A DNA stretch of 64,000 nucleotides from Paraconexibacter algicola (GTDB lineage Bacteria > Actinomycetota > Thermoleophilia > Solirubrobacterales > Solirubrobacteraceae). A program made the translations under genes and the position numbers. The DNA lies in contig NZ_PYYB01000001.1 of NCBI RefSeq assembly GCF_003044185.1, positions 2,066,978 to 2,130,977 of the forward strand, in the 5' to 3' direction. The notes below the pieces were generated by a model. The model ran no database searches, was not told the DNA's origin, and was given only the letters and a program-made list of their open reading frames with translations. Shown here piece by piece: positions 1 through 64,000 of this stretch (within the stretch, counting starts at the first letter, position 1; each line of letters begins with the position of its first letter).

Positions 1-1746
1 GATCGTCGTCTCCCAGTCGCGCGCGACGGCCTCCACGGACCCATCGCCTGGAGCGAACGGCAGGTCCCGGACACTGGCGAGCACGCCGCGCCCGTCTCGG
101 ATGACGTGCACGATGTGCGCTTCGGGAAGGAGCGCCGCGATCTCGGTTGCATGGGCCGCGTGCCGCGGCGTCTTCTCGCCCCAGCGCGGCTTGCCCTGTC
201 GCGCGGCATACATGGCGAACACGGTGCGGATGCCGGAAGCCAGAGACCAGCTCGGCAGGCCGCTCAGTGCGGTCCGGACCTCGTCCGGCGTGAGGCGCAG
301 ATCTGGGAACGTTCCGAGCGAGATGATCGCTTCCCCGGTCTCGCGAGCGTCCGCGTCGATCGAACGCAGGTAGTTCAGGGGGAACGCGATTCCCGTCTCC
401 GGGCCGATCGCGAGATCGGGGTGCGCGTCAAGCTGCATGCGCAGAAGCGTCGTCCCGGACCGCGGCACGCCGACGATGAACGGTACGGGCGGTTCGCCCG
501 GCGGCGGGACGAGTCCTCCTGCTGTCTGGTCGGCCCGCCGCCGTAGCCCCCGGCGCCTGGGCGCCGGGGCCTCGGCGTGCGCCGCGAGCTCCGCGCGCAA
601 CGCGTCCACCTCCGCCTGGAGCCTGCGCGCGTGATCCTGCTGGCTCAGCGCCTCCTTCTCGTGGGCCGCGAATGCCTCGCGCAGCGCGTGTCGGTCGTCG
701 GCAGCGTCCGCGAGCACGATGCTCAGACGCTCGATCTCTGCCTGCAGCGCGAACTGGCGGAGGTCCTGCCGCGCGGCTAGGCGCACCAGTCGAGCCAGCT
801 CGTCGAGCGGAGCCCGGGGCACCGGACGCGGAGCGAGGCGTCGGACGACCTCGACGAGCCTCGCTGCATGCCGCGAGGCGGAGTGGTGCGTGACCGCCAG
901 GTCGCGGTTGGCGAGTCCCATCCGCGCCTGGTAGCCGCCGATCTGCTCCGCCAGGCGGTCCGGGTGGTCGACCGCCGGGCCCTGCTGTCCGCCGAAGTTG
1001 TCCGCCACCATGTCGTCGTAGCGTTCCGGGGTCACCCAGCCGTCCGCGCCGTTGTGGTCGTAGACGAAGACGGCGCGGCCGCAGGCCATCGCCTCGACGA
1101 CGACCCGTGCCTTGCCGAAGACGATGTCGGCGGCCGCGTAGCGCAGCTCAGGGCTTGCTGTCGGCCCGTCCTTCGCGTGCACGCCTGCAGTCTGCAGCTC
1201 GATGCCGTTTCGGGCGCAGGCCTCTCGCAGCACGTCCAGGCGCGGCCCACGCACGTAGTTGCCGAGCGCCAGCGCGACCCGCGGGCGCTGCGGAAGCGGT
1301 CGCAACGGCGCGAACCGGGTCACGTCCACGGGCTGGCGCAAGCGAACGATCTCGACCGGTTCGGCGAGCGCCCTGACGCGTTCCTCCACTCGGTCGTACA
1401 GTGCGACGATCACCTGCGTCAGGCCTGGCACCTGCAGTGGGAGCTGGTGGTCGAAGACGTCACTGTGGGCCACGAACACCTGCGGGACTTCGCCGCGTGC
1501 CGCGGCGAGGTCGGCGGCGACCGCTCCGTCCTGGACGAGCGCCGCGTCAAGTCCGTCGGGGAGATCGGCCGTGCTGGCGGCAACTCGGACGCCGAGGTCG
1601 TAGGCGCGACGGGCCGCCTCGCCGTGTCTCGGCGAGTAGAGCACGACGTCGTGGCCGAGACGCTGCAAGGCGTCGGCCACGGTGAGCGCGTAGGTCTCGC
1701 TCCCACCCAGCCCCTCAAGCGCCTCGGTGGCGAGAACGAGCCTCAT
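1..1746 (-). CDS. Glycosyltransferase-sulfotransferase fusion, C-terminus cut by the window edge
   Basis: Reading the minus strand from the ATG at 1746 gives 582 codons with no stop before base 1, so the 3' end is missing. Residues 1-300 look like a GT4-type glycosyltransferase: the N-terminus has GLGGSETYALTVADAL and a later segment reads VVVEAMACGRAVFVYD, resembling the donor-binding half. Residues about 330-395 are charged and predicted coiled coil. From residue 422 a sulfotransferase domain begins with PFIVGVPRSGTTLLR, the 5'-phosphosulfate loop, and near residue 550 there is HVIRDGRGV, the 3'-phosphate motif. It should glycosylate and sulfate a glycan or lipid; the substrate is unknown. 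The start overlaps the stop of the upstream beta-keto acid cleavage enzyme gene by 4 bases (ATGA), so the two are probably co-translated. Confidence 0.8.
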   Translation of the reverse strand, partial: MRLVLATEALEGLGGSETYALTVADALQRLGHDVVLYSPRHGEAARRAYDLGVRVAASTADLPDGLDAALVQDGAVAADLAAARGEVPQVFVAHSDVFDHQLPLQVPGLTQVIVALYDRVEERVRALAEPVEIVRLRQPVDVTRFAPLRPLPQRPRVALALGNYVRGPRLDVLREACARNGIELQTAGVHAKDGPTASPELRYAAADIVFGKARVVVEAMACGRAVFVYDHNGADGWVTPERYDDMVADNFGGQQGPAVDHPDRLAEQIGGYQARMGLANRDLAVTHHSASRHAARLVEVVRRLAPRPVPRAPLDELARLVRLAARQDLRQFALQAEIERLSIVLADAADDRHALREAFAAHEKEALSQQDHARRLQAEVDALRAELAAHAEAPAPRRRGLRRRADQTAGGLVPPPGEPPVPFIVGVPRSGTTLLRMQLDAHPDLAIGPETGIAFPLNYLRSIDADARETGEAIISLGTFPDLRLTPDEVRTALSGLPSWSLASGIRTVFAMYAARQGKPRWGEKTPRHAAHATEIAALLPEAHIVHVIRDGRGVLASVRDLPFAPGDGSVEAVARDWETTI

Positions 1747-2618
1747 CGTGCGGTCTGGAGGAGGCCGACCGTCATCTGGGCCTGCTCAGGATCCGCGATC
1801 GGGCGCCGGAGGACCTGCGCGTGCGCGATCGCTCGCTTCACGAGGGCGTCGTTCGTCGCCGGCTCACGCGTGCTGTGGTCGAGGAACGGGTTGTCCTCCA
1901 GGCCTGTGCGGACGTGCCCGCCCATCGCGACGGCCAGCGCGGTCGTGATGTCCTGGAAGGCGCCGAAGCCGGCCGCCGCCCAGGAGGTGCCACTCGGCAG
2001 TGCGTCGACGAGCGCCGTGAGGGAACGGGCATCGGCTGGCGCCGCGTTCGGGAAGCCGAGCATGAGGTTCGCGTACAGCGGTGGTTCCAGCAGGCCCTTG
2101 TCGATCAAGCGATGGGCAAGGTGCGCGTGCCCCAAGTCGAAGATCTCGAGTTCGGGACGCACCCCGGCGTCGCGCATCCGACGGACGAGTTCCTCGACGT
2201 GGACGATCGACGTCGTCGAGGGCCCGGAGGGGAAGTTCACCGAGCCGAGCGTCAGGCTCGCCATGTCGGGCCGCTGCTCGCCCTCGAGGTTCAGCACGTC
2301 GGTGCGGTGGTCGAGATCCGGGTCGGCTCGTCCGCTGGTGGTCGCGCAGACGATGACGCCCGGACAACGCTCCCGGATCTCGCCGATGAGGTCGCCGTAC
2401 GCCGCGCGCCGCCACGTCGGTCGGCCGTCGCCGTCGCGGGCGTGCAGGTGCATGATCCGCGCGCCGGCCTCGAAGCAGCGAGTGGCGTCGTCCGCGATCT
2501 CCCCGGCGTCCAACGGGACGTGCGGGACACGCTCGCGCGTGGGGGTCATTCCGGTCAGAGCGGCGTTGACCACCAGCGGCGGAAACGGCGTGAGCGGATA
2601 CGCGGGAAACGGCGACAC
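1743..2618 (-). CDS. Beta-keto acid cleavage enzyme (BKACE, formerly DUF849)
   Basis: The 291-residue protein has the usual BKACE length and pattern. NAALTG near the N-terminus starts the TIM barrel. MHLHARD at residues 56-62 supplies the two metal-binding histidines (H57, H59), and VRTGLEDN lies near residue 237. Family members use zinc to condense a beta-keto acid with acetyl-CoA, giving acetoacetate and a CoA ester; the keto acid here cannot be told from sequence. The start is GTG at 2618, because the internal ATG at 2549 would remove the conserved first strand. The gene is coupled to the glycosyltransferase-sulfotransferase gene by a 4-base overlap and is divergent from the MFS gene with only 34 bases between them. 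Confidence 0.88.
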   Translation of the reverse strand: MSPFPAYPLTPFPPLVVNAALTGMTPTRERVPHVPLDAGEIADDATRCFEAGARIMHLHARDGDGRPTWRRAAYGDLIGEIRERCPGVIVCATTSGRADPDLDHRTDVLNLEGEQRPDMASLTLGSVNFPSGPSTTSIVHVEELVRRMRDAGVRPELEIFDLGHAHLAHRLIDKGLLEPPLYANLMLGFPNAAPADARSLTALVDALPSGTSWAAAGFGAFQDITTALAVAMGGHVRTGLEDNPFLDHSTREPATNDALVKRAIAHAQVLRRPIADPEQAQMTVGLLQTAR

Positions 2619-2652
2619 CTTCGGAGCCTACGTGCCCGGTACCGTGCGCGGC

Positions 2653-4071
2653 ATGCACGCGACACCCGTGGTCGACGCTGCCGCCAAGCGCTGGGCGTTG
2701 ATCGCGTGCATCCTCGGCTCGGCGGTCGTGTTCGTGGACTCGACGGTGGTGAACGTCGCGCTGCCCGCGTTGCAGGAGGATCTCGACGCGTCGCTCGCCG
2801 GGCAGCAGTGGGTCGTGGAGTCGTATCTGCTGACGTTGAGCGCGCTCATCCTCACCGGCGGCTCGCTGGGCGACCTGTTCGGCCGACGGCGCGTCTTCGC
2901 GCTCGGCATCGGCGGGTTCGGCGTCACGAGCGTCCTGTGCGCGATCGCGCCGACGGTGGAGACGCTGGTCGCCGCCCGCGCGCTGCAGGGCGTGGCGGGG
3001 GCGCTGCTGGTGCCGAGCACGCTGGCGATCCTCACCGAGATCCATCCGGACCCGCACGAGCGCGGTGCGGCGATCGGGTCGTGGACGGCGTGGACGAGTG
3101 GCGCGATCGCGCTCGGTCCGCCGCTCGGCGGCCTGCTGGTCGACGCGGTGTCCTGGCGGCTGATCTTCGCCATCAACGTGCCGGTGGTGGCGGTCACGCT
3201 GTGGCTGACGTTGCGGCACGTCCCGGCGCTGGCCCCGCGCACGACGGACGGTCGGCACGTCGACGTGGTCGGCTCGGCGCTCGCCGCGCTCGGTCTTGGC
3301 GGGGTGGTGCTGGGGATGATCGAGCAGCCGGTGCACGGCTGGGGCGACCCGCTGGTGTGGGCGCCGCTCGGGCTCGGGGTCGCGCTGCTCGCCGGGTTCG
3401 TGGCGTACGAGCGGCGCACGCCGAACCCGATGCTGCCGCTGTCGCTGTTCGCCGAGCGGGGCTTCGCCGCCGCGAACGCCACGACGCTGACGGTGTACGC
3501 CGGCCTCGGGGCGGCGACGTTCTTCGTCGCGTTGTTCCTGCAGCAGGTGGCGGGCTACGACGCGGTGGAGGGCGGACTCGCCCTGACGCCCGTGACGCTG
3601 ATGATGGTGACGTTGTCGCGTCGCTGGGGGGCGCTCGCGGAGCGGGTCGGCGCGCGGCTGCTGATGACGGCGGGCCCGGCGATCATGGCCGTGGGGATGC
3701 TCCTCTACCTGCGGGTCGACGAGCGCGGCGACTACCTGGCGGACGTGCTGCCCGCGGTCCTCGTCTTCGGCCTCGGGCTGTCGATGACCGTCGCGCCGCT
3801 GACGGCGGCGGTCCTCGGGGCGGTCGACGACCGGCACGCCGGGGTCGCCAGCGGGGTGAACAACGCGATCGCGCGGGTCGCGGGACTGCTCGCGATCGCG
3901 GGCGTCGGTGCGGTCGTGTCGGGCCGGCTCGGAGCGGCGACCTTCGGGGACGCGGCGCCCGCCGACGCGCTCGACGCCTTCCACGCGGGGATGGTGGTGA
4001 GCGCCGCGTTGCTGGTGCTGGGCGCGCTGACCGCCCTGCTGGCGCTGCGGCCGGGCGCCGCCGCGCGCTGA
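2653..4071 (+). CDS. MFS drug-efflux permease, DHA2 (EmrB/QacA) type
   Basis: This 472-residue polytopic membrane protein begins DSTVVNVALPAL, the motif at the end of helix 1 typical of 14-helix proton-driven drug exporters. The loop 2-3 signature GDLFGRRRVF follows, and ALQGVAGALLVPS lies around helices 4-5. It should export hydrophobic compounds in exchange for protons. I chose ATG 2653; in-frame GTGs at 2632 and 2644 are alternatives. The open frame continues far upstream, but that part is only the complement of the two minus-strand genes. Heme A synthase starts 15 bases downstream, so the two may share a transcript. Confidence 0.9.
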   Translation: MHATPVVDAAAKRWALIACILGSAVVFVDSTVVNVALPALQEDLDASLAGQQWVVESYLLTLSALILTGGSLGDLFGRRRVFALGIGGFGVTSVLCAIAPTVETLVAARALQGVAGALLVPSTLAILTEIHPDPHERGAAIGSWTAWTSGAIALGPPLGGLLVDAVSWRLIFAINVPVVAVTLWLTLRHVPALAPRTTDGRHVDVVGSALAALGLGGVVLGMIEQPVHGWGDPLVWAPLGLGVALLAGFVAYERRTPNPMLPLSLFAERGFAAANATTLTVYAGLGAATFFVALFLQQVAGYDAVEGGLALTPVTLMMVTLSRRWGALAERVGARLLMTAGPAIMAVGMLLYLRVDERGDYLADVLPAVLVFGLGLSMTVAPLTAAVLGAVDDRHAGVASGVNNAIARVAGLLAIAGVGAVVSGRLGAATFGDAAPADALDAFHAGMVVSAALLVLGALTALLALRPGAAAR

Positions 4072-4086
4072 GGTCCGGCACAATCC

Positions 4087-5058
4087 GTGGTCGTGCGCGA
4101 CCGTCTTCTCGCCTTCCAGGAACGCCATCCGATCACGCCCGAGCGCTACACGAAGATCGCGTTCGCGGCCCTCGTGCTGCTGTCGCTCATCGTGTTCACC
4201 GGCGCGGCGGTGCGGCTCACCGGCTCCGGCCTGGGCTGCCCGACGTGGCCGAAGTGCACGGAGACCTCGGTCCACTCGTCGCTCGACACGCACGGCGTGA
4301 TCGAGTTCGGCAACCGGCTGCTGACGTTCGTGGTGTCCGCCGGGACGGTCGCCGCCTGGCTGGGCGTGTTCCTCGTGAAGCCCGCCCGCCCGGACCTGAA
4401 GTACCTGGCGCTGTCGCTCCCGCTCGGCGTGGTGCTGCAGGCGGTCATCGGCGGCCTGTCGGTCCTGTTCCAGCTCGCGCCGGGCTGGGTCATGACCCAC
4501 TACCTCGTCTCGATGGTCCTGCTGATCTGGGCGTTCGACCTGTGGTGGCGCTCGTCGCGCTCGCCGGAGGAGGTCCGGGCCGCGGGCACCGACCGCACGC
4601 TCGTGATCGGGATGCGCGTCCTATACGTGATGGCGTTCGTCGCGATCGCGCTGGGGACCATCTCGACGGCGGCCGGCCCGCACGCTGGAGCCTCGGGCAC
4701 CGGGGAGTTCGTCGGCCGCTTCGACTGGTTCGGCGACGACACGCTGCGGCTCATCATCCACGTGCACGGCGTCGTCGTGACCGTGCTCGGGCTGCTGACG
4801 ATCGCCGCGTGGTTCCGCGCCCGCACGCACGGCTCGCAGGAGCTGCGCACGACGCTGCTGCTCACGCTCGCGTTGATGGCCGCGCAGGGCGTGTTGGGCA
4901 TCGTGCAGTACCGGCTCGAGCTGCCGGCCGAGCTCGTCTGGGTCCACGTCGCGCTCGCGACGCTCACCTGGGTGGGATTCGTGCACGGCCGTGCCGCGGC
5001 CGGCCGCCTGCCGGAGCGCGCGCCCGCTGCGCGCGAGATGGTCGGCCAGACCGCCTGA
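4087..5058 (+). CDS. ctaA: Heme A synthase (CtaA/COX15 family)
   Basis: The 323-residue membrane protein should convert heme O to heme A for cytochrome c oxidase. It shows about eight hydrophobic segments and the family's paired cysteines in the first outer loop (GLGCPTWPKC). It has the conserved glutamate in VIEFGNR and histidines in MTHYLVSM, IHVHGV and WVHVAL that would ligate heme. The position three residues after the glutamate, a histidine in the Bacillus enzyme, is asparagine here. The start is GTG 4087, with GTG 4093 possible. No other cytochrome oxidase assembly gene lies next to it. Confidence 0.93.
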   Translation: MVVRDRLLAFQERHPITPERYTKIAFAALVLLSLIVFTGAAVRLTGSGLGCPTWPKCTETSVHSSLDTHGVIEFGNRLLTFVVSAGTVAAWLGVFLVKPARPDLKYLALSLPLGVVLQAVIGGLSVLFQLAPGWVMTHYLVSMVLLIWAFDLWWRSSRSPEEVRAAGTDRTLVIGMRVLYVMAFVAIALGTISTAAGPHAGASGTGEFVGRFDWFGDDTLRLIIHVHGVVVTVLGLLTIAAWFRARTHGSQELRTTLLLTLALMAAQGVLGIVQYRLELPAELVWVHVALATLTWVGFVHGRAAAGRLPERAPAAREMVGQTA

Positions 5059-5071
5059 ACCCATAGGGAGC

Positions 5072-5096
5072 GTTTGCGCGCCACTTTCCGGGTGAC
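5072..5096 (+). promoter_or_regulatory. SigB/SigF-like promoter ahead of the STAS gene
   Basis: GTTT at 5072-5075 is followed by 14 bases and then GGGTGAC at 5090-5096. This matches the general-stress sigma factor pattern of actinobacteria (GTTT, 14-16 bases, GGGTA). Transcription would start about 40 bases before the STAS start codon. The match is by eye only. Confidence 0.4.
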
Positions 5097-5141
5097 GGGC
5101 GAACTTCTCCACGGTTCGCGCGTTGGTGCAGCCGGGACCGG

Positions 5142-5459
5142 ATGAACGACCTCCTGACGTTGACCGAGCGCCATGACGGCGACACCGTGGTCCTCGCCCT
5201 GCGCGGCGAGGCCGATCTCTCGACGGCGCCGCCGGTCGGCGATCGCGTGCGCGAGCTCGTGGAGGCGGGGGAGGAGCACCTCCAGGTCGACCTCACGGAG
5301 CTGAGCTTCCTGGATTCGACCGCGGTCGGCGTGCTGCTGCGCGCCCGGCGCGAGTCGGTCGACGCCGGCGCGTCGTTCGACCTCGTCTGCCCCGAGGGCC
5401 CGGCGCACCGCGTGCTCGACCTGCTCGGGCTGCTGCCCGCCTTCGGGCTCGCCGTCTAG
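5142..5459 (+). CDS. STAS-domain anti-sigma factor antagonist
   Basis: The 105-residue protein is a single STAS domain. LSFLDSTAVGVLLRAR carries the serine (S59) that anti-sigma kinases phosphorylate in SpoIIAA/RsbV proteins. When unphosphorylated, such proteins bind the anti-sigma factor and free a stress sigma factor. No anti-sigma kinase or sigma gene is adjacent, so its partner is encoded elsewhere. ATG 5142 follows a GGGA ribosome-binding site. The stop codon shares its CTAG with the stop of the convergent glycosyltransferase gene. Confidence 0.9.
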   Translation: MNDLLTLTERHDGDTVVLALRGEADLSTAPPVGDRVRELVEAGEEHLQVDLTELSFLDSTAVGVLLRARRESVDAGASFDLVCPEGPAHRVLDLLGLLPAFGLAV

Positions 5460-6214
5460 GACGACCAGCCCCGCGCGCGGTCCTGTGCCAGCGCCCGCCA
5501 GAGCGCGAGGATCTCGCCGAGCGCGCGCGCCATCTCCCACGGGATGAGCCGGCCGCCGGCCACGTCGGCCCACGCGCGCAGCGGCTCCTCGACGATCTCC
5601 TCGCTGCGGAACCCCGGCGTCGCCAGCAGCCGCCCGAGCAGCTCGACGTCGAACGCCCAGCGGGTGCGGAACGGCCGGGCGAGCGCCGCCTCGAGCGCCG
5701 GGGTGCGGCGCAGCGCCTTGGCGCCGCACTGCGTGTCGTAGACCGGCAGGTCGAGCGCGAGCGACGCGACCGTCGCGTACACCCGCCCGAGGTAGTGGCG
5801 GCTGGCGGAGCGGCGGATGTCGCGGCCGAGCAGCGCGACGCGCGAGGCCAGCAGCACCGAGGTGTCCGGGCTGCGGTCCAGCAGGTCGAGCAGGCGCAGC
5901 ATCTCCTCCCCGGGGGTGGCGAAGTCCGCGTCGAAGTAGGCGAGCCGCTGCGCGCCCGTGTCGAGTGCGGCGAGCAGCCCGTGGCGGACCGCCTCGCCCT
6001 TCCCGCGGTTGCGCGCGAGCGTCAGCGCGCGGACGTGCGGGCTGTCGGCGGCCAGCTCGGCGAGCAGCGCCGGGGTGCCGTCGGTGCTGCCGCTGTCCAC
6101 GAGCAGGACGTCCGCGCTGTGGGCAAGCGCGAGGACGCCGTCGCGGGGCAGCCGTCGCGCCTCGTCGAAGCAGGGGATGACGATGGTCGCCCGGGCGGGG
6201 TCCGCCGGGCGCAC
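5456..6214 (-). CDS. GT2 glycosyltransferase, dolichyl-phosphate glucosyltransferase-like
   Basis: This 252-residue single-domain GT-A enzyme starts with TIVIPCFDEARRLP, the nucleotide-sugar fold. It continues with LLVDSGSTDGTP, ARNRGKGEAVRHG and the metal-binding YFDADFATP. DTQCGAKALRR and the RWAFDVELL segment match the ALG5-like branch, which transfers glucose or a related sugar to a polyprenyl phosphate. No membrane anchor is present. A small membrane-protein reading frame starts 3 bases upstream and may be co-transcribed. Confidence 0.85.
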   Translation of the reverse strand: MRPADPARATIVIPCFDEARRLPRDGVLALAHSADVLLVDSGSTDGTPALLAELAADSPHVRALTLARNRGKGEAVRHGLLAALDTGAQRLAYFDADFATPGEEMLRLLDLLDRSPDTSVLLASRVALLGRDIRRSASRHYLGRVYATVASLALDLPVYDTQCGAKALRRTPALEAALARPFRTRWAFDVELLGRLLATPGFRSEEIVEEPLRAWADVAGGRLIPWEMARALGEILALWRALAQDRARGWSS

Positions 6215-6217
6215 GCC

Positions 6218-6391
6218 CTAGAGGACCGCGCCGACGATCGACGGCGCCAGCTGGACGGCCGCGAGGAGCAGCGCTCCGGTGAGCCCTCCGAGGACAACCG
6301 GGATCATCGCGGTGCGGCGCCGTCTCCAGGCGCGACGAGACCGCTCTCGGCGAGAGAAGGCGCTTGCGTAGATGTGCATGGGCCTGGCCAT
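6218..6391 (-). CDS. Small basic single-span membrane protein (possible)
   Basis: A 57-codon frame from ATG 6391 encodes a very basic N-terminal half, including RRERSRRAWRRRR. One hydrophobic helix (PVVLGGLTGALLLAAVQLA) follows, with almost no tail. The charge pattern predicts the N-terminus inside the cell. It ends 3 bases before the downstream glycosyltransferase gene, which suggests co-expression. I know no family for it. Without expression data it could be a chance frame, since the strand opposite is not coding here. Confidence 0.45.
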   Translation of the reverse strand: MARPMHIYASAFSRRERSRRAWRRRRTAMIPVVLGGLTGALLLAAVQLAPSIVGAVL

Positions 6392-6520
6392 GGACGACAC
6401 CCTCGTGCGCGATGAAACGTAGGGCGGCCCGCGGACGCAAGGATCGTTCGGCCCCGACCCCGCAAACTCCGCGGTACCGTTGACCGGGAAGACGACCACC
6501 GTCAGTGCTTGGGGGCAGGC

Positions 6521-7405
6521 ATGGACAGCAGCAGGACCGGCGACGGCACCGACCGTCGACCGAGCGAGACCGCGCGGACGACCGTCGCCGCCCGCGTCCT
6601 CGGGGTGAGCCCGAACACGCTGCGCTCCTGGGAGCGGCGCTTCGGCGTCCCGGTCGCGCGGCGCAGCCCCGGCGGGCACCGCGTCTACGACCTCGGGGAG
6701 CTCGAGGCGCTGGCCGTCGGCCTCCAGGAGACCGGGGACATCCGGGCCGCGGTCGCCCGCACCCGCGCGATGGCGAGCACCACGCCGGCCCGCCAGGTGC
6801 TGACCGCGGCGCTGCGACGGTTCGCCGACGACGCGATCATCGACCAGCTCGAGCGCCAGAGCGTGCTGCGCGGGGTGGAGGCGACGCTCGACGAGCTGGT
6901 GGTGCCGGCGGTCGAGGCGCTCGAGGACGGATCGGCGGAGCTCGAGCACGCCGGGCGGGTGGTCCGCCGCTGGTGCGAGCTCGTCGCGCGGCTCCAGCCG
7001 CCGGTGCGCCCGGACGCGCCGCGGGTGCTCGTGCAGGAGGGCGCCCCGGCGACGGTCGCGGTCGCCACCTCGGCGGTGCTGGCCCTGGCGGTGCGCCGGG
7101 TCGGGCTGCAGCCGCTCGTGCTGACCGTGGCGACGGGGCCGGAGGGCTGGGCGCGCGCGGTGCGCATCACGCAGGCCCGGGCGGTCGTCCTCGGCGGACG
7201 CGACCGCGGCCGCCTCACGGCGATCGCGGAGCGCCTCGCGTCGGCGGCGCGCCCGCCCGCCCTGTGCCTGACGCACGGGGCGGTGCTGGACGCGGACCTC
7301 GACGTGGTCCGGCTGCCGCCCGGGACGGCGGCGGCGGCCCAGGCGCTCGCGGCGCTGCCGGGGCCGCCGACCGCGACGTCACCGGGGGACGCCGCGGTCG
7401 CCTGA
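6521..7405 (+). CDS. MerR-family regulator with degenerate B12-binding-like C-terminus
   Basis: The 294-residue protein has an N-terminal MerR winged helix (residues about 17-75) with TLRSWERRFGVPVARR and GGHRVYDLGELE. The rest follows the layout of the CarH/LitR photoreceptor repressors: a four-helix region and then a Rossmann-like segment (VLVQEGAPATVAVAT to VVLGGRDRG). The cobalamin-ligand motif DxHxxG is absent, so vitamin B12 binding is unlikely. ATG 6521 is preferred because GGGGG lies just upstream; TTG 6509 is a weaker alternative. The gene is convergent with lon. Confidence 0.8.
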   Translation: MDSSRTGDGTDRRPSETARTTVAARVLGVSPNTLRSWERRFGVPVARRSPGGHRVYDLGELEALAVGLQETGDIRAAVARTRAMASTTPARQVLTAALRRFADDAIIDQLERQSVLRGVEATLDELVVPAVEALEDGSAELEHAGRVVRRWCELVARLQPPVRPDAPRVLVQEGAPATVAVATSAVLALAVRRVGLQPLVLTVATGPEGWARAVRITQARAVVLGGRDRGRLTAIAERLASAARPPALCLTHGAVLDADLDVVRLPPGTAAAAQALAALPGPPTATSPGDAAVA

Positions 7406-7423
7406 CCGGGAGCCGTTCCCCGC

Positions 7424-9736
7424 CTACGCCTCGGCGCGGACCGGGGCCGTGGCGGGCTCGAGCGCGACCTCGAGCACCTCGCCGATCGTCATGACCGGGT
7501 GGAACGTCATCTGCTCGCGGACGTCCTGCGGCACGTCGTCGAGGTCGCCGCGGTTGCGCTCGGGCAGGATCACGTCGGTGATGCCGGCCGCGTGCGCGGC
7601 GAGCACCTTCTGCTTGAGCCCGCCGATCGGCAGCACCCGGCCCTGCAGCGTCACCTCGCCGGTCATGCCGACCGTGTGCTTCACCGGCCGGCCGCTGAGC
7701 AGCGACGCCAGCGCGGTCACCATCGTGACGCCCGCGCTCGGCCCGTCCTTGGGGATCGCGCCGGCCGGGACGTGCACGTGGAACTCGCGGTCCACGAACG
7801 CGTCGTCGGAGATGCCGAGCTCGTCGGCGTGCCCGCGCACGTAGGTGAGCGCGATCCGCGCGGACTCCTTCATCACGTCACCGAGCTGCCCGGTCAGCGT
7901 CAGCCCGCCGAGGCCCTTGCCGGCCATCTCCGTCGCCTCGACGAACAGCACGTCGCCGCCGACACCGGTGACCGCCAGGCCGGTCGCGACGCCCGGCACC
8001 GCGGTGCGGGCGGCCGCCTCCTGGAAGACCTTCTGGCGGCCCAGCGCCTCCCGGATCTGCTCGAGGTCGATCGTGATCGCGTCGGCCTCCTCCTGCTCCT
8101 GGGCGGTGCGGGAGGCGATCCGCGTGGCGGTCTTGCGCAGCAGCGTGCCGAGCTCGCGCTCGAGCTGCCGGACCCCGGCCTCGCGGGTGTACTCGGCGAC
8201 GATCGTCCGCAGCAGGTCCTCGGTGATCGCGACCTCGCCCTCGCGCAGCCCGTTGCGCTCCCGCTGGCGCGGGAACAGGTAGTCGCGGGCGATCGCGGTC
8301 TTCTCCATGACGGTGTAGCCGTCGAAGCGGATGACCTCCATGCGGTCCAGGAGCGGACCGGGGATGGTCTCCGCCTGGTTGGCGGTGGCGACGAACAGGA
8401 CCTGGGAGAGGTCGAGCTCGAGGTCGAGGTAGTGGTCGCGGAAGGTCGAGTTCTGCGCCGGGTCGAGCACCTCGAGCAGCGCCGCGGTCGGGTCGCCGCG
8501 GTAGTCGGCGCCGACCTTGTCGATCTCGTCGAGCAGGATCACCGGGTTCATCGTCTTCGCGTCGCGCAGGGCGCGGACCAGCCGGCCCGGCAGGGCGCCG
8601 ATGTACGTCCGGCGGTGGCCGCGGATCTCGGCCTCGTCCCGCACGCCGCCCAGCGACATGCGGACGAACTCGCGGCCCGTGGCCTTGGCGATCGACTCGC
8701 CGATCGACGTCTTGCCCGTGCCGGGGGGGCCGATCAGGGTGAGGATCGCGCCCGACTTCTTGTCGGACTCGATCCCGCGTTCCCGCCGGAGCTTCTCGAT
8801 CGCCACGTACTCGACGATGCGGTCCTTGACGTCGTCGAGCCCGAAGTGGTCGCCGTCGAGCGTCTCGCGGGTGAACTGCGGGTCGAGCTTCTCCTCGCTG
8901 GTGACGCCCCACGGGACGGCGATGAGCCAGTCGAGGTAGGTGCGGATCATCTGCGCCTCGGAGCCGCCGCCCTCGCCGGCGCGCTCGAGCCGGGCGAGCT
9001 CCTTCTCGGCCTGCTCGCGGACGTGCTCGGGCATGTCGGACTCGTCGATCTTGCGCCGGTACTCGTCGACGAACGACGCGTCGTCCTCGCCGAGCTCGCG
9101 GCGGATCGACTCCATCTGCTTGCGCAGCAGGTACTCGCGCTGCTGCTTCTGGGCGCCGGACTCGACGTCCTCGCGGATGCGCCGGCGGATCTGCAGCTGC
9201 GTGAGCCGCTCGCGCTGGTACTCGAGCGCGAGCTCGAGCCGCTCGGTGACGTCGGTGGTCTCGAGCAGCTTCACCTTCTGCTCGAAGGTCAGGTCGGGCG
9301 CGTAGCCGGAGGTGTCGGCCAGGGCGCCGGGCTCGGCGATCGAGCGGACGAAGCCGGCGATGCGGCCGTCGTCGCCGCGCAGCTCGAGCAGCTCGTCGAC
9401 GACGGCGCGGTACTCGCGCTCCAGGTCGCGGGTCCTGCCGTCGACGGGCGTGGCGTCGGGGGACTCGGTGACCTCGGCGCGCAGCTTGCCCATCGGGTCG
9501 TTGTGCGCGGCGCCGATGATGCCGCGGGAGATGCCCTCGAGGACCGCGCCGCGCGCGCCTCCGGGGAGCCGGACGCTGTCGCGCACGGCGGCGATGGTGC
9601 CGACGGAGGCGTACTCGCCCTCGTGGCGGGGGACGAGCAGGACGCGGTCCTCGTCGCCGACGTCGACCGGGAGGGTGACGTCCATCGTCGGGAAGATGAC
9701 CGTGTCGTCGAGCGGGATGAGCAGAAGAGACGCCAT
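7424..9736 (-). CDS. lon: ATP-dependent Lon protease
   Basis: This 770-residue cytoplasmic AAA+ protease degrades damaged and regulatory proteins. It has the N-terminal substrate domain, the Walker A loop GPPGTGKT near residue 335 and Walker B VILLDEID near 399. The protease domain has catalytic S667 in DGPSAGVTM and K710 in GGLKQK, at the same 43-residue spacing as in E. coli Lon. The start is the ATG at 9736, preceded by AAAGGA; the open frame extends 60 codons further but those lack family similarity. An 8-base inverted repeat lies about 50-85 bases upstream. Confidence 0.97.
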   Translation of the reverse strand: MASLLLIPLDDTVIFPTMDVTLPVDVGDEDRVLLVPRHEGEYASVGTIAAVRDSVRLPGGARGAVLEGISRGIIGAAHNDPMGKLRAEVTESPDATPVDGRTRDLEREYRAVVDELLELRGDDGRIAGFVRSIAEPGALADTSGYAPDLTFEQKVKLLETTDVTERLELALEYQRERLTQLQIRRRIREDVESGAQKQQREYLLRKQMESIRRELGEDDASFVDEYRRKIDESDMPEHVREQAEKELARLERAGEGGGSEAQMIRTYLDWLIAVPWGVTSEEKLDPQFTRETLDGDHFGLDDVKDRIVEYVAIEKLRRERGIESDKKSGAILTLIGPPGTGKTSIGESIAKATGREFVRMSLGGVRDEAEIRGHRRTYIGALPGRLVRALRDAKTMNPVILLDEIDKVGADYRGDPTAALLEVLDPAQNSTFRDHYLDLELDLSQVLFVATANQAETIPGPLLDRMEVIRFDGYTVMEKTAIARDYLFPRQRERNGLREGEVAITEDLLRTIVAEYTREAGVRQLERELGTLLRKTATRIASRTAQEQEEADAITIDLEQIREALGRQKVFQEAAARTAVPGVATGLAVTGVGGDVLFVEATEMAGKGLGGLTLTGQLGDVMKESARIALTYVRGHADELGISDDAFVDREFHVHVPAGAIPKDGPSAGVTMVTALASLLSGRPVKHTVGMTGEVTLQGRVLPIGGLKQKVLAAHAAGITDVILPERNRGDLDDVPQDVREQMTFHPVMTIGEVLEVALEPATAPVRAEA

Positions 9737-9787
9737 GTTGTACGGATCCTTTGAGGAGTTCAACCGTTGCTTGCGCAAACGGTACCA

Positions 9788-9820
9788 CAGTCCGTATAGT
9801 GATCTGCGTCGAACGGACTG
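9788..9820. promoter_or_regulatory. Inverted repeat upstream of lon
   Basis: CAGTCCGT at 9788-9795 and ACGGACTG at 9813-9820 are perfect 8-base arms around a 17-base spacer that contains CACTATAC on the lon strand. Closer to lon, TTGCGCAA (9773-9780) is flanked by CCGTT and AACGG. It does not match the HspR/HAIR heat-shock operator. It could be a dimeric repressor site or a transcript hairpin. Confidence 0.4.
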
Positions 9821-9954
9821 AGATCGTCTGCTTGCTGCGCTGAAGGTAGCAGGGAGGGGTGACCGGCTCCGCGACAGGATTCCCGCGCCGCTCGCGGAAC
9901 GTGTGTCGAGCCTCACGGAGTCCGCACGTAACGCGACGCACGTACCGACGTTGA

Positions 9955-10167
9955 ATGAGAGCCATGCACGCCTTCCACGCCCACGAGACCCTCAAGGAGC
10001 TGCGCGCCGAGCGCGACGCCGTGGTCGCGGGCGCCGTGACCCTGGACGGCCCGACCCTCGCGGAGCTCGACGAGATGATCCGCGAGGCCGAGGTCCACTG
10101 GGTCGGTGCCGCGGTCACCGAGATCGCCACGCTCCGCGCGCAGCTGTCCGGCCCGCAGGTCGGCTGA
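9955..10167 (+). CDS. Small hypothetical protein, helical
   Basis: The 70-residue product (66 to 67 if the ATG at 9964 is used) is acidic and helical, with segments such as ETLKELRAERDAVVAG and LAELDEMIREAEVHW. It lacks cysteines, a signal peptide or a membrane segment. I recognise no family. It is divergent from lon across a 218-base control region and convergent with the Old Yellow Enzyme gene. Its codon use looks like that of its neighbours, which favours a real gene. Confidence 0.55.
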   Translation: MRAMHAFHAHETLKELRAERDAVVAGAVTLDGPTLAELDEMIREAEVHWVGAAVTEIATLRAQLSGPQVG

Positions 10168-10203
10168 CGCCGGCCCAGGCCGACCGGCCGACCGCCGTCC
10201 TGC

Positions 10204-11454
10204 TCAGCCGCCGCGGCGCCGGCGCAGCGCGCGCCAGCCGTTGCCCACGATCGCGTGGGCCAGGGTGACGGGCGCCGGCTCCCGCAGGTCGGGGTCGCGA
10301 CCCGCGCCGATGCGGTGCAGCTGCCGGGTGTGCCAGTAGAGGTCGACCAGCCCGTCGAGCTGCTTGTGCCCGAGCTTCTTGTCACCGGCCCGGATGCTCG
10401 TGCGTGACCCGTCCAGCAGTCCGGCGGGACCGTCCGTGTCGACCGCGAGCGGGCGTCCGATCCCGACGACGTCGATCGCCCCGGAGGCCAGCGCGTTGCG
10501 CATCGCCCCGACGTTGCGGAAGCCGCCCGTGAGCATCAGCGGGATCGCCGTGCGCTCGCGGACCTGCTCGGCGTAGTCGAGGAAGTACGCCTCGCGCTGC
10601 TGCGTCGAGGTCGCCGCCTCCAGCCCGACCATGGCGGGCGCCTCGTAGGTGCCGCCGCTGATCTCCAGCAGGTCGATGCCCTCCGCGCCGAGCGCCTCGA
10701 CGACCGCCATCGACTCCTCCTGCGTGAACCCCCCGCGCTGGAAGTCCGCCGAGTTGAGCTTCACGCCGACCGCGAAGCCCGGCGAGACCGCTGCGCGGAT
10801 CGCACGCACCACCTCGAGCAGGAAGCGCATCCGCTTCTCCGGCGTGCCGCCCCAGTCGTCCGTGCGCTGGTTGGCCAGCGGCGAGAGGAACTGGCTGACG
10901 AGGTAGCCGTGCGCGCCGTGCACCTGCATCCCGTCGAAGCCCGCGCGCTCCAGCACCGCCGAGGTCGTCGCGAACCGCGCCACGACGTCCTCGATCTCCG
11001 CGCCGGTCAGCTCGCGCGGGGTGACCGAGCCCGGCACCTTCGGGCGCACCGGGGAGGGGCCGACCGGGTGCTTGCCGGCGATCCGCAGCGCCTGCCGGCC
11101 CGGATGGTTGACCTGCGCCCAGACCTTCGCGCCCCCGGACCGCGCCGCCGTCGCCCAGCGCGTCAGCGCCGCGAGGTCGCGGTCGTCGTCGATCACGACG
11201 TTGTGCGGCTCGCCGAGGTGGTCGCGGTGCACCATCACGTTGCCGGTGATCAGCAGCCCGGTGCCGCCGCGACCCCAGCGCTCGTAGAGCCGCTCCAGCG
11301 CGGGGGTGGGGCGGTTGCGACGGTCGCCGAGCTGCTCGCTCATCGCCGCCTTCGCGAAGCGGTTCGCGAGCTCCTGGCCGTTGGGGAGCCGCAGGGGCGC
11401 GGCGAGCGGGTCGGCGCTCCCGGTGCTCGCGGGATCGTGCGCGGTGTCGGTCAT
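10204..11454 (-). CDS. NADH:flavin oxidoreductase, Old Yellow Enzyme family
   Basis: This 416-residue FMN-dependent TIM-barrel enzyme reduces activated C=C bonds with NAD(P)H. Diagnostic motifs are NRFAKAAMSEQ near the N-terminus, QVHGAHGYLVSQFLSP with the substrate-binding histidine pair, and NQRTDDWGG. It is a single-domain form without the 2,4-dienoyl-CoA reductase flavodoxin extension. ATG 11454 is used; the frame continues 6 codons to a GTG. It is divergent from an MDR oxidoreductase gene across 59 bases, so the two reductases may share control. Confidence 0.93.
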   Translation of the reverse strand: MTDTAHDPASTGSADPLAAPLRLPNGQELANRFAKAAMSEQLGDRRNRPTPALERLYERWGRGGTGLLITGNVMVHRDHLGEPHNVVIDDDRDLAALTRWATAARSGGAKVWAQVNHPGRQALRIAGKHPVGPSPVRPKVPGSVTPRELTGAEIEDVVARFATTSAVLERAGFDGMQVHGAHGYLVSQFLSPLANQRTDDWGGTPEKRMRFLLEVVRAIRAAVSPGFAVGVKLNSADFQRGGFTQEESMAVVEALGAEGIDLLEISGGTYEAPAMVGLEAATSTQQREAYFLDYAEQVRERTAIPLMLTGGFRNVGAMRNALASGAIDVVGIGRPLAVDTDGPAGLLDGSRTSIRAGDKKLGHKQLDGLVDLYWHTRQLHRIGAGRDPDLREPAPVTLAHAIVGNGWRALRRRRGG

Positions 11455-11513
11455 GGGTGTGGACCATCGCACACGACGCGTCCGGCGAACGGCGCGCGGG
11501 TAGGGTCGCGACC

Positions 11514-12515
11514 ATGAGCACGACGAACCGCCAGATCCGCCTCGCGTCCCGCCCGGTCGGCCTCCCGACCGACGAGAACTGGACCCTGACCGAGGAGCCG
11601 GTCGGCGAGCCGGGCGACGGCGAGATCCTCGTCCGGATCTCCCACATCTCCCTGGACCCGGCGATGCGCGGCTGGATGAACGAGGGCCGCTCCTACATCG
11701 CGCCCGTCGCGATCGGCGACGTCATGCGCGCCGGGACGGTCGGCGAGGTCGTCGCCTCGCACCACGACGCCTTCCCCGTCGGCTCGCACGTCGTCGGGGC
11801 GCTCGGCGTGCAGGAGTACGCGATCAGCGACGGTCAGGGCCTCACCCGCGTCGACCCGTCGCTCGCGGCGCTCCCGACCTATCTGGGCGTGCTCGGGATG
11901 ACCGGCATGACGGCGTACTTCGGTCTCTTCACCGAGGGGCGGCCCCAGGAGGGCGACACGGTCGTCGTCTCCGGTGCCGCGGGAGCGGTCGGCTCGGTCG
12001 TCGGGCAGATCGCGAAGCTCAAGGGCTGCCGCACCGTCGGGATCGCCGGCGGGGAGGACAAGTGCCGGCTGCTCATCGAGGAGTTCGGGTACGACGCCGC
12101 GATCGACTACAAGGCCGCGGACGTGCCGAAGGCCCTGCGCGAGCTGGCCCCGAAGATCGACGTGTACTTCGACAACGTCGGCGGCGAGATCCTCGACGCG
12201 GCGCTCGCCCGGCTGAACCTCGGTGCGCGCGTCGTCATCTGCGGCGCGATCAGCCAGTACAACGCCACCGAGGCCGTCGCCGGTCCCGCGAACTACCTGT
12301 CGCTGCTCGTCAACCGCGCGTCGATGAAGGGCATGGTCGTCTTCGACTACGCCGACCGCTACGCCGAGGCCGCCAAGGAGATGGCCGGGTGGCTCGCCGA
12401 GGGAACGCTCGTGGCCCGCGAGGACGTCGTCGACGGGGGCGTCCCCGCGTTCCCCGACGCGCTGCTGCGCCTCTTCCGCGGCGAGAACACCGGGAAGCTC
12501 GTGCTCGCCGTCTGA
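11514..12515 (+). CDS. NADP-dependent MDR oxidoreductase (prostaglandin/curcumin reductase type)
   Basis: The 333-residue zinc-free medium-chain reductase has the family opening NRQIRLASRPVG and SLDPAMRGWM. VVSGAAGAVGSVVGQIAKLKG is the NADP-binding loop, and DVYFDNVGGEILD follows. Relatives reduce the double bond of alpha,beta-unsaturated ketones such as 15-oxo-prostaglandins or curcumin. ATG 11514 gives the standard length. The gene is divergent from the Old Yellow Enzyme gene, and both products act on activated alkenes. Confidence 0.92.
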   Translation: MSTTNRQIRLASRPVGLPTDENWTLTEEPVGEPGDGEILVRISHISLDPAMRGWMNEGRSYIAPVAIGDVMRAGTVGEVVASHHDAFPVGSHVVGALGVQEYAISDGQGLTRVDPSLAALPTYLGVLGMTGMTAYFGLFTEGRPQEGDTVVVSGAAGAVGSVVGQIAKLKGCRTVGIAGGEDKCRLLIEEFGYDAAIDYKAADVPKALRELAPKIDVYFDNVGGEILDAALARLNLGARVVICGAISQYNATEAVAGPANYLSLLVNRASMKGMVVFDYADRYAEAAKEMAGWLAEGTLVAREDVVDGGVPAFPDALLRLFRGENTGKLVLAV

Positions 12516-12519
12516 CGAT

Positions 12520-12550
12520 TCGGACAACGCCCGGCGCGGATCTTGTCCGA
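12520..12550. promoter_or_regulatory. Inverted repeat after the MDR gene, with direct repeats downstream
   Basis: TCGGACAA (12520-12527) and TTGTCCGA (12543-12550) form perfect 8-base arms around a 15-base GC-rich spacer. There is no T-run, so it is either a terminator hairpin or an operator for the next gene. Two identical copies of CCGACGGTCAG at 12591-12601 and 12615-12625, starts 24 bases apart, sit just before the next start codon. Confidence 0.4.
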
Positions 12551-12629
12551 GTTGCAGCGGACCGTTCCGGCGTGGGAGGCGTACGGTTCTCCGACGGTCA
12601 GAGTCCAGTTCTGCCCGACGGTCAGCCAC

Positions 12630-13526
12630 ATGCAGCTCCCCCAGTCGCGGTCACCGATTCCCGGGCCGGATCCGGCGCCCCCTCCCCGGGTGGCCGTCGT
12701 CGCCCTGCCCGCAGCGCCCTTGGCAGAGGGGTTCCTCGCGCGCGTCGAGGCGGCGGTCGCGAGTGGGGTGAGCGGCGTGGTCCTCGAGGGCGCGCCCGGG
12801 GCCCTGTCCTACGGTCACGGGCTCGCCGCGCGCTCCGCCCACGAGCGGCTCGCGCGGCAGGGGCTGCGCACGGTCGTGGTCGCCGACCCGCACGGGGACG
12901 CGCGAGCGCTCGACGCCGCCGCCTACCAGGGGGAGCGCGCCACCACGCTCGCCGCCGCCCTCGTGCTCGTCACCGACAGCGGGCCTCGTCCCGCGGACGA
13001 CACCGCCACCGGCGCGGCTCCCGTTCCGCTGCCCGGCGCCGGGCGCTTCCCGGCCGCCCGGCCGGTCCCGGCGCAGCCCGAGCCGCTGGCCGACGAGACG
13101 CTCCGCGCACTCGCCGAGCTCGGCATCGCGCTGCGCACCGGGATCGTGCTCGCCGCCCGCGCGGGCGGCCTCGGGGTCGTCGAGTTCCTCGTGCTGGCCG
13201 ATCTCGCGCTCGCTCCCTCGCGGGTCGGGCCGCTCGCCGAGCGGTTCGCGCTCAGCGAGGGCGAGACGCTCGACCTGCTGACCCGCCTGCGGGACCTGCG
13301 GCTCGTCGAGACCGCCGATGGCCACCACCACCTCACCGCGGTCGGTCGGGAGGTGCTCTACGCCCCGGCGCGTGAGCTCGTGAGCGACCTGGAGGCCGCG
13401 AACGCGCAGCTGCCGTCACAGGCCCGCCGGGACACCGTCGCGCTGCTCGGCCGCTGGCGCGCCGCGCACGAGGCGCACAACCGGCGCCTGCGGTCCTGGC
13501 TGCGCGGCGCCCGTCCCTCCCGCTGA
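12630..13526 (+). CDS. Winged-helix protein with degenerate N-terminal domain
   Basis: The 298-residue product (from ATG 12630) has two parts. Residues about 15-125 form an alternating alpha/beta segment, including RVAVVALPAAPL and GVVLEGAPGALSYGHGL. This vaguely resembles the start of a crotonase fold but lacks its oxyanion-hole glycines. Residues about 150-270 look like a MarR-type winged helix (VGPLAERFALSEGETLDLL, then LVETADGHHHLTAVGREVL). I would call it a transcription regulator of unknown target. The frame is open back to a TTG at 12543; direct repeats just ahead of ATG 12630 may be its own operators. Confidence 0.55.
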   Translation: MQLPQSRSPIPGPDPAPPPRVAVVALPAAPLAEGFLARVEAAVASGVSGVVLEGAPGALSYGHGLAARSAHERLARQGLRTVVVADPHGDARALDAAAYQGERATTLAAALVLVTDSGPRPADDTATGAAPVPLPGAGRFPAARPVPAQPEPLADETLRALAELGIALRTGIVLAARAGGLGVVEFLVLADLALAPSRVGPLAERFALSEGETLDLLTRLRDLRLVETADGHHHLTAVGREVLYAPARELVSDLEAANAQLPSQARRDTVALLGRWRAAHEAHNRRLRSWLRGARPSR

Positions 13527-13538
13527 GCGGGGCCCCGG

Positions 13539-13563
13539 CGTCCCGCCCGGCGCGGGCAGGACG
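13539..13563. terminator. Hairpin between convergent genes
   Basis: CGTCC and GGACG at the ends, with GCCC and GGGC inside, form a stem interrupted by one C/A mismatch around a 5-base loop. It sits between two convergent stop codons. There is no T-run on either strand, as is common in very GC-rich actinobacteria. Confidence 0.5.
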
Positions 13564-13586
13564 ACCGGTGCGCGAGCGCTTCGGGC

Positions 13587-14153
13587 TCAGGCGAACGGCG
13601 ACCAGCGACGGTCCGCGAGCAGGTCGTCGACCGCGACCCGCAGCGCCTGCTCGACCTCCACGTCCGGCCGGGCGCGGACGGCGTCCGCGGCGCGCGTGAA
13701 CGCTGCCGTCGTGAGCGCGTGCTGGCGGCTGCGCCGCACCGTCGCGCGAGCCACCCGGCGGTGCACGTCGGTGAAGTGCCGCAGCCACAGGTCCTCGAGC
13801 GCCCGCTCGTCCCCGGCGGCCAGACGCTGCGCGTCGGCGCGGTCGTCGCCACGCGCGAGCTCCGGCTCACGGGCGACCGGACGCTGCACCCAGGCAAGGC
13901 GGTCCGCGTACGCCGTGGCGATCCGCGGCAGCTCCGGGATCCGGGCCGGCGCCATGGCACCGGTGGCGCGACGGTCGACCGCGGGCACGTTCGCCGGGTC
14001 GGGGCTGGCGGAGCGCCGGTCCAGGACGACCTCGACGCCCGGCCAGTGCGCGAACCAGCTGCGCAGCGGGTGGTAGAGCTTCGCGAGGTCGGCGGGGACG
14101 ACGCAGTAGACGACGGTGCGATGGCTGCGAGGAGCCACGACGGCGGTGTGCAT
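13587..14153 (-). CDS. Hypothetical protein with sigma-factor region 2-like segment
   Basis: The 188-residue protein has two parts. The N-terminal 70 residues contain TVVYCVVPADLAKLYHPLRSWF and have no family I recognise. The C-terminal part reads DAQRLAAGDERALEDLWLRH followed by helical, arginine-rich sequence, resembling region 2 of extracytoplasmic-function sigma factors. No region 4 follows, so it is unlikely to work as a sigma factor alone. ATG 14153 has a good ribosome-binding site (GGAGAGGG). The 227 bases upstream carry the terminator of the zinc-ribbon gene and presumably this gene's promoter. Confidence 0.6.
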   Translation of the reverse strand: MHTAVVAPRSHRTVVYCVVPADLAKLYHPLRSWFAHWPGVEVVLDRRSASPDPANVPAVDRRATGAMAPARIPELPRIATAYADRLAWVQRPVAREPELARGDDRADAQRLAAGDERALEDLWLRHFTDVHRRVARATVRRSRQHALTTAAFTRAADAVRARPDVEVEQALRVAVDDLLADRRWSPFA

Positions 14154-14320
14154 GCTGAACCCTCTCCGTGGGTGTGTGTGCTGACCGGGCCGCGGTCCGT
14201 GCGGCCCTGCCCGTCGATCGGGTCCCGCGCGGTGCGCCTTGACGAGTCCCGGGCGACCGTGGACGACCGCCCGGGCGGCGCATCCCCGAAAAGGAGGAGG
14301 TCCAGGGTCCCTGGACGACG

Positions 14321-14352
14321 GAGGCCCCGCCCGGTGATCCGGACGGGGCCTC
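14321..14352. terminator. Strong hairpin terminator after the zinc-ribbon gene
   Basis: GAGGCCCCG (14321-14329) pairs perfectly with CGGGGCCTC (14344-14352). An inner CCGG/CCGG stem closes a TGAT loop, with a single C/A mismatch between the two helices. It lies 28 bases after the stop codon of the small zinc-ribbon gene, and no T-run follows. Confidence 0.65.
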
Positions 14353-14380
14353 GGAGGTCATTGGGGCCGGAGGGCGACGC

Positions 14381-14482
14381 CTACTGGTGGCGCAGGTAGC
14401 CGCCGCAGTGCGGGCAGCTCGCTCGATCCGACACGCGTGCCGCAGGCCACAGCCGCAGGCACTTCGCACAGAGGACTTTCAT
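14381..14482 (-). CDS. 33-residue zinc-ribbon microprotein
   Basis: This short frame has two CxxC pairs: C5-x2-C8 in LCAKCLRLW and C23-x2-C26 in SCPHCGGY, the pattern of a single treble-clef or rubredoxin-like zinc knuckle. It is supported by an excellent Shine-Dalgarno sequence (AAGGAGG, 5-6 bases before ATG 14482) and by the strong hairpin 28 bases after its stop. Its role is unknown; such mini-ribbons often bind nucleic acid or a larger partner. It ends only 3 residues after its glycine-rich turn. Confidence 0.7.
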   Translation of the reverse strand: MKVLCAKCLRLWPAARVSDRASCPHCGGYLRHQ

Positions 14483-14646
14483 GGTCCTCCTTCCTTCGTC
14501 ATGGGTGATTCCGTTCCTACGTTCATCGGCACGCACCGGCCGTCGCTGAAGGCCCGGGCGTGCTGAGGGAGGGATACCCGGGACGGGGCCCTCCAACCGT
14601 CCTACGGCCCGGCGCGGGCGCCCGATCGCGCGGGCGCGCGCCGCGC

Positions 14647-15921
14647 TCAGCGACAGGCCGCCAGACGGCGCGTGGTGGTGCGCGTGCGGCCGCGGTCGTC
14701 CCGGGTGGTGATGCGGACCGTGACGGTGCCGCGCGCCGAGCGGCGCACCCGCACCCGTTGCAGGTCCCGGCCGCGGACGACCTGTGCCCGTCGCGCACCG
14801 ACCCGGATCACGGCGCGCACGATCCGCCGCCCGGGGCGGGCGCGCAGCGCGAGCGCCGGGCGCGCCGTGCACGCCCGCGGCGGGGCGGCGACCGCGGTCG
14901 GCGCGGGCGGGCACGAGGCGGTGACGTAGCAGCGCAGGGCAGGCTCGGCCTCGACCTGCCCGGTCAGCAGGCGCGGCCCGACGTTCGACGCGATCCGCGC
15001 CTCCTCGGTCAGGAACTCGTTCCCGGCCACGCCGGGCATCAGCGCGGGCAGGCACACCGCCGGCGGGGCGGCACGTCGAAGGTCCGCGGGCGCTCCCGGA
15101 TGGCGGATCGCGTCGATGGCGACCGCGTAGGCACCCGGCGAGGCGATGATCGCCAGGTGCTCGGAGACGTCGGTCGGGCACACGTCCTGGACGGCGACGT
15201 TCGTGACGTTCGGGCCCGCGGGCAGCACCGACAGCGCCCCGTCCACGTTCGGGGTCACGACCTCGTCGGTGCGCGTGAAGATCGCGGTGTACGCGATCTC
15301 CGGGAAGGTCTGCTGCCCGGAGTTCAGGGCGGCCATGAACGCCGAGTCGCGTCGCTGCTGCCACGCCGCGGGCACGCAGCGCCCGATCGCGCACGCCCCG
15401 GTCGCGACCGCCGAGCCGATGTTGTTCAGCGGCGCGAGCCCGACCAGCGACGAGATCATCGGGCGGATGTCCGGCCAGAAGCGGATCGCCCACCGCGGCA
15501 GCGTGCTCGCCCCCTGGCTCCAGCCCAGCAGCACGACCCGACGCCCGCTGCGCGCGTGGATCCGACGCACCGCGTCGACGACGTACTCGGCGGCCACCTG
15601 GATGTCCCCGTTGGTGTGCTCGGGCAGCGTGACGTCGCAGGCCGGAATGCCCTGCGCGGTCAGCACCTTGCGGTAGTTCCAGTCGAACGCCTCGCCCGGG
15701 TCGACCGTCGTGCCCGGGATCAGCAGCACGACATCGCGCGACGCCCCGGTGATCTCCGGGCAGCGCAGCGACGCGTCCAGGGCCGCACGCGGCACCGACA
15801 GCGCCGGACCAGGCGCATCGACCGGCGCGTAGGGCGCCGCCGCCACCGCCGACCCGGCCGCCGTCGTCATCGCCACCGCGAGCCCCAGCAGGACCCCGCG
15901 CCTCCCCGCGCTCCTCCGCAT
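14647..15921 (-). CDS. Secreted lipase/esterase, Candida antarctica lipase B-like alpha/beta hydrolase
   Basis: The 424-residue product starts with an arginine-containing signal peptide (MRRSAGRRG plus a hydrophobic run ending near AAA at 29). The hydrolase core has LLIPGT as oxyanion loop, nucleophile S135 in LLGWSQGAS, acid D219 in FTRTDEVVTPN and H255 in DVSEHLAI. The TDEVVTPN segment and the spacing of the triad are those of CalB-type lipases. A C-terminal beta-rich, arginine-rich tail (residues about 350-424) may bind the cell surface or substrate. The start ATG 15921 begins just before the signal peptide. Upstream lies a 522-base repeat-rich gap. Confidence 0.87.
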   Translation of the reverse strand: MRRSAGRRGVLLGLAVAMTTAAGSAVAAAPYAPVDAPGPALSVPRAALDASLRCPEITGASRDVVLLIPGTTVDPGEAFDWNYRKVLTAQGIPACDVTLPEHTNGDIQVAAEYVVDAVRRIHARSGRRVVLLGWSQGASTLPRWAIRFWPDIRPMISSLVGLAPLNNIGSAVATGACAIGRCVPAAWQQRRDSAFMAALNSGQQTFPEIAYTAIFTRTDEVVTPNVDGALSVLPAGPNVTNVAVQDVCPTDVSEHLAIIASPGAYAVAIDAIRHPGAPADLRRAAPPAVCLPALMPGVAGNEFLTEEARIASNVGPRLLTGQVEAEPALRCYVTASCPPAPTAVAAPPRACTARPALALRARPGRRIVRAVIRVGARRAQVVRGRDLQRVRVRRSARGTVTVRITTRDDRGRTRTTTRRLAACR

Positions 15922-15963
15922 GGCCGCGAGCCTAACGAGGGTGGGGGGCGCCCGTGTCTGGTC

Positions 15964-15996
15964 GGGTGCGGGCGCGGGTGTGGGTGCGGGTGTGGG
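15964..15996 (+). repeat. Six evenly spaced GGG runs, G-quadruplex candidate
   Basis: GGG occurs at 15964, 15970, 15976, 15982, 15988 and 15994. The period is exactly six, with 3-base loops TGC, CGC, TGT, TGC and TGT. Four runs are enough for a quadruplex and six are present. The tract starts 43 bases upstream of the lipase start codon, on the template strand of that gene, and its right end runs into the left arm of the first stem-loop repeat. Confidence 0.6.
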
Positions 15997-16068
15997 TGGT
16001 CCGCCTCGCTGCGGTGGGCCGCCTCCGGCGGCCCACCGGATGTCGCTCGGCGGACCACCCACACCCGC
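15986..16068 (-). repeat. Stem-loop repeat, copy 1
   Basis: The outer arms 15986-16005 and 16049-16068 are complementary over all 20 bases. Inside, GGTGGGCCGCC (16013-16023) pairs perfectly with GGCGGCCCACC (16027-16037) around a 3-base loop. Read on the minus strand the order is arm, GAGCGACATCC, inner stem, GGA, inner stem, GCAGCGA, arm. The internal loops match copy 2 almost exactly while the stem sequences differ. The gap around it (15922-16443) has no convincing gene. Confidence 0.75.
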
Positions 16069-16232
16069 GCGGACACCCGACCGGTGCGGGCGGCGGCTTG
16101 GGGAGCAGGCGGGGCAGGCGCCTGCTGCTCGTCGGGAGCGTCGTGGGCGGGGCGCCGTGCGGCACGGTCGTCTGGTGCGTGATGCGCAGCTGCCGTCTTG
16201 CGAGCACGCCGATCCCGAGCACGCTGCGGGAT

Positions 16233-16317
16233 GCCTGGGTGGGACGGGATGCCGAGCGGCATCCGGTGCGCCGCCGGAGGCGGCGTGCCGCAGCGAGGCA
16301 TTCCGTGCCACCCAGGC
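16233..16317 (+). repeat. Stem-loop repeat, copy 2, opposite orientation
   Basis: The outer arms 16233-16253 and 16297-16317 pair at 19 of 21 positions, one exception being a G-T wobble. The inner arms GGTGCGCCGCC (16265-16275) and GGCGGCGTGCC (16279-16289) pair if wobbles are allowed. The unpaired parts, GAGCGGCATCC, GGA and GCAGCGA, match copy 1 except for one base, whereas the arms are quite different sequences. It lies inverted relative to copy 1. Confidence 0.75.
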
Positions 16318-16319
16318 CT

Positions 16320-16348
16320 GCCGGAGGCGGCGTGCCGCAGCGAGGCAT
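16320..16348 (+). repeat. Stem-loop repeat, 3'-half copy
   Basis: These 29 bases are identical to 16273-16301 of copy 2, starting in the 5' inner arm at GCC and running through GGA, the 3' inner arm, GCAGCGA and GGCAT. No full 5' half precedes it, so it is a truncated copy, 47 bases from its match. It ends about 95 bases before the ribonucleotide reductase stop codon. Confidence 0.75.
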
Positions 16349-16443
16349 CACGACCCGCGCGGGCCGATCGGACCCGACCCGGGAACGAGAAAGGGCGGCC
16401 AGTAGGCCGCCCCTCCCGTCAGGTCAGAACCTCCGTCCGAGGA

Positions 16444-19302
<2,859 letters not shown>

Positions 19303-19448
19303 CAAGCCTGCTCCTCTTCCGGCCACCTGATCCCTGGCGGGGCGGCCACATGGGGGTCTGTTCGTCGGGCTGAGGAGTATCCGACAGGGGTCGGACAGCA
19401 ACCGGGGGGTCGGAGACGAAAAGCCCGGACCTTGCGGACAAAGAAATT

Positions 19449-21404
19449 CTACCGCGGGGGGAGCGCCGACCAGACGACGTAGCGCCCGTCGCGGAACAGC
19501 TCGGGCTCCCCCTGCATGCAGGCCACCAGGGCCCGCCCGCGAGGGGTGTCGGGCTGGATCTGGGCGATCACCCAGCCGCGCGCGCGGCGCGCCCGCGTGG
19601 TCGCGCAGGGCTCGTCCGCCGGGATCAGCAGGACCCGGTGCTGCAGGCGCTCGCCGACGAGCGAGCCGAGCACCGCGGGGGCCATCGCGACCTCGCGGCC
19701 CTCCCCGATCGTGAACGTCGGGTCGCGCAGCAGCGCTCCGAGCACCGGCCGGTCGAACAGCTGCAGGCCCGCGTGGCGCAGCAGGTAGCCCTCCGCCTGA
19801 CCGGCCATCACGAGCGTCGCGAAGCCCGCCGCGACCACCGGCGTGAGTCGGCGCACGGGCACTCGTCCCTCGAGCGCGGCGACCCGCGGGGCCGCCCCGA
19901 CGACGGCGGCGCCGAGCAGCCCGCCCGCGACGATCGTCGCGACCGACGGCGTGTACGGGAAGCCCAGCTCGGCCATCCGCAGCAGCGACGCGACGAGCGA
20001 CAGCATCAGCACGCCGGTGCCGACGCGGCGCGTCCACGTCCCCGCGCCGGAGGTGGCGACCGCGACCGCGACGGTCGCGCAGGCCAAGGCCGGGAGCAGG
20101 TAGCGCGTCGCGCCGACCGCGAGCTCGTCGGACTGGATGCCCGTGTAGGGCGCGTTCATCCAGAAGAAGACCCCGAGGACCGTGGCGGCGGCGAGCAGCA
20201 GCGCGGCGCGCGTGCGGCGCAGCAGCGGCACGAGCAGCGCCCCGACGAGCAGCCAGAAGCCGCCGGAGACCGTCTCGAGGTAGAGGTCGGCGCGGCCCGA
20301 GAGCATGCCGGACGGGTCGTCGAGGAACGAGGCGTCGAAGCCCCGCAGCGCGGGCGGCAGCGGATCGCTCCCCGGGCCCTCGACGAACGGCCACAGCGGC
20401 GAGCCGTGGTCGACGAGGTTGCGGGTCATCCACGCCAGGCCGACGACGGCGCCGAGCGCGACGCACGGCGCGAGCGTCCGCGCGGCGAGCGGCAGCAGCG
20501 ACGCGCGGGCGTGCCATGCCGCGGTCCCGAGGGCCAGCAGCAGCAGCGGGGCGGGCGTCGTCTTCGTGCCGACGGCCAGCCCGGCGGCGACGATCGCGGG
20601 ACCCAGCAGCGACGGTCGCCGGGTCGACGCCGCGCAGAGCGCCGCGCACACGACCGCCCAGGTCAGGGCGGGCAGGTCGGTCAGCGGGCCGCCGAGCTGC
20701 ACGGCGACGAGCGGCATCGTCAGCAGCGCGGCGGTCGCCACCCCGGTCACGAGCCGGTCGACGCCCAGCGCACGCAGCCCGCAGACGGCGGCGAGGGCGG
20801 CGAGCGCCCAGAGCATCGGCGACCACACCGACATCGGGACGAGGCTGTGGGTGATCCCGGTCATCCACGCGAGCGCCACCTCGTTGGTCAACGGGTAGTT
20901 GCCGACCGGCAGCCCCTCGATCAGCGGCGTCGCCGCGCCGGTGTCCCCGTCGGGCATCCACGACGCGACGAGGGGCAGGTGGTAGATCAGCCCGTCGACG
21001 TCGAGGTGCGGGAAGCGCAGCTGCCACGACGTCCACGCGACCCACGCGCCCGCCGCCGCCCCGATCGCGAACCGCGCGGCCTGCGGCTGGGCGGGCCACC
21101 AGGCGCGCCAGGCGCCGAGCAGCGGCGCGGCCGGTGCGGGGAGCACCTCGCGCGCGAGGACCCAGGCGAGCACCGCGCCGGCGAGCAGCAGCACGGGCGA
21201 GGCGGCGAGGTCGACCCGGCCGAGCGCCAGCGCCTGGGCGACCGCGACCGCGACCGCCAGCGGCGCGGCGGCGACGAGACGCAGCAGCCCGTCCGCCCCG
21301 CAGGCGGCGGCCGCACGCAGGCCCGCGGCGCCGAGGGCGAGGCACGCCGCGACGAGCGCGGCGTGATGGATCAGCGGCGACACGCGCCGGATCGTATGGC
21401 GCAC
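19449..21404 (-). CDS. Polytopic membrane protein, GT-C glycosyltransferase-like
   Basis: The 651-residue protein has about a dozen hydrophobic helices and a soluble C-terminal domain of roughly 120 residues. An outer loop after an early helix contains FPHLDVDGLIYHLP and YPLTNEVALAW. This resembles the acidic catalytic loop of ArnT/GT39-type enzymes, which use polyprenyl-phosphate sugars on the outer membrane face. Exact family membership is uncertain. The start is GTG 21404. It is divergent from the methyltransferase-GT2-methyltransferase operon, a context for surface glycan assembly. Confidence 0.7.
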   Translation of the reverse strand: MRHTIRRVSPLIHHAALVAACLALGAAGLRAAAACGADGLLRLVAAAPLAVAVAVAQALALGRVDLAASPVLLLAGAVLAWVLAREVLPAPAAPLLGAWRAWWPAQPQAARFAIGAAAGAWVAWTSWQLRFPHLDVDGLIYHLPLVASWMPDGDTGAATPLIEGLPVGNYPLTNEVALAWMTGITHSLVPMSVWSPMLWALAALAAVCGLRALGVDRLVTGVATAALLTMPLVAVQLGGPLTDLPALTWAVVCAALCAASTRRPSLLGPAIVAAGLAVGTKTTPAPLLLLALGTAAWHARASLLPLAARTLAPCVALGAVVGLAWMTRNLVDHGSPLWPFVEGPGSDPLPPALRGFDASFLDDPSGMLSGRADLYLETVSGGFWLLVGALLVPLLRRTRAALLLAAATVLGVFFWMNAPYTGIQSDELAVGATRYLLPALACATVAVAVATSGAGTWTRRVGTGVLMLSLVASLLRMAELGFPYTPSVATIVAGGLLGAAVVGAAPRVAALEGRVPVRRLTPVVAAGFATLVMAGQAEGYLLRHAGLQLFDRPVLGALLRDPTFTIGEGREVAMAPAVLGSLVGERLQHRVLLIPADEPCATTRARRARGWVIAQIQPDTPRGRALVACMQGEPELFRDGRYVVWSALPPR

Positions 21405-21477
21405 CGGCGCGCGGTGGCGCCGCGGGCCCGCTTGCGGGGACCGGCGACGGGCGCGCGCGCACTATCGTCCGCGGCCC

Positions 21478-22380
21478 GTGACGACCGAGGCGACAGCCGA
21501 CCCGACCGCGTGCGCCTGGTGCGGCGTCGGCTTCCCGATCGGGGCGCGCCGCGTGCCCGGCGGGCTGCGCTGCGAGGCCTGCGGCGTCGTGACGACGGCG
21601 CCGTGGCCGACCGACGACGAGCTCGACGCCGCGTACGCCGGCTTCTACCGCCCGGAGTCCGGGCGGTTCTCCGGGCCGCTGGACCGGCTGCTGGCCCTGA
21701 GCCGCGGACGCCTCGCGACGCACCTCGACGCGGTCGCACCCGTGGGACCGGTGCTCGACGTCGGGGCGGGGGACGGCACGCTGGTCCGCGCGATCCGCCG
21801 CACCGGCCGGGACGCGATCGGTCTCGAGCGGGCACGGCCCGACATGCGCGACGCCGCCCCCAGCGACCTCGAGGCGGAGGACACCCGCTACGCGGCGGTC
21901 GTCTTCTGGCACGTGCTCGAGCACCTGCGCGACCCGGCCGACCAGCTCGCCGCCGCCGCACGGCTGCTGCGGCCCGGCGGGATCCTCGTCGTCGCGGTCC
22001 CCAACGCGGCGAGCCTGCAGGCCCGCCTCTTCGGCCACGACTGGCTCGCCCTCGACCTCCCGCGCCACCTCACGCACCTGCACCCGCGGGCGCTCGAGAC
22101 GCGCGCGCACGAGCTGTCCCTGACCGTGCTGCGGCGCAGCCAGCTGCGCGGCGGGCAGGTGCTCTTCGGCTGGATCCACGGGCTCACGCGGCGCCTCACC
22201 GGCCTGGACCTCTACGACGCGATCCGTCGCGCGGAGGCCCAGCAGACGCCGCACACCGGTCCGCGCCGGGCGCTCACGCTGCTCGCCGGGACCGCGCTCG
22301 CGCCGCTCGCGCTGCTCGGCGTCGCGGTCGAGGTCGCAACACGGCGCAGCGGCACCATCTACCTTGAGCTGCAGCGATGA
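21478..22380 (+). CDS. Class I SAM-dependent methyltransferase with N-terminal zinc motif
   Basis: The 300-residue protein has a CxxC-type motif pair at its N-terminus (CAWCGVGF and CEACGVV). A Rossmann methyltransferase follows with VLDVGAGDGTLVRAI for SAM binding and FWHVLEHLRDP after strand 4. A hydrophobic C-terminal helix (residues about 265-285) may tether it to the membrane. This layout is common in surface-polysaccharide clusters, where such enzymes methylate sugars. The start is GTG 21478. Its stop overlaps the next gene by 4 bases. Confidence 0.87.
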   Translation: MTTEATADPTACAWCGVGFPIGARRVPGGLRCEACGVVTTAPWPTDDELDAAYAGFYRPESGRFSGPLDRLLALSRGRLATHLDAVAPVGPVLDVGAGDGTLVRAIRRTGRDAIGLERARPDMRDAAPSDLEAEDTRYAAVVFWHVLEHLRDPADQLAAAARLLRPGGILVVAVPNAASLQARLFGHDWLALDLPRHLTHLHPRALETRAHELSLTVLRRSQLRGGQVLFGWIHGLTRRLTGLDLYDAIRRAEAQQTPHTGPRRALTLLAGTALAPLALLGVAVEVATRRSGTIYLELQR

Positions 22381-23156
22381 GCCGCGAGGGCAAGAAGATC
22401 ACGGTCGTCATGCCCGCGCGCAACGCGGCGACGACGCTGGAGAACACGGTCGGCGCGATCCCGCCGGACTGGGTCGACGAGATCCTGCTGGTCGACGACC
22501 ACAGCTCCGACGACACCGTCGACGTCGCGACGCGCCTGGGTCTGCGCGTCATCTGGCACCCGCACAACACCGGCTACGGCGGCAACCAGAAGACCTGCTA
22601 CCTCGACGCGCTCAACCGCGGCGCCGACGTCGTGGTGATGCTCCACCCCGACGGCCAGTACGAGCCGCACCTGATCCCCGACATCGTCCGCCCGATCCTC
22701 GACGGCGAGGCCGACCTCGTCCTCGGCTCGCGCCTGCTCGACCCCGACGGGGCGATCGCCGGGGGGATGCCGCGGTGGAAGTACGCGGCCAACCGCTTCC
22801 TCACCGTCGTCGAGTGCCGCGCGCTGGGCGTCGAGTTCGCCGAGCTGCACACCGGCTACCGCGCCTACAGCCGCGACATGCTCCTCGGCGTCCCGTTCCT
22901 GCGCAACGCGCTGGACTTCAGCTTCGACAGCGAGATGCTGTTCCAGGCGATCTCGCTGGGCTTCCGCGTCACCGAGGTGCCGGTCCGCACGATCTACCAC
23001 GACGACGCGTCCTCGGTGGACTTCCGCAACGGCGTGATCTACGGGACGAAGACGCTCGTGGCGCTCGCGCGCGTGAAGCTCCACCAGGCCGGCGTGTGGC
23101 GGTCGCGCAAGTACGAGCGGGTCGTCAAGCACGAGAAGCCCGAGGTGGCCGCATGA
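22377..23156 (+). CDS. GT2 glycosyltransferase, dolichol-phosphate mannosyltransferase-like
   Basis: The 259-residue single-domain GT-A enzyme has VVMPARNAATTLEN, ILLVDDHSSDDTV, the basic loop HNTGYGGNQKTCYL and the metal-binding MLHPDGQYEPHLI. LHTGYRAYSRDMLL matches the DPM1-like group that charges polyprenyl phosphate or extends lipid-linked glycans. No membrane helix is present. It is the middle gene of a three-gene operon with 4-base overlaps on both sides. Confidence 0.9.
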   Translation: MSREGKKITVVMPARNAATTLENTVGAIPPDWVDEILLVDDHSSDDTVDVATRLGLRVIWHPHNTGYGGNQKTCYLDALNRGADVVVMLHPDGQYEPHLIPDIVRPILDGEADLVLGSRLLDPDGAIAGGMPRWKYAANRFLTVVECRALGVEFAELHTGYRAYSRDMLLGVPFLRNALDFSFDSEMLFQAISLGFRVTEVPVRTIYHDDASSVDFRNGVIYGTKTLVALARVKLHQAGVWRSRKYERVVKHEKPEVAA

Positions 23157-23941
23157 GCGGGAAGGTCGTCACCGGCGAGCGGGTCACCACGCCCGAGGGC
23201 GGGTTCAACCCGACCTGGCAGCGGCACGTCGCCGCCTACCGCGGCGCGGCCGCGCTGCTCGACGCGGCCGGCGTCGCCGCGGACGCGACCGTGCTCGACG
23301 TCGGCTGCGGCATCGGGCACAGCTTCACCGAGCTCGCGCCGCGCCCGACGATCGGCGTGGACCTCGACGCCGGGGCGCTGGCCGGCCAGGACCGCGAGAC
23401 GCACGTCGCGGACATGCGGGCGCTGCCGTTCGCCGACGGGTCCTTCGACGCGCTGGTGGCGATCCAGTCGATCGAGCACGTCCCCGACGCCGACCGGGCG
23501 CTCGCGGAGTTCGCGCGCGTCCTGCGCCCGGGCGGCACGGCGGTGCTCGTGACCCCGAACCGGCTGACGTTCGCGCGGCCCGACGAGATCATCGACCCGT
23601 ACCACTACGTCGAGTACGACGCGCAGCAGCTGCACGCGGCGTGCGCGCCGTTCTTCGGCGGCGGGGTGGAGGTCGTCGGCCTGTTCGGCAGCGACCGCTA
23701 CCGGGCGCTCGTCGACGCGGAGAAGGCGAAGCTCGACCGGCTGCTCGCCAAGGACCCGCTGCGGCTGCGGCGGCTCGTCCCGCGCCGCGCGAAGATGGTC
23801 CTCTACGACCGGCGGCTGACCGCCGAGCGGCGCCGCGACCCGGATCCGCGGGCCGCCGAGATCACCCCGCAGGACTTCCACGTCGGGCGCGAGGACGTCG
23901 ACGCGGCGCTGGACGTCGTGGCGATCTGCCGCCGCGCCTGA
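23153..23941 (+). CDS. Class I SAM-dependent methyltransferase
   Basis: The 262-residue methyltransferase has VLDVGCGIGHSFTEL as the SAM loop. IGVDLDAGALAG is the acidic ribose contact, and QSIEHVPDADRALAEFARVL is the Methyltransf_11-type post-motif. The C-terminal 80 residues are charged and may bind the acceptor. It is translationally coupled to the GT2 gene. Its stop codon lies inside a perfect 14-base palindrome (23937-23950) that also holds the stop of the convergent TetR gene. Confidence 0.88.
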   Translation: MSGKVVTGERVTTPEGGFNPTWQRHVAAYRGAAALLDAAGVAADATVLDVGCGIGHSFTELAPRPTIGVDLDAGALAGQDRETHVADMRALPFADGSFDALVAIQSIEHVPDADRALAEFARVLRPGGTAVLVTPNRLTFARPDEIIDPYHYVEYDAQQLHAACAPFFGGGVEVVGLFGSDRYRALVDAEKAKLDRLLAKDPLRLRRLVPRRAKMVLYDRRLTAERRRDPDPRAAEITPQDFHVGREDVDAALDVVAICRRA

Positions 23942-23945
23942 GCGC

Positions 23946-24578
23946 TCAGGGCGCGGTCAGCGCGAGCACGATCAGCCGGGCCGCCTCGTCGGCGACCGCG
24001 GGCACGCGGGCGTCCCACGCGGTGTCGGTCCGCCAGGTGTTGACGAGCCCGAGCAGGGCGCCGGCGAGCGCGACCGCGGTGAGGTGGTGGTCGCGGTCGG
24101 GCAGCAGCCCGGCCTCCACGAGCCGTGCGGCCTCGAGCTCGATCAGCGCGACGAAGCGGTCGATCGCCGCCTGGCGGGCGGCCTCGGCCTCGGGGCTGAC
24201 GCCGACGGTCTCGACGAGCGCGACGCGCGCCCAGCGCCGGTCGGAGGTCATGACCTCGAGGTAGGCGGAGCAGGCGGCGTGCGCGCGGGCGTGGAGGTCG
24301 AGGGGGTCGACCGCGGCGAGCGCCGTGACGACGGCGGCGGTGGCGCGCTCGTTGAGCTCGTCGTGCAGCGCGACGAGCAGGGCCTCGCGGGAGCCGAACT
24401 CCTCGTAGAGGTTGCGCGTCGAGACGCCCGCGGCGGTGCAGAGCGCCTCGATCGTGGTGCCGCGGAAGCCCTGCGGGCCGCCGAACGCGTCGAGCCCGGC
24501 CTCGAGCATCCGCGCGCGCCGGGCGGCGCGCCGCTCGTCGGCGCTCTGCTTCCCGTACTGCCGTCCCGCGGTCGCCAT
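23946..24578 (-). CDS. TetR-family regulator
   Basis: The 210-residue repressor has an N-terminal TetR helix-turn-helix (GFRGTTIEALCTAAGVSTRN, then LYEEFGSREALLVAL) and a helical ligand-binding C-terminal domain. Its start codon faces the FG-GAP protein gene across 118 bases. That gap contains three copies of ATCTGGTC, two of them forming a palindrome. It probably represses itself and the divergent secreted-protein operon. The ligand is unknown. Confidence 0.88.
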   Translation of the reverse strand: MATAGRQYGKQSADERRAARRARMLEAGLDAFGGPQGFRGTTIEALCTAAGVSTRNLYEEFGSREALLVALHDELNERATAAVVTALAAVDPLDLHARAHAACSAYLEVMTSDRRWARVALVETVGVSPEAEAARQAAIDRFVALIELEAARLVEAGLLPDRDHHLTAVALAGALLGLVNTWRTDTAWDARVPAVADEAARLIVLALTAP

Positions 24579-24589
24579 CCCACACAGCC

Positions 24590-24671
24590 TATCTGGTCAG
24601 CGAGCTTGCCAAACGCGCCGGGGGCGGGTAGCGTCGCATCTGGTCATGACCCCGACCAGATGATCGGGGTC
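24590..24671. promoter_or_regulatory. Candidate TetR operator cluster
   Basis: CATCTGGTC (24637-24645) and GACCAGATG (24654-24662) are perfect 9-base arms with an 8-base spacer. A third copy, TATCTGGTCAG, is at 24590-24600 next to the TetR start. The perfect palindrome GGTCATGACC (24642-24651) and a second 8-base inverted repeat, GACCCCGA/TCGGGGTC (24648-24671), overlap the first. Confidence 0.55.
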
Positions 24672-24696
24672 GCAACAACGAGGCAGGAGAGAGCCC

Positions 24697-25824
24697 GTGC
24701 GTCCCACCGTCCCCGCCGTCGTCCTCGCGCTCGCCGCGGTCGTCCCCGCGACCGCCGGCGCCGCCACCCCGACGTTCGCCCCCTACGTCAGCACCCCGAC
24801 CGGGAGCGGCCTCGGTCCGGGCCCGGCACCGCTGGCCACCGTCGCCGCCGACCTCGACGCCGACGGTCGGCCCGACGTGGTCACCGCCGGGGACTTCGGG
24901 CAGGGCGAGCTCATCGCCCTGCGCAACCGCGGCGGCGGCGACTTCGGCGCGCCCGCCCGCGTCCCCGGCACGACCGGCGCCCAGGCCGTCACCGCCGGCG
25001 ACGTCGACGGCGACGGGGACGACGACGTCGTCGCCATGACCGCCACCCAGCTCGTCGTCCTGCGCGCCCAGGACGGCACGCTCACCGCCGGCGCGCGCCT
25101 CGGCGTCCAGCTCGGCGCCCAGCTGCAGGTCGTCCTCACCGACCAGGACGGCGACGGCGACCTCGACCTCGCCGTCCCGAGCTTCACCACCGTCCAGACG
25201 TTCCGCAACGACGGCACCGGGAGCTTCACCGCCGGACCCCGCGTCCCCGTGCCCGGGGCCACGTCGCTCTCCGCGGTCAGCCCCGCCGACCTCGACGGCG
25301 ACGCCGCCCGGGACCTCCTCGCCGCCGACGGCGGCACGGGCGTCGTCCACGCGCTGCGCGGCCGCCCCGACAGCGGCTACCTGGTCAGCGGCCGGGTCGC
25401 CGCAGCGGGCTTCGGCCTCGAGGACGTCGCCGCCGTCGACCTCGACGACGACGGCCGCGACGACGCCGCCGCGATCGGCTCGTTCAGCTTCACGCTCGCG
25501 ACGGCCCTCGGGGACGGCCGCGGCGGCTTCCGCTCCCCGCTCGCGACCCTGCGTCCCGGCGGCTCCGGGCCGACGAGCGCCGGCGTCGGCGACCTCGACG
25601 GCGACGGCCGCGAGGACCTCGTCGTCTCCACGATCGCCACGCCCGCGCCCGTGCTGCGCGTCCACGCCGGCGACGGCACCGTCCGCCCGCCGCTCGTCGC
25701 GTCGCTGCCGACCGGGATCGCCCCGCAGAACCCGGTGATCGCCGACTTCACCGGCGACGGGCGGCCCGACATCGTCGTCGCCGGTCCCGACCGCATCGAC
25801 CTCCTGCGGAACACCACGCCGTGA
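24697..25824 (+). CDS. Secreted FG-GAP/VCBS repeat protein
   Basis: The 375-residue exported protein starts at GTG 24697 after GGCAGGAGAG. A signal peptide covers residues 1-22 (VVLALAAVVPATAGAA). The rest is a run of FG-GAP repeats forming a predicted seven-bladed beta-propeller, with calcium-binding DxDxDG loops such as DLDADGRPDVV, DVDGDGDDDVV, DQDGDGDLDL, DLDGDGREDLV and DFTGDGRPDIV. No catalytic site is visible, so it is probably an adhesive or binding protein. It overlaps the beta-helix protein gene by 4 bases (GTGA). Confidence 0.88.
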   Translation: MRPTVPAVVLALAAVVPATAGAATPTFAPYVSTPTGSGLGPGPAPLATVAADLDADGRPDVVTAGDFGQGELIALRNRGGGDFGAPARVPGTTGAQAVTAGDVDGDGDDDVVAMTATQLVVLRAQDGTLTAGARLGVQLGAQLQVVLTDQDGDGDLDLAVPSFTTVQTFRNDGTGSFTAGPRVPVPGATSLSAVSPADLDGDAARDLLAADGGTGVVHALRGRPDSGYLVSGRVAAAGFGLEDVAAVDLDDDGRDDAAAIGSFSFTLATALGDGRGGFRSPLATLRPGGSGPTSAGVGDLDGDGREDLVVSTIATPAPVLRVHAGDGTVRPPLVASLPTGIAPQNPVIADFTGDGRPDIVVAGPDRIDLLRNTTP

Positions 25825-27578
25825 CCCGCCGGTGCCTCGCGGCGCTCGTCGCCGTCGCCGCGCTCGCCCCCGCGACCAGCGCGCCCGCCGCGACGCACCG
25901 CACCTGGCACGTCGACGCCGACGCGGCCCGTCCCGGCGACGGGACGGCCGCGCGGCCGTTCGCGACCCTCGCCGCGGTGGAGGCGGCCTCCCGGCCCGGT
26001 GACCGCATCGTCGTCGGGCCCTCGCTCACCGCGCTGGACGGTGGCCTGCGCCTGCAGCGCGGGCAGCGCGTCCAGGGTCTCGGCGACCCCCACGGCGGTC
26101 CCGGGGTCCCCGCCGCCCGGATCACGAACACCGCCGCGGCGCGGCTCGACGGCGACGCCGTGCGCCTCGCCGACCACACCGCGGTCCGCGGCCTGCGGAT
26201 CGAGGCCCCGCGGCGCGGCGGCATCTACGGGCTCGACGTCGCGCGCGCGACCGTCACCGGCAACGACGTCAGCGGCCACAACGTCTCCTGCACGCCCGGA
26301 TTCCTGATCCCGCCGTTCGCCGTCCCCACCACCGTTCCCGGGGTCGGGGTGCCGATCCGCGACGGGCTCCACAACGGCTGGGCCGCGATCATGGTCGACG
26401 CGGCGCGCGGCACCACGAACGTCACCGTCGACCGCAACCGCGTCCACGACGCCGACTGCGGCGACGGGATCGACGTGCGGATCTCGGGGGACGCGCAGGG
26501 CCGCGTCCGGATCCGCGGCAACGACGTGCGCGAGCTGCGCGAGGGTCCCGACTTCGAGTCCGTGCTGGCCATCGGCCTGCAGACCCGCGACCGGGCGCGG
26601 CTCGTCGCCGTGCTCGACGACAACCGCCAGCGCGGACTGGGCAACGACGAGGACCTCGGCGTCGGGCCGACCGGTGCCGACAGCGAAGGGGTGTTCGTGA
26701 ACCCCGTCGGGGCCTCCCGCCTGCGCGCGACGATCACCCGCAACGACTACCGCCACACCCGCGGTCGCGGCGGCTTCTCCGCCAACGGCCTGGAGGTCGT
26801 CGCCATGGGGGAGGGCTCGCGCGGTCTCGTGACCGTCCGCGACAGCCACTTCTCCGGCACCCCCGGGGACGTGCTCGAGCTGCTCGCGCTCGGGACCGGC
26901 GCCCGCCTGGCGCTGCGCCTGGAGCGCGTCAGCGCCACCGGATCGACCGGCTTCGCCGGCTCCGGGTTCGGCGACACCGTCGCGATCCCCGGCAACAACG
27001 GCGACTGCCTCATCGCCGCCAGCGGCGGCGCGCGCAACGCGATCGACCTGCGCGTCCGCGACAGCGTCCTGCGCGGCTGCGCGAACAACGGCCTCACCTT
27101 CGGCGCCGCCGTGGCCAACGGGCGCGGGCCGAGCGCGTCGCTCGACGGCGAGATCACCGGCACCACGATCCGCGCCAACCGCGGCGCCGGGCTGCGCGTC
27201 GGCAACGTCGCCGGGCTCGACCGGCTCGCGCTGAAGGTGCAGGACAGCGACCTGTCCGGCAACCGCGGCGCGACCTCCTCACCGGCGAACGTCGTCGCCG
27301 AGGACCTCGGCACCACCGGCCGGGCGACGATCGACCTCGGCGGCGGACCGCTGGGCTCCACCGGCGGCGTCTGCCTCGGCGGCGGCCCGCTCGACGTCGC
27401 GCTCGTGCGCTACGACGTGCACCTGCGTCACGCCTGGTGGGGGCGGCGCGGAGGGCCCGCGACCGGCCGCACGCTCGCGGTCGGCGGCCGCCTCGACGCC
27501 CGCCAGCCGCTGGACGCCGCCCCGGCCCACTGCGGCCGGGACGCGCCGCTCAGCGGCCGAGCCGCACCCAGTCGGTGA
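25821..27578 (+). CDS. Secreted right-handed beta-helix protein
   Basis: The 585-residue protein has a signal peptide (residues 1-24) and then THRTWHVDADAARPGDGTAA, typical of the first turn of pectate-lyase-like beta-helices. Many ITRNDY/VTVDRNRVHD-type short strands follow, with four or more cysteines. No catalytic residues of a known lyase or hydrolase are identifiable. GTG 25821 overlaps the stop of the FG-GAP gene, so the two products are likely made in equal amounts and may form one surface structure. Its last 29 bases overlap the convergent gene. Confidence 0.82.
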   Translation: MTRRCLAALVAVAALAPATSAPAATHRTWHVDADAARPGDGTAARPFATLAAVEAASRPGDRIVVGPSLTALDGGLRLQRGQRVQGLGDPHGGPGVPAARITNTAAARLDGDAVRLADHTAVRGLRIEAPRRGGIYGLDVARATVTGNDVSGHNVSCTPGFLIPPFAVPTTVPGVGVPIRDGLHNGWAAIMVDAARGTTNVTVDRNRVHDADCGDGIDVRISGDAQGRVRIRGNDVRELREGPDFESVLAIGLQTRDRARLVAVLDDNRQRGLGNDEDLGVGPTGADSEGVFVNPVGASRLRATITRNDYRHTRGRGGFSANGLEVVAMGEGSRGLVTVRDSHFSGTPGDVLELLALGTGARLALRLERVSATGSTGFAGSGFGDTVAIPGNNGDCLIAASGGARNAIDLRVRDSVLRGCANNGLTFGAAVANGRGPSASLDGEITGTTIRANRGAGLRVGNVAGLDRLALKVQDSDLSGNRGATSSPANVVAEDLGTTGRATIDLGGGPLGSTGGVCLGGGPLDVALVRYDVHLRHAWWGRRGGPATGRTLAVGGRLDARQPLDAAPAHCGRDAPLSGRAAPSR

Positions 27579-28308
27579 AGTCCGCCCACGTGCCCGACAT
27601 GCGCCAGCCCGCCTCCTGGCAGGCGTGCCGCAGCCGCGGCCACGACGCGGGCTCCCACGCCAGCGCGCGCGCGATCAGCCAGACGAGGCCGAGCAGCGCC
27701 AGGAACGCGCTCAGCACGCCCAGGCCCACGACCGCGGCGGGCAGCCCGTCCGAGTTGCCGGACGCCGGGTCGGCCTGGGCCGCCTGCTTGATCGCCCCGT
27801 CCGCAGCGGCCTGCGGGGGCGCCGGCGCCGGGTCGGGCTGCGGCGTCGCGCCCTGCGGCGTGGCGGTGGGCGCCGGGGTCGCCGCCGCGGACGGCTGCTC
27901 GCCGCCGGTCGCGGGCGCGGCGCCGCTGCCACCCGACCCGCTCGAGCCGCCGCCCGCGGTCGCCGGGGCGGCCGCTCCGGCACCGGCGTCGCCGCCGCCG
28001 CCGGAGCTCGGCTTCTTCGCGCAGTTGCCGTTGGCGCGGCTCTCGATCGCGAGCGTCACCGCCGCCGGGAAGTCCGGGGCGTACTGCTCGATGTCCGGCG
28101 TGACGTTGTCGCGCGCCTCCTTCAGCTCGGCGGCCGAGAAGCTGCACGGGTTGATCGCGCCGTCCTTCTGGAAGTCCTTGTAGACGTCCTCGAACGCGTC
28201 CGCGTGCGCGGGCGCCACGGGCGCGAGCAGCACCAGGGCGCCGAGCACCAGGGCGACGGCGCTGCGCGCACGGCGCAGGGGACGGACGGGGGACGGCGAG
28301 CCGCTCAC
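27550..28308 (-). CDS. Exported single-span protein with Gly/Ala/Pro-rich linker
   Basis: The 252-residue protein has a signal peptide (cleavage near AHADA, residue 37) and a short helical domain with two cysteines (C55 and C96). A low-complexity linker of about 85 Gly, Ser, Ala and Pro residues follows. After it come one transmembrane helix (GLGVLSAFLALLGLVWLIAR) and a tryptophan-rich cytoplasmic tail. This is a membrane-anchored extracellular domain on a flexible stalk. I recognise no family. It is divergent from the O-antigen-ligase-like gene and overlaps the beta-helix gene tail to tail. Confidence 0.7.
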   Translation of the reverse strand: MSGSPSPVRPLRRARSAVALVLGALVLLAPVAPAHADAFEDVYKDFQKDGAINPCSFSAAELKEARDNVTPDIEQYAPDFPAAVTLAIESRANGNCAKKPSSGGGGDAGAGAAAPATAGGGSSGSGGSGAAPATGGEQPSAAATPAPTATPQGATPQPDPAPAPPQAAADGAIKQAAQADPASGNSDGLPAAVVGLGVLSAFLALLGLVWLIARALAWEPASWPRLRHACQEAGWRMSGTWADFTDWVRLGR

Positions 28309-28334
28309 CTCCCCGATGCTACCGTCGTGCGCCG

Positions 28335-30623
28335 GTGCAGGCCGTCGCTTCCCAGCCCACCCGCGCCGCCGGCGCGACCACTCCCGCGCTGTCCGACGCG
28401 CACCGCGACGGCCGCCGCGTGCAGATCGCGCTCCTGCTCGTCGTCCTCTACGGCATCTTCCGCAACGGCGCGACCGGCCTCGACGCGGCCGCCTGGACGA
28501 TCACGCTCGCGGCCCTCCTCGGGCTCGCGGTCGTGGCGGTCTCGCTGCGTCCCGGCGGCCCGCGACCGCGCACCGCGCGCGGCGGGCGCGTCGGCCTCGC
28601 GCTGCTCGCCGCGTTCGCGCTGTGGAGCGGCCTGACGTTCCTGTGGACCGTCGAGCCGTCCGGCACCTGGCGCGAGCTCAACCGGGCGGTGCTCTACGCG
28701 ATCGTCGCCGCCACCGCGATGGCGGCCGCGTCCCTCGCCGGGGACCGCGCGATCGAGCGCACCGCGCTCGGCCTGCTCGCCGTCGCGACGCTGACCGCGC
28801 TGTGGGCGATCGCCGGGAAGCTCATCCCCGGGGTCACGCTGTTCGGGCTCGTCGACCTCGACCACACCCGCGACCTCGCCCGCCTGCGCGCGCCGCTGGG
28901 CTACTGGAACGCGCTGGCGCTCATCTGCGTGCTCGGCATCCCGATCGGGCTGCGGCTCACGACCGACCGGGCGCGCAGCCCGCGCGTGCGACTCGGGGCG
29001 CTCGCCATCCTCTTCCTGCTCGCCACGACGCAGCTGATGACGTACTCGCGCGGCGGGATCCTCGCGCTCGTCGTCTCGATCGGACTGCTCACCGCGCTCG
29101 GCCCGCACCGCCTGCGCACCCTCATCGTCGTCGCGGTCGTCGCCGCCTGCGCCGCCCCCGGACTCGTCTACGCGTTCGAGACCGACGCGCTCGTCGGCAA
29201 CGGCGTCCCGCTCGACACGCGCGAGAGCGCCGGGCTGAAGCTCCTCGCGATCCTCGTGCCGTGCCTGCTCGCACTGCTCGCGATCGGCTGGGGGCTGCTG
29301 CGCTCGGAGGACCGCGTGCGCTGGACCGCCGCGCAGAGCCGCCGGGTCTGGCGCATCGTCGGGGTGCTCGCCGTGTCCGCCGCGTTCGTCGGCGCGTGCG
29401 TCGCGATGGCCGAGCACGGCGGCCCGCGCGGCGCGCTCGACTGGGCGACCTCGTCGTTCACCGAGGAGGCCAAGGACGAGCAGTTCGACCCCAGCCGCGT
29501 CGTCACCGCGAACTCCGGCAACCGCTGGACATGGTGGAAGGAGGCCGCGGGTGGCTTGCGCGACCGGCCGCTCGGCGGCTGGGGCGCCGGCTCGTTCCCC
29601 GTCGTCCACAAGCTCTACCGCGACGACCAGCTGAGCGTCGTGCAGCCGCACTCCGTGCCGCTGCAGTTCCTCGTCGAGACCGGCGTCGTCGGTGGGCTGC
29701 TCGCGCTCGGGGCGATCTTCACCCTGCTCGGCGTCGGGTACCTTCGCGTGCGCGACATGCGCCCCGGCCGGGAGCGGGAGCTCGGCGTGACCCTGCTCGC
29801 CGCCGGCGTGGCCTGGACCGTGCACGGCATCTTCGACTGGGACTGGTCGCTGCCCGGCGCGACGCTCCCGATGATGGTCGCGATGGGCACGCTCGTCGCG
29901 CTGCCCGCGCGCGCCGTGCCTCCGCGCGAGCGCAGCGTCGAGGCGCTGCTCGGCTCCTCCGCGTCCCCTGGCCGCTGGGGCCTCGTCGCGCTCGCCGCCC
30001 TGCTGGCGGCGGCGGCGATCGGATCGGCGCAGCTCCCCGCGCGCGCCGAGAGCGTCGCCGCGGAGGCCGAGACGATCGCCGGCGACCGGCAGGACCCGGT
30101 CGCGCTCGAGCAGGCCGCCGCCCGCGCCGACCTCGCCGCACGCCTCGATCCCGTGTCGGTGCGGCCGCTGTTCGTGGCGGCCGCGATCGCGCAGGGCCGC
30201 GGCCGGCTGATCGAGGCGCGCCGGCTGCTGCTCGACGCGGTCGACCGCCAGCCCTACAGCGCGGAGGCCTGGTACCGCCTGGCGCTCGTCGCGCTCGCGC
30301 TCGCCGACTTCGAGGGCTTCCAGGACGCCGCCACCCGCGCGCTGCGCAACGACCCGTCCAGCGGGACGGCGCTCGGGCTCGCGCGGCGCGCCGAGCTCGC
30401 GCGCACCCCGACGTCCGCGTCCGCGACCGCGACCGGCACGCCGCTCGCCGCCGCCGGCGCGGTGGCGCCCGTGGGCGTCGCCCCGGCGCCGACCGACCCG
30501 ACCGGCGCCGCCGCGCCGACCGGTGCGGCCGGTGTCGCGCCGACCCCGGTCCCGACGCCGACGCCGGCGCCGACCGTGACCCCGGACGCGGTCGCGACGC
30601 CGGGCCTGCCCGCCTCGCCGTAG
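28335..30623 (+). CDS. O-antigen ligase/polymerase-like membrane protein with TPR tail
   Basis: The 762-residue protein has about 12 membrane helices and the Wzy/WaaL core. It shows TTQLMTYSRGGILALVVSIG and a large outer loop ending in SGNRWTWWKEAAGGLRDRP and GGWGAGSF. Such enzymes polymerise or ligate lipid-linked glycans on the outside of the membrane. Residues about 570-690 look like tetratricopeptide helices, and the last 70 residues are a proline/threonine-rich tail. The start is GTG 28335. It belongs functionally with the glycan genes at 19,449-23,941. Confidence 0.82.
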   Translation: MQAVASQPTRAAGATTPALSDAHRDGRRVQIALLLVVLYGIFRNGATGLDAAAWTITLAALLGLAVVAVSLRPGGPRPRTARGGRVGLALLAAFALWSGLTFLWTVEPSGTWRELNRAVLYAIVAATAMAAASLAGDRAIERTALGLLAVATLTALWAIAGKLIPGVTLFGLVDLDHTRDLARLRAPLGYWNALALICVLGIPIGLRLTTDRARSPRVRLGALAILFLLATTQLMTYSRGGILALVVSIGLLTALGPHRLRTLIVVAVVAACAAPGLVYAFETDALVGNGVPLDTRESAGLKLLAILVPCLLALLAIGWGLLRSEDRVRWTAAQSRRVWRIVGVLAVSAAFVGACVAMAEHGGPRGALDWATSSFTEEAKDEQFDPSRVVTANSGNRWTWWKEAAGGLRDRPLGGWGAGSFPVVHKLYRDDQLSVVQPHSVPLQFLVETGVVGGLLALGAIFTLLGVGYLRVRDMRPGRERELGVTLLAAGVAWTVHGIFDWDWSLPGATLPMMVAMGTLVALPARAVPPRERSVEALLGSSASPGRWGLVALAALLAAAAIGSAQLPARAESVAAEAETIAGDRQDPVALEQAAARADLAARLDPVSVRPLFVAAAIAQGRGRLIEARRLLLDAVDRQPYSAEAWYRLALVALALADFEGFQDAATRALRNDPSSGTALGLARRAELARTPTSASATATGTPLAAAGAVAPVGVAPAPTDPTGAAAPTGAAGVAPTPVPTPTPAPTVTPDAVATPGLPASP

Positions 30624-30625
30624 CC

Positions 30626-30662
30626 GGACCGGCGGGTCCGCCGGTCGGGCGGACGCCGGTCC
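30626..30662. terminator. Bidirectional hairpin terminator
   Basis: GGACCGGC (30626-30633) and GTCCGCC (30636-30642) pair with GGCGGAC (30648-30654) and GCCGGTCC (30655-30662). The result is a 15-pair stem with a 2-base bulge and a 5-base loop. It fills the 49-base gap between two convergent stop codons and could stop transcription from both sides. Confidence 0.7.
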
Positions 30663-30672
30663 CCGGGGCCGC

Positions 30673-33600
30673 TCAGGAGTCGGGCGCGACGAGGATCGGG
30701 ACGATCCCCTTCAGCAGCGCGTAGCCCGCGCCGATCGCCACGAGGACGAGCAGGACGCCGATCACCCGCTCGCTCGGCAGCCACCGCGACGTCGCCGTGC
30801 GCGTCGCCGGCCGCCGGCGCTGCGGGCGCTGCGCGCGGCGTCCCCGGCCCGGGCGCGCGTTGTCGCGCAGCGCGAGCAGCTCGGCCCGCCGCGCCGCGCT
30901 GATCTGGACCGGGGCGGCCACCGGGGCCTGCGCCTCGTCGTCCTCCGGGAAGACGAGCTCCTCCTCCAGCTCCGCGTCGGCCGCGCCGAGCGCGTCCTGC
31001 TCGAGCGTCGGCCCGTCCACGTCAAGGTCGCCGTCCCCGTCGCCGTGGGGGAAGAGCTCCTCCTTGGACGGGACCGGCTTGCCGGCGCGGCGGGCCGCGC
31101 GACGGGCGTGCTTGGCGGCCTTCTTCTGGCGCTTGCGCTCCTGGGCGGCGGCCTGCTCGCGCGCCCGCTCGGCCCGCTCGCGCGCCTCCTCCTCGCGGGC
31201 GAGCTCCTCCTCCGCGAGCTCGGCACGCTCCTGCGCGTCCCGCTCGGCCTGCTCGAGCTCGGCGGCGTGCGCCTGCACGGCCGCGAGCTCCGCGTCGGCC
31301 GCCGCCTGCCGCTCCGCCTCCACGCGCGCCGTCTCGGCGGCGGCGAGCGCCTGCTCCTGCGCCGCGTCGCGCGCCTCCTGGGCCTGCTGCTCGGCGACCT
31401 CGCGCTCCTGGGCCTGCCGGTCGGCGAGCTCCTGGGCGGCCTGGGCCTGCTGCTTGGCCAGCGCGCGCTCGTGCGCCTCGCGCTCCGCGGCCTCGCGCGC
31501 GGCCTGCGCCTCCTGCTCGGCGAGCTCGCGCTCACGCGCCTCCCGCTCGGCCTCGAGCTGCGCGGCGCGCGCCTCCCGCTCCGCCGCGGCGCGCTCCTGC
31601 GCCGCCGCGGCCGCCTGCGCCTCCGCCTCCGCCGCCGCGGCCCGGGCGATCTCCGCGGCCGCGGCCGCCTCGTCGGAGGCCGCCGACAGCTCCTCGACCC
31701 GTGCCTCGAGCACCGCGCGCGCCGCCGCCTCCGCGTCGGCGCGGCCCGCCTGCTCGCGCGCCGCCTCCAGGGCCGCCTCGAGCTCCTGCTCGGTGCTCTC
31801 GCGCGCCCGCAGCTCGACCTCGGCCCGCTCCTGCGCCGCGAGCGCGGCGGCCTGCGCGGCCTCCAGGGCGCGCGCGACCCGGTCGCGCTCCTGCGCCGCC
31901 GCGGTCGCCTGCGCCTCGGTCTGCTCGACGAGCGCCTGGACCTCGCCGGCCTCGCGGTCCGCGGCGTCGGCGTCCTGCTCGGCCTGCAGGCGCAGCTCGG
32001 CCTGCTCGCGCGCCCGCCGCTCGGCGTCGGCGGCCTCGTCACGGGCAGCGCGCGCCGCGACCTCGAGCTGCTCGACCCGCTCCAGCGCGGCCGCCGTCTC
32101 CGCGTTCGCGGCGGCCACCGCGGCCTCGAGCTCCTCGATCTGCCGGTCGGCGAGCTCCTGCGCCTCGGTCCGGGCCGCGAGCGCCGCCGCCTCGGTCTCC
32201 TGCACGCGCCGCTCGGCCGCGGCGAGCGCCTCGGTCGCGCGGCCCAGCTCGGCCGCGAGCGTCTCGGCCGCCTCGTCGGACTCCTCGCGCACGGCGACGA
32301 GGTCGGACTCGAGCGCCGCCGCCGTCTCCCGCTGGCGCGTGGCGGTCTCGCGCAGCTGCTCGACCTCCGCGCTCAGCGCGGCGATCCGCTCCTGGGCCTC
32401 GCGCTCCTGCGCCGCCGCGGTCGCCTGCGCCTCGGCGAGCTGGCCGGACACGTCGGCGACGTGCTCGGCGTCCGCGCGCGCCTGCTCGTCGCGGGCGCGA
32501 CCGGTCGCCTCCAGCTGCTCCTCGAGCGCCTGGATCCGGGCGCGCGCCTCGTCGAGCTCGCGGGCACGGTCGGCGGCCTCCTGCTCGGTCGCCGCGACGA
32601 CCGCGGTCGTCCGCTCCACCTCGGCGACCGCCTCCGTGCGGGCCTGGCGCGCGGCGTCGGCGGCCTGCTCCAGCTCGTCGACGCGGGCCTGCAGCGGCGC
32701 GACCTGCGCGGCCTGCGGCTCGAGCTCGGCGACCCGGGCCTCCAGCGGGGACAGCTCGTCCAGCCGCGCGCGGAGCGCCGGCAGCGCCAGCGCGTCGGGC
32801 TCCAGCTGCTCGATCCGCCGCTCGGCGTCGGCCGCGCGGGCGGTCGCCGCGGCGAGCGCGGTGCGCGCGTCCTCGAGCTCGGCCTGCACGGCGCCCGCGC
32901 GGAGCGCGTCGGGGCGCAGCGTCTCGACCTGGGCGACGAGCTCGTCGACGCGCCGCCCGGCCTCCTGGGCGCGCCGCTCGGCCTCGTCCAGCGCGGTCCG
33001 GGCCAGCGTGAGGTCCTCGCGCGTGGCGTCGACCTCCTGTGCCGCCTCGCGCTCGCGCGCCTGCAGCGAGGCGCGCGTCGCCTCGAGCTCGGCCCGCAGG
33101 GCGGTCCGCTCACCGGTCGCCGCGTCGAGTGCCGTGCGCAGCTCGGTCGCCTGCGCCTGGGCGGCGTCGAGCGCCTCGCGGACGGTCGCCGCCTCGCCGC
33201 CGGCGGTGTCGAGCTGGGCTCGCAGCTCGGCGGCCCGTCCGTCGGCCGCCTCGAGCCGGGCGCGCAGCTCGGTCGTCTCCGCGGTCGAGCGCTCGAGCGT
33301 CTCCCGCGCGGTCGCGGCGTCCGCGGTCGCCGCGTCCAGGCGCCCGCGCAGCTCGGTCGCCTGCACGTCCGCGGCGTCGAGCGCCTCGCGGACCTCGGCG
33401 GTCTGCGCCGTCGCGGCGTCGCGCTGCTCGCGCACGGCCCGCGACTCGTCCTCCAGCGCGGCGAGCCGCGCGCGCGCCTCCTGCAGCTCGGCCGCGGTCG
33501 CGGCGGCCTGCTCCTGCGCCGCACGCAGCTCCTCCTGGGCGGCCTCGGTCTCGGCGCGGGCCGCGGCGAGGTCCGCGTCGGTCTCCTGCGCGTCGCTGCG

Positions 33601-36600
33601 GACCTCGTCCGCGCGGCGCTCGGCGTCCTGCGCGGCCTGCCGGGCGGCGGCGAGGTCGGCGCGCGCCGCCTCCTCGCGCTCGCGCGCCTCGCGGGCCTGC
33701 TGCTGCGCGGCCGCGGTCTCCTCCTGGGCGCGGGCGAGGTCGGTCGCGGAGACCTCCGCGGCCTCGCGCGCGGCCTGCGCCTCCGAGTCCGCCTCCTGCG
33801 CCCGGGCGAGCGCCGCGGCCGCCTCGAGCGTCGCGCTCTCCGCGGCGGCGCGCGCGTCGGCCAGCGACGCGTCGCGCTCCGCCACCGTGCGGGTCAGGGC
33901 GTCGCGCTCGGTCCGCAGCTCCTCGAGCTCCGCGGTCAGCTGCTCGCGCTCGTCCCCGAGATCGTCCAGGCGCGCCACGGCCTGCTCGCGTGCGCGGTCG
34001 AGCTCCGCCGCCCGCGCCTGCGCGGCCTCCTGCGCCTCGCGCAGCGCCGCCACCTGCGCGTCGCGGTCCGCGGTCAGCTCCGCGACCGCCGCCTCCGCCG
34101 TGGCGAGGCGGGCCGTCAGCCCGTCGCGCTCCGCGGTCGTCGCCTCCTGCTGGGCGGCGAGCGCCTCCTGCGCCTCGCGGGCCTCCGTCGCGCGCGCGTC
34201 GAGGGCGGCGCGCACGCGGTCGTGCTCATCGCGCAGGGTCGCGAGCTCGCCGGTCGCGCGGTCGTGCTCCTCGCGCAGGTCGGTCAGCTGCGCCAGCGCG
34301 GCCGCCTCCTGGTCCCGCAGGTCGGCCAGCTCCGCGTCGGCGGTCGCGATCCGCTCCTGTGCCCCGTCGCGCTCCTCGCGCGCCCGGGCGAGCGCCTCCT
34401 GCGCGGACCGCAGCTCGTCGGTGAGCTCCTGCAGCCGCGCGGAGGAGGCCTCACGCTCGGCCGCGAGCGCGGCAAGCTCCGTTGCGGTCCGGTCCCGCTC
34501 CCCGGAGACCGCGACCAGCCGTGCCTGCAGCTCCTCGCTGCGCGCTCCCAGCTCCTGCTCCAGCGCGGCGCGCGCGTCGGCCGCCTCGGTCGCGAGCCGT
34601 TCCGCCGCGACGCGGCGATCCGCCTCCTCCACGGCGCGCTGCTCGGCCGCCCGGAGGCGCTCCTCCGCCTCCTGGGCCTGTGCGATCGCCGCGGTCGCCC
34701 GCTCGGTGGCCAGCGCCGCCTCGCGCTCGGCCTCGCGGGCCTCCTCGCGCGCGTCCTGCGCGCCGACCCGCAGCTCCTGGGCCTCCTCGAGCGCCTGCGC
34801 CGCCCGCTCCTGCGCGGCCTCGCGCGCGGCGGTCTCGTCGTCCAGGCGCTCCCCGGCGTCCTGCGCGGCCGACCGGGCGGCCTGGAGCGCCGACCGCGCC
34901 TCCTCGAGCTCCCCGGTCAGCCGGGCGACCTGCGCCTGGAGGGCGGGCACGGCCTCGCCGCGCTCCTGCGCCTCCTGCGCGGCGGTCCGGGCGGCGGCGA
35001 GCGCCGTCTCGGCGTCGTCGGAGCGGGACTGCAGGGTCGCGAGGCGGTCCTGCGCCTCGGTCAGCTGCCGCTGCAGCGACTCGCGCAGGTCCCCGGCCCC
35101 GACGAGCTCGCCGGTCAGGTCGCGGATCTGGGCCTGGGCGTCGGCGAGCTCGCGCGTCGCGGTCGCCGCGCGCTCGCGCAGCTGCTCCGCGGAGGTCCGC
35201 TCCGCCGCCAGCGCACCCTCGAGATCGCGCGCCTGGGAGACCGCGCTCTCCGCCTCGCGCGCGGCCTGCTCGGCCCGCTCGGTCGAGCTCGCCAGCGACG
35301 CCTCGGCCTCGTCGGCGCGCTGCTCGAGCTCCTCGACGCGGCGCAGCAGCTCGACCTCGCGCTCGGCCAGGCCGTCCGCCTCCGCCGCGCGCTCCCGCAG
35401 CCCCGCGATGCTCTCCTGCGCCTCGCGGGCGTCGCGCTCGGCACGCTCGGCCCGGATCTCCGCCTCGGCGGCCCGCTCGGCCGCCTCCTCGGCGGCCTGC
35501 TCCAGCTGGGCGGCCCGATCGCGCGCGTCGGTGGTCCGCTGCTCGAGCGCCAGCAGCCGGCTCTGCGCCTCCGCGACCTGCGCGTCGAGCACCGTCGCCC
35601 GCTGCGCCTGGGCGGCCGCCTTCTCCCGCAGCTCGGTCTGCGCGGCGTTCGCGCCCTCGAGATCCCGGGCCAGCGAGGTCGCCTGCCGATCGAGCTCGGC
35701 GGCGCGCCGCTCGGCCTGCTCGGCGCGCTCCGTCAGCTGGGCGGCGACCGACCGGGCGAGCTGCGCCTCCTCGTCCAGGGCGGCGGACCGGGCCTCGGAG
35801 CGCTCCGCGCGCGCGACGGCCTCCTGGGCGGCGCGGGCGGCCTGCTCCTCCAGACGGGCCGCGCGACCGCGCTCCTGCTCGAGCGCCGCGCGGACCTCGG
35901 CGAGGGTCGTCTCGAGCTCCTGCGCCTGCGCGGTGCGCTCGCGCGCCTCGTCGCCGAGCGCCGCCAGGCGCTGCTCCGCGTCGCGGGCGCGGGACGCCGC
36001 CGCGTCCAGCTCCTGGGCCAGCCGGGTCGCCGACGCCGCGTCCTCCTCGCGGCGGGCGAGCGAGTCCTCGAGCTGGGCGATCTGCTCGGCGGTGACCGCC
36101 GCGCGCTCCGCGGCCTCCCGCGCGCGGGCCTGCTCGCCCTCCTGCGAGCGCGCGAGCTCGGCCCGGAGCGCGCGCAGCTCGTCCCCGCGCGCGACGACCT
36201 GCGCCTCGAGCTCCTGCACCCGCGTCGCCGTCTCGCCCGAGCGCTCCAGGGCCTCCGCCAGCTGCTCCTCCAGCGCGCGGGCACGCTCCTGCGCGGTGAG
36301 CGCCTGCTCCCGTGACCGGGCGGCGAGCTCCTCGGCGTCCTCGAGCGCCGCGACCCGCTCCCGGGCCCCTGCCAGCTCGACCTGCAGCTCGCGCAGCTCG
36401 GCCTGCACGCGGTGCGCGGTCGCCTCCGCCTCCTGCCGGGCCCCGCCCTGCGCACGCAGCCGCTCGCGCGCCTCGTCGAGCTCGGCGGCCGCCGCCTCGG
36501 CCGCGGTGCGGCGCAGCCGCTCCTGGTCCAGGGCCGCCTGTAGCGCCTCGGTGCGCGCCGCCTGCGCGCGCGTCTCCTCGAGCTCGCGCTCCAGCGCGGC

Positions 36601-38019
36601 GACCGCCTGCTGCGTCCGGGTCGCGGTCTCGTCGGCCTCGGCCGCCCGCTGCTGCGCGGTCTGCGCGGCGCGCTGCAGCTCCTCCAGGCGGCGCTGCGCC
36701 TCGTCGGCGCGCGCGTCGGCCGCCTGCCGGGCCTCGTGCGTGGCGGCGAGCCGGCCCTCCAGGGACCGCTGCGCGTCGTCGCGACGACGCAGCTCGGTCG
36801 CGGCGGCCGCCGCCTCCTCGCGGGCGCGGGCGGCCTCCTCGATCGCCTCGCGCGCCCGCTCGGCGAGCCGCTCGTTCTCGGTCTGCGTGCCCTCGGCCTC
36901 CGCCAGCGCCTCCGTCGCGGTCTCGCGCGCGCGCAGGGCCTCCGCCTCCGCGGCGGCCGCCTCCTGTCGGGCGAGCTCGCGGGCGCTCGTCGCAGCGGCG
37001 GTCGCCTCCGCGGCGGCCCGGCGCTCGCGCTCCAGCGCGTCCTGCGCGGCCGCGCGCGCCTGCTCGAGCTCCTCCCGGACGGCGGCGACCTGCGCGAGCG
37101 CGTCGGCGGCCTCCTGCTCCTTCGCCGCGAGCGCGTCGGCGAGGCGCTGCTGGGCGACCCGCACCTCCTCCTCGCGGGCCTGCTGCTCCTCCAGCGTGCG
37201 CGCGACCTGCTGCTCGCGCGCGCTCGCCTCCTCGGCGGCGCGCGCCTGGGCCTGCGCCGCGACCCGCGCGCGGGCCGCCTCGTCCTCGATCTCGGCGAGC
37301 TCGCGCTCCGCCCGCGCCCGCTCCTGCTCGCGCGCCGCCTCGACCTCGGCCGCCGCCCGCGCCACCAGGGCGCTCACCTCGGCCTGGCCCGCCTCGCGCA
37401 CCCGGGCGATCTCCTGGTCCAGCGCCAGACGCGTCGACTGCGCCTGCCGCTGCACGCGCGCCGATGCGTCCTCCACCCGTCGCCGCGCCTCGCGCTCCTC
37501 CGCGGCGGTCCGCTCGGCGTCCTCCCGGGCACGCTGCAGCTGCTCCAGCCGCTCCTGCGCGTCGCGCAGCGCCTGGCGGCGCTCCTCCGCGGTCCGCTCC
37601 GCCTCCTCGCGGCGCCGGCGCTCGTCGCGCAGGGCCGACCGCAGACCGCCCTGCTCGCCGTCGGCCGGTGCGCTCGCGCGCTCGCCGCGGGCCGCCGGGC
37701 GCGGCAGGTCGACGAGCACGCCGCGCCCCGCGTCCAGCGCGTACGCCAGCCGGCCGCTGGCCAGCAGCTGGGCGGGCGCGGAGAACGCCGCCCGCCAGAA
37801 CGGGCCGTCCGGGGCCGCGAGCGGCGCCACGTCGTCCGGGCCGGGGAGCGTCGCGAGGCGGTGACTGCGCCGCCCGTCGTCGATCACGAGGACCGGCGGG
37901 GAGAGCCGCTCACGGCCGTCGGCGCGCCAGCGCCCGGCGATCCGCAGCAGGACGGTGTCCGCCCCGGCGGCGACGTGCTCGAAGGTCTCGACCTCGAAGG
38001 CGGGGTGGCGTGGGCTCAT
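30673..38019 (-). CDS. Giant membrane-anchored coiled-coil protein
   Basis: This 2448-residue protein has a short globular N-terminus of about 105 residues (FEVETFEHVAAGADTVLLRI to YALDAGRGVLVDLP). It is followed by roughly 2180 residues of nearly unbroken Ala/Glu/Arg/Gln-rich coiled coil with heptads such as AREAAERAAVTAEQIAQLED. Near residue 2295 comes a lysine-rich patch (ERKRQKKAAKHARRAARR), then an acidic stretch, then an arginine-rich segment. One transmembrane helix (VIGVLLVLVAIGAGYALLKG) lies within 30 residues of the end. Basic charge before the helix places the rod in the cytoplasm. The rod contains no cysteine and almost no lysine. It lies 52 bases downstream of tmk on the same strand. 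It resembles polar-growth and cytoskeletal coiled coils (Scy, FilP) in kind, not in sequence. Confidence 0.85.
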   Translation of the reverse strand: MSPRHPAFEVETFEHVAAGADTVLLRIAGRWRADGRERLSPPVLVIDDGRRSHRLATLPGPDDVAPLAAPDGPFWRAAFSAPAQLLASGRLAYALDAGRGVLVDLPRPAARGERASAPADGEQGGLRSALRDERRRREEAERTAEERRQALRDAQERLEQLQRAREDAERTAAEEREARRRVEDASARVQRQAQSTRLALDQEIARVREAGQAEVSALVARAAAEVEAAREQERARAERELAEIEDEAARARVAAQAQARAAEEASAREQQVARTLEEQQAREEEVRVAQQRLADALAAKEQEAADALAQVAAVREELEQARAAAQDALERERRAAAEATAAATSARELARQEAAAAEAEALRARETATEALAEAEGTQTENERLAERAREAIEEAARAREEAAAAATELRRRDDAQRSLEGRLAATHEARQAADARADEAQRRLEELQRAAQTAQQRAAEADETATRTQQAVAALERELEETRAQAARTEALQAALDQERLRRTAAEAAAAELDEARERLRAQGGARQEAEATAHRVQAELRELQVELAGARERVAALEDAEELAARSREQALTAQERARALEEQLAEALERSGETATRVQELEAQVVARGDELRALRAELARSQEGEQARAREAAERAAVTAEQIAQLEDSLARREEDAASATRLAQELDAAASRARDAEQRLAALGDEARERTAQAQELETTLAEVRAALEQERGRAARLEEQAARAAQEAVARAERSEARSAALDEEAQLARSVAAQLTERAEQAERRAAELDRQATSLARDLEGANAAQTELREKAAAQAQRATVLDAQVAEAQSRLLALEQRTTDARDRAAQLEQAAEEAAERAAEAEIRAERAERDAREAQESIAGLRERAAEADGLAEREVELLRRVEELEQRADEAEASLASSTERAEQAAREAESAVSQARDLEGALAAERTSAEQLRERAATATRELADAQAQIRDLTGELVGAGDLRESLQRQLTEAQDRLATLQSRSDDAETALAAARTAAQEAQERGEAVPALQAQVARLTGELEEARSALQAARSAAQDAGERLDDETAAREAAQERAAQALEEAQELRVGAQDAREEAREAEREAALATERATAAIAQAQEAEERLRAAEQRAVEEADRRVAAERLATEAADARAALEQELGARSEELQARLVAVSGERDRTATELAALAAEREASSARLQELTDELRSAQEALARAREERDGAQERIATADAELADLRDQEAAALAQLTDLREEHDRATGELATLRDEHDRVRAALDARATEAREAQEALAAQQEATTAERDGLTARLATAEAAVAELTADRDAQVAALREAQEAAQARAAELDRAREQAVARLDDLGDEREQLTAELEELRTERDALTRTVAERDASLADARAAAESATLEAAAALARAQEADSEAQAAREAAEVSATDLARAQEETAAAQQQAREAREREEAARADLAAARQAAQDAERRADEVRSDAQETDADLAAARAETEAAQEELRAAQEQAAATAAELQEARARLAALEDESRAVREQRDAATAQTAEVREALDAADVQATELRGRLDAATADAATARETLERSTAETTELRARLEAADGRAAELRAQLDTAGGEAATVREALDAAQAQATELRTALDAATGERTALRAELEATRASLQAREREAAQEVDATREDLTLARTALDEAERRAQEAGRRVDELVAQVETLRPDALRAGAVQAELEDARTALAAATARAADAERRIEQLEPDALALPALRARLDELSPLEARVAELEPQAAQVAPLQARVDELEQAADAARQARTEAVAEVERTTAVVAATEQEAADRARELDEARARIQALEEQLEATGRARDEQARADAEHVADVSGQLAEAQATAAAQEREAQERIAALSAEVEQLRETATRQRETAAALESDLVAVREESDEAAETLAAELGRATEALAAAERRVQETEAAALAARTEAQELADRQIEELEAAVAAANAETAAALERVEQLEVAARAARDEAADAERRAREQAELRLQAEQDADAADREAGEVQALVEQTEAQATAAAQERDRVARALEAAQAAALAAQERAEVELRARESTEQELEAALEAAREQAGRADAEAAARAVLEARVEELSAASDEAAAAAEIARAAAAEAEAQAAAAAQERAAAEREARAAQLEAEREARERELAEQEAQAAREAAEREAHERALAKQQAQAAQELADRQAQEREVAEQQAQEARDAAQEQALAAAETARVEAERQAAADAELAAVQAHAAELEQAERDAQERAELAEEELAREEEARERAERAREQAAAQERKRQKKAAKHARRAARRAGKPVPSKEELFPHGDGDGDLDVDGPTLEQDALGAADAELEEELVFPEDDEAQAPVAAPVQISAARRAELLALRDNARPGRGRRAQRPQRRRPATRTATSRWLPSERVIGVLLVLVAIGAGYALLKGIVPILVAPDS

Positions 38020-38071
38020 GACGACGCGCCCGATCCGTCGGGCGAGGACGTGAGTCTAGGCGCGCGGACGG

Positions 38072-38692
38072 TCACGTCCGCAGGTCCGCCAGCGCGTCGA
38101 GGGCGGCGGCGAGCACCGCGTCGGGTCCCGCGGTCGCGTCGAGCACCCGGAAGCGTTCGGGCTCCGCGGCCGCGAGACCGTCGTACGCGGCCGCGATCGT
38201 CGCGAAGAAGTCGTCCCCCTCGCGCTCCAGCCGGTCGGCCTCCTCGCCGCGCACGCCCTGGCGCGCCCGGCCCGTCACCGCGTCCAGCCGCAGCAGCAGC
38301 GTGCGGTCCGGGGCCAGCCCACCGGTCGCCAGCGCGTTCACCGCCCGCACCGTGTCGACCCCCAGGCCACGACCGGCGCCCTGGTAGGCCAGCGAGGAGT
38401 CGACGAACCGGTCGAGCAGCACCCAGCGGCCCTCGTCGAGCAGCGGCCGCAGCCGCTCGGCGACCAGCTGGGCGCGCGCCGCCGCGTAGATCAGCGCCTC
38501 GGCCGCCGGATCGACCCGCAGCTCCGGGTCCTTCACGACCGTGCGCAGCCGCTCGCTCAGCGCCACCCCGCCGGGCTCGCGCAGCAGCACCACCGGCGTG
38601 CCCGCGCGCGCGAGCGACGCCTCGAGGGCGGCGGCGAGGGTCGACTTGCCCGCCCCGTCGATCCCCTCGATCGTGATGAGGCGTCCGGCCAT
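38072..38692 (-). CDS. tmk: Thymidylate kinase
   Basis: The 206-residue P-loop kinase phosphorylates dTMP to dTDP. It has the Walker A motif EGIDGAGKSTLA, the DRFVDSSLAYQG signature with the catalytic arginine, the REPGG dTMP-binding loop, and a lid region (RARQGVRGEEADRLE). ATG 38692 gives the standard length. It is divergent from holB, a usual genomic partner of tmk, across 82 bases, and precedes the giant coiled-coil gene by 52 bases. Confidence 0.96.
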   Translation of the reverse strand: MAGRLITIEGIDGAGKSTLAAALEASLARAGTPVVLLREPGGVALSERLRTVVKDPELRVDPAAEALIYAAARAQLVAERLRPLLDEGRWVLLDRFVDSSLAYQGAGRGLGVDTVRAVNALATGGLAPDRTLLLRLDAVTGRARQGVRGEEADRLEREGDDFFATIAAAYDGLAAAEPERFRVLDATAGPDAVLAAALDALADLRT

Positions 38693-38774
38693 CGTCCCGG
38701 AACCTACCGGCGTGACGGGCCTCGCGGGTCCCGGTCGACTCTCACGTTCGGTGCGTCGACTACCCTCGCGAGCC

Positions 38775-39899
38775 GTGTCCCTCCCGTCGCTCGAGCAGCA
38801 CCCGCACGCGCAGGCCGTCCTCGGCCCCGCGCTCACCGGCGGACGGGCGTCGCACGCCTACCTCTTCCACGGGCCGCCCGGCGCCGGCAAGCGCGACGCC
38901 GCGCTCGGCCTCGCCGCGGCGCTGATCGCCGACGGGTCCCCCGACGCGGCCGGGGCCGCGCGCCGCGTGCGCGAGGGCGTGCACCCGGACTTCACGCACG
39001 TGCGCCCCAGCGGCGCCGGGGCGATGATCAAGGAGGACATCGAGGAGCCCGTCGTCATGGGCGCGACGCGCACGCCGTTCGAGGCGCGACGCCGCGTCTT
39101 CCTGCTCGAGCAGGCGGACACGATGAACGACACGGTCGCCAACCGGCTGCTCAAGACGCTCGAGGAGCCGCCGGACTACGTGCACCTGATCCTCGTCACC
39201 GACCGCTTCGGCGACGTGCTGCCGACGATCGTCTCGCGCTGCCAGCCGGTCCGCTTCGAGGCGCCGACGCCGCAGCAGCTGCGCGACGTCCTCGGCCGGG
39301 CGGGAGCGAGCCCGGAGGTCGCGGACGCCTGCGCCCGGCTCGGGCTCGGGGACGCGGAGCGCGCCCGGCGGCTCGCGCTCGGCGACGGGCCGGCACTGCG
39401 CCACGGGGCCGAGCGGCTCGCCCGCGCGATCGTCCGCGGCGAGCTCGTCGACCGGCCCTGGGAGGGCGTCCTGAAGGTCATGGGCGACCGCGCGCACGCC
39501 GAGTACGACGCCCGCATCGCCGCCACGGAGGAGGCGGTCGCGCTGCTCCCCAAGAAGGAGCAGAAGCGCGCGCAGAAGGAGGGGGAGACCGCGGCCAAGC
39601 GGATGATGCGCCGGACGATGAACGAGGCGCTCGACCACGGCCTGCAGCTCACCGGCCTGTGGTTCCGCGACCTCGCGTGCGTCGTCGACGGGGTCCCCGA
39701 GCTCGCGCACAACGCCGACCGTCGCGCCGAGCTGACCGCCGACGCGGAGCTCGTGCCGGACGCCCGCGCGCTGCGGGACGCGGTGGCGCTGGTCGACGAG
39801 ACCCGCGCGCGGTTCCAACTGAACGTGACCGAGGAGCTCGCGCTCGAGGCACTCGCCTCCCGCGTCGAGCGCCGCCTGGCCGCCGTCCGCGACGCGTAG
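38775..39899 (+). CDS. holB: DNA polymerase III delta' subunit (clamp-loader component)
   Basis: The 374-residue protein fits the clamp-loader AAA+ fold: LEQHPHAQAVLGPAL at the start, HAYLFHGPPGAGKRDAAL as the P-loop, VFLLEQADTMNDTVANRLLK, TLEEPP and the sensor region IVSRCQPVRFE. The P-loop ends in R, not T or S, and the four zinc cysteines of DnaX are absent. Both fit delta', which does not hydrolyse ATP. SRC is the conserved arginine-finger segment. The start is GTG 38775. Confidence 0.92.
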   Translation: MSLPSLEQHPHAQAVLGPALTGGRASHAYLFHGPPGAGKRDAALGLAAALIADGSPDAAGAARRVREGVHPDFTHVRPSGAGAMIKEDIEEPVVMGATRTPFEARRRVFLLEQADTMNDTVANRLLKTLEEPPDYVHLILVTDRFGDVLPTIVSRCQPVRFEAPTPQQLRDVLGRAGASPEVADACARLGLGDAERARRLALGDGPALRHGAERLARAIVRGELVDRPWEGVLKVMGDRAHAEYDARIAATEEAVALLPKKEQKRAQKEGETAAKRMMRRTMNEALDHGLQLTGLWFRDLACVVDGVPELAHNADRRAELTADAELVPDARALRDAVALVDETRARFQLNVTEELALEALASRVERRLAAVRDA

Positions 39900-39994
39900 C
39901 GACCGGGCCTGGCGCCGGGCCGGTCTCCGGACGGTCACCGCGGGGTCACAGCCGCTTCACGCGATCCCCGCGCACGCAGGGGAATCTCGGGGCC

Positions 39995-41518
39995 ATGACG
40001 GTCCGTCACGCGGTCTCCGGACTCCTCGTTCTCGCGGCGGCCGGCGCGGTCGCGACGCTCTGCGTGCAGCGCTCGGACGAGCTCGCGGACGCCCTGCGGG
40101 CCGTCACCCCGCTGACGTTCGCGGGGCTCGTGGCGCTGCACCTCGCCACGCTCGTCGCGCGGTCCGAGGCGTGGCGGCTGTCGCTCGGCGCGGTGGACGC
40201 GCGCGCGGTCGCGCGCCGCGACGTGTACGGCGCCAACGCGGGCGCCTTCCTGGCCGGGTCGCTGCAGGCGCACGTCGGGCTGCCCGTCCGCGTCGCGCTG
40301 CTGCGCCGCCTCAGCGGCGGCCGGGCGCCCCGGCCCGCGCAGATCGCGGTCGCCGACGTGCCGATCTTCGTCCTGGAGGTGGCGGGCGCCTGCCTGCTCC
40401 TCGTCGCCGCCGTCGTGCTCGCGGGCGGCGCCTGGTGGGTGGCGCCGGGAGCGCTCGCGCTCGGGGTCGGCCTGCCGCTGGCGGGCCGCGCGCTGCTGCT
40501 GCGGTTCGGGGCGACGCGCCCGTGCACGCGCGGCCTCGCGGTCCTCGGCGAGCCGGGGCTGCGCGGTCGGCTCGCGGCCATCGTCGGCGTGATCTGCGCC
40601 CTCGGCGCCGTCCGCGCCGGCGTCGCCCTCTGGGCGGTCGGGCTGCCGCACGGCCTCGCGGAGGTCGCGCAGCTGTTCGCGGCGCTCGGGGTGCTCGGCC
40701 TGCTGCCGCTGGGACCGAGCGCGTCCCCGGCCGCCACGGTCGCGACCGCCGGCGCGGGGGCGGGGACCGCGGCGGTCACGGGCGCGCTCGCGGCGGGCCT
40801 CGTGATCAGCGCGACGTCGATCGCCGCGGTGCTGCTCTACGCGCTGCTCGTCGGGGCCGTCGTGGCGCTACGGGCGCACCGGCGGGATCTCGCCGATCGG
40901 GCCGAGCCGCGGCGCGCGCCCGTGCAGGCCGAACGCGCGGAAGGTGTGGAAGCGCGCGTGGTCGGGGCCGTGGAAGTCCGCGGAGCCGGTGGTCAGCAGG
41001 TCGAGGCCCGCGCAGTGGTCGACGATGAGCCGCGTCTGCTCGGGGGTGTGCGTGACGTAGAACGCCTCGACGCCGTCGAGTCCCGCGGCGGCGAACCGGT
41101 CGATCGCCCCGAGGACCTCGTCGGGGTCCGACAGGTCCCAGAACGGGTGCGCCCACACGGCCAGGCCGCCGGCCTCGTGGATGATCTCGATGCAGCCCTC
41201 GACGGTTGGGGCGGCCCGGGGACGGAACGCGGCCCCGCCCGGGATCAGGTAGCGCACGAGCACGGCGTCGGCGATCTGCATGACCGTGTCCCCCGGCCGG
41301 GCGAGACCCTCCGCCGCCAGGCGCTTCGCGTTGCCGGGGTGCGACGCGACCGCGCGCGCCAGGTGCGGCCGCCCGACCGCCCCGCCGGCGGCGCGGCGGG
41401 CCGCCAGCTCCGTGCGGTCCACGATCAGGCCCTCCTGCTCGAGCGCGTCCGCCATCCGCGCGGCCCGCGTGCCCCGGTCCGCCCGGCAGAGCCCGAGCAC
41501 CTCGAGGAGCCGCGGTGA
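39995..41518 (+). CDS. UPF0104/LPG-synthase-like membrane protein with antisense-encoded tail
   Basis: From ATG 39995 (a GGGG site upstream) residues 1-290 form about 7-8 hydrophobic helices. These resemble the flippase-like half of lysylphosphatidylglycerol synthases (UPF0104), with VARSEAWRLSLGAV and GAFLAGSLQAHVGLPVRVAL. The last helix ends near base 40,865. The frame then has no stop for another 651 bases and reads the complement of the PHP-domain gene, adding about 217 charged residues without membrane helices. Either the tail is really made or the native stop codon has been lost. The substrate is unknown. Confidence 0.75.
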   Translation: MTVRHAVSGLLVLAAAGAVATLCVQRSDELADALRAVTPLTFAGLVALHLATLVARSEAWRLSLGAVDARAVARRDVYGANAGAFLAGSLQAHVGLPVRVALLRRLSGGRAPRPAQIAVADVPIFVLEVAGACLLLVAAVVLAGGAWWVAPGALALGVGLPLAGRALLLRFGATRPCTRGLAVLGEPGLRGRLAAIVGVICALGAVRAGVALWAVGLPHGLAEVAQLFAALGVLGLLPLGPSASPAATVATAGAGAGTAAVTGALAAGLVISATSIAAVLLYALLVGAVVALRAHRRDLADRAEPRRAPVQAERAEGVEARVVGAVEVRGAGGQQVEARAVVDDEPRLLGGVRDVERLDAVESRGGEPVDRPEDLVGVRQVPERVRPHGQAAGLVDDLDAALDGWGGPGTERGPARDQVAHEHGVGDLHDRVPRPGETLRRQALRVAGVRRDRARQVRPPDRPAGGAAGRQLRAVHDQALLLERVRHPRGPRAPVRPAEPEHLEEPR

Positions 41519-41794
41519 GTGGTGGTCGACGCAGTAGGCGAGCATGTGCAGGTCGTCGTGCTCGCCGTCCAGGACGCTGATCTCGACCGCCGGGACGATC
41601 CGCACCCCGTGCTCGCGGCCGGCGGCGATCGCCTCGTCGACGCCCTCGACCGTGTCGTGGTCGGAGAGCGCGAGCAGCTCGACGCCGGCGGCGGCGGCGC
41701 GCGCGACGACCTCGCGCGGGGGCAGGGCCCCGTCCGAGCAGGTCGAGTGCGACTGCAGGTCGAACGTGGGCGCCTCGGGCGGCGGGACGGCCAT
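40868..41794 (-). CDS. PHP-domain metal-dependent phosphoesterase (RNase AM/YciV-like)
   Basis: The 308-residue protein has the full set of PHP metal ligands: QSHSTCSDGALPP, LLALSDHDTVEG, VEISVLDGEHDDLHMLAY, WAHPFWDLSDP and GSADFHGPDHARF. Relatives hydrolyse nucleoside 3',5'-bisphosphates or trim RNA 5' ends. The family length and motifs are complete, so this strand is the genuine gene in the region of overlap with the membrane-protein frame. It lies 41 bases downstream of the broken kup gene on the same strand. Confidence 0.92.
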   Translation of the reverse strand: MAVPPPEAPTFDLQSHSTCSDGALPPREVVARAAAAGVELLALSDHDTVEGVDEAIAAGREHGVRIVPAVEISVLDGEHDDLHMLAYCVDHHSPRLLEVLGLCRADRGTRAARMADALEQEGLIVDRTELAARRAAGGAVGRPHLARAVASHPGNAKRLAAEGLARPGDTVMQIADAVLVRYLIPGGAAFRPRAAPTVEGCIEIIHEAGGLAVWAHPFWDLSDPDEVLGAIDRFAAAGLDGVEAFYVTHTPEQTRLIVDHCAGLDLLTTGSADFHGPDHARFHTFRAFGLHGRAPRLGPIGEIPPVRP

Positions 41795-41835
41795 CCCGGG
41801 ACCCTACCCGGCGCCCGGACGCCTGCACCTGCCGC

Positions 41836-43815
41836 TCACAGCTCGACGCGCGAGCCGACGATCACCGTGCGGTCGCGGGGCAGCCGGAAGTACTCGGCGG
41901 CGTCCGCGGTCATCCGGGCCGTGGCGAGGAACAGGCGCGTGCGCAGACGGCCGAGCGGATGCGCGCTGCCCCAGCGCAGGTCGACGGTCGACAGGTAGAA
42001 GGAGACCTTCGCGTCCGGGGCCGCGAGGACGGGCAGGCCGGTCTCGAGCTCGTCGAGCCGGCGCAGGAGCGCGGGCACGTCGGCGTCGTCGCGGTATCCC
42101 AGCCGCACCGACAGGTGCCAGATCCCGTCGTCGGCGTGCCCGAGGTCGTCGAGCGCGATCCGCTCCCCGGGCGGCACGTGCGGCACCGGGAGCGTCTCGA
42201 TCGACGTGATCACGACGACCTGCGGCAGCACGCCGAGGTGCTCGACGGTCGCGCGCAACGCCAGCGGCGCCCGGTCCTTCGTGCGGTTGAGGAAGACCGC
42301 GCTGCCGGGGACGCGCGGCAGCGCCCGGCCGGGCGCGTGGAGCTCCGCCACGAGGTCGGTCAGCGGTCCCTCCGCCCGCTCGCGCTGGGCGGTCACCAGC
42401 CGCCGTCCCTGCTGCCAGGTGGTGAGGACGACGAACGTGACCGTCGCGATCAGCAGCGGCAGCCAGGCGCCGTGCGGGATCTTCGTCGTGTTCGCGGCGA
42501 GGAACAGCAGGTCGAGCGTGATCAGCGCGCCGCCGACCGGCAGGACGAACCACCAGGAGCGCCGCCACAGCCGCCGGGCGAGCGCGAAGTACATGATCGT
42601 CGTGATCGTGATCGTGCCGGTCACCGCCATGCCGAACGCGAACGCGAGGCTCGCCGAGGTCCGGAACGTCAGCACGAGCGCGAGCACCGCCACCATCAGC
42701 GTCCAGTTGACCCACGGCACGTACACCTGCCCGACGGTGTCGCTGCTGGTGTGCAGGATCCGCAGCCGCGGCAGGTACCCGAGCTGCGCGGCCTGGCGGG
42801 CGACGGAGAACGCGCCGGTGATGACGGCCTGGGAGGCGATGACCGTGGCGGCGGTCGCCAGCACGATCATCGGCCAGCGCGCCCAGTCGGGCACGAGCAG
42901 GAAGAACGGGGCGGACGTCGCGCCGGGGTCCTCGAGGATCAGCGCGCCCTGCCCCAGGTAGCTGAGGACGCAGGCGGGGAAGACGACCGCGAACCAGGCG
43001 CGGACGATCGGGCGGCGCCCGAAGTGCCCCATGTCCGCGTAGAGCGCCTCCGCGCCGGTGACCGCGAGCACGACGGCCGCAAGGGCGAAGAACGCGCTGG
43101 ACGGGTTCGCGGTGGCGAAGTCGAGCGCGTAGGTGGGAGAGAGCGCGCGCAGGATGTCGGGGTGGTCGGCGATCCCGCCGATCCCGCAGGCGCCGATCGC
43201 CAGGAACCAGACGAGCATCACCGGCCCGAACAGCCGGCCGACGGAGTGGGTGCCGAGTCGCTAGGCGAGGAACAGCGCGACGATGATCCCAGCGGCCACC
43301 GGCACGATCAGCGACTCGAGCGACGGGGCGGCGACCTTCACCCCCTCCACGGAGGAGAGGACCGAGATCGCCGGCGTGATCATGCTGTCGCCGAGGAAGA
43401 GCGCCGCCCCGAAGACGCCGAGCCCGGCGAGGACGGTGGCGGCCCGCCGGGCGGTCCGGCCGTCGCCGGCGGCGCGGCGGCGCAGCAGCGTCAGCAGGGC
43501 CATGATGCCGCCCTCGCCGTCGTTGTCCGCGCGCATGACGAGCGCCACGTAGGTGACGCTGACGATCAGGACGACCGACCAGAAGATCATCGACACGACC
43601 CCGAAGACGCTCTGCGTCGAGACCGCCACGGGGTGCGGGTCGTCGGGGTTGAAGACCGTCTGCATCGTGTAGAGCGGGCTGGTGCCGAGGTCGCCGAAGA
43701 CCACGCCGAGGGCCCCGAGGACCAGGGCGCTGCGGCCGGCGGTGCGCGCGGCGGGGGCGCGCAGGGCCGGGGCCTGGATGGCGGTGGCGGCAGCAGGGGG
43801 GACCATGCGACCCAT
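41836..43815 (-). pseudogene. kup: KUP-family potassium uptake protein, interrupted by one amber codon
   Basis: Two pieces in the same frame make one complete Kup protein of about 659 codons. Codons 1-184 (43815-43264) include ALGVVFGDLGTSPLYTMQ, the family signature. After TAG at 43263-43261, the frame continues RLGTHSVGRLFGPVM and runs through all remaining helices and the soluble C-terminal domain to 41836. Family members have glutamine at this point in a [QN]R.GT sequence, so the stop is most simply CAG changed to TAG. There is no frameshift and no decay elsewhere, so the lesion looks recent, or the codon is read through. A restart at 43221 would miss the first helices. Confidence 0.88.
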
Positions 43816-43890
43816 GCTGCGCCCGCGTCCGTGAAGCCGACGTGCAGATCGGTCGGCCCGCCGTCAAGAAGCCGTGAAGCCCGGCGCGGC

Positions 43891-44910
43891 TCAGGCGGCG
43901 GCCGCGCCGGCGGCGGCCTCGGCGGCCGTCTCGGCGTCGCTGCGCGCCGGCCGGCCGCCGTGGAACACGGTCAGCGCGACGCCGAGTAGCGCCCAGACGG
44001 CGAGGACGGCGATCGGCCCGCCGATCCGCGCGCCGTCGAACGCGGTGACGCCGCGCAGCAGGTCCATGCCCGCCCCGGGCGGCAGCAGCCCGCCGATCGC
44101 GCTCCAGAAGTCCGGGAGCAGCGGCCGCGCGTACGGCCCGCCCGCCGCCGGATTGCCGAGGATCACGAACAGGAGGATCACCAGTCCGGTGCCGGCCGGG
44201 CCGGCGAGCGCCTGCAGCCCGACCGTCGCCGCGCCGGACGCGCCGATCACGAGAATGCCCGCCGCCCACGTCGCGAGCAGGTCGGTGTCGAGCACCCCGA
44301 AGCTCCAGCGCGCGATCAGCACCGTGAGCAGGCTGCCGAGCGTCGCGAACGCGAGCACCCCGAGCAGCCGGTCGACCGCCAGCCGCCGCGTCGAGCTGCG
44401 CGGCCCCGCCAGCAGCCCGAGGACCGTCGCGGCGAAGTACCCACCGAACACCCAGGCGACGACGAGGTAGAAGAGCGTCGTGCCGTTGGGATCCCAGTCG
44501 GGCAGCGGTGCCACGTCCTGGACCGCCGCGGCGGGGAGCGCCTGCGCGGCCAGCGCCCGACCGAGCGTCAGCTCCAGCGCCGTGGCCGTCGCGCGGTTGG
44601 CCGCGGACGCGACGTACAGGCGGTTCGCGCCCGCGTCGTACGCGCCGTAGACCTCGCGGTCGCGCACGAGCGCCAGCGCAGCGGCGCGATCCCGCGCCAC
44701 GCGGACGTCCAGTGGCGAGCCCGGCAGCGCGTCGAGGCGGTCGGCGAGCTGCGTCGCCCGGCCCTCCGGCGCCACCACCGCGAACGGCACGTCGCGCGGC
44801 GACGGGTCGTGGAACGCCCCGATGTACGACGTCGAGAACGCCGTCATCAGCACCAGCGCCGCCACCAGCAGCAGCACCGCACGGCGCCGCGTGTCCCCCG
44901 AGCCGATCAT
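43891..44910 (-). CDS. ABC-2-type/YhgE-like membrane protein
   Basis: The 339-residue protein starts with one helix (residues 11-30), then has an outer domain of about 130 residues (FAVVAPEGRATQLADRLDAL, REVYGAYDAG). Five or six helices follow, including NPAAGGPYARPLLPDFWSAI in a loop. This is the layout of ABC-2 permease and YhgE/Pip-related proteins that have no ATPase of their own nearby. The C-terminal tail is Ala/Glu-rich. Its substrate is unknown. Confidence 0.72.
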   Translation of the reverse strand: MIGSGDTRRRAVLLLVAALVLMTAFSTSYIGAFHDPSPRDVPFAVVAPEGRATQLADRLDALPGSPLDVRVARDRAAALALVRDREVYGAYDAGANRLYVASAANRATATALELTLGRALAAQALPAAAVQDVAPLPDWDPNGTTLFYLVVAWVFGGYFAATVLGLLAGPRSSTRRLAVDRLLGVLAFATLGSLLTVLIARWSFGVLDTDLLATWAAGILVIGASGAATVGLQALAGPAGTGLVILLFVILGNPAAGGPYARPLLPDFWSAIGGLLPPGAGMDLLRGVTAFDGARIGGPIAVLAVWALLGVALTVFHGGRPARSDAETAAEAAAGAAAA

Positions 44911-44977
44911 GCCCGCAACCCTCCCACACCGTCGGCGGGCACCGCAGCGGAGGTGTCGCTAGGATTCAGCGCCCCCT

Positions 44978-45050
44978 GCCGCCGTAGCTCAGCTGGTAGA
45001 GCACTTCACTCGTAATGAAGGGGTCAGCGGTTCGAATCCGCTCGGCGGCT
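44978..45050 (+). tRNA. tRNA-Thr (anticodon CGT)
   Basis: The 73-base sequence folds as a cloverleaf. The acceptor stem GCCGCCG pairs with CGGCGGC and the discriminator is T45050. The D-arm contains AGCTCAGCTGGTAGAGC, the anticodon stem TTCA/TGAA encloses CTCGTAA with CGT at 45011-45013, and the T-arm has GGTTCGAATCC. CCA is not encoded. A possible -10 box TAGGAT lies at 44960-44965. The 3' end is the likely attachment core for the integrase encoded 73 bases downstream. Confidence 0.96.
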
Positions 45051-45122
45051 CTGGCAAGTTCGCTGCAAACCACGAGATTTGCGAGCTAGCCCCCACCCGG
45101 GACCGATGGTCGTGTCCCGGAT

Positions 45123-46283
45123 ATGTCCCGAACCTCGCCGCCGTACCGCATGGCTCGCCGCGCAGACGAGCCCCAACTCCTGCCTTTCATCGGCCCGCCG
45201 AGCGGCCACATCTTCTGCGTCCAGCGCCAGTCCGGACCGGTCTGGTTCGCGAAGTACCGCACCGGCACCGGCAGGCAGATCCAGAAGAAAATTGGGCCCG
45301 CCTGGACCCGACGCGGGACCCCACCGGCGGGATACGTGAACCAAGCCGGCGCGCAACGCTGGCTCGAGGCCACGCTCGAGCAGATTCGCGTCCGGACGCT
45401 GCCGCCGCTGGCCGGGACACCTGCGCGGTTCGAGACCGCGGCGGCGGAGTGGCTGCGCCACATCGAGCACGACCGCCGCCGCAAGCCGACGACGATCCGC
45501 GGGTATCGGATGGCGCTGGACACGCACCTGCTTCCGCGGTTCGGCGGGCTGCTGCTGACCGAGATCACGACGGAGGAGATCGAGCGGTGGGTCGCCGGCC
45601 TGGACCGCACCGCGGCGACGAGGGTGAAGCTGATCGTCTGCCTCAGCGGTATCTACCACCGCGCCCGCCGGGTCTGGGGTATCACCTACGACCCCGTCGA
45701 CGACGTCCAGCGCCCGCCGCTGAAGCCGACCTACGACCTGCTCGTCTATTCCACCGACGATATCCACCGGCTCGTCGCGGCGGCAGCGAGCCAGCGCGAC
45801 GCCGCGATCTACCTCACCGCGGCCTTCACCGGTCTGCGGATGGGCGAGTTGCTCGCGCTCGAGTGGCGGGACGTGGACTTCGATCGGTGTGTCGTTCGCG
45901 TGCGCGGGTCGTGGTCGGGTACTGAGCTCACCGTCCCGAAGTCGGGGAAGGTCCGCTCCGTCCCCCTCGCGACGCAGGTCGCCGGGGCATTGGCGAGCCT
46001 CGCTTGCGACGAGCGGACCGGGCTCGTCTTCCCAGGGCGCAACGGACATCTCGATCGTCGCGCGCTACGCCGCCGCTTCCACCTCGCCCAGGAAGCCGCC
46101 GGCCTACGCCGCTTGCGATTCCACGACCTGCGCCACTCGTTCGCGACCACGATGGTCGGCCACACCAGCATCGTCCGCGTGCAGGAATGGATGGGCCACA
46201 GCGACCTCCACAGCACCCTGCGCTACCTCCACTACACCCCGCGGAGCGATGACGCACATCTCGTTGCGCGCGCATTCTCCTAG
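45123..46283 (+). CDS. Tyrosine recombinase (phage/ICE-type integrase)
   Basis: The 386-residue integrase has all catalytic residues: R239 in TGLRMGELLAL, K276 in KSGKVRSVP, H334 and R337 in HDLRHSF, H359 in GHSD and Y368 in STLRYLHY. An N-terminal SAM-like core-binding domain spans about residues 98-190 (TIRGYRMALDTHLLPRFGG). ATG 45123 lies between two TGTCCCG direct repeats near the tRNA end; ATG 45150 is possible. Its position just after tRNA-Thr in the same direction is the standard arrangement for an element integrated into the tRNA 3' end. Confidence 0.93.
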   Translation: MSRTSPPYRMARRADEPQLLPFIGPPSGHIFCVQRQSGPVWFAKYRTGTGRQIQKKIGPAWTRRGTPPAGYVNQAGAQRWLEATLEQIRVRTLPPLAGTPARFETAAAEWLRHIEHDRRRKPTTIRGYRMALDTHLLPRFGGLLLTEITTEEIERWVAGLDRTAATRVKLIVCLSGIYHRARRVWGITYDPVDDVQRPPLKPTYDLLVYSTDDIHRLVAAAASQRDAAIYLTAAFTGLRMGELLALEWRDVDFDRCVVRVRGSWSGTELTVPKSGKVRSVPLATQVAGALASLACDERTGLVFPGRNGHLDRRALRRRFHLAQEAAGLRRLRFHDLRHSFATTMVGHTSIVRVQEWMGHSDLHSTLRYLHYTPRSDDAHLVARAFS

Positions 46284-46307
46284 CGCCTGTCGCCTCGGGC
46301 GCGGAAC

Positions 46308-46338
46308 GATCTGCCGGTGCCCTCGGCGTCGGCAGATC
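46308..46338. terminator. Inverted repeat after the integrase gene
   Basis: GATCTGCCG (46308-46316) and CGGCAGATC (46330-46338) are perfect 9-base arms with a 13-base loop, 24 bases after the integrase stop. There is no T-run. It could end integrase transcription or serve as a recombinase-related site. The rest of 46284-46483 shows no gene. Confidence 0.5.
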
Positions 46339-46483
46339 TGGAGGCTCCACTGACGCTCGGACACGGCACACGGCTGCCCTAATGCCCGCCGGCAACTCCA
46401 CACTCGCGGCCGCAGCGTTGCACGAAGTCCTGCTAACGCCCGTCAGAGCAGACCGATGTGACGCGCGCGAGGAGTGTGATGGT

Positions 46484-47659
46484 TCAGCCGCACGGTTCGA
46501 CGGCCGCGAACGCGTCGAGGTCCGTTACGGTGATGCCGATGCGGCGGAGCATCTCGCCGGAGACCTCGCGCGGCTGCATGTCTGACGGCATCCGCTTCGG
46601 CGGGCTGTAGGTCGGCGCCCAGAAGGCGAGTGCGCCCCAAGTCTGCTCGCGGTAGCGCTTGAACGTCTCGTCGGTCGAGAGCGCGTGGCCGCCGCGGCGC
46701 GCGAGCTCCTCGGCGTAGAGCGCGACGAGGTCGTGCTCCCACGCGCGCCGGTCATCCGGCAGAAGCGTCGTCGAGAGCGCGTACGCGAGGTCGCGTGCGC
46801 CGTCACCGCCGACGACCGCCTGCCAGTCGCAGAGCCCGAGGGCGCCGTTGGACGCCCGGTACCAGTTGCCCAGGTGGACGTCGTTGTGAAGCGCGGTGAG
46901 CGGTCGGTCGGCGTGCCGCGCGATCGATGTCGTCACCGCCCGCCACGTCCGCTTCGGATCGGCGCGCAGTTCGGCCGGCAGGAGATCGCCGCACTCACGC
47001 AGGCAGCGCGTGAAGGCCTCCTCGATGTTCGCGAGGGCGAAGGCGTCCTTCCAGAGGTCGACGTAGCTCTTGATCCCGGCGGAGATCGGTCGGTGCGCGA
47101 ACGTGCCGTGGAGCGTGGCGAGCGTGCGGACGAGGCTTTCGGCCTCCGGCCGGTACAGCGCGTCGGCGGGGCCGAGGAACGTGGCGCCACGAGTCGCGAC
47201 GAGGTCCTCGAGCACGAGGGCGCTGGCCATCCGGCGCGTGTCGAGCGCAGCGTGGTAGCAGTGGGGAGCCTCGAGGTCGAGGTGCTCGCGCATGTCGAGG
47301 TAGAAGCGTGCCTCGGCTGGGCCGGTGATCGCCTGCGTGATCCGCTGCAGCAGTGACGGGTTCGACTTCGTGAAGACCGTCTCCGGTAGCCCCGCGGCGG
47401 CGCCTTCGTAGTGCAGGCGCAGGCGCCGCCGGCTGGTTGTCCCGGAGTGTCCGTCGAGCGGCTCGACGTCCACCACTCGAACGTCCGGGCGACCCTCGCA
47501 GATCGCGGCGGTCAGCCAGGCGGGTGTCAGGTCCTCGACGTGGGTCGGGACGCGAGCGGGGTCGTCGCTCCGCACCGCCCGGAGCCGCTCGACGGTGTGC
47601 AGCGCCGCCAACCGCGTGACCGTCCCGGCCGCGCGAGCGCGAGTCGCCAAGGCGCTCAC
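46484..47659 (-). CDS. APH-fold phosphotransferase (ecdysteroid-kinase-like)
   Basis: The 391-residue protein has the aminoglycoside-phosphotransferase/choline-kinase fold. ALHNDVHLGNW is the catalytic loop (Brenner-type HxDxxxxN), GLCDWQAVVGGDGARDLAY carries the metal-binding aspartate, and FTKSNPS lies in the N-lobe. Such kinases act on small molecules, sterols or macrolides; the substrate here is unknown. The start is GTG 47659, overlapping the stop of the AveC-like gene by 4 bases, so the two are co-translated. No acyl-CoA dehydrogenase, a frequent neighbour of this group, is present. Confidence 0.82.
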   Translation of the reverse strand: MSALATRARAAGTVTRLAALHTVERLRAVRSDDPARVPTHVEDLTPAWLTAAICEGRPDVRVVDVEPLDGHSGTTSRRRLRLHYEGAAAGLPETVFTKSNPSLLQRITQAITGPAEARFYLDMREHLDLEAPHCYHAALDTRRMASALVLEDLVATRGATFLGPADALYRPEAESLVRTLATLHGTFAHRPISAGIKSYVDLWKDAFALANIEEAFTRCLRECGDLLPAELRADPKRTWRAVTTSIARHADRPLTALHNDVHLGNWYRASNGALGLCDWQAVVGGDGARDLAYALSTTLLPDDRRAWEHDLVALYAEELARRGGHALSTDETFKRYREQTWGALAFWAPTYSPPKRMPSDMQPREVSGEMLRRIGITVTDLDAFAAVEPCG

Positions 47660-48453
47660 TCGGTATCGGTCGTCGCTGTGGTCGCGGCCCGGTGGTCGAA
47701 GGTGAAGCGCAACATCGCGAGCGGGATCAGCGCGTTCATGGCGGCGGCGATCAGTCCGAGTGGGAGGAACACGGCAGTCGGCCATTCGGCGTGCAGCGCG
47801 AGGTAGGCCGGCCAGGTGCAAAGCAGCGCCACGGCGTAGTAGCAGCCGGGGATCACGGGGAGGAACAGGAGTGACCGCCAGCCCCTCAGGTACGGGGCGG
47901 CGAGGGTGAAGATCGACGCCATGAAGACGTAGAGGAAGCAGTTCTGGACCGCGCTGGTGAGGGGCAGGCCGAAGATGCGGGTGGGGTTGTCGCCGTAGTA
48001 GTGGAAGACGTCGGCCTGGATGGCCATGATCTCGAGCGGCCAGTCGATGACGCCGGCGACGACGGCGACGACGACGATGTCCCGGTAGGACCGCCCGTTG
48101 ACGATCATCCGGTGGATGAACCAGGTGAAGAGCGAGAACATCGCTCCGATGCCGAGGGCGCTCACGGGGATGACGCGGCCGGCGAGTGTGAAGAGCTCGG
48201 CGGGTGCGTCGTCGGCGTACTGGAAGCCGAGAATCTGGTCGATGAACGGCTCGTTGGGCAGCCAGATGGTGGCGCTGACGAGCAGGAGGATCGGGAGGTG
48301 CGAGCGCAGTGTCACGGCCTCGCGGATCGCGATGATCACCGAGGCCGCCACCATCACGAACGTCGCGCCGGCGAAGATCCAGAAGACCGTGTCGTTGGAC
48401 CCGGTGAGCGGGCCGGCGGGGTCGAGGAATCCGGAAGACGTACTGAGCATCAC
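47656..48453 (-). CDS. AveC-like polytopic membrane protein A
   Basis: The 265-residue protein has about seven hydrophobic helices. Its best marker is FHYYGDNPTRIFGLPL, followed by VQN, then YLRGW. The same order and residues recur in the protein at 49852-50715, so the two are paralogs. The pattern recalls AveC-like spirocyclase-family membrane proteins (Pfam AveC_like), but that assignment is from memory and not secure. The polar residues in the helices suggest a membrane enzyme. It overlaps genes on both sides by 4 bases or less: TetR upstream, phosphotransferase downstream. The start is GTG 48453 or ATG 48450. Confidence 0.7.
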   Translation of the reverse strand: MMLSTSSGFLDPAGPLTGSNDTVFWIFAGATFVMVAASVIIAIREAVTLRSHLPILLLVSATIWLPNEPFIDQILGFQYADDAPAELFTLAGRVIPVSALGIGAMFSLFTWFIHRMIVNGRSYRDIVVVAVVAGVIDWPLEIMAIQADVFHYYGDNPTRIFGLPLTSAVQNCFLYVFMASIFTLAAPYLRGWRSLLFLPVIPGCYYAVALLCTWPAYLALHAEWPTAVFLPLGLIAAAMNALIPLAMLRFTFDHRAATTATTDTE

Positions 48454-49094
48454 GCGGCCTCGAACGCGGCCCGCACCACAGTGTCGGCGAGCTGGTCGAC
48501 CGTTGCTTCGGTCGGCGCGCCGAAGGCGCCCCGCGGGGTGAGGAAGAACGACCAGCTGAGCCGGACGACAACCTCGGACTTGCGTCGTGCGACCTCGGCG
48601 CCGAGCGTCTCGCCCGGATCGATGAACTCGGTGACGATGTCCGTGAGGGTCGAGAGCATCGAGGTGCCCTCGGTCGTCAGATACGGCACGACGGCTGAGG
48701 GCTCGTGCTCGAGGAGCTCCGAGACGAGCGGATGGCGGTGGGCCGTCACCAGCCCGACCGAGAACGCGGCGACGGCCCGGTCGGCGGGGTCGGTCACCCC
48801 GGCCGTCGAGCGCTCGAGCGTCGCGTAGAAGCGGAGGACCTCGCGCACGAGGATCCGCTGCAGCAGCTCGTCCTTGCCACCGAGCTTGCGGTAGGCGGTC
48901 GGCCGGGAGACGCCGGCCTTGCGGGCGATGTCGGCGAGCGAGGTCCGGGCGACGCCGTAGCGGACGAGCTCCTCGACGGCGACGTCCAGCAGGCGGTCGA
49001 GGTCGGGGTCGGCCGCGTCCGGGGCGGGGATCTCGTCGCCGACGAGCCGCAGGAGGGCCGGCGTCGGGACCGGGTAAAGAGGATCCGAATGCAT
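48450..49094 (-). CDS. TetR-family regulator of the AveC-like/phosphotransferase operon
   Basis: The 214-residue protein has a TetR helix-turn-helix (VARTSLADIARKAGVSRPTA, then YRKLGGKDELL) and a C-terminal ligand domain. It is the first gene of a three-gene operon. A nested inverted repeat (49095-49126) touches its start codon and covers the predicted -10 box, so it very likely represses itself and the two genes downstream. The operator leaves almost no 5' leader. It is less similar to the other two TetR proteins of the island than they are to each other. Confidence 0.88.
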   Translation of the reverse strand: MHSDPLYPVPTPALLRLVGDEIPAPDAADPDLDRLLDVAVEELVRYGVARTSLADIARKAGVSRPTAYRKLGGKDELLQRILVREVLRFYATLERSTAGVTDPADRAVAAFSVGLVTAHRHPLVSELLEHEPSAVVPYLTTEGTSMLSTLTDIVTEFIDPGETLGAEVARRKSEVVVRLSWSFFLTPRGAFGAPTEATVDQLADTVVRAAFEAA

Positions 49095-49134
49095 GAGACG
49101 ACGAGACGATAACGTCTCAACGTCTCACTGGCAA
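49095..49134 (-). promoter_or_regulatory. Promoter with nested operator, near-leaderless
   Basis: On the minus strand TTGCCA (49134-49129) is followed by 17 bases and TATCGT (49111-49106), 11 bases before the start codon. The segment 49095-49126 reads GAGACG-AC-GAGACG on one side and CGTCTC-AA-CGTCTC on the other, around ATAA, giving two stacked inverted repeats over the -10 box. Confidence 0.6.
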
Positions 49135-49135
49135 G

Positions 49136-49765
49136 TCAGCGTGCCGGAGCCTTGGCGGGGTTGCCCGCGGCGAGCAGGAAGCCGGAGGCGATCGCGATCG
49201 CCTCGCCCCGTTCGAGCTCGAGGTCGCCCACCTGCCAGGCCACCAGCAGGTCGGCGAGGCCGCCGACGGCCGCGAGTGCGCGCGCTCTGATCTCGGTCGG
49301 GGTCGCGCCGTCGATCTCCCAGAAGACCGCAGCGTGCTCCTCGAAGGCGACCGCGAGCCGGTGTGCGGTGGCCGCGCGGCCTCGCATGACGGTCTCGTCG
49401 GTCCGAAAGTCGCGGGCGACCAGGCTCAGCCGTTCGTCGTCGAGCATCAGCTCGACCAGCTTGGTGACGACGGTCCGTGCGCGGCTCTCCGGGGTATTGG
49501 CCTCCAGGGCGGCCTCGATGATCGCCGTCACCCCGCTCTGTGCAATGCCGGCGAAGATCGCGTCCAGGAGCGTCGTTCGATCCTTGAAGGACTCATAGAA
49601 GTACCGCTCGCTGAGGCCGGCGGCCTGGCAGACGCCGGTCACCGTGAGCTTGGCCGCGCCGCGGTCGAGAACGATGTCGAGCCCGGCTGACAGGAGTCGC
49701 TCTCGACGTTCCGCCTTGCGTTCCTCGCCGCTCTTGCCGCCATACCGGCGCTGCTTGGTCGTCAC
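49136..49765 (-). CDS. TetR-family regulator
   Basis: The 209-residue protein has AKLTVTGVCQAAGLSERYFY as its helix-turn-helix, closely similar to the TetR at 52108-52716 (TVTGVC.AA.L..RYFYE in both). The start is GTG 49765; the frame is open further upstream without similarity. It is divergent from the AveC-like/P450 operon across 86 bases and probably controls it. The shared recognition helix suggests that both regulators bind similar operators. Confidence 0.88.
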   Translation of the reverse strand: MTTKQRRYGGKSGEERKAERRERLLSAGLDIVLDRGAAKLTVTGVCQAAGLSERYFYESFKDRTTLLDAIFAGIAQSGVTAIIEAALEANTPESRARTVVTKLVELMLDDERLSLVARDFRTDETVMRGRAATAHRLAVAFEEHAAVFWEIDGATPTEIRARALAAVGGLADLLVAWQVGDLELERGEAIAIASGFLLAAGNPAKAPAR

Positions 49766-49793
49766 CGTGCGGAGTCTCGCAGGCAGGCTTGGT

Positions 49794-49840
49794 ATCTGAC
49801 AAGAGGCTTTCTTGACATCTGAAAAGGTCCCTGTCAGTCT
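49794..49840 (+). promoter_or_regulatory. Control region of the AveC-like/P450 operon
   Basis: A perfect -35 box TTGACA (49812-49817) lies 40 bases before the start codon; a weak -10 (CAGTCT, 49835-49840) is 17 bases further. Direct repeats ATCTGACAAG (49794-49803) and ATCTGAAAAG (49817-49826) flank the -35 box and are candidate TetR sites. Confidence 0.45.
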
Positions 49841-49851
49841 CGCGCCTCGCC

Positions 49852-50715
49852 ATGAGCTCAGACATTGATCGCGGAGTCCAGCTGCCGGGCGAGGACCAGA
49901 TCCCGCTGGCACCCGTGCTGTCCTCCAACGACACCGGCGCCCTGCTCATCGTGATCCTGCTCTACGTCGGATTCGCCACCGTCGTGATCTGGGCGCTCTA
50001 CAAGTGGTTCCGCCACCGCGAGGTCCTGCCCTGCGTCCTGCTCGTCGCCGGCGTCATCGCCGCGAACATCGAGCCGCTCGGCGACCACGTCGGGCTGATC
50101 GTCTACGCCCCCGACATCCACTGGTTCGACTACTGGCTGATGGGACGTCAGATGCCGTCCTTCATCCTCGTCGCCGAGTGCTCCTACGTCGCCTTCGGCT
50201 GCTACTACGCCTACCGACTCATCGAGCAGGGCGCGTCCTTCGCGCGACTCACGTTTATCTCCGCCGTGCTCGTCGGGATCCCCGAGATCATCGTCGAGGT
50301 CCTCTGGCACGAGTGGGGGATCATCCGCTACTACGGCGACAACGCGACCCGGATCTTCGGGATCCCGCTCTACTCGATCGTCCAGAACTCGACGCTGCTG
50401 CCGTTCTACGGCGTCGTCACCTGGCTCGGGGCCACCTATCTGAAGGGCTGGAACATCCTCTGGCTCTGGCTGGCCATCCCCACCGCGACCATCGGCTACG
50501 TCGTCGGCGTCTCCTGGCCCGTGTACATCACGATCCAGTCCTCCGCGCCCGCGCTCGTGACCTGGGCGGCCGCGATCGTCGTGATGGTCACCTCCGTCGC
50601 TGTCACCTACGCCGCCCTGCAGTACCCCGAGATCCGCGAGCGCCGCGAACGCGCCGCCCGCGGGTCAGATCCGGGCATCCCCGATATGCCGGTCGCCGTC
50701 GCGGCCGGTGCCTGA
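49852..50715 (+). CDS. AveC-like polytopic membrane protein B
   Basis: The 287-residue paralog of the protein at 47656-48453 shares SNDT before the first helix, an EP..D motif in helix 2-3, a GR..P segment, RYYGDNATRIFGIPL with VQN after it, and YLKGW. It has about seven membrane helices and a charged cytoplasmic tail (YPEIRERRERAARG). It is the first gene of a two-gene operon with the P450, 15 bases apart, and is divergent from a TetR gene. A membrane enzyme or cyclase acting with the P450 is plausible; the substrate is unknown. Confidence 0.7.
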   Translation: MSSDIDRGVQLPGEDQIPLAPVLSSNDTGALLIVILLYVGFATVVIWALYKWFRHREVLPCVLLVAGVIAANIEPLGDHVGLIVYAPDIHWFDYWLMGRQMPSFILVAECSYVAFGCYYAYRLIEQGASFARLTFISAVLVGIPEIIVEVLWHEWGIIRYYGDNATRIFGIPLYSIVQNSTLLPFYGVVTWLGATYLKGWNILWLWLAIPTATIGYVVGVSWPVYITIQSSAPALVTWAAAIVVMVTSVAVTYAALQYPEIRERRERAARGSDPGIPDMPVAVAAGA

Positions 50716-50730
50716 GCAGAGGAGACCACC

Positions 50731-52122
50731 ATGGCGACCTCGATCACCACCGACGCGACCATCTCCGCACCGCTTCCGCCCGGGCCCAGCGGTCCGGCCG
50801 CGGTGTCCGCCCTCGCGCGGCTCGGCCGCGACCCGTGGTTCGAGCCGATCCGGCTGCTCGAGGAGTACGGCGACGTCGTCCGCGTCCCCATGCCGTTCAC
50901 CGAGCTGATCCTGCTCGGCCACCGCGACCACATCGCGCACGTGAACCTCAAGGCCGCCGCGAAGTACCAGCGCGCGCCGATGGTCACCGAGACCATGCGC
51001 GCCCAAGGCTCCCCGCACCACGCGTCGTGGTTCGACCACGACGACGACGAGTGGGCCCGCGGCCGCGAGCTGCTGCAGCCCCACTTCACGCAGAAGGCGC
51101 TCGCCGCGCTTGGCGAGCTGTTCACCGAAGCCGTGATCGAGCACGTCGACGCGTGGGGTCACGCGGCCGACAGCGGGGAGACGCTCGACCTCGTCGAGCC
51201 GCTGAAGGAGCTCGCGCTGGCCGTGCTCTACAACGCGATGTTCTCCCGGCGCATCGCCCACGACGAGATGCCCGAGCTGCTGCACCACCTCGACGAGCGC
51301 ATGCTCGCCACGACGGTGCGCACCGGGATGTTCGCGATGCCCGACCGGGTCCCGCGACCGTTCTCCCGCCGGGGCGCCCGGTCTGACGCCTGGCTGGACG
51401 ACTACCTACGCGGCATCGTCGACGAGCGCCGCCGCAACCCGGTGGAGACGACGGACCTCCTGAACGTCCTGCTCGGCGCGGAGTACGCCGATGGCACGCC
51501 GCTCGAGGACCACAAGCTGCGCACCGAGATGCTGTTCCTCGTCATCGGTGGCCACGAGACGACCGCGGCGGCGCTCGCCTGGACGTTTGCGTTCCTCGGA
51601 TCCCGCCCGGACCTCCAGGCTCGCGCCCGCGACGAGGTCGACCGACTGGACGGCCGCCGGCTCGGGCCGGCCGACCTCGCCGAGCTGCCGTTCATCACGG
51701 CCTGCTTCGACGAGGCCCAGCGGCTACAAGGCTCACTCGTCGTCAACCCCAAGCGCGCGCTCGTCGACGACGAGATCGGCGGGTACCGCATCCCCGCCGG
51801 GGCGACCGTCCTGCATTCGAACATCGCGCTGCACCGCGACCGCCGATTCTGGGGTGCCGACGCGGACAGCTACCGGCCCGACCGCTGGCTCGACGGCGAC
51901 ATCGACAACGGGGCCTTTCAGTCCTTCGGTCGCGGTCGCCGCATGTGCATGGGCAAGCGCTTCGCCTACATCGAAGCCGCCTTGACGATCGGCTCCGCGC
52001 TCCAGCGGTACACGTTCACCACGCCCGTCGGCTGGCAGCCGCGCCACGAGTACCGGATGTCGATGACCGTCAAGGGCGGCGTGCCGCTGAGCCTTCGGCG
52101 CCGTGCGTCAGGACAGGACTGA
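50731..52122 (+). CDS. Cytochrome P450 monooxygenase
   Basis: The 463-residue soluble P450 has the oxygen-activating helix I motif GGHETT (residues 273-278), the ExxR pair E328/R331 in DEAQRL, PDRWLDG before the heme loop, and FGRGRRMCMGKRFA with the heme-ligand C406. The overall pattern is nearer to CYP4/CYP102-like fatty-acid or terpenoid hydroxylases than to typical short actinobacterial P450s. It lacks an N-terminal anchor and has no ferredoxin gene nearby. A GAGG ribosome-binding site precedes ATG 50731. Its last 15 bases overlap the convergent TetR gene. Confidence 0.95.
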   Translation: MATSITTDATISAPLPPGPSGPAAVSALARLGRDPWFEPIRLLEEYGDVVRVPMPFTELILLGHRDHIAHVNLKAAAKYQRAPMVTETMRAQGSPHHASWFDHDDDEWARGRELLQPHFTQKALAALGELFTEAVIEHVDAWGHAADSGETLDLVEPLKELALAVLYNAMFSRRIAHDEMPELLHHLDERMLATTVRTGMFAMPDRVPRPFSRRGARSDAWLDDYLRGIVDERRRNPVETTDLLNVLLGAEYADGTPLEDHKLRTEMLFLVIGGHETTAAALAWTFAFLGSRPDLQARARDEVDRLDGRRLGPADLAELPFITACFDEAQRLQGSLVVNPKRALVDDEIGGYRIPAGATVLHSNIALHRDRRFWGADADSYRPDRWLDGDIDNGAFQSFGRGRRMCMGKRFAYIEAALTIGSALQRYTFTTPVGWQPRHEYRMSMTVKGGVPLSLRRRASGQD

Positions 52123-52716
52123 CTCGCCCGTGAACACGGCGAACCGCGCACCGAGGCGGACGACATCGTCGCGCTCCAGCTTCGAGCGCCCGTCCGCCCA
52201 GTCGGCGATGAGATGCAGAATGCCCCCGGTCGTCAGCGTCGCGGCGAGCGGGACGCGAGCATGACCCGCCTTACCCGGCCAGAGCGCCTCGGGGTTCTCG
52301 GCCAGCAACTCGGTCATCCGCTCCGCCACGACCGCACGCATCCGCAGGACGACCTCGTCGTGGTCCCGCGCCATCTGCAGGCGGCGGGGGTCGGCGTCGA
52401 TGGCCCCGAGCAGGGCATGCACCGCGGCGCGGGCTCGCTCCTCGGCGGTACCGTCCTGCTCCGTCGCCGCCGTGATGATCTGGGTGCTGACGGCCTCCGC
52501 CTGCTCGCGGACGATCGCCGTCAGCAGCGCGTCGCGATTGTCGAAGTGCTCGTAGAAGTACCGGGATGTGAGCTTCGCGGCAGCACAGACGCCGGTCACG
52601 GTGAGGGCCTCAGGGCCCTTCTCGGACAGCAGGGTGAAGCCGGCCTCGATCAGCCGGCGACGGCGCTGGCGCTGACGTTCCTCGACGGCCACGCCAGCGT
52701 AGGTGCGAGAAGGCAC
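52108..52716 (-). CDS. TetR-family regulator
   Basis: The 202-residue protein has the TetR motif ALTVTGVCAAAKLTSRYFYE, nearly the same as in the regulator at 49136. The basic run RQRQRRRRL lies just before it. It ends inside the P450 gene and its start faces the mce operon across 180 bases, so it may repress that operon. A palindrome over the mce -10 box is the obvious target. Confidence 0.88.
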   Translation of the reverse strand: MPSRTYAGVAVEERQRQRRRRLIEAGFTLLSEKGPEALTVTGVCAAAKLTSRYFYEHFDNRDALLTAIVREQAEAVSTQIITAATEQDGTAEERARAAVHALLGAIDADPRRLQMARDHDEVVLRMRAVVAERMTELLAENPEALWPGKAGHARVPLAATLTTGGILHLIADWADGRSKLERDDVVRLGARFAVFTGESVLS

Positions 52717-52859
52717 CTGGTCAGTGTCGCAGGCCGCGGGGCGGCATCGAATCCGGGCGCATGTCCTGCGCGCGCAAGTCGTCGCGCCCGTCCAGCTCGC
52801 CTGACAGCTTGCGTACCGGGGTGCCAGAGCGGGCTCGAAAGGTGTCGCTCAGCACCGCC

Positions 52860-52899
52860 TTGCGTTCCGGCTTCAAATCAGACTAGGCTCTAGTCAGTG
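52860..52899 (+). promoter_or_regulatory. Promoter and palindromic operator of the mce operon
   Basis: TTGCGT (52860-52865), 18 bases, then TAGGCT (52884-52889) form a plausible promoter. The -10 box lies inside the palindrome GACTAG-GCT-CTAGTC (52881-52895). The GTG start codon at 52897 is only 7 bases after the -10 box, so the mRNA should be leaderless. The remaining 52717-52859 shows no gene. Confidence 0.5.
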
Positions 52900-53751
52900 T
52901 TGTCCGCGAGGCGCTCAGGAGAGGCCGCAGACGCCCGGGCCCGGGCGTCCAAGCCGTGTGCGCCGCGACGGGCCGGGCGGTCGTCGACATGGACCAAGGA
53001 AGTCGGCGGAGCGGTCCGTCTCCTGGCGCAGGTCGTCCGGCGTTCGGTCAAGCCCCCGCTCGACTACGGCCCGGAGCTGGTCGATCAGGTGCGGTTCGTC
53101 ATCGCGATCGCGTGGTTCCCGCTGATCCTCACGTCGTTCGCGCTCTCCTTCGGCCCGGCGGGCATCCAGGCATCCGGGTTCCTCGGGCTCTTCGGAGCCC
53201 TCGATCGGCTCGGCGCCGCCTACAACCTCATCGTCGTGCGCGAGTTCGCGCCGCTCGTCACGGCGATCGTGATCGCGGGCGTCGCAGGCACCGCCATCAC
53301 CGCCGACCTGGGCGCCCGGGTCACCCGCGAAGAGACCTCGGCACTGGACGTCCTCGGGGTCGACCCGATCAAGGCGCTCGTCGTCCCGCGCCTCCTCGCC
53401 CTGGTCTTCGTCTCGATCCTCTTCAACATCTTCGCGCTTTGGGCGGGACTGCTCGGGGCCGTCGTGGTGGTCGCGCAGAACGACGCCGCCCTCGGGCCGT
53501 TCTTCGCGTCGTTCTTCGCCAACGCGACCGCCCTCGAGCTCGGCGCCTCGTTCGTCAAGGTCGCCGTCTACGGCATCGTCATCGCGACGGTCTGCTGCTA
53601 CCAGGGCATGAACGCCAGCGGCGGCCCCGAGGGGGTCGGCCGCGCGGTCAACCGGGCCGTGGTCATCGCGTTCCTGTGCATCGGCGCAATCGACTACGTC
53701 TTCACGCAGCTGCTGCTCGCCACCAACCCGATCCTCTCGCAGACACGATGA
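52897..53751 (+). CDS. yrbEA: YrbE/MlaE-type permease, first of pair
   Basis: The 284-residue permease of an Mce lipid-import system has five or six helices and the MlaE-family signature in REFAPLVTAIVIAGVAGTAI followed by TREETSALDVLGVDP. With its partner it forms the membrane channel that receives lipids from Mce proteins; the ATPase (MceG) is not in the window. The start GTG 52897 is supported by the leaderless promoter; it adds about 40 polar residues that relatives may lack. The stop overlaps the next gene by 4 bases. Confidence 0.93.
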   Translation: MLSARRSGEAADARARASKPCAPRRAGRSSTWTKEVGGAVRLLAQVVRRSVKPPLDYGPELVDQVRFVIAIAWFPLILTSFALSFGPAGIQASGFLGLFGALDRLGAAYNLIVVREFAPLVTAIVIAGVAGTAITADLGARVTREETSALDVLGVDPIKALVVPRLLALVFVSILFNIFALWAGLLGAVVVVAQNDAALGPFFASFFANATALELGASFVKVAVYGIVIATVCCYQGMNASGGPEGVGRAVNRAVVIAFLCIGAIDYVFTQLLLATNPILSQTR

Positions 53752-54548
53752 GCTTCCCGGGATTGGACCGACTTCGCAGCTCGTCCCGGACCTTCGGGGA
53801 AGGCGCGGCCTTCTCCGGGCAGATCATCGGCGGGGCGCTCACCGGGCGGGTGCGCCGCTACGGCGGAGAGGTCCTGCGCCAGGCGGAGATCCTCGTCGCC
53901 GGGTCACTCCTGGTCGTGCTCGGACTCGTGTTCGCCCTCGGGCTCGTCGTCGGGATCGAAGGCGCGTACGGCGCCCGTCTCGTCGGGGCGCCGGCCGCCG
54001 CGGGCGCGTTCACCGCGATCGGCGATCTGCGCGAGATCGCGCCGTACGCCTTCGGCTACATGATGGCCGCGAAGGTCAGCACCGGCTACGTCGCCGAGAT
54101 CGGCACGATGCGCATCACCGACGAGATCGACGCTCTCGACGTCATGGGCATGGACTCGCTCCTCTACCTGTGCTCCACCCGGCTTCTCGCGACATGGATC
54201 GTTCTCCCGTTCATGTACGCGATCGCGATCGTCGTCTGCTTCATCGGGTCGTTCATCGCGGTCGTGGTGCAGATCGGTCAGGTCTCGGCGGGCGGCTACC
54301 TCGAGCTGTTCTGGAAGTTCCAGAGCGTCGACGACTACATCTTCTCCGGCATCAAGGGCGTCGCCATGGGGACCTTCGTCGTCCTGGTGGGCTGCTTCTA
54401 CGGCTACACCGTCCGAGGTGGCCCCGTCGAGGTCGGTCGCGCCACCGCCCGCGCGATGGTCGCCAACCTCATCGGGATCCACGCCATCGGCATCATCGGC
54501 AGCCAGCTCTTCTGGGGAGGCAGCCCGCGGCTGCCGATCGGCGGATGA
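53748..54548 (+). CDS. yrbEB: YrbE/MlaE-type permease, second of pair
   Basis: The 266-residue permease is homologous to the previous one but of the B type. It has LREIAPYAFGYMMAAKVSTG, IGTMRITDEIDALDVMGMD and the VRGGPVEVGRATARAM C-terminal segment. It should pair with the A permease as a heterodimer. ATG 53748 overlaps the upstream stop (ATGA), and its own stop overlaps the first mce gene in the same way. Confidence 0.93.
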   Translation: MSFPGLDRLRSSSRTFGEGAAFSGQIIGGALTGRVRRYGGEVLRQAEILVAGSLLVVLGLVFALGLVVGIEGAYGARLVGAPAAAGAFTAIGDLREIAPYAFGYMMAAKVSTGYVAEIGTMRITDEIDALDVMGMDSLLYLCSTRLLATWIVLPFMYAIAIVVCFIGSFIAVVVQIGQVSAGGYLELFWKFQSVDDYIFSGIKGVAMGTFVVLVGCFYGYTVRGGPVEVGRATARAMVANLIGIHAIGIIGSQLFWGGSPRLPIGG

Positions 54549-55891
54549 CCCGGGACGCCCGCAACCGCTGGACCGCCCTCGGTGCGATGCTGCTCGTCGC
54601 AGCCGCGCTCGGCTACGTGGTCCTGCGCGGCGAGGACTACACCCTGCGCGCGCAGTTCGCCAACGCCGGTCAGGTCGTCAAGGGCGGCGAGGTCCAGGTC
54701 CGCGGTATCAAGGTCGGCTCGATCGACGACATCGACCTCACCCCGGAGGGTCGCGCCGAGATCACCCTCAAGATCACCGACGACGACGTACTCCCGCTGC
54801 GCGAGGGAACGCGGGCCGCGATCCGTGCCGTCGGCCAAGCGGGCGTCTCCAACCGCTTCATCGACCTGCAGCCGGGCGACGGCGACCGCGTGCTCGACGA
54901 CGGGGCCGTGCTCGGCCCCCGTCAGACGTCGGGCATCGTCGACCTCGACGCCGTCCTCAACGCCTTCGACCCGGCGGCGCGACGCGACCTGCAGGCGCTG
55001 GTCGGACGCTCGCGCGAGATCTTTGCGGGGAGCACCGCCCCGACCTTCAACCGCCTGCTCGGCCGGCTCGATCCCGCCCTGAGCGAGACCGAGAGCCTGG
55101 CGTCCGAGGTATCGGCCGACGGCGACGCGCTGCAGCGCGTGATCCGCGACGGCGCCACTGCCACTCAGGCGCTCGCGTCCCGGCGTGAGGACCTACGCCA
55201 AGGCGTCGTGGAGGTCTCCCGGACGTTCGCGGCACTGGCCGCCGAGCGCGGCGCGATCGGCGCGATGCTTCGACGGGCGCCGACGCTGCTGCGGGCCGGC
55301 GAGCGCACCCTGACCGACGCCGCCGACACGCTCGAAACCGCTCGGCCCGCGCTCCGCGCGGCGCCTTCCGCGGCGCGTGCCGCGGAGGAGACGCTGCGCG
55401 CGCTGCCGACCACGCTCAGGGCGGTCCGAGGTCCGGCCGCTGAGCTCGAGGCGCAGATTCCCGACCTCCGCGCGAGCTTCGCCGCGATGCCGCGGCAGCT
55501 TCCCGCGATCCGCACGGCGATCGCCCGGACCGGAACCGCGTCCGCCGCGTTGCAGCCGATCGTCCGTGGCCTGCGCATCTACGGGACCGACCTCGTACTG
55601 GGCATCTTCAACGGCCTGGCCGGCCTCGCGACCGGCAACCAGAACGCCACCGGCGGCTACGTCCGGCTCCAGTTCACGCAGAACCCGCAGACGCTTCTCG
55701 GCGGGCAGCTCGGCTCGCTCCTGTCCCAGCAACCGCTCGTCCCCGGGCTCTTCTCGACGAAGTACAAGCAGAAGCGGCGTTGCCCCGGGACCGGTGCGCC
55801 CCCCGCCCGCGACGGCTCGTCCCCGTACATCCCCGACCCGACGCTCTGCGATCCGTCGCAAGGCATGTCGGCCGACGTGAACGAGCCATGA
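54545..55891 (+). CDS. mceA: Mce-family lipid-transport protein A
   Basis: The 448-residue cell-envelope protein has an N-terminal membrane helix (residues 11-27) and then the MCE/MlaD domain (about 30-120: FANAGQVVKGGEVQVRGIKV, LREGTRAAIRAVGQAGVSNR). A long helical region with repeated alanine/arginine heptads follows, then a C-terminal domain with two cysteines. Such proteins assemble as hexamers into a lipid-conducting tube across the envelope. The letter is by order only. It overlaps both neighbours by 4 bases and has no lipobox. Confidence 0.92.
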   Translation: MTRDARNRWTALGAMLLVAAALGYVVLRGEDYTLRAQFANAGQVVKGGEVQVRGIKVGSIDDIDLTPEGRAEITLKITDDDVLPLREGTRAAIRAVGQAGVSNRFIDLQPGDGDRVLDDGAVLGPRQTSGIVDLDAVLNAFDPAARRDLQALVGRSREIFAGSTAPTFNRLLGRLDPALSETESLASEVSADGDALQRVIRDGATATQALASRREDLRQGVVEVSRTFAALAAERGAIGAMLRRAPTLLRAGERTLTDAADTLETARPALRAAPSAARAAEETLRALPTTLRAVRGPAAELEAQIPDLRASFAAMPRQLPAIRTAIARTGTASAALQPIVRGLRIYGTDLVLGIFNGLAGLATGNQNATGGYVRLQFTQNPQTLLGGQLGSLLSQQPLVPGLFSTKYKQKRRCPGTGAPPARDGSSPYIPDPTLCDPSQGMSADVNEP

Positions 55892-57159
55892 GCGCGAACG
55901 TTCGCTTCTCACTGGCCGCCGTCCTGGTCGTCGTCGCCGCCGTGGTGCTGGTCAGCCGCGGGACTGACAGCCCCGCCGACTACCGCGTCGACGTCGTGTT
56001 CGACACCGCCAAAGGCATGGTGCCCGGGCAGCTCGTCAAGGTCGCCGGCACGAAGGTCGGAGAAGTCCGGGAGGTCAAGCTCACCCCGGAGAGGCGGGCA
56101 CGCGTCACACTCGAGGTCGAACGGCGCTTCGCACCGTTCCGCCAGGACGCGACCTGCCGCATCCTGCCGGAGGGACTCATCAGCGAGTACTTCGTCGACT
56201 GCCAGCCCGGGCGAAAGACCTCGCCGCCACTGGAAGACGACGTCCTTCCGGTCACCCGGACGAGCGTCCCCGTGTCGCTGCAGGACGTCATCGACGTGTT
56301 CTCCCTCCCGGTCGATCAGCGGATCCGGGCGCTCGTCACGGAGCTGGGGATCGCGACCTCCGGGCGCGGGCAGGACCTCAACGCGATCCTGCGGCGGGCC
56401 AACCCGGCGCTGCAGAACGTCCGCGACATGCTCGCCGTCCTCGATGCGCAACGCACCACGCTGGCGTCCGCGATCAGCCAGACCGATGGCGTCCTCGCCG
56501 AAGTCGCCCGCGATGAGCGGTCGGTCCGCCGGTTCGTGACCAGCGCCGCCGACGTGACGGAGACCACCGGGACCCGGGACCGTGCACTCAGGCGCAGCAT
56601 CAACCGCCTCCCGGCGCTGCTCGACCGGGCGCGCACCGGCCTGACCGACCTCGACGAAACCGCGATGGCGACCACCCCACTCCTCGACGGTCTGCGCGAG
56701 GCGGCCCCCGAGCTCGAGCGCTTCACCCGCACGCTCCCCGCCTTCGCCGAGGCGGGCGACTCGACGCTGAGGACGCTCTCACCGACCCTCCGGAGCGGTC
56801 GTCGGGCGCTGCGGTCGGCGAACCCGGATGTCCTGCGACTCCGGCGCACCCTACGCACCGTGGAGCCGTCCGCCGACCTGCTCTCCCGCTTCCTCGTCGA
56901 CCTGCGCAACCGCGGCGGGATCGAGCGCGTCCTCAACGTCACCTACACGCTCGCAGCACTCACCGCCGGGAGGGACGAGCTCAGCCACATGCTCTCGTTC
57001 TTCATCAACGTCGCCCCGCAGTGCATCGTCGCGCCGACCACCTCCGGGTGCTCCCACAAATACACCGCGCCCCAGCAGGGCGCCGTTCCGGTGAACACCG
57101 GCCCCGCACCCGTCACCCGCGGCACGGCGATCGACCTGCTCCGGAGGCTCGGCGGATGA
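55888..57159 (+). CDS. mceB: Mce-family lipid-transport protein B
   Basis: The 423-residue protein has a membrane helix at residues 8-23 and an MCE domain with FDTAKGMVPGQLVKVAGTKV. Two cysteines inside or just after it (TCRILPEGLISEYFVDC) are likely to form a disulfide. The helical tube region and a conserved C-terminal FFINVAPQCIVAP segment follow. It is the second subunit of the mce hexamer, and 4-base overlaps on both sides keep synthesis coordinated. Confidence 0.92.
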   Translation: MSANVRFSLAAVLVVVAAVVLVSRGTDSPADYRVDVVFDTAKGMVPGQLVKVAGTKVGEVREVKLTPERRARVTLEVERRFAPFRQDATCRILPEGLISEYFVDCQPGRKTSPPLEDDVLPVTRTSVPVSLQDVIDVFSLPVDQRIRALVTELGIATSGRGQDLNAILRRANPALQNVRDMLAVLDAQRTTLASAISQTDGVLAEVARDERSVRRFVTSAADVTETTGTRDRALRRSINRLPALLDRARTGLTDLDETAMATTPLLDGLREAAPELERFTRTLPAFAEAGDSTLRTLSPTLRSGRRALRSANPDVLRLRRTLRTVEPSADLLSRFLVDLRNRGGIERVLNVTYTLAALTAGRDELSHMLSFFINVAPQCIVAPTTSGCSHKYTAPQQGAVPVNTGPAPVTRGTAIDLLRRLGG

Positions 57160-58598
57160 GTGGACGCCGACAGCTCCGGGCGCGTCGCGCCGCTCGGGTG
57201 GACAAGGCCGTCGGCTTGGTCACGGCGGTCGTGCTGCTGCTGATCGCCGTGGTCGCGTTCCGTGCGAACAGCGGCGTCCCACTGGAGCGCAGCTACCGCG
57301 TCACCGTCGACGTCCCGAACGCCGCACGGCTGATCAAGACCAGCGACGTCCGAATCGGCGGCGTCCGCGTCGGCCAGGTCCAGGAGACCAGCGCCGTCGC
57401 CGAGCCGGACGGCACGACCTTCACCCGTCTGATCCTGAAGCTCGAGGAGGGCGCAGGTCCGCTCCCATCCGACTCGCGAGCCGCGGTCCGTCCCGGCGCG
57501 ATCCTCGGCGCCTCCTACCTTGCACTCGAGCCGGGGCGCTCGCGTACGACCATCCCTGACGGCGGTCGGCTCCCGGAGGGCAGCGGGCGGAACGCCGTCG
57601 AGCTGACCGACCTCCTCGACGTCTTCGACCGTCGCACGGCACAGGCCATGCAGGAGTCCGTCGTGACCACGGGGGACGGGTTCGCGGGACGGGGCGCAGG
57701 CCTCAACGAGACGCTCGGACGGACGGCCGGCATGCTCCCGCCGCTCAGTCGCGTCGCCGGCGCACTCGCCGACCCGGAGACCCGCCTGGCGCCGCTCATC
57801 GTTGCGGCGGACCGCACGTCCGCTGCGTTCCTGCCGGTCGCCGGCGATCTCGCGGGGCTGGTCCGATCTGCCGCCACGACGCTCGAGGCGGTCGCCCGCG
57901 AGCGTCGCGCCCTCGGAAGCGCGATCGACCGCGCCCCGCGCGCGATCACACGGACGACCCGCGCCTTCACCGATCTCGCCCCGGCGCTCGCCGCGCTGCG
58001 CCAGACGAGCATCGACCTGACCCCGGTGGTCCGCCGGCTCCCCGCGACGCTGCGTCGCACCAACTCGGCGCTCCGCGCGGGACGGTCCGGCGTCGCCAGC
58101 CTCCGTCGCACCGCGACGCCCCTGCGGACGGCCTTCGTCGCCCTCGACGCCCTTGCGCGCGTACCGCAGACCGACGGCGTCCTGCGGAAGGCGGCAGGCA
58201 CGTTCGCCGCGCTCGGCACGCTGTTCGAGGTCCTCACCCCGGCACAGGTGCACTGCAACGTGGTCGGGCTCTGGGCGGAAGGCTGGGCGGGCACGTTCGC
58301 CGCGCTGGGCTCGGGTGGCGGACCCGGCGTCGCCAACCTCGTGATCACGTCGCTCGGCGCCAACGGCGAGATCCTGCAGCAGGCTCGCCCATCGTCGGAC
58401 GCCGAGATCAACTACCTCCCGAACGCCGACGCACAGGAGTGCGAGAGCGGCAACTCGCCGTCCGACGGCCGCCAGCATCTCGGGAACCGCCCAGGGCTGC
58501 AGTCGCCGACGACCCGAGAGACGGTCTGGCCGGCGGACGCGCGCGACCGCGCCGACCGCGCCGGGCTGCTCGACGAGCCGGTTGGAGGCGGCCGATGA
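57156..58598 (+). CDS. mceC: Mce-family lipid-transport protein C
   Basis: The 480-residue protein has a basic N-terminus and membrane helix (VGLVTAVVLLLIAVVAF). An MCE domain follows (VPNAARLIKTSDVRIGGVRV, VRPGAILGASYLALEPG), then the helical region. A C-terminal part holds HCNVVGLWAEGW and a polar tail ending DRADRAGLLDEPVGGGR. The order in the operon suggests the C subunit. ATG 57156 overlaps the stop upstream. Confidence 0.92.
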   Translation: MSGRRQLRARRAARVDKAVGLVTAVVLLLIAVVAFRANSGVPLERSYRVTVDVPNAARLIKTSDVRIGGVRVGQVQETSAVAEPDGTTFTRLILKLEEGAGPLPSDSRAAVRPGAILGASYLALEPGRSRTTIPDGGRLPEGSGRNAVELTDLLDVFDRRTAQAMQESVVTTGDGFAGRGAGLNETLGRTAGMLPPLSRVAGALADPETRLAPLIVAADRTSAAFLPVAGDLAGLVRSAATTLEAVARERRALGSAIDRAPRAITRTTRAFTDLAPALAALRQTSIDLTPVVRRLPATLRRTNSALRAGRSGVASLRRTATPLRTAFVALDALARVPQTDGVLRKAAGTFAALGTLFEVLTPAQVHCNVVGLWAEGWAGTFAALGSGGGPGVANLVITSLGANGEILQQARPSSDAEINYLPNADAQECESGNSPSDGRQHLGNRPGLQSPTTRETVWPADARDRADRAGLLDEPVGGGR

Positions 58599-60355
58599 AT
58601 CTCCGCCAGACGACAGCCGGCCGTCGGCGCATCCGGTGGTTCCGCAGCCCGGTCAATGCCGGAATGCTCACGGTCCTTCTGGTCGCCGTAGCCGTCTACG
58701 CGGCGTTCGTCCGGACCACGCCGCTGAGCCAGCCGTTCGAGATCCGAGGCCAGTTCCTGACGGCGAACCAGCTCCGCGAGGGCAACCCGGTCCGGGTTGC
58801 GGGCGTCGACGTCGGACGGGTCACCGGCATCAGACCCGGCCCCCGTGGGACGTCGGTCGTCGTCATGCGGCTCACGCGACCGCAGGACGTCCCTCGGCAC
58901 CCCACCCTCAGCATCAGGCCCCGGCTCCTGTTCGAAGGCAACTTCTACGTCGACGTCAGCCCGGGCGCCCCGGGCTCGCCCGCGATCGAGCGCGACATGA
59001 CCGTGCCGGTGGCGCGCACCCGCATCCCGGTCCAGCTCGATCAGGTGTTCAACGTCCTGGACGAACCCACTCGGGGTGCCGTGGTCGACAGCGTCGATCA
59101 GCTCGCCCGCGGACTCGGCGGCGGCCGAGCGTCGGGAGCCGCCGGCATCCGCACCGGCGTGACGCAGCTCGAAGCGGCCGCCGACGACCTGACAGCTGTC
59201 GCGCAGGCTGCCCACGGACAGCGAGACACCGACGTGCGACGCGCCGTGCAAGGCTCGGCGGCGACCGCCACGCAGCTGGCCGCGGACGACACGGCGCTCG
59301 CCGCCTCGGTGACGGACTTCCGCAGGGTTGCAGGAACGCTCGCGTCCGAGGACGCGGCCCTGGCGGCGAGCATCCGCGGCTTCGCCGAGCTGGGGCGCAC
59401 CGGGCCGGCGGACCTCGCCGCGATCCGCTCGGCGCTCCCAGCCGTCGACGAGCTCACGACCGAGCTCGTCCCGGCGCTCCGTCGCGCCCCCTCCAGCCTG
59501 ACGGCGACCACCGCCTTCCTCCGCGAGATCGACCGCCTCACCGCGGCGCGCCGACTCCCGGCCCTCCTGGAGGGGACCGGGCCGATCGCCGAGGCGCTCC
59601 CCGGCACGCTCGGCGGCCTCGGGCAGGCGGCGCGGCACCTCGCTCCCTTCGCCTCGTGTCTCAGCACCCATGTCGTTCCGACGCTCGAGATGACCGTTCC
59701 GGACGGAGCGCTGACCAATGACGAACCGGTGTGGAAGGAGCTCCTGCACCTCGGCGCCAACCTGGCCGCCAGCTCGCCGAGCTTCGACGGGAACGGCACC
59801 GCCATCCGGCTCGGCATCACCAACGGCGTCCAGACCGTCCGCGGCCTGCTCCCCGGGATCGGTGATGTCGTCTCGAGCGCAGACCTCCAGGGCGTCAGCC
59901 CCCGGTGGCTCGGCTACGCCCAGCAGCCCAAGGTGCGCCCGGATGCCCGCTGCGCGGATCAGCCACTTCCCGATCTCGGCGCACGCAACCAGCTGATCGG
60001 CACACCGCCCGCAGGTCGGCGCACCCCGCGGAGCACGAGCGCCGACCGCGCGACGACCCTCCTGGCGCGAATGCTCACCGCGCCGACCGCGCAGAGAAAA
60101 GTCGCGCTGCGCAGCAGCCTGCTCGACCTCCTGGGACTCGAAGCCCCCGCCACCGCACCACAGCGACCCACCCGCCCCACCAAGGCCCGACCCGGCCTGC
60201 TCCCGCTGCCGGTCCCGACGCCGCGCCCAGCCCCCGTGCGGCCGACGAAGCCCACAAAGGCACCGACCGTCCAGGAGACGGTGGACGACCTGACCGGCGC
60301 CGTGGAGGACGTCGTCGGCGGCCTGCTCGGCGGAATCCTGGGAGGGAAGCGATGA
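58595..60355 (+). CDS. mceD: Mce-family lipid-transport protein D
   Basis: This is the longest Mce protein of the operon, with 586 residues. It has a membrane helix at about 22-40, an MCE domain (FLTANQLREGNPVRVAGVDV) and a long helical domain. The last 60 residues combine a proline/threonine/lysine-rich stretch with an amphipathic glycine-rich end (GGLLGGILGGKR). MceD proteins of mycobacteria are also extended at the C-terminus. The GGGAGGG near its end doubles as the ribosome-binding site of the next gene. Confidence 0.92.
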   Translation: MNLRQTTAGRRRIRWFRSPVNAGMLTVLLVAVAVYAAFVRTTPLSQPFEIRGQFLTANQLREGNPVRVAGVDVGRVTGIRPGPRGTSVVVMRLTRPQDVPRHPTLSIRPRLLFEGNFYVDVSPGAPGSPAIERDMTVPVARTRIPVQLDQVFNVLDEPTRGAVVDSVDQLARGLGGGRASGAAGIRTGVTQLEAAADDLTAVAQAAHGQRDTDVRRAVQGSAATATQLAADDTALAASVTDFRRVAGTLASEDAALAASIRGFAELGRTGPADLAAIRSALPAVDELTTELVPALRRAPSSLTATTAFLREIDRLTAARRLPALLEGTGPIAEALPGTLGGLGQAARHLAPFASCLSTHVVPTLEMTVPDGALTNDEPVWKELLHLGANLAASSPSFDGNGTAIRLGITNGVQTVRGLLPGIGDVVSSADLQGVSPRWLGYAQQPKVRPDARCADQPLPDLGARNQLIGTPPAGRRTPRSTSADRATTLLARMLTAPTAQRKVALRSSLLDLLGLEAPATAPQRPTRPTKARPGLLPLPVPTPRPAPVRPTKPTKAPTVQETVDDLTGAVEDVVGGLLGGILGGKR

Positions 60356-61626
60356 CCTCGCGTCTGCGCTGGTTCCTGGTGCTCACGACGCTGATGGTCG
60401 CGGGCGTTGCGTCGGCCGCGTACGTGCTCGTGCAGCAGCGGGCGCCGATCCCGTTCCAGGACACCTACACGCTCGACATCGAGTTGAGCGCCGCCGACGG
60501 CGTCGCGCCCGGACTCGGCCAACCGGTGCTCGTCGCCGGGGTGAAGGTCGGCTCCATCACCGACCTCGACATCCGCGACGGCCGAGCGACCGTCGGCGTC
60601 ACGATCAAGCGCGGCACCCTGCCGTCCGTCCATGAGGGTGCCACGGCGTCCCTGGAGCCCATCACGCCGCTCAAGGACATGCAGCTCAACCTCGACCCCG
60701 GCCCGGTCGGGGCACCCAAGCTTCGCGATGGCGCGGTCCTCGACATCGGGAGCACCGAGGTCCCCGTTCCGCTGGCGGACCTGACCAGCACCCTCGACTC
60801 CGACACGCGCGCCTTTCTCGGCTCGCTCATCGCCGCAGTCGGCGAGGGCACGCGCGGACGAGCCGACGGTATGCAGGCTGCACTGCGCACGCTCGGGCCG
60901 ACGACCCACGCCGTCCGTTCGGTCTCCGCCGCCCTCGCTGACCGCCGCAAGCAGCTCGCCCGCCTCGTCACCAACGTGTCCCGCCTCACCGCCGCGGCCT
61001 CCCGCGACGACCGGCTCGACGACCTGGTCGTCGGCTCGGCTGCGACGCTCAACGCCGTCGCAGTCGAGGAGCGGGCGCTCCGCGGGACGTTGGAGCGGCT
61101 CCCCTCGACCCTTGACCAGACACGCCGTACCCTGAGCTCGACCGCAGCGTTCGCCCAGCGGGTCCCGCTGACCGTCGACGCCCTGCTTCCCGCTGTCCGG
61201 CGCCTGCCGAGCACGCTGGATTCCCTCGGCGGCTTCTCGCGAACCGGAACGCGATCGTTCTCTCGCGACCTCATCCCGTTCGTCGATCGCGCCGTCCCGG
61301 TGGTCCGGAACCTGCGCCCGGCCGTCGCCGCCCTCCGACGCGCCACACCCGACCTCGTCCGGGCCCTGCAGGTCGCCGAGTACATGACGAACGTCGCCGC
61401 CTACAACCCGGAGGGCGACGACGAGGGCTACCTGTTCTGGCTCTCGTGGTTCATCCACAACTTCAACTCGACCTTCGACACCTCCGACGCCCACGGAGGC
61501 TTCGGTCGGGCCAGCGTGATCGTGTCGTGCAAGAACATCACCGGAACGCCGGTGGTCGACCAGTTCCTTCAGCTCGCGATCGGCGCCGCCGGCGCGTGCG
61601 ACGACGGCCAAGGCGGGGGGCGCTGA
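60352..61626 (+). CDS. mceE: Mce-family lipid-transport protein E
   Basis: The 424-residue protein has an N-terminal helix (FLVLTTLMVAGVASAAYVL), an MCE domain (GLGQPVLVAGVKVGSI, LEPITPLKDMQLNLDP) and a helical region. The C-terminus has two cysteines (VSCKNITG, GACDDG). In mycobacteria the E subunit is a lipoprotein, but here there is no lipobox cysteine after the signal helix, so it would be anchored by the helix itself. It overlaps the mceD stop by 4 bases. Confidence 0.91.
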   Translation: MTSRLRWFLVLTTLMVAGVASAAYVLVQQRAPIPFQDTYTLDIELSAADGVAPGLGQPVLVAGVKVGSITDLDIRDGRATVGVTIKRGTLPSVHEGATASLEPITPLKDMQLNLDPGPVGAPKLRDGAVLDIGSTEVPVPLADLTSTLDSDTRAFLGSLIAAVGEGTRGRADGMQAALRTLGPTTHAVRSVSAALADRRKQLARLVTNVSRLTAAASRDDRLDDLVVGSAATLNAVAVEERALRGTLERLPSTLDQTRRTLSSTAAFAQRVPLTVDALLPAVRRLPSTLDSLGGFSRTGTRSFSRDLIPFVDRAVPVVRNLRPAVAALRRATPDLVRALQVAEYMTNVAAYNPEGDDEGYLFWLSWFIHNFNSTFDTSDAHGGFGRASVIVSCKNITGTPVVDQFLQLAIGAAGACDDGQGGGR

Positions 61627-63039
61627 ATGGAGACACGCAGCCCGACCAGAGGCCGCCTCGTCGTGCCCCTGCTCTTCACCCTCGTCTGCGTCGTCGGCAT
61701 CATCGCCACCTGGCGGTCCTTCGGCGGCGACCTGCCGCTTGGGGCGCGTGACTATCGCGTCGGGCTGGTCGTCCCCGACGCCGGGAATCTCCAGGAAGGG
61801 GGAGAGGTACGGGTCGCCGGAGTCGGCATCGGCAAGGTGCACACCGTCGTCGCCGGAACCCGGGGGGCAGAGGTGGAGATCGACATCGAGCCGCGGTTCG
61901 CGCCGTTGCACCGGGGGACAACGGCGATCGTCCGGTCGAAGTCGCTGCTGGGCGAGGCCTACCTGGAGCTGCGGCTCGGGCCTCCATCCGCCCCGGCCTA
62001 CGCGGAGGGTGCGGAGCTGCCTGCCAGCGCCGTCCGTCCCAACCAGCAGTTGGCGGATGTCGTCTCGACGTTCGAGCCGAAGACCCGCGACGACGTCCGC
62101 GGCCTCTTCCGCGACCTCTCGACCGCGGTCGACGACCGGTCGCAGGAGATCAGCACCGCGCTCGGACGCGCCCCCGGGGTCACGCGGGCCCTGGACCAGG
62201 CGCTCCGCGAGATCGACGCCCAACGCGAGCAGCTCGACGAGGTCGTGGGTGGCACCGCCGACGTCCTGGACGCTCTCGGCTCCGACGCGGGAGCGGTACG
62301 AAGCGCGGTCGTCAACGGCCGACGGTTCCTCGACGCGACCGCGGCCCGCTCCGAGGAGCTGTCCCGTCTGGTCCGCGTGATGCCCAGGTTCCTCGCCGCG
62401 CTCGACCGGACCTCGGTGCGGATCAGCGCGGTGGCGCCCGATATCCGACGAGCGGCGACCGCCCTGCGTCGAGTAGCACGGGTCGCACCACCGGCGCTGC
62501 TGGAGATCGACCGCACTGCTCCGATCGTGCAACGGCTGTTCGCGGGTCTCCCCGGGCTGAGCTCGTCGATCGTCGCCGGCACGCCGAGCCTGACGCGCCT
62601 TCTACGGACGTCACCGACGCCGTTCGCGCAGATCTACGACATGAGCCGCGAGCTCATCCCGTTCCTGCAGCTCGCGGCGGCCGACCGACGTGAGATCACC
62701 GGAGTCTTCGCCAACGTCGGCAGCGTGCTCAGCGGAAAGTCCCAGCTCGGCGATGGGCGCATCGTCAACTACGGATCAGGGTTGCCGGTGATCTGGAACG
62801 AGATCGCAGCGGGCTGGGTCCGGCGCCTGCCGACGAACCGGCTCAATCCCTATCCGCGCCCCGGGGGCGCCGAGACGATCGCCACCGGCGGCCTCAAGGC
62901 TTTCGACTGTCGTAACACGGACAACGTCCCGTACCTCGCCGCGACCGGGTCCGGGGCGCCTCCCTGCCTCGAGCAGGAACCCTGGACCTTCAACGGGACG
63001 ACGGCGCAGTACCCGCGGCTCCAGCTGGACCCGCCATGA
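61627..63039 (+). CDS. mceF: Mce-family lipid-transport protein F
   Basis: The 470-residue protein has an N-terminal helix (LLFTLVCVVGIIATW) and an MCE domain (VPDAGNLQEGGEVRVAGVGI, IVRSKSLLGEAYLELRL). A helical region with paired arginines and a C-terminal domain (NYGSGLPVIWNEIAAGWVRR) follow. It is the sixth and last Mce subunit. The ATG directly follows the mceE stop without overlap. Its stop overlaps the regulator gene by 4 bases. Confidence 0.91.
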   Translation: METRSPTRGRLVVPLLFTLVCVVGIIATWRSFGGDLPLGARDYRVGLVVPDAGNLQEGGEVRVAGVGIGKVHTVVAGTRGAEVEIDIEPRFAPLHRGTTAIVRSKSLLGEAYLELRLGPPSAPAYAEGAELPASAVRPNQQLADVVSTFEPKTRDDVRGLFRDLSTAVDDRSQEISTALGRAPGVTRALDQALREIDAQREQLDEVVGGTADVLDALGSDAGAVRSAVVNGRRFLDATAARSEELSRLVRVMPRFLAALDRTSVRISAVAPDIRRAATALRRVARVAPPALLEIDRTAPIVQRLFAGLPGLSSSIVAGTPSLTRLLRTSPTPFAQIYDMSRELIPFLQLAAADRREITGVFANVGSVLSGKSQLGDGRIVNYGSGLPVIWNEIAAGWVRRLPTNRLNPYPRPGGAETIATGGLKAFDCRNTDNVPYLAATGSGAPPCLEQEPWTFNGTTAQYPRLQLDPP

Positions 63040-64000
63040 CCCTCGACTCGACGCGTGATCCGCCGACCGTCGACGATCTCGACCGTGCCCTCGTCAGTCG
63101 GCTGCGGGAGGACGGGCGCGCGACGAACCGAGGTCTCGCGAGGTCGCTGGACGTGACCGAGCGCACCGTGGCAACGCGCCTGCGGCGACTCTCCGACGCC
63201 GGGCTGGTCCGGGTTGTGGCGGTGACCGACATGGAGGCGTTCGGGCTCACCGCCCTCGCGTTCGTGCTCATCCGCGTCGCCGGGCGACGCGCTGATGCCG
63301 TTGCCGAAGACCTCGTCGGGCTGGACGAGGCGATCGGTCTCGCGACGGTCACGGGGAGCGAGGATCTCGTGGCGATCGTCCTGTGCCCATCGCATGCACG
63401 GCTCGCCGACGTGCTTGCCGAGGGGATCGCGGTGATCGACGGTGTGACCTCGCTCCATTGCGAACTCGCGGCCAAGGTCCTGCGCTTCGACTCCCAGTAC
63501 GGGCGAATCACGCCGCAGCCGCGCTCCGGGAGCAGCCTGCTCCGCGCGGCCCGTTCGCCGCACGACGACCTCGACATCGAGATCGTCCTGGCGCTGCAGG
63601 CCGACAGCCGCGCGTCCAACCGGAGCATCGCTGCGAGTCTCGATGTCAGCGAGGCGACGGTGCGCGCCCGGGTCTCCCGACTGGTCGACAACGGCACGCT
63701 GCGCATCCAGGCGGTGTGCGACATCGAGAGCTTCGGCATCACCGCCTTCGGCTTCCTCGGGGTCCGCGCCGAACCTGGACAGGTGGAGCCGGTCGGACGG
63801 AGCCTGCTCAGGTTCGACGAGCTCGGACTGGTCGCCCGGTCCATCGGCCGCTACGACTTCATCGCGATCCTCGCGACCACGAGCCGTGAACGCGCCCTGC
63901 GGACCGTGCAGCGGGAGATCGCCGGGCTGGAGGCCGTCGCCACTGTGGACTTCCACGAGGGCTCGACGGCCGTCAAGCACGAGTTCACGTGGGCGAATTT
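63036..64000 (+). CDS. Tandem Lrp/AsnC-family regulator, C-terminus cut by the window edge
   Basis: From ATG 63036 the frame runs 321 codons to the window end with no stop. It contains two Lrp/AsnC units in one chain. The first helix-turn-helix (residues about 14-60) has DRALVSRLREDGRATNRGLA and SLDVTERTVATRLRRLSDAG. The second (about 175-220) has DIEIVLALQADSRASNRSIA and SLDVSEATVRARVSRLVDNG. Each is followed by a RAM-like ligand domain. It overlaps the mceF stop by 4 bases (ATGA), so it is made with the lipid importer and probably senses an imported or derived ligand. Confidence 0.88.
   Translation, partial: MTLDSTRDPPTVDDLDRALVSRLREDGRATNRGLARSLDVTERTVATRLRRLSDAGLVRVVAVTDMEAFGLTALAFVLIRVAGRRADAVAEDLVGLDEAIGLATVTGSEDLVAIVLCPSHARLADVLAEGIAVIDGVTSLHCELAAKVLRFDSQYGRITPQPRSGSSLLRAARSPHDDLDIEIVLALQADSRASNRSIAASLDVSEATVRARVSRLVDNGTLRIQAVCDIESFGITAFGFLGVRAEPGQVEPVGRSLLRFDELGLVARSIGRYDFIAILATTSRERALRTVQREIAGLEAVATVDFHEGSTAVKHEFTWAN

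Follow-up and report, generated by a model that had tools for sequence, protein, structure and literature searches.

The 64,000-nucleotide stretch analyzed here (the window) contains two members of a family of long hairpins that has so far been found in one actinobacterial genome only, that of Paraconexibacter algicola. The reading that best accommodates its anatomy and distribution, which we hold with somewhat better than even confidence, is that of a REP/BIME-like family, restricted to this species, of discrete palindromic mobile DNA units carrying conserved boxes in an internal loop.

Inspection of the letters had pointed to two full copies and one half copy of a stem-loop repeat, the full copies in opposite orientations, within a gene-free gap. 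All three lie where that sequence-only reading placed them, with copy A on the minus and copy B on the plus strand (Table 1), and the gap does separate two genes: nrdJ (B12-dependent ribonucleotide reductase, minus strand), which ends at 16444, and a minus-strand gene starting at or below 15922 that has no Pfam match and resembles a secreted hydrolase. When inverted with respect to each other, copies A and B are 90% identical across 49 nt. Copy A is the strongest inverted repeat of the window and copy B ranks third. The box strand of copy A, with its fully paired outer arms, has a predicted RNA minimum free energy of -79.6 kcal/mol (z -10.3), and that of copy B, whose 21-base arms contain one G-G and one G-T, reaches -71.3 kcal/mol (z -9.1); none of the shuffled versions of either copy folds equally well. 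One arm of copy A contains the 12-mer CGGGTGTGGGTG twice in tandem (15975-15998), a doubling that suggests a change by slippage or template switching. The G-rich tract adjoining this copy (15960-15999, GGGTGC GGGCGC GGGTGT GGGTGC GGGTGT GGGTGG), in which the 12-mer repeat lies, is a possible G-quadruplex.

Table 1. Coordinates of the hairpin units and their parts. Ranges are positions in the window; entries of the form C1:2082964 locate the seven full copies in the genome.
Feature	Position	Strand	Description
Full copy A	15986..16068	-	83 nt, box strand minus; covariance model 95.9 bits, E 1.8e-14
Copy A, 5' outer arm	16049..16068	-	GCGGGTGTGGGTGGTCCGCC; 20/20 paired with 15986-16005
Copy A, 5' box	16038..16048	-	GAGCGACATCC
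Copy A, inner hairpin	16013..16037	-	11-bp stem, GGA triloop 16024-16026
Copy A, 3' box	16006..16012	-	GCAGCGA
Copy A, 3' outer arm	15986..16005	-	
Copy A, outward extension of palindrome	15960..16082		15960-15986 pairs with 16056-16082, 27 nt, 89%
Full copy B	16233..16317	+	85 nt; covariance model 93.8 bits, E 4.7e-14
Copy B, 5' box	16254..16264	+	GAGCGGCATCC
Copy B, inner hairpin	16265..16289	+	GGA triloop 16276-16278, two G-T pairs
Copy B, 3' box	16290..16296	+	GCAGCGA
Half copy	16320..16348	+	29/29 identical to 16273-16301, the right half of copy B from apex to arm
Copy A in genome	C1:2082964		nrdJ-hydrolase gap
Copy B in genome	C1:2083212		nrdJ-hydrolase gap
C6 pair	C6:97364 and C6:97705		downstream of 5S gene, rRNA operon
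C2 copy	C2:559779		convergent gap, 30 bp past a gene without Pfam match, before PucR-type regulator
C2 copy	C2:329302		17 bp past guaA
C1 copy	C1:1315988		convergent gap, 13 bp past YkuD gene, before GCS2 gene

The search of the whole genome that had been proposed for these hairpins yielded seven full copies, the two of the window included. They were found with a covariance model built from five copies, and a model built from all seven recovered the same set (E from 3e-15 to 2e-8, the maximum being 1.8e-8), the next match having an E-value of 3.3. Each search of this genome scored the best 150 first-look candidates; since covariance-model searches score only the best such candidates of a genome, very diverged copies could be missed. 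The two observations that were to count against the family, a lack of further copies and arms that no longer pair, were not made: the arms are mostly complementary, although in the two C6 copies only 14 and 17 of 20 positions form Watson-Crick pairs. All seven copies lie outside the genes called by a simple codon-usage script, in both orientations, and most sit just past gene 3' ends.

This placement raises the possibility of a transcript-end hairpin, that is, a terminator acting in both directions or a protector of mRNA 3' ends, whose core would be an old, lineage-specific terminator loop and whose orientation would be immaterial, as either strand folds very stably. Three loci 13-55 bp from stop codons, two of them in convergent gaps, and the high stability of both strands are in keeping with such a role. 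The stems, however, are not followed by a T-run, so that the pattern of an intrinsic terminator (a GC-rich hairpin and then a run of T's) is absent at the repeat units. The nrdJ and rRNA loci, by inspection, have a separate GC-rich hairpin with T's nearer the gene, and hence do not need the repeat as a terminator. A plain terminator, moreover, would not keep 18 unpaired bases, and hairpins of such length seldom occurred in a sample of about 400 kb from the same genome. We therefore regard a transcript-end origin of the family as unlikely.

Each unit spans 83-97 nt and is built as an outer arm, the box GAGCGRCATCC, an 11-bp stem closed by GGA, the second strand of that stem, the box GCAGCGA and the second outer arm. 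As the sequence-only reading had it, the three unpaired parts are kept; they are common to all seven copies with few changes, and over the 18 nt of the two boxes any two copies match at 15-18 positions. The outer arms (20-27 bases) are in most between-copy comparisons no more alike than shuffled arms, several of them having a GCGGGTG-like outer end in common, and yet they remain mostly complementary: both sides have changed in 17 of the 20 outer and 6 of the 11 inner pairs. Across the seven copies, 90.8% of the cells are paired, versus 66.7% after shuffling and 41-48% in slid controls. A chance origin was rejected, the structure statistics being far above both kinds of control, although seven copies make a small sample.

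A fold of this kind could be maintained as RNA, which was one half of the functional proposal made from the letters alone. The box strand would be transcribed, its internal loop (tandem G-A pairs beside an asymmetric 6x2 loop) would bind a protein or small molecule, and the arms would covary through selection on the RNA fold. The covariation statistics agree with this account, as do the two adjacent G-U pairs (G-T in the DNA) in the inner stem of four of the seven copies; in two copies this stem has G-A type mismatches. In C2:329302 the first two box positions and their partners change together, from tandem G-A/A-G to G-C/C-G, a joint change in a single copy which suggests that these positions are paired. 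The box strand is also the more stable one in the RNA fold of six of the seven copies (in the DNA fold, of only four), both strands folding very stably. An RNA of this type would be new: a search of Rfam returned no match at or above a family's gathering score, and the sub-threshold matches, mostly to miRNA hairpins, were set aside as generic long hairpins. A K-turn was dropped because the G-A pairs are not preceded by a 3-nt bulge.

Against a structured RNA stands, first, the orientation of the boxes, which are sense to both flanking genes in one copy, antisense to both in four and in convergent gaps in two; this mixture disfavors a one-strand mRNA element, and the four antisense copies, opposite to both flanking transcription units, weaken that half of the proposal. 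In the window gap, a simple scan detected neither promoter-like nor terminator-like signals. In the outer arms, furthermore, G-U is not in excess of A-C, and the young C6 pair lacks compensatory changes. On balance we find a structured RNA rather doubtful as the reason for the fold.

The pattern of imperfect pairs bears directly on what the covariation means. Selection at the RNA level would favor G-U over A-C, a preference that the decay of a DNA palindrome would not have. The imperfect cells of the outer arms comprise, in what is a small count, four G-T, four A-C and four G-G, and with G-T and A-C equally frequent the arms look more like a product of neutral Watson-Crick decay than like an RNA helix, where G-U would prevail. 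Between the two C6 copies, the youngest pair, five arm positions differ, four of them changed on one side and one on both sides, the latter unpaired in both copies; no compensatory pair-to-pair change occurs among the five. Perfect pairing in arms whose length ranges from 20 to 27 bp requires, in addition, compensated changes in length, which go beyond single point mutations. Template switching during replication is documented to create and mend perfect stems in one event, and covariation of this type with them (PMC8794818). Repair by template switching could, then, produce the arm covariation, and the 12-nt doubling in copy A is a trace of the sort that palindromes may leave behind.

The earlier claim that changing but complementary stems are the mark of selection on a folded molecule is accordingly borne out in part: a dispersed family of stem-loops whose stems covary and whose unpaired boxes are conserved does exist, but covariation of the outer arms does not by itself point to selection, as complementary arms tell that pairing has been maintained and do not identify the force behind it. 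For the boxes matters differ. Under template switching one would expect them to become complementary; since they have not, something probably reads them. If the present reading is right, the family also offers a clean natural case in which strong stem covariation among paralogs may be mutational, arising by template switching at palindromes and not by selection on RNA, which matters for the use of covariation as evidence.

The other half of the proposal, a hairpin recognized by a transposase or recombinase, draws on evidence that the unit spreads as DNA. The C6 pair, two like-oriented copies separated by 341 bp, shows 90% identity in the left arm, 98% in the core and 80% in the right arm, as opposed to 10-40% outside the unit, and is aligned by blastn over 87 bp at 92%. 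Likeness confined to the hairpin unit indicates that a discrete piece of DNA of about 85 bp was copied. The C6 arms are identical at 18 of 20 positions and were thus copied along with the core. This argues against a 43-bp core having moved on its own into the loops of unrelated, pre-existing host hairpins that supplied the arms, an account suggested by arms that are mostly at shuffle level of likeness around a nearly constant core. The common GCGGGTG-like outer end of several arms and the great scarcity of host hairpins with arms of at least 18 bases in the same sample of about 400 kb also speak against it, and we consider such insertion of a core highly improbable.

Transposition by a Y1 enzyme fared less well. 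The comparison with REP-type transposase genes had no object here, as the Y1 transposase domain PF01797 has no match in this genome (assembly 95.6% complete) and was detected in control genomes. The anatomy, together with a unit that is discrete and about 85 bp long, keeps a transposase or recombinase plausible; the missing Y1 transposase and the absence of the element from relatives in the class count against it. No target duplication is visible by inspection of the copy flanks, and the extreme divergence of the arms is odd for a recent spread. For the mobile palindromic units that we favor, the following mechanism may be envisaged. The unit would disperse as a folded single strand, an enzyme or a protein of the host would recognize its asymmetric internal loop, formed by the boxes, and the outer arms would need only to pair; the near-perfect palindromic arms would be kept or restored by selection for folding, by template switching in replication, or by both. 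A unit just past a gene end could then serve, passively and on either strand, as a transcript-end hairpin. Since the reading enzyme would not be a Y1 transposase of the assembled genome, the family may have been orphaned and ceased to move. The more specific version of this scheme, in which a non-Y1 enzyme spreads the hairpin as folded single-stranded DNA, recognizing a code in the internal loop, while template switching rewrites arms that are under no constraint on their sequence, is speculative and in itself improbable.

The restriction of the family to one genome was assessed at several phylogenetic levels. Covariance-model searches did not find the element in 60 relatives (61 genomes searched, best 76 candidates per genome scored) or in 398 other members of the class (399 genomes, best 11 candidates per genome scored). 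At the order level, one match (L192) was judged by eye to lie inside a thymidylate-kinase-like coding frame and another (L193) lacks the boxes. Exact matches to the boxes in 145 members of the taxonomic family revealed no element, those in nine genomes lacking, by inspection, the GGA-capped inner hairpin, and among 84,980 GTDB species 20 matches were obtained, none of which folds as the element; the exact-box pattern fits four of the seven copies of this genome and hence has fair sensitivity. A looser pattern matched the relatives at about the level of a reversed-pattern control. No copy was present in IMG/VR or in the phages searched, and weak matches in Streptomyces plasmids do not form the element. 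Within the genus, the synteny that an empty-site comparison requires is lacking: the surroundings of guaA differ, and the hydrolase and GCS2 genes are only 33-50% identical.

Other palindromic repeats were encountered in these genomes. A second repeat of about 127 bp occurs in this genome at L123:19709-19835 (G000:C2:139709-139835), with ends GGGGTGAACGGACATTTCCAG, and a half-like partial copy of it (L099, about 5078-5140) directly adjoins the hairpin copy C1:1315988. A complete genome sampled from the same genus (G007) contains 17-bp arms GCAGGTCGAGGTCGGCG that flank a loop of 40-43 nt (L141, L154, L157 and L159), palindromes resembling GTGACAGCTCAC (L145, L146 and L158) and the palindromic repeat GCGGCGTGCGGCC (L153, L156 and L158). 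The families of that genome differ from those found here, which suggests a fast turnover of palindromic repeats in the genus.

Several known classes of repeats resemble the family in part. MITEs such as ERIC, YPAL and NEMIS have conserved terminal inverted repeats. The units described here are likewise non-autonomous intergenic palindromes of about 100 bp, but it is their ends that vary, and a target duplication is not visible. The attC sites of integrons, with variable stems and a conserved structure, are recognized as folded single strands. The stems here also vary under a constant structure; the conserved part, however, is an internal loop, and the attC R boxes (GTTRRRY/RYYYAAC) are absent, by inspection, from the ends of the seven aligned units. 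SLS families, stem-loop repeats catalogued in bacterial genomes (PMC2267715), are similar by description in being intergenic within a genome, with a common predicted fold and no assigned function, and differ, again by description, from this small family with its strongly diverged arms.

The closest parallels are with REPs and BIMEs. REPs lie mainly past the 3' ends of open reading frames, in convergent or tandem gaps (PMC3733652), and REP subfamilies with alternative complementary stem residues have been reported. The hairpins are, similarly, species-specific intergenic palindromes past gene 3' ends, in tandem or convergent gaps and in both orientations, and their units do differ by alternative complementary stem residues. 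They also have an unpaired conserved motif, a stem irregularity comparable to the irregular stem bulge that E. coli REPs require for recognition (PMC8266576). The inverted pair of copies A and B, about 250 bp apart and followed by a half-copy fragment, recalls the alternating units of BIMEs; the C6 copies share one orientation, 341 bp apart. REPs are defined as elements of 20-50 nt in high copy number (PMC8266576), in the hundreds, as compared with seven copies of 83-97 nt here; their association with RAYT/TnpA_REP has no counterpart in this genome, in which PF01797 is not found, and no GTAG/CGTC tag is common to the seven aligned copies or their flanks. The REP motif sits at the foot of the hairpin, and the conserved boxes of this family sit inside it. 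Taken together, these comparisons lead us to infer that the family works like a REP, yet we do not file it as one. If this reading is right, a genome in which no REP transposase was detected harbors a REP-like family, one whose conserved code would reside in the internal loop and not at the foot of the hairpin.
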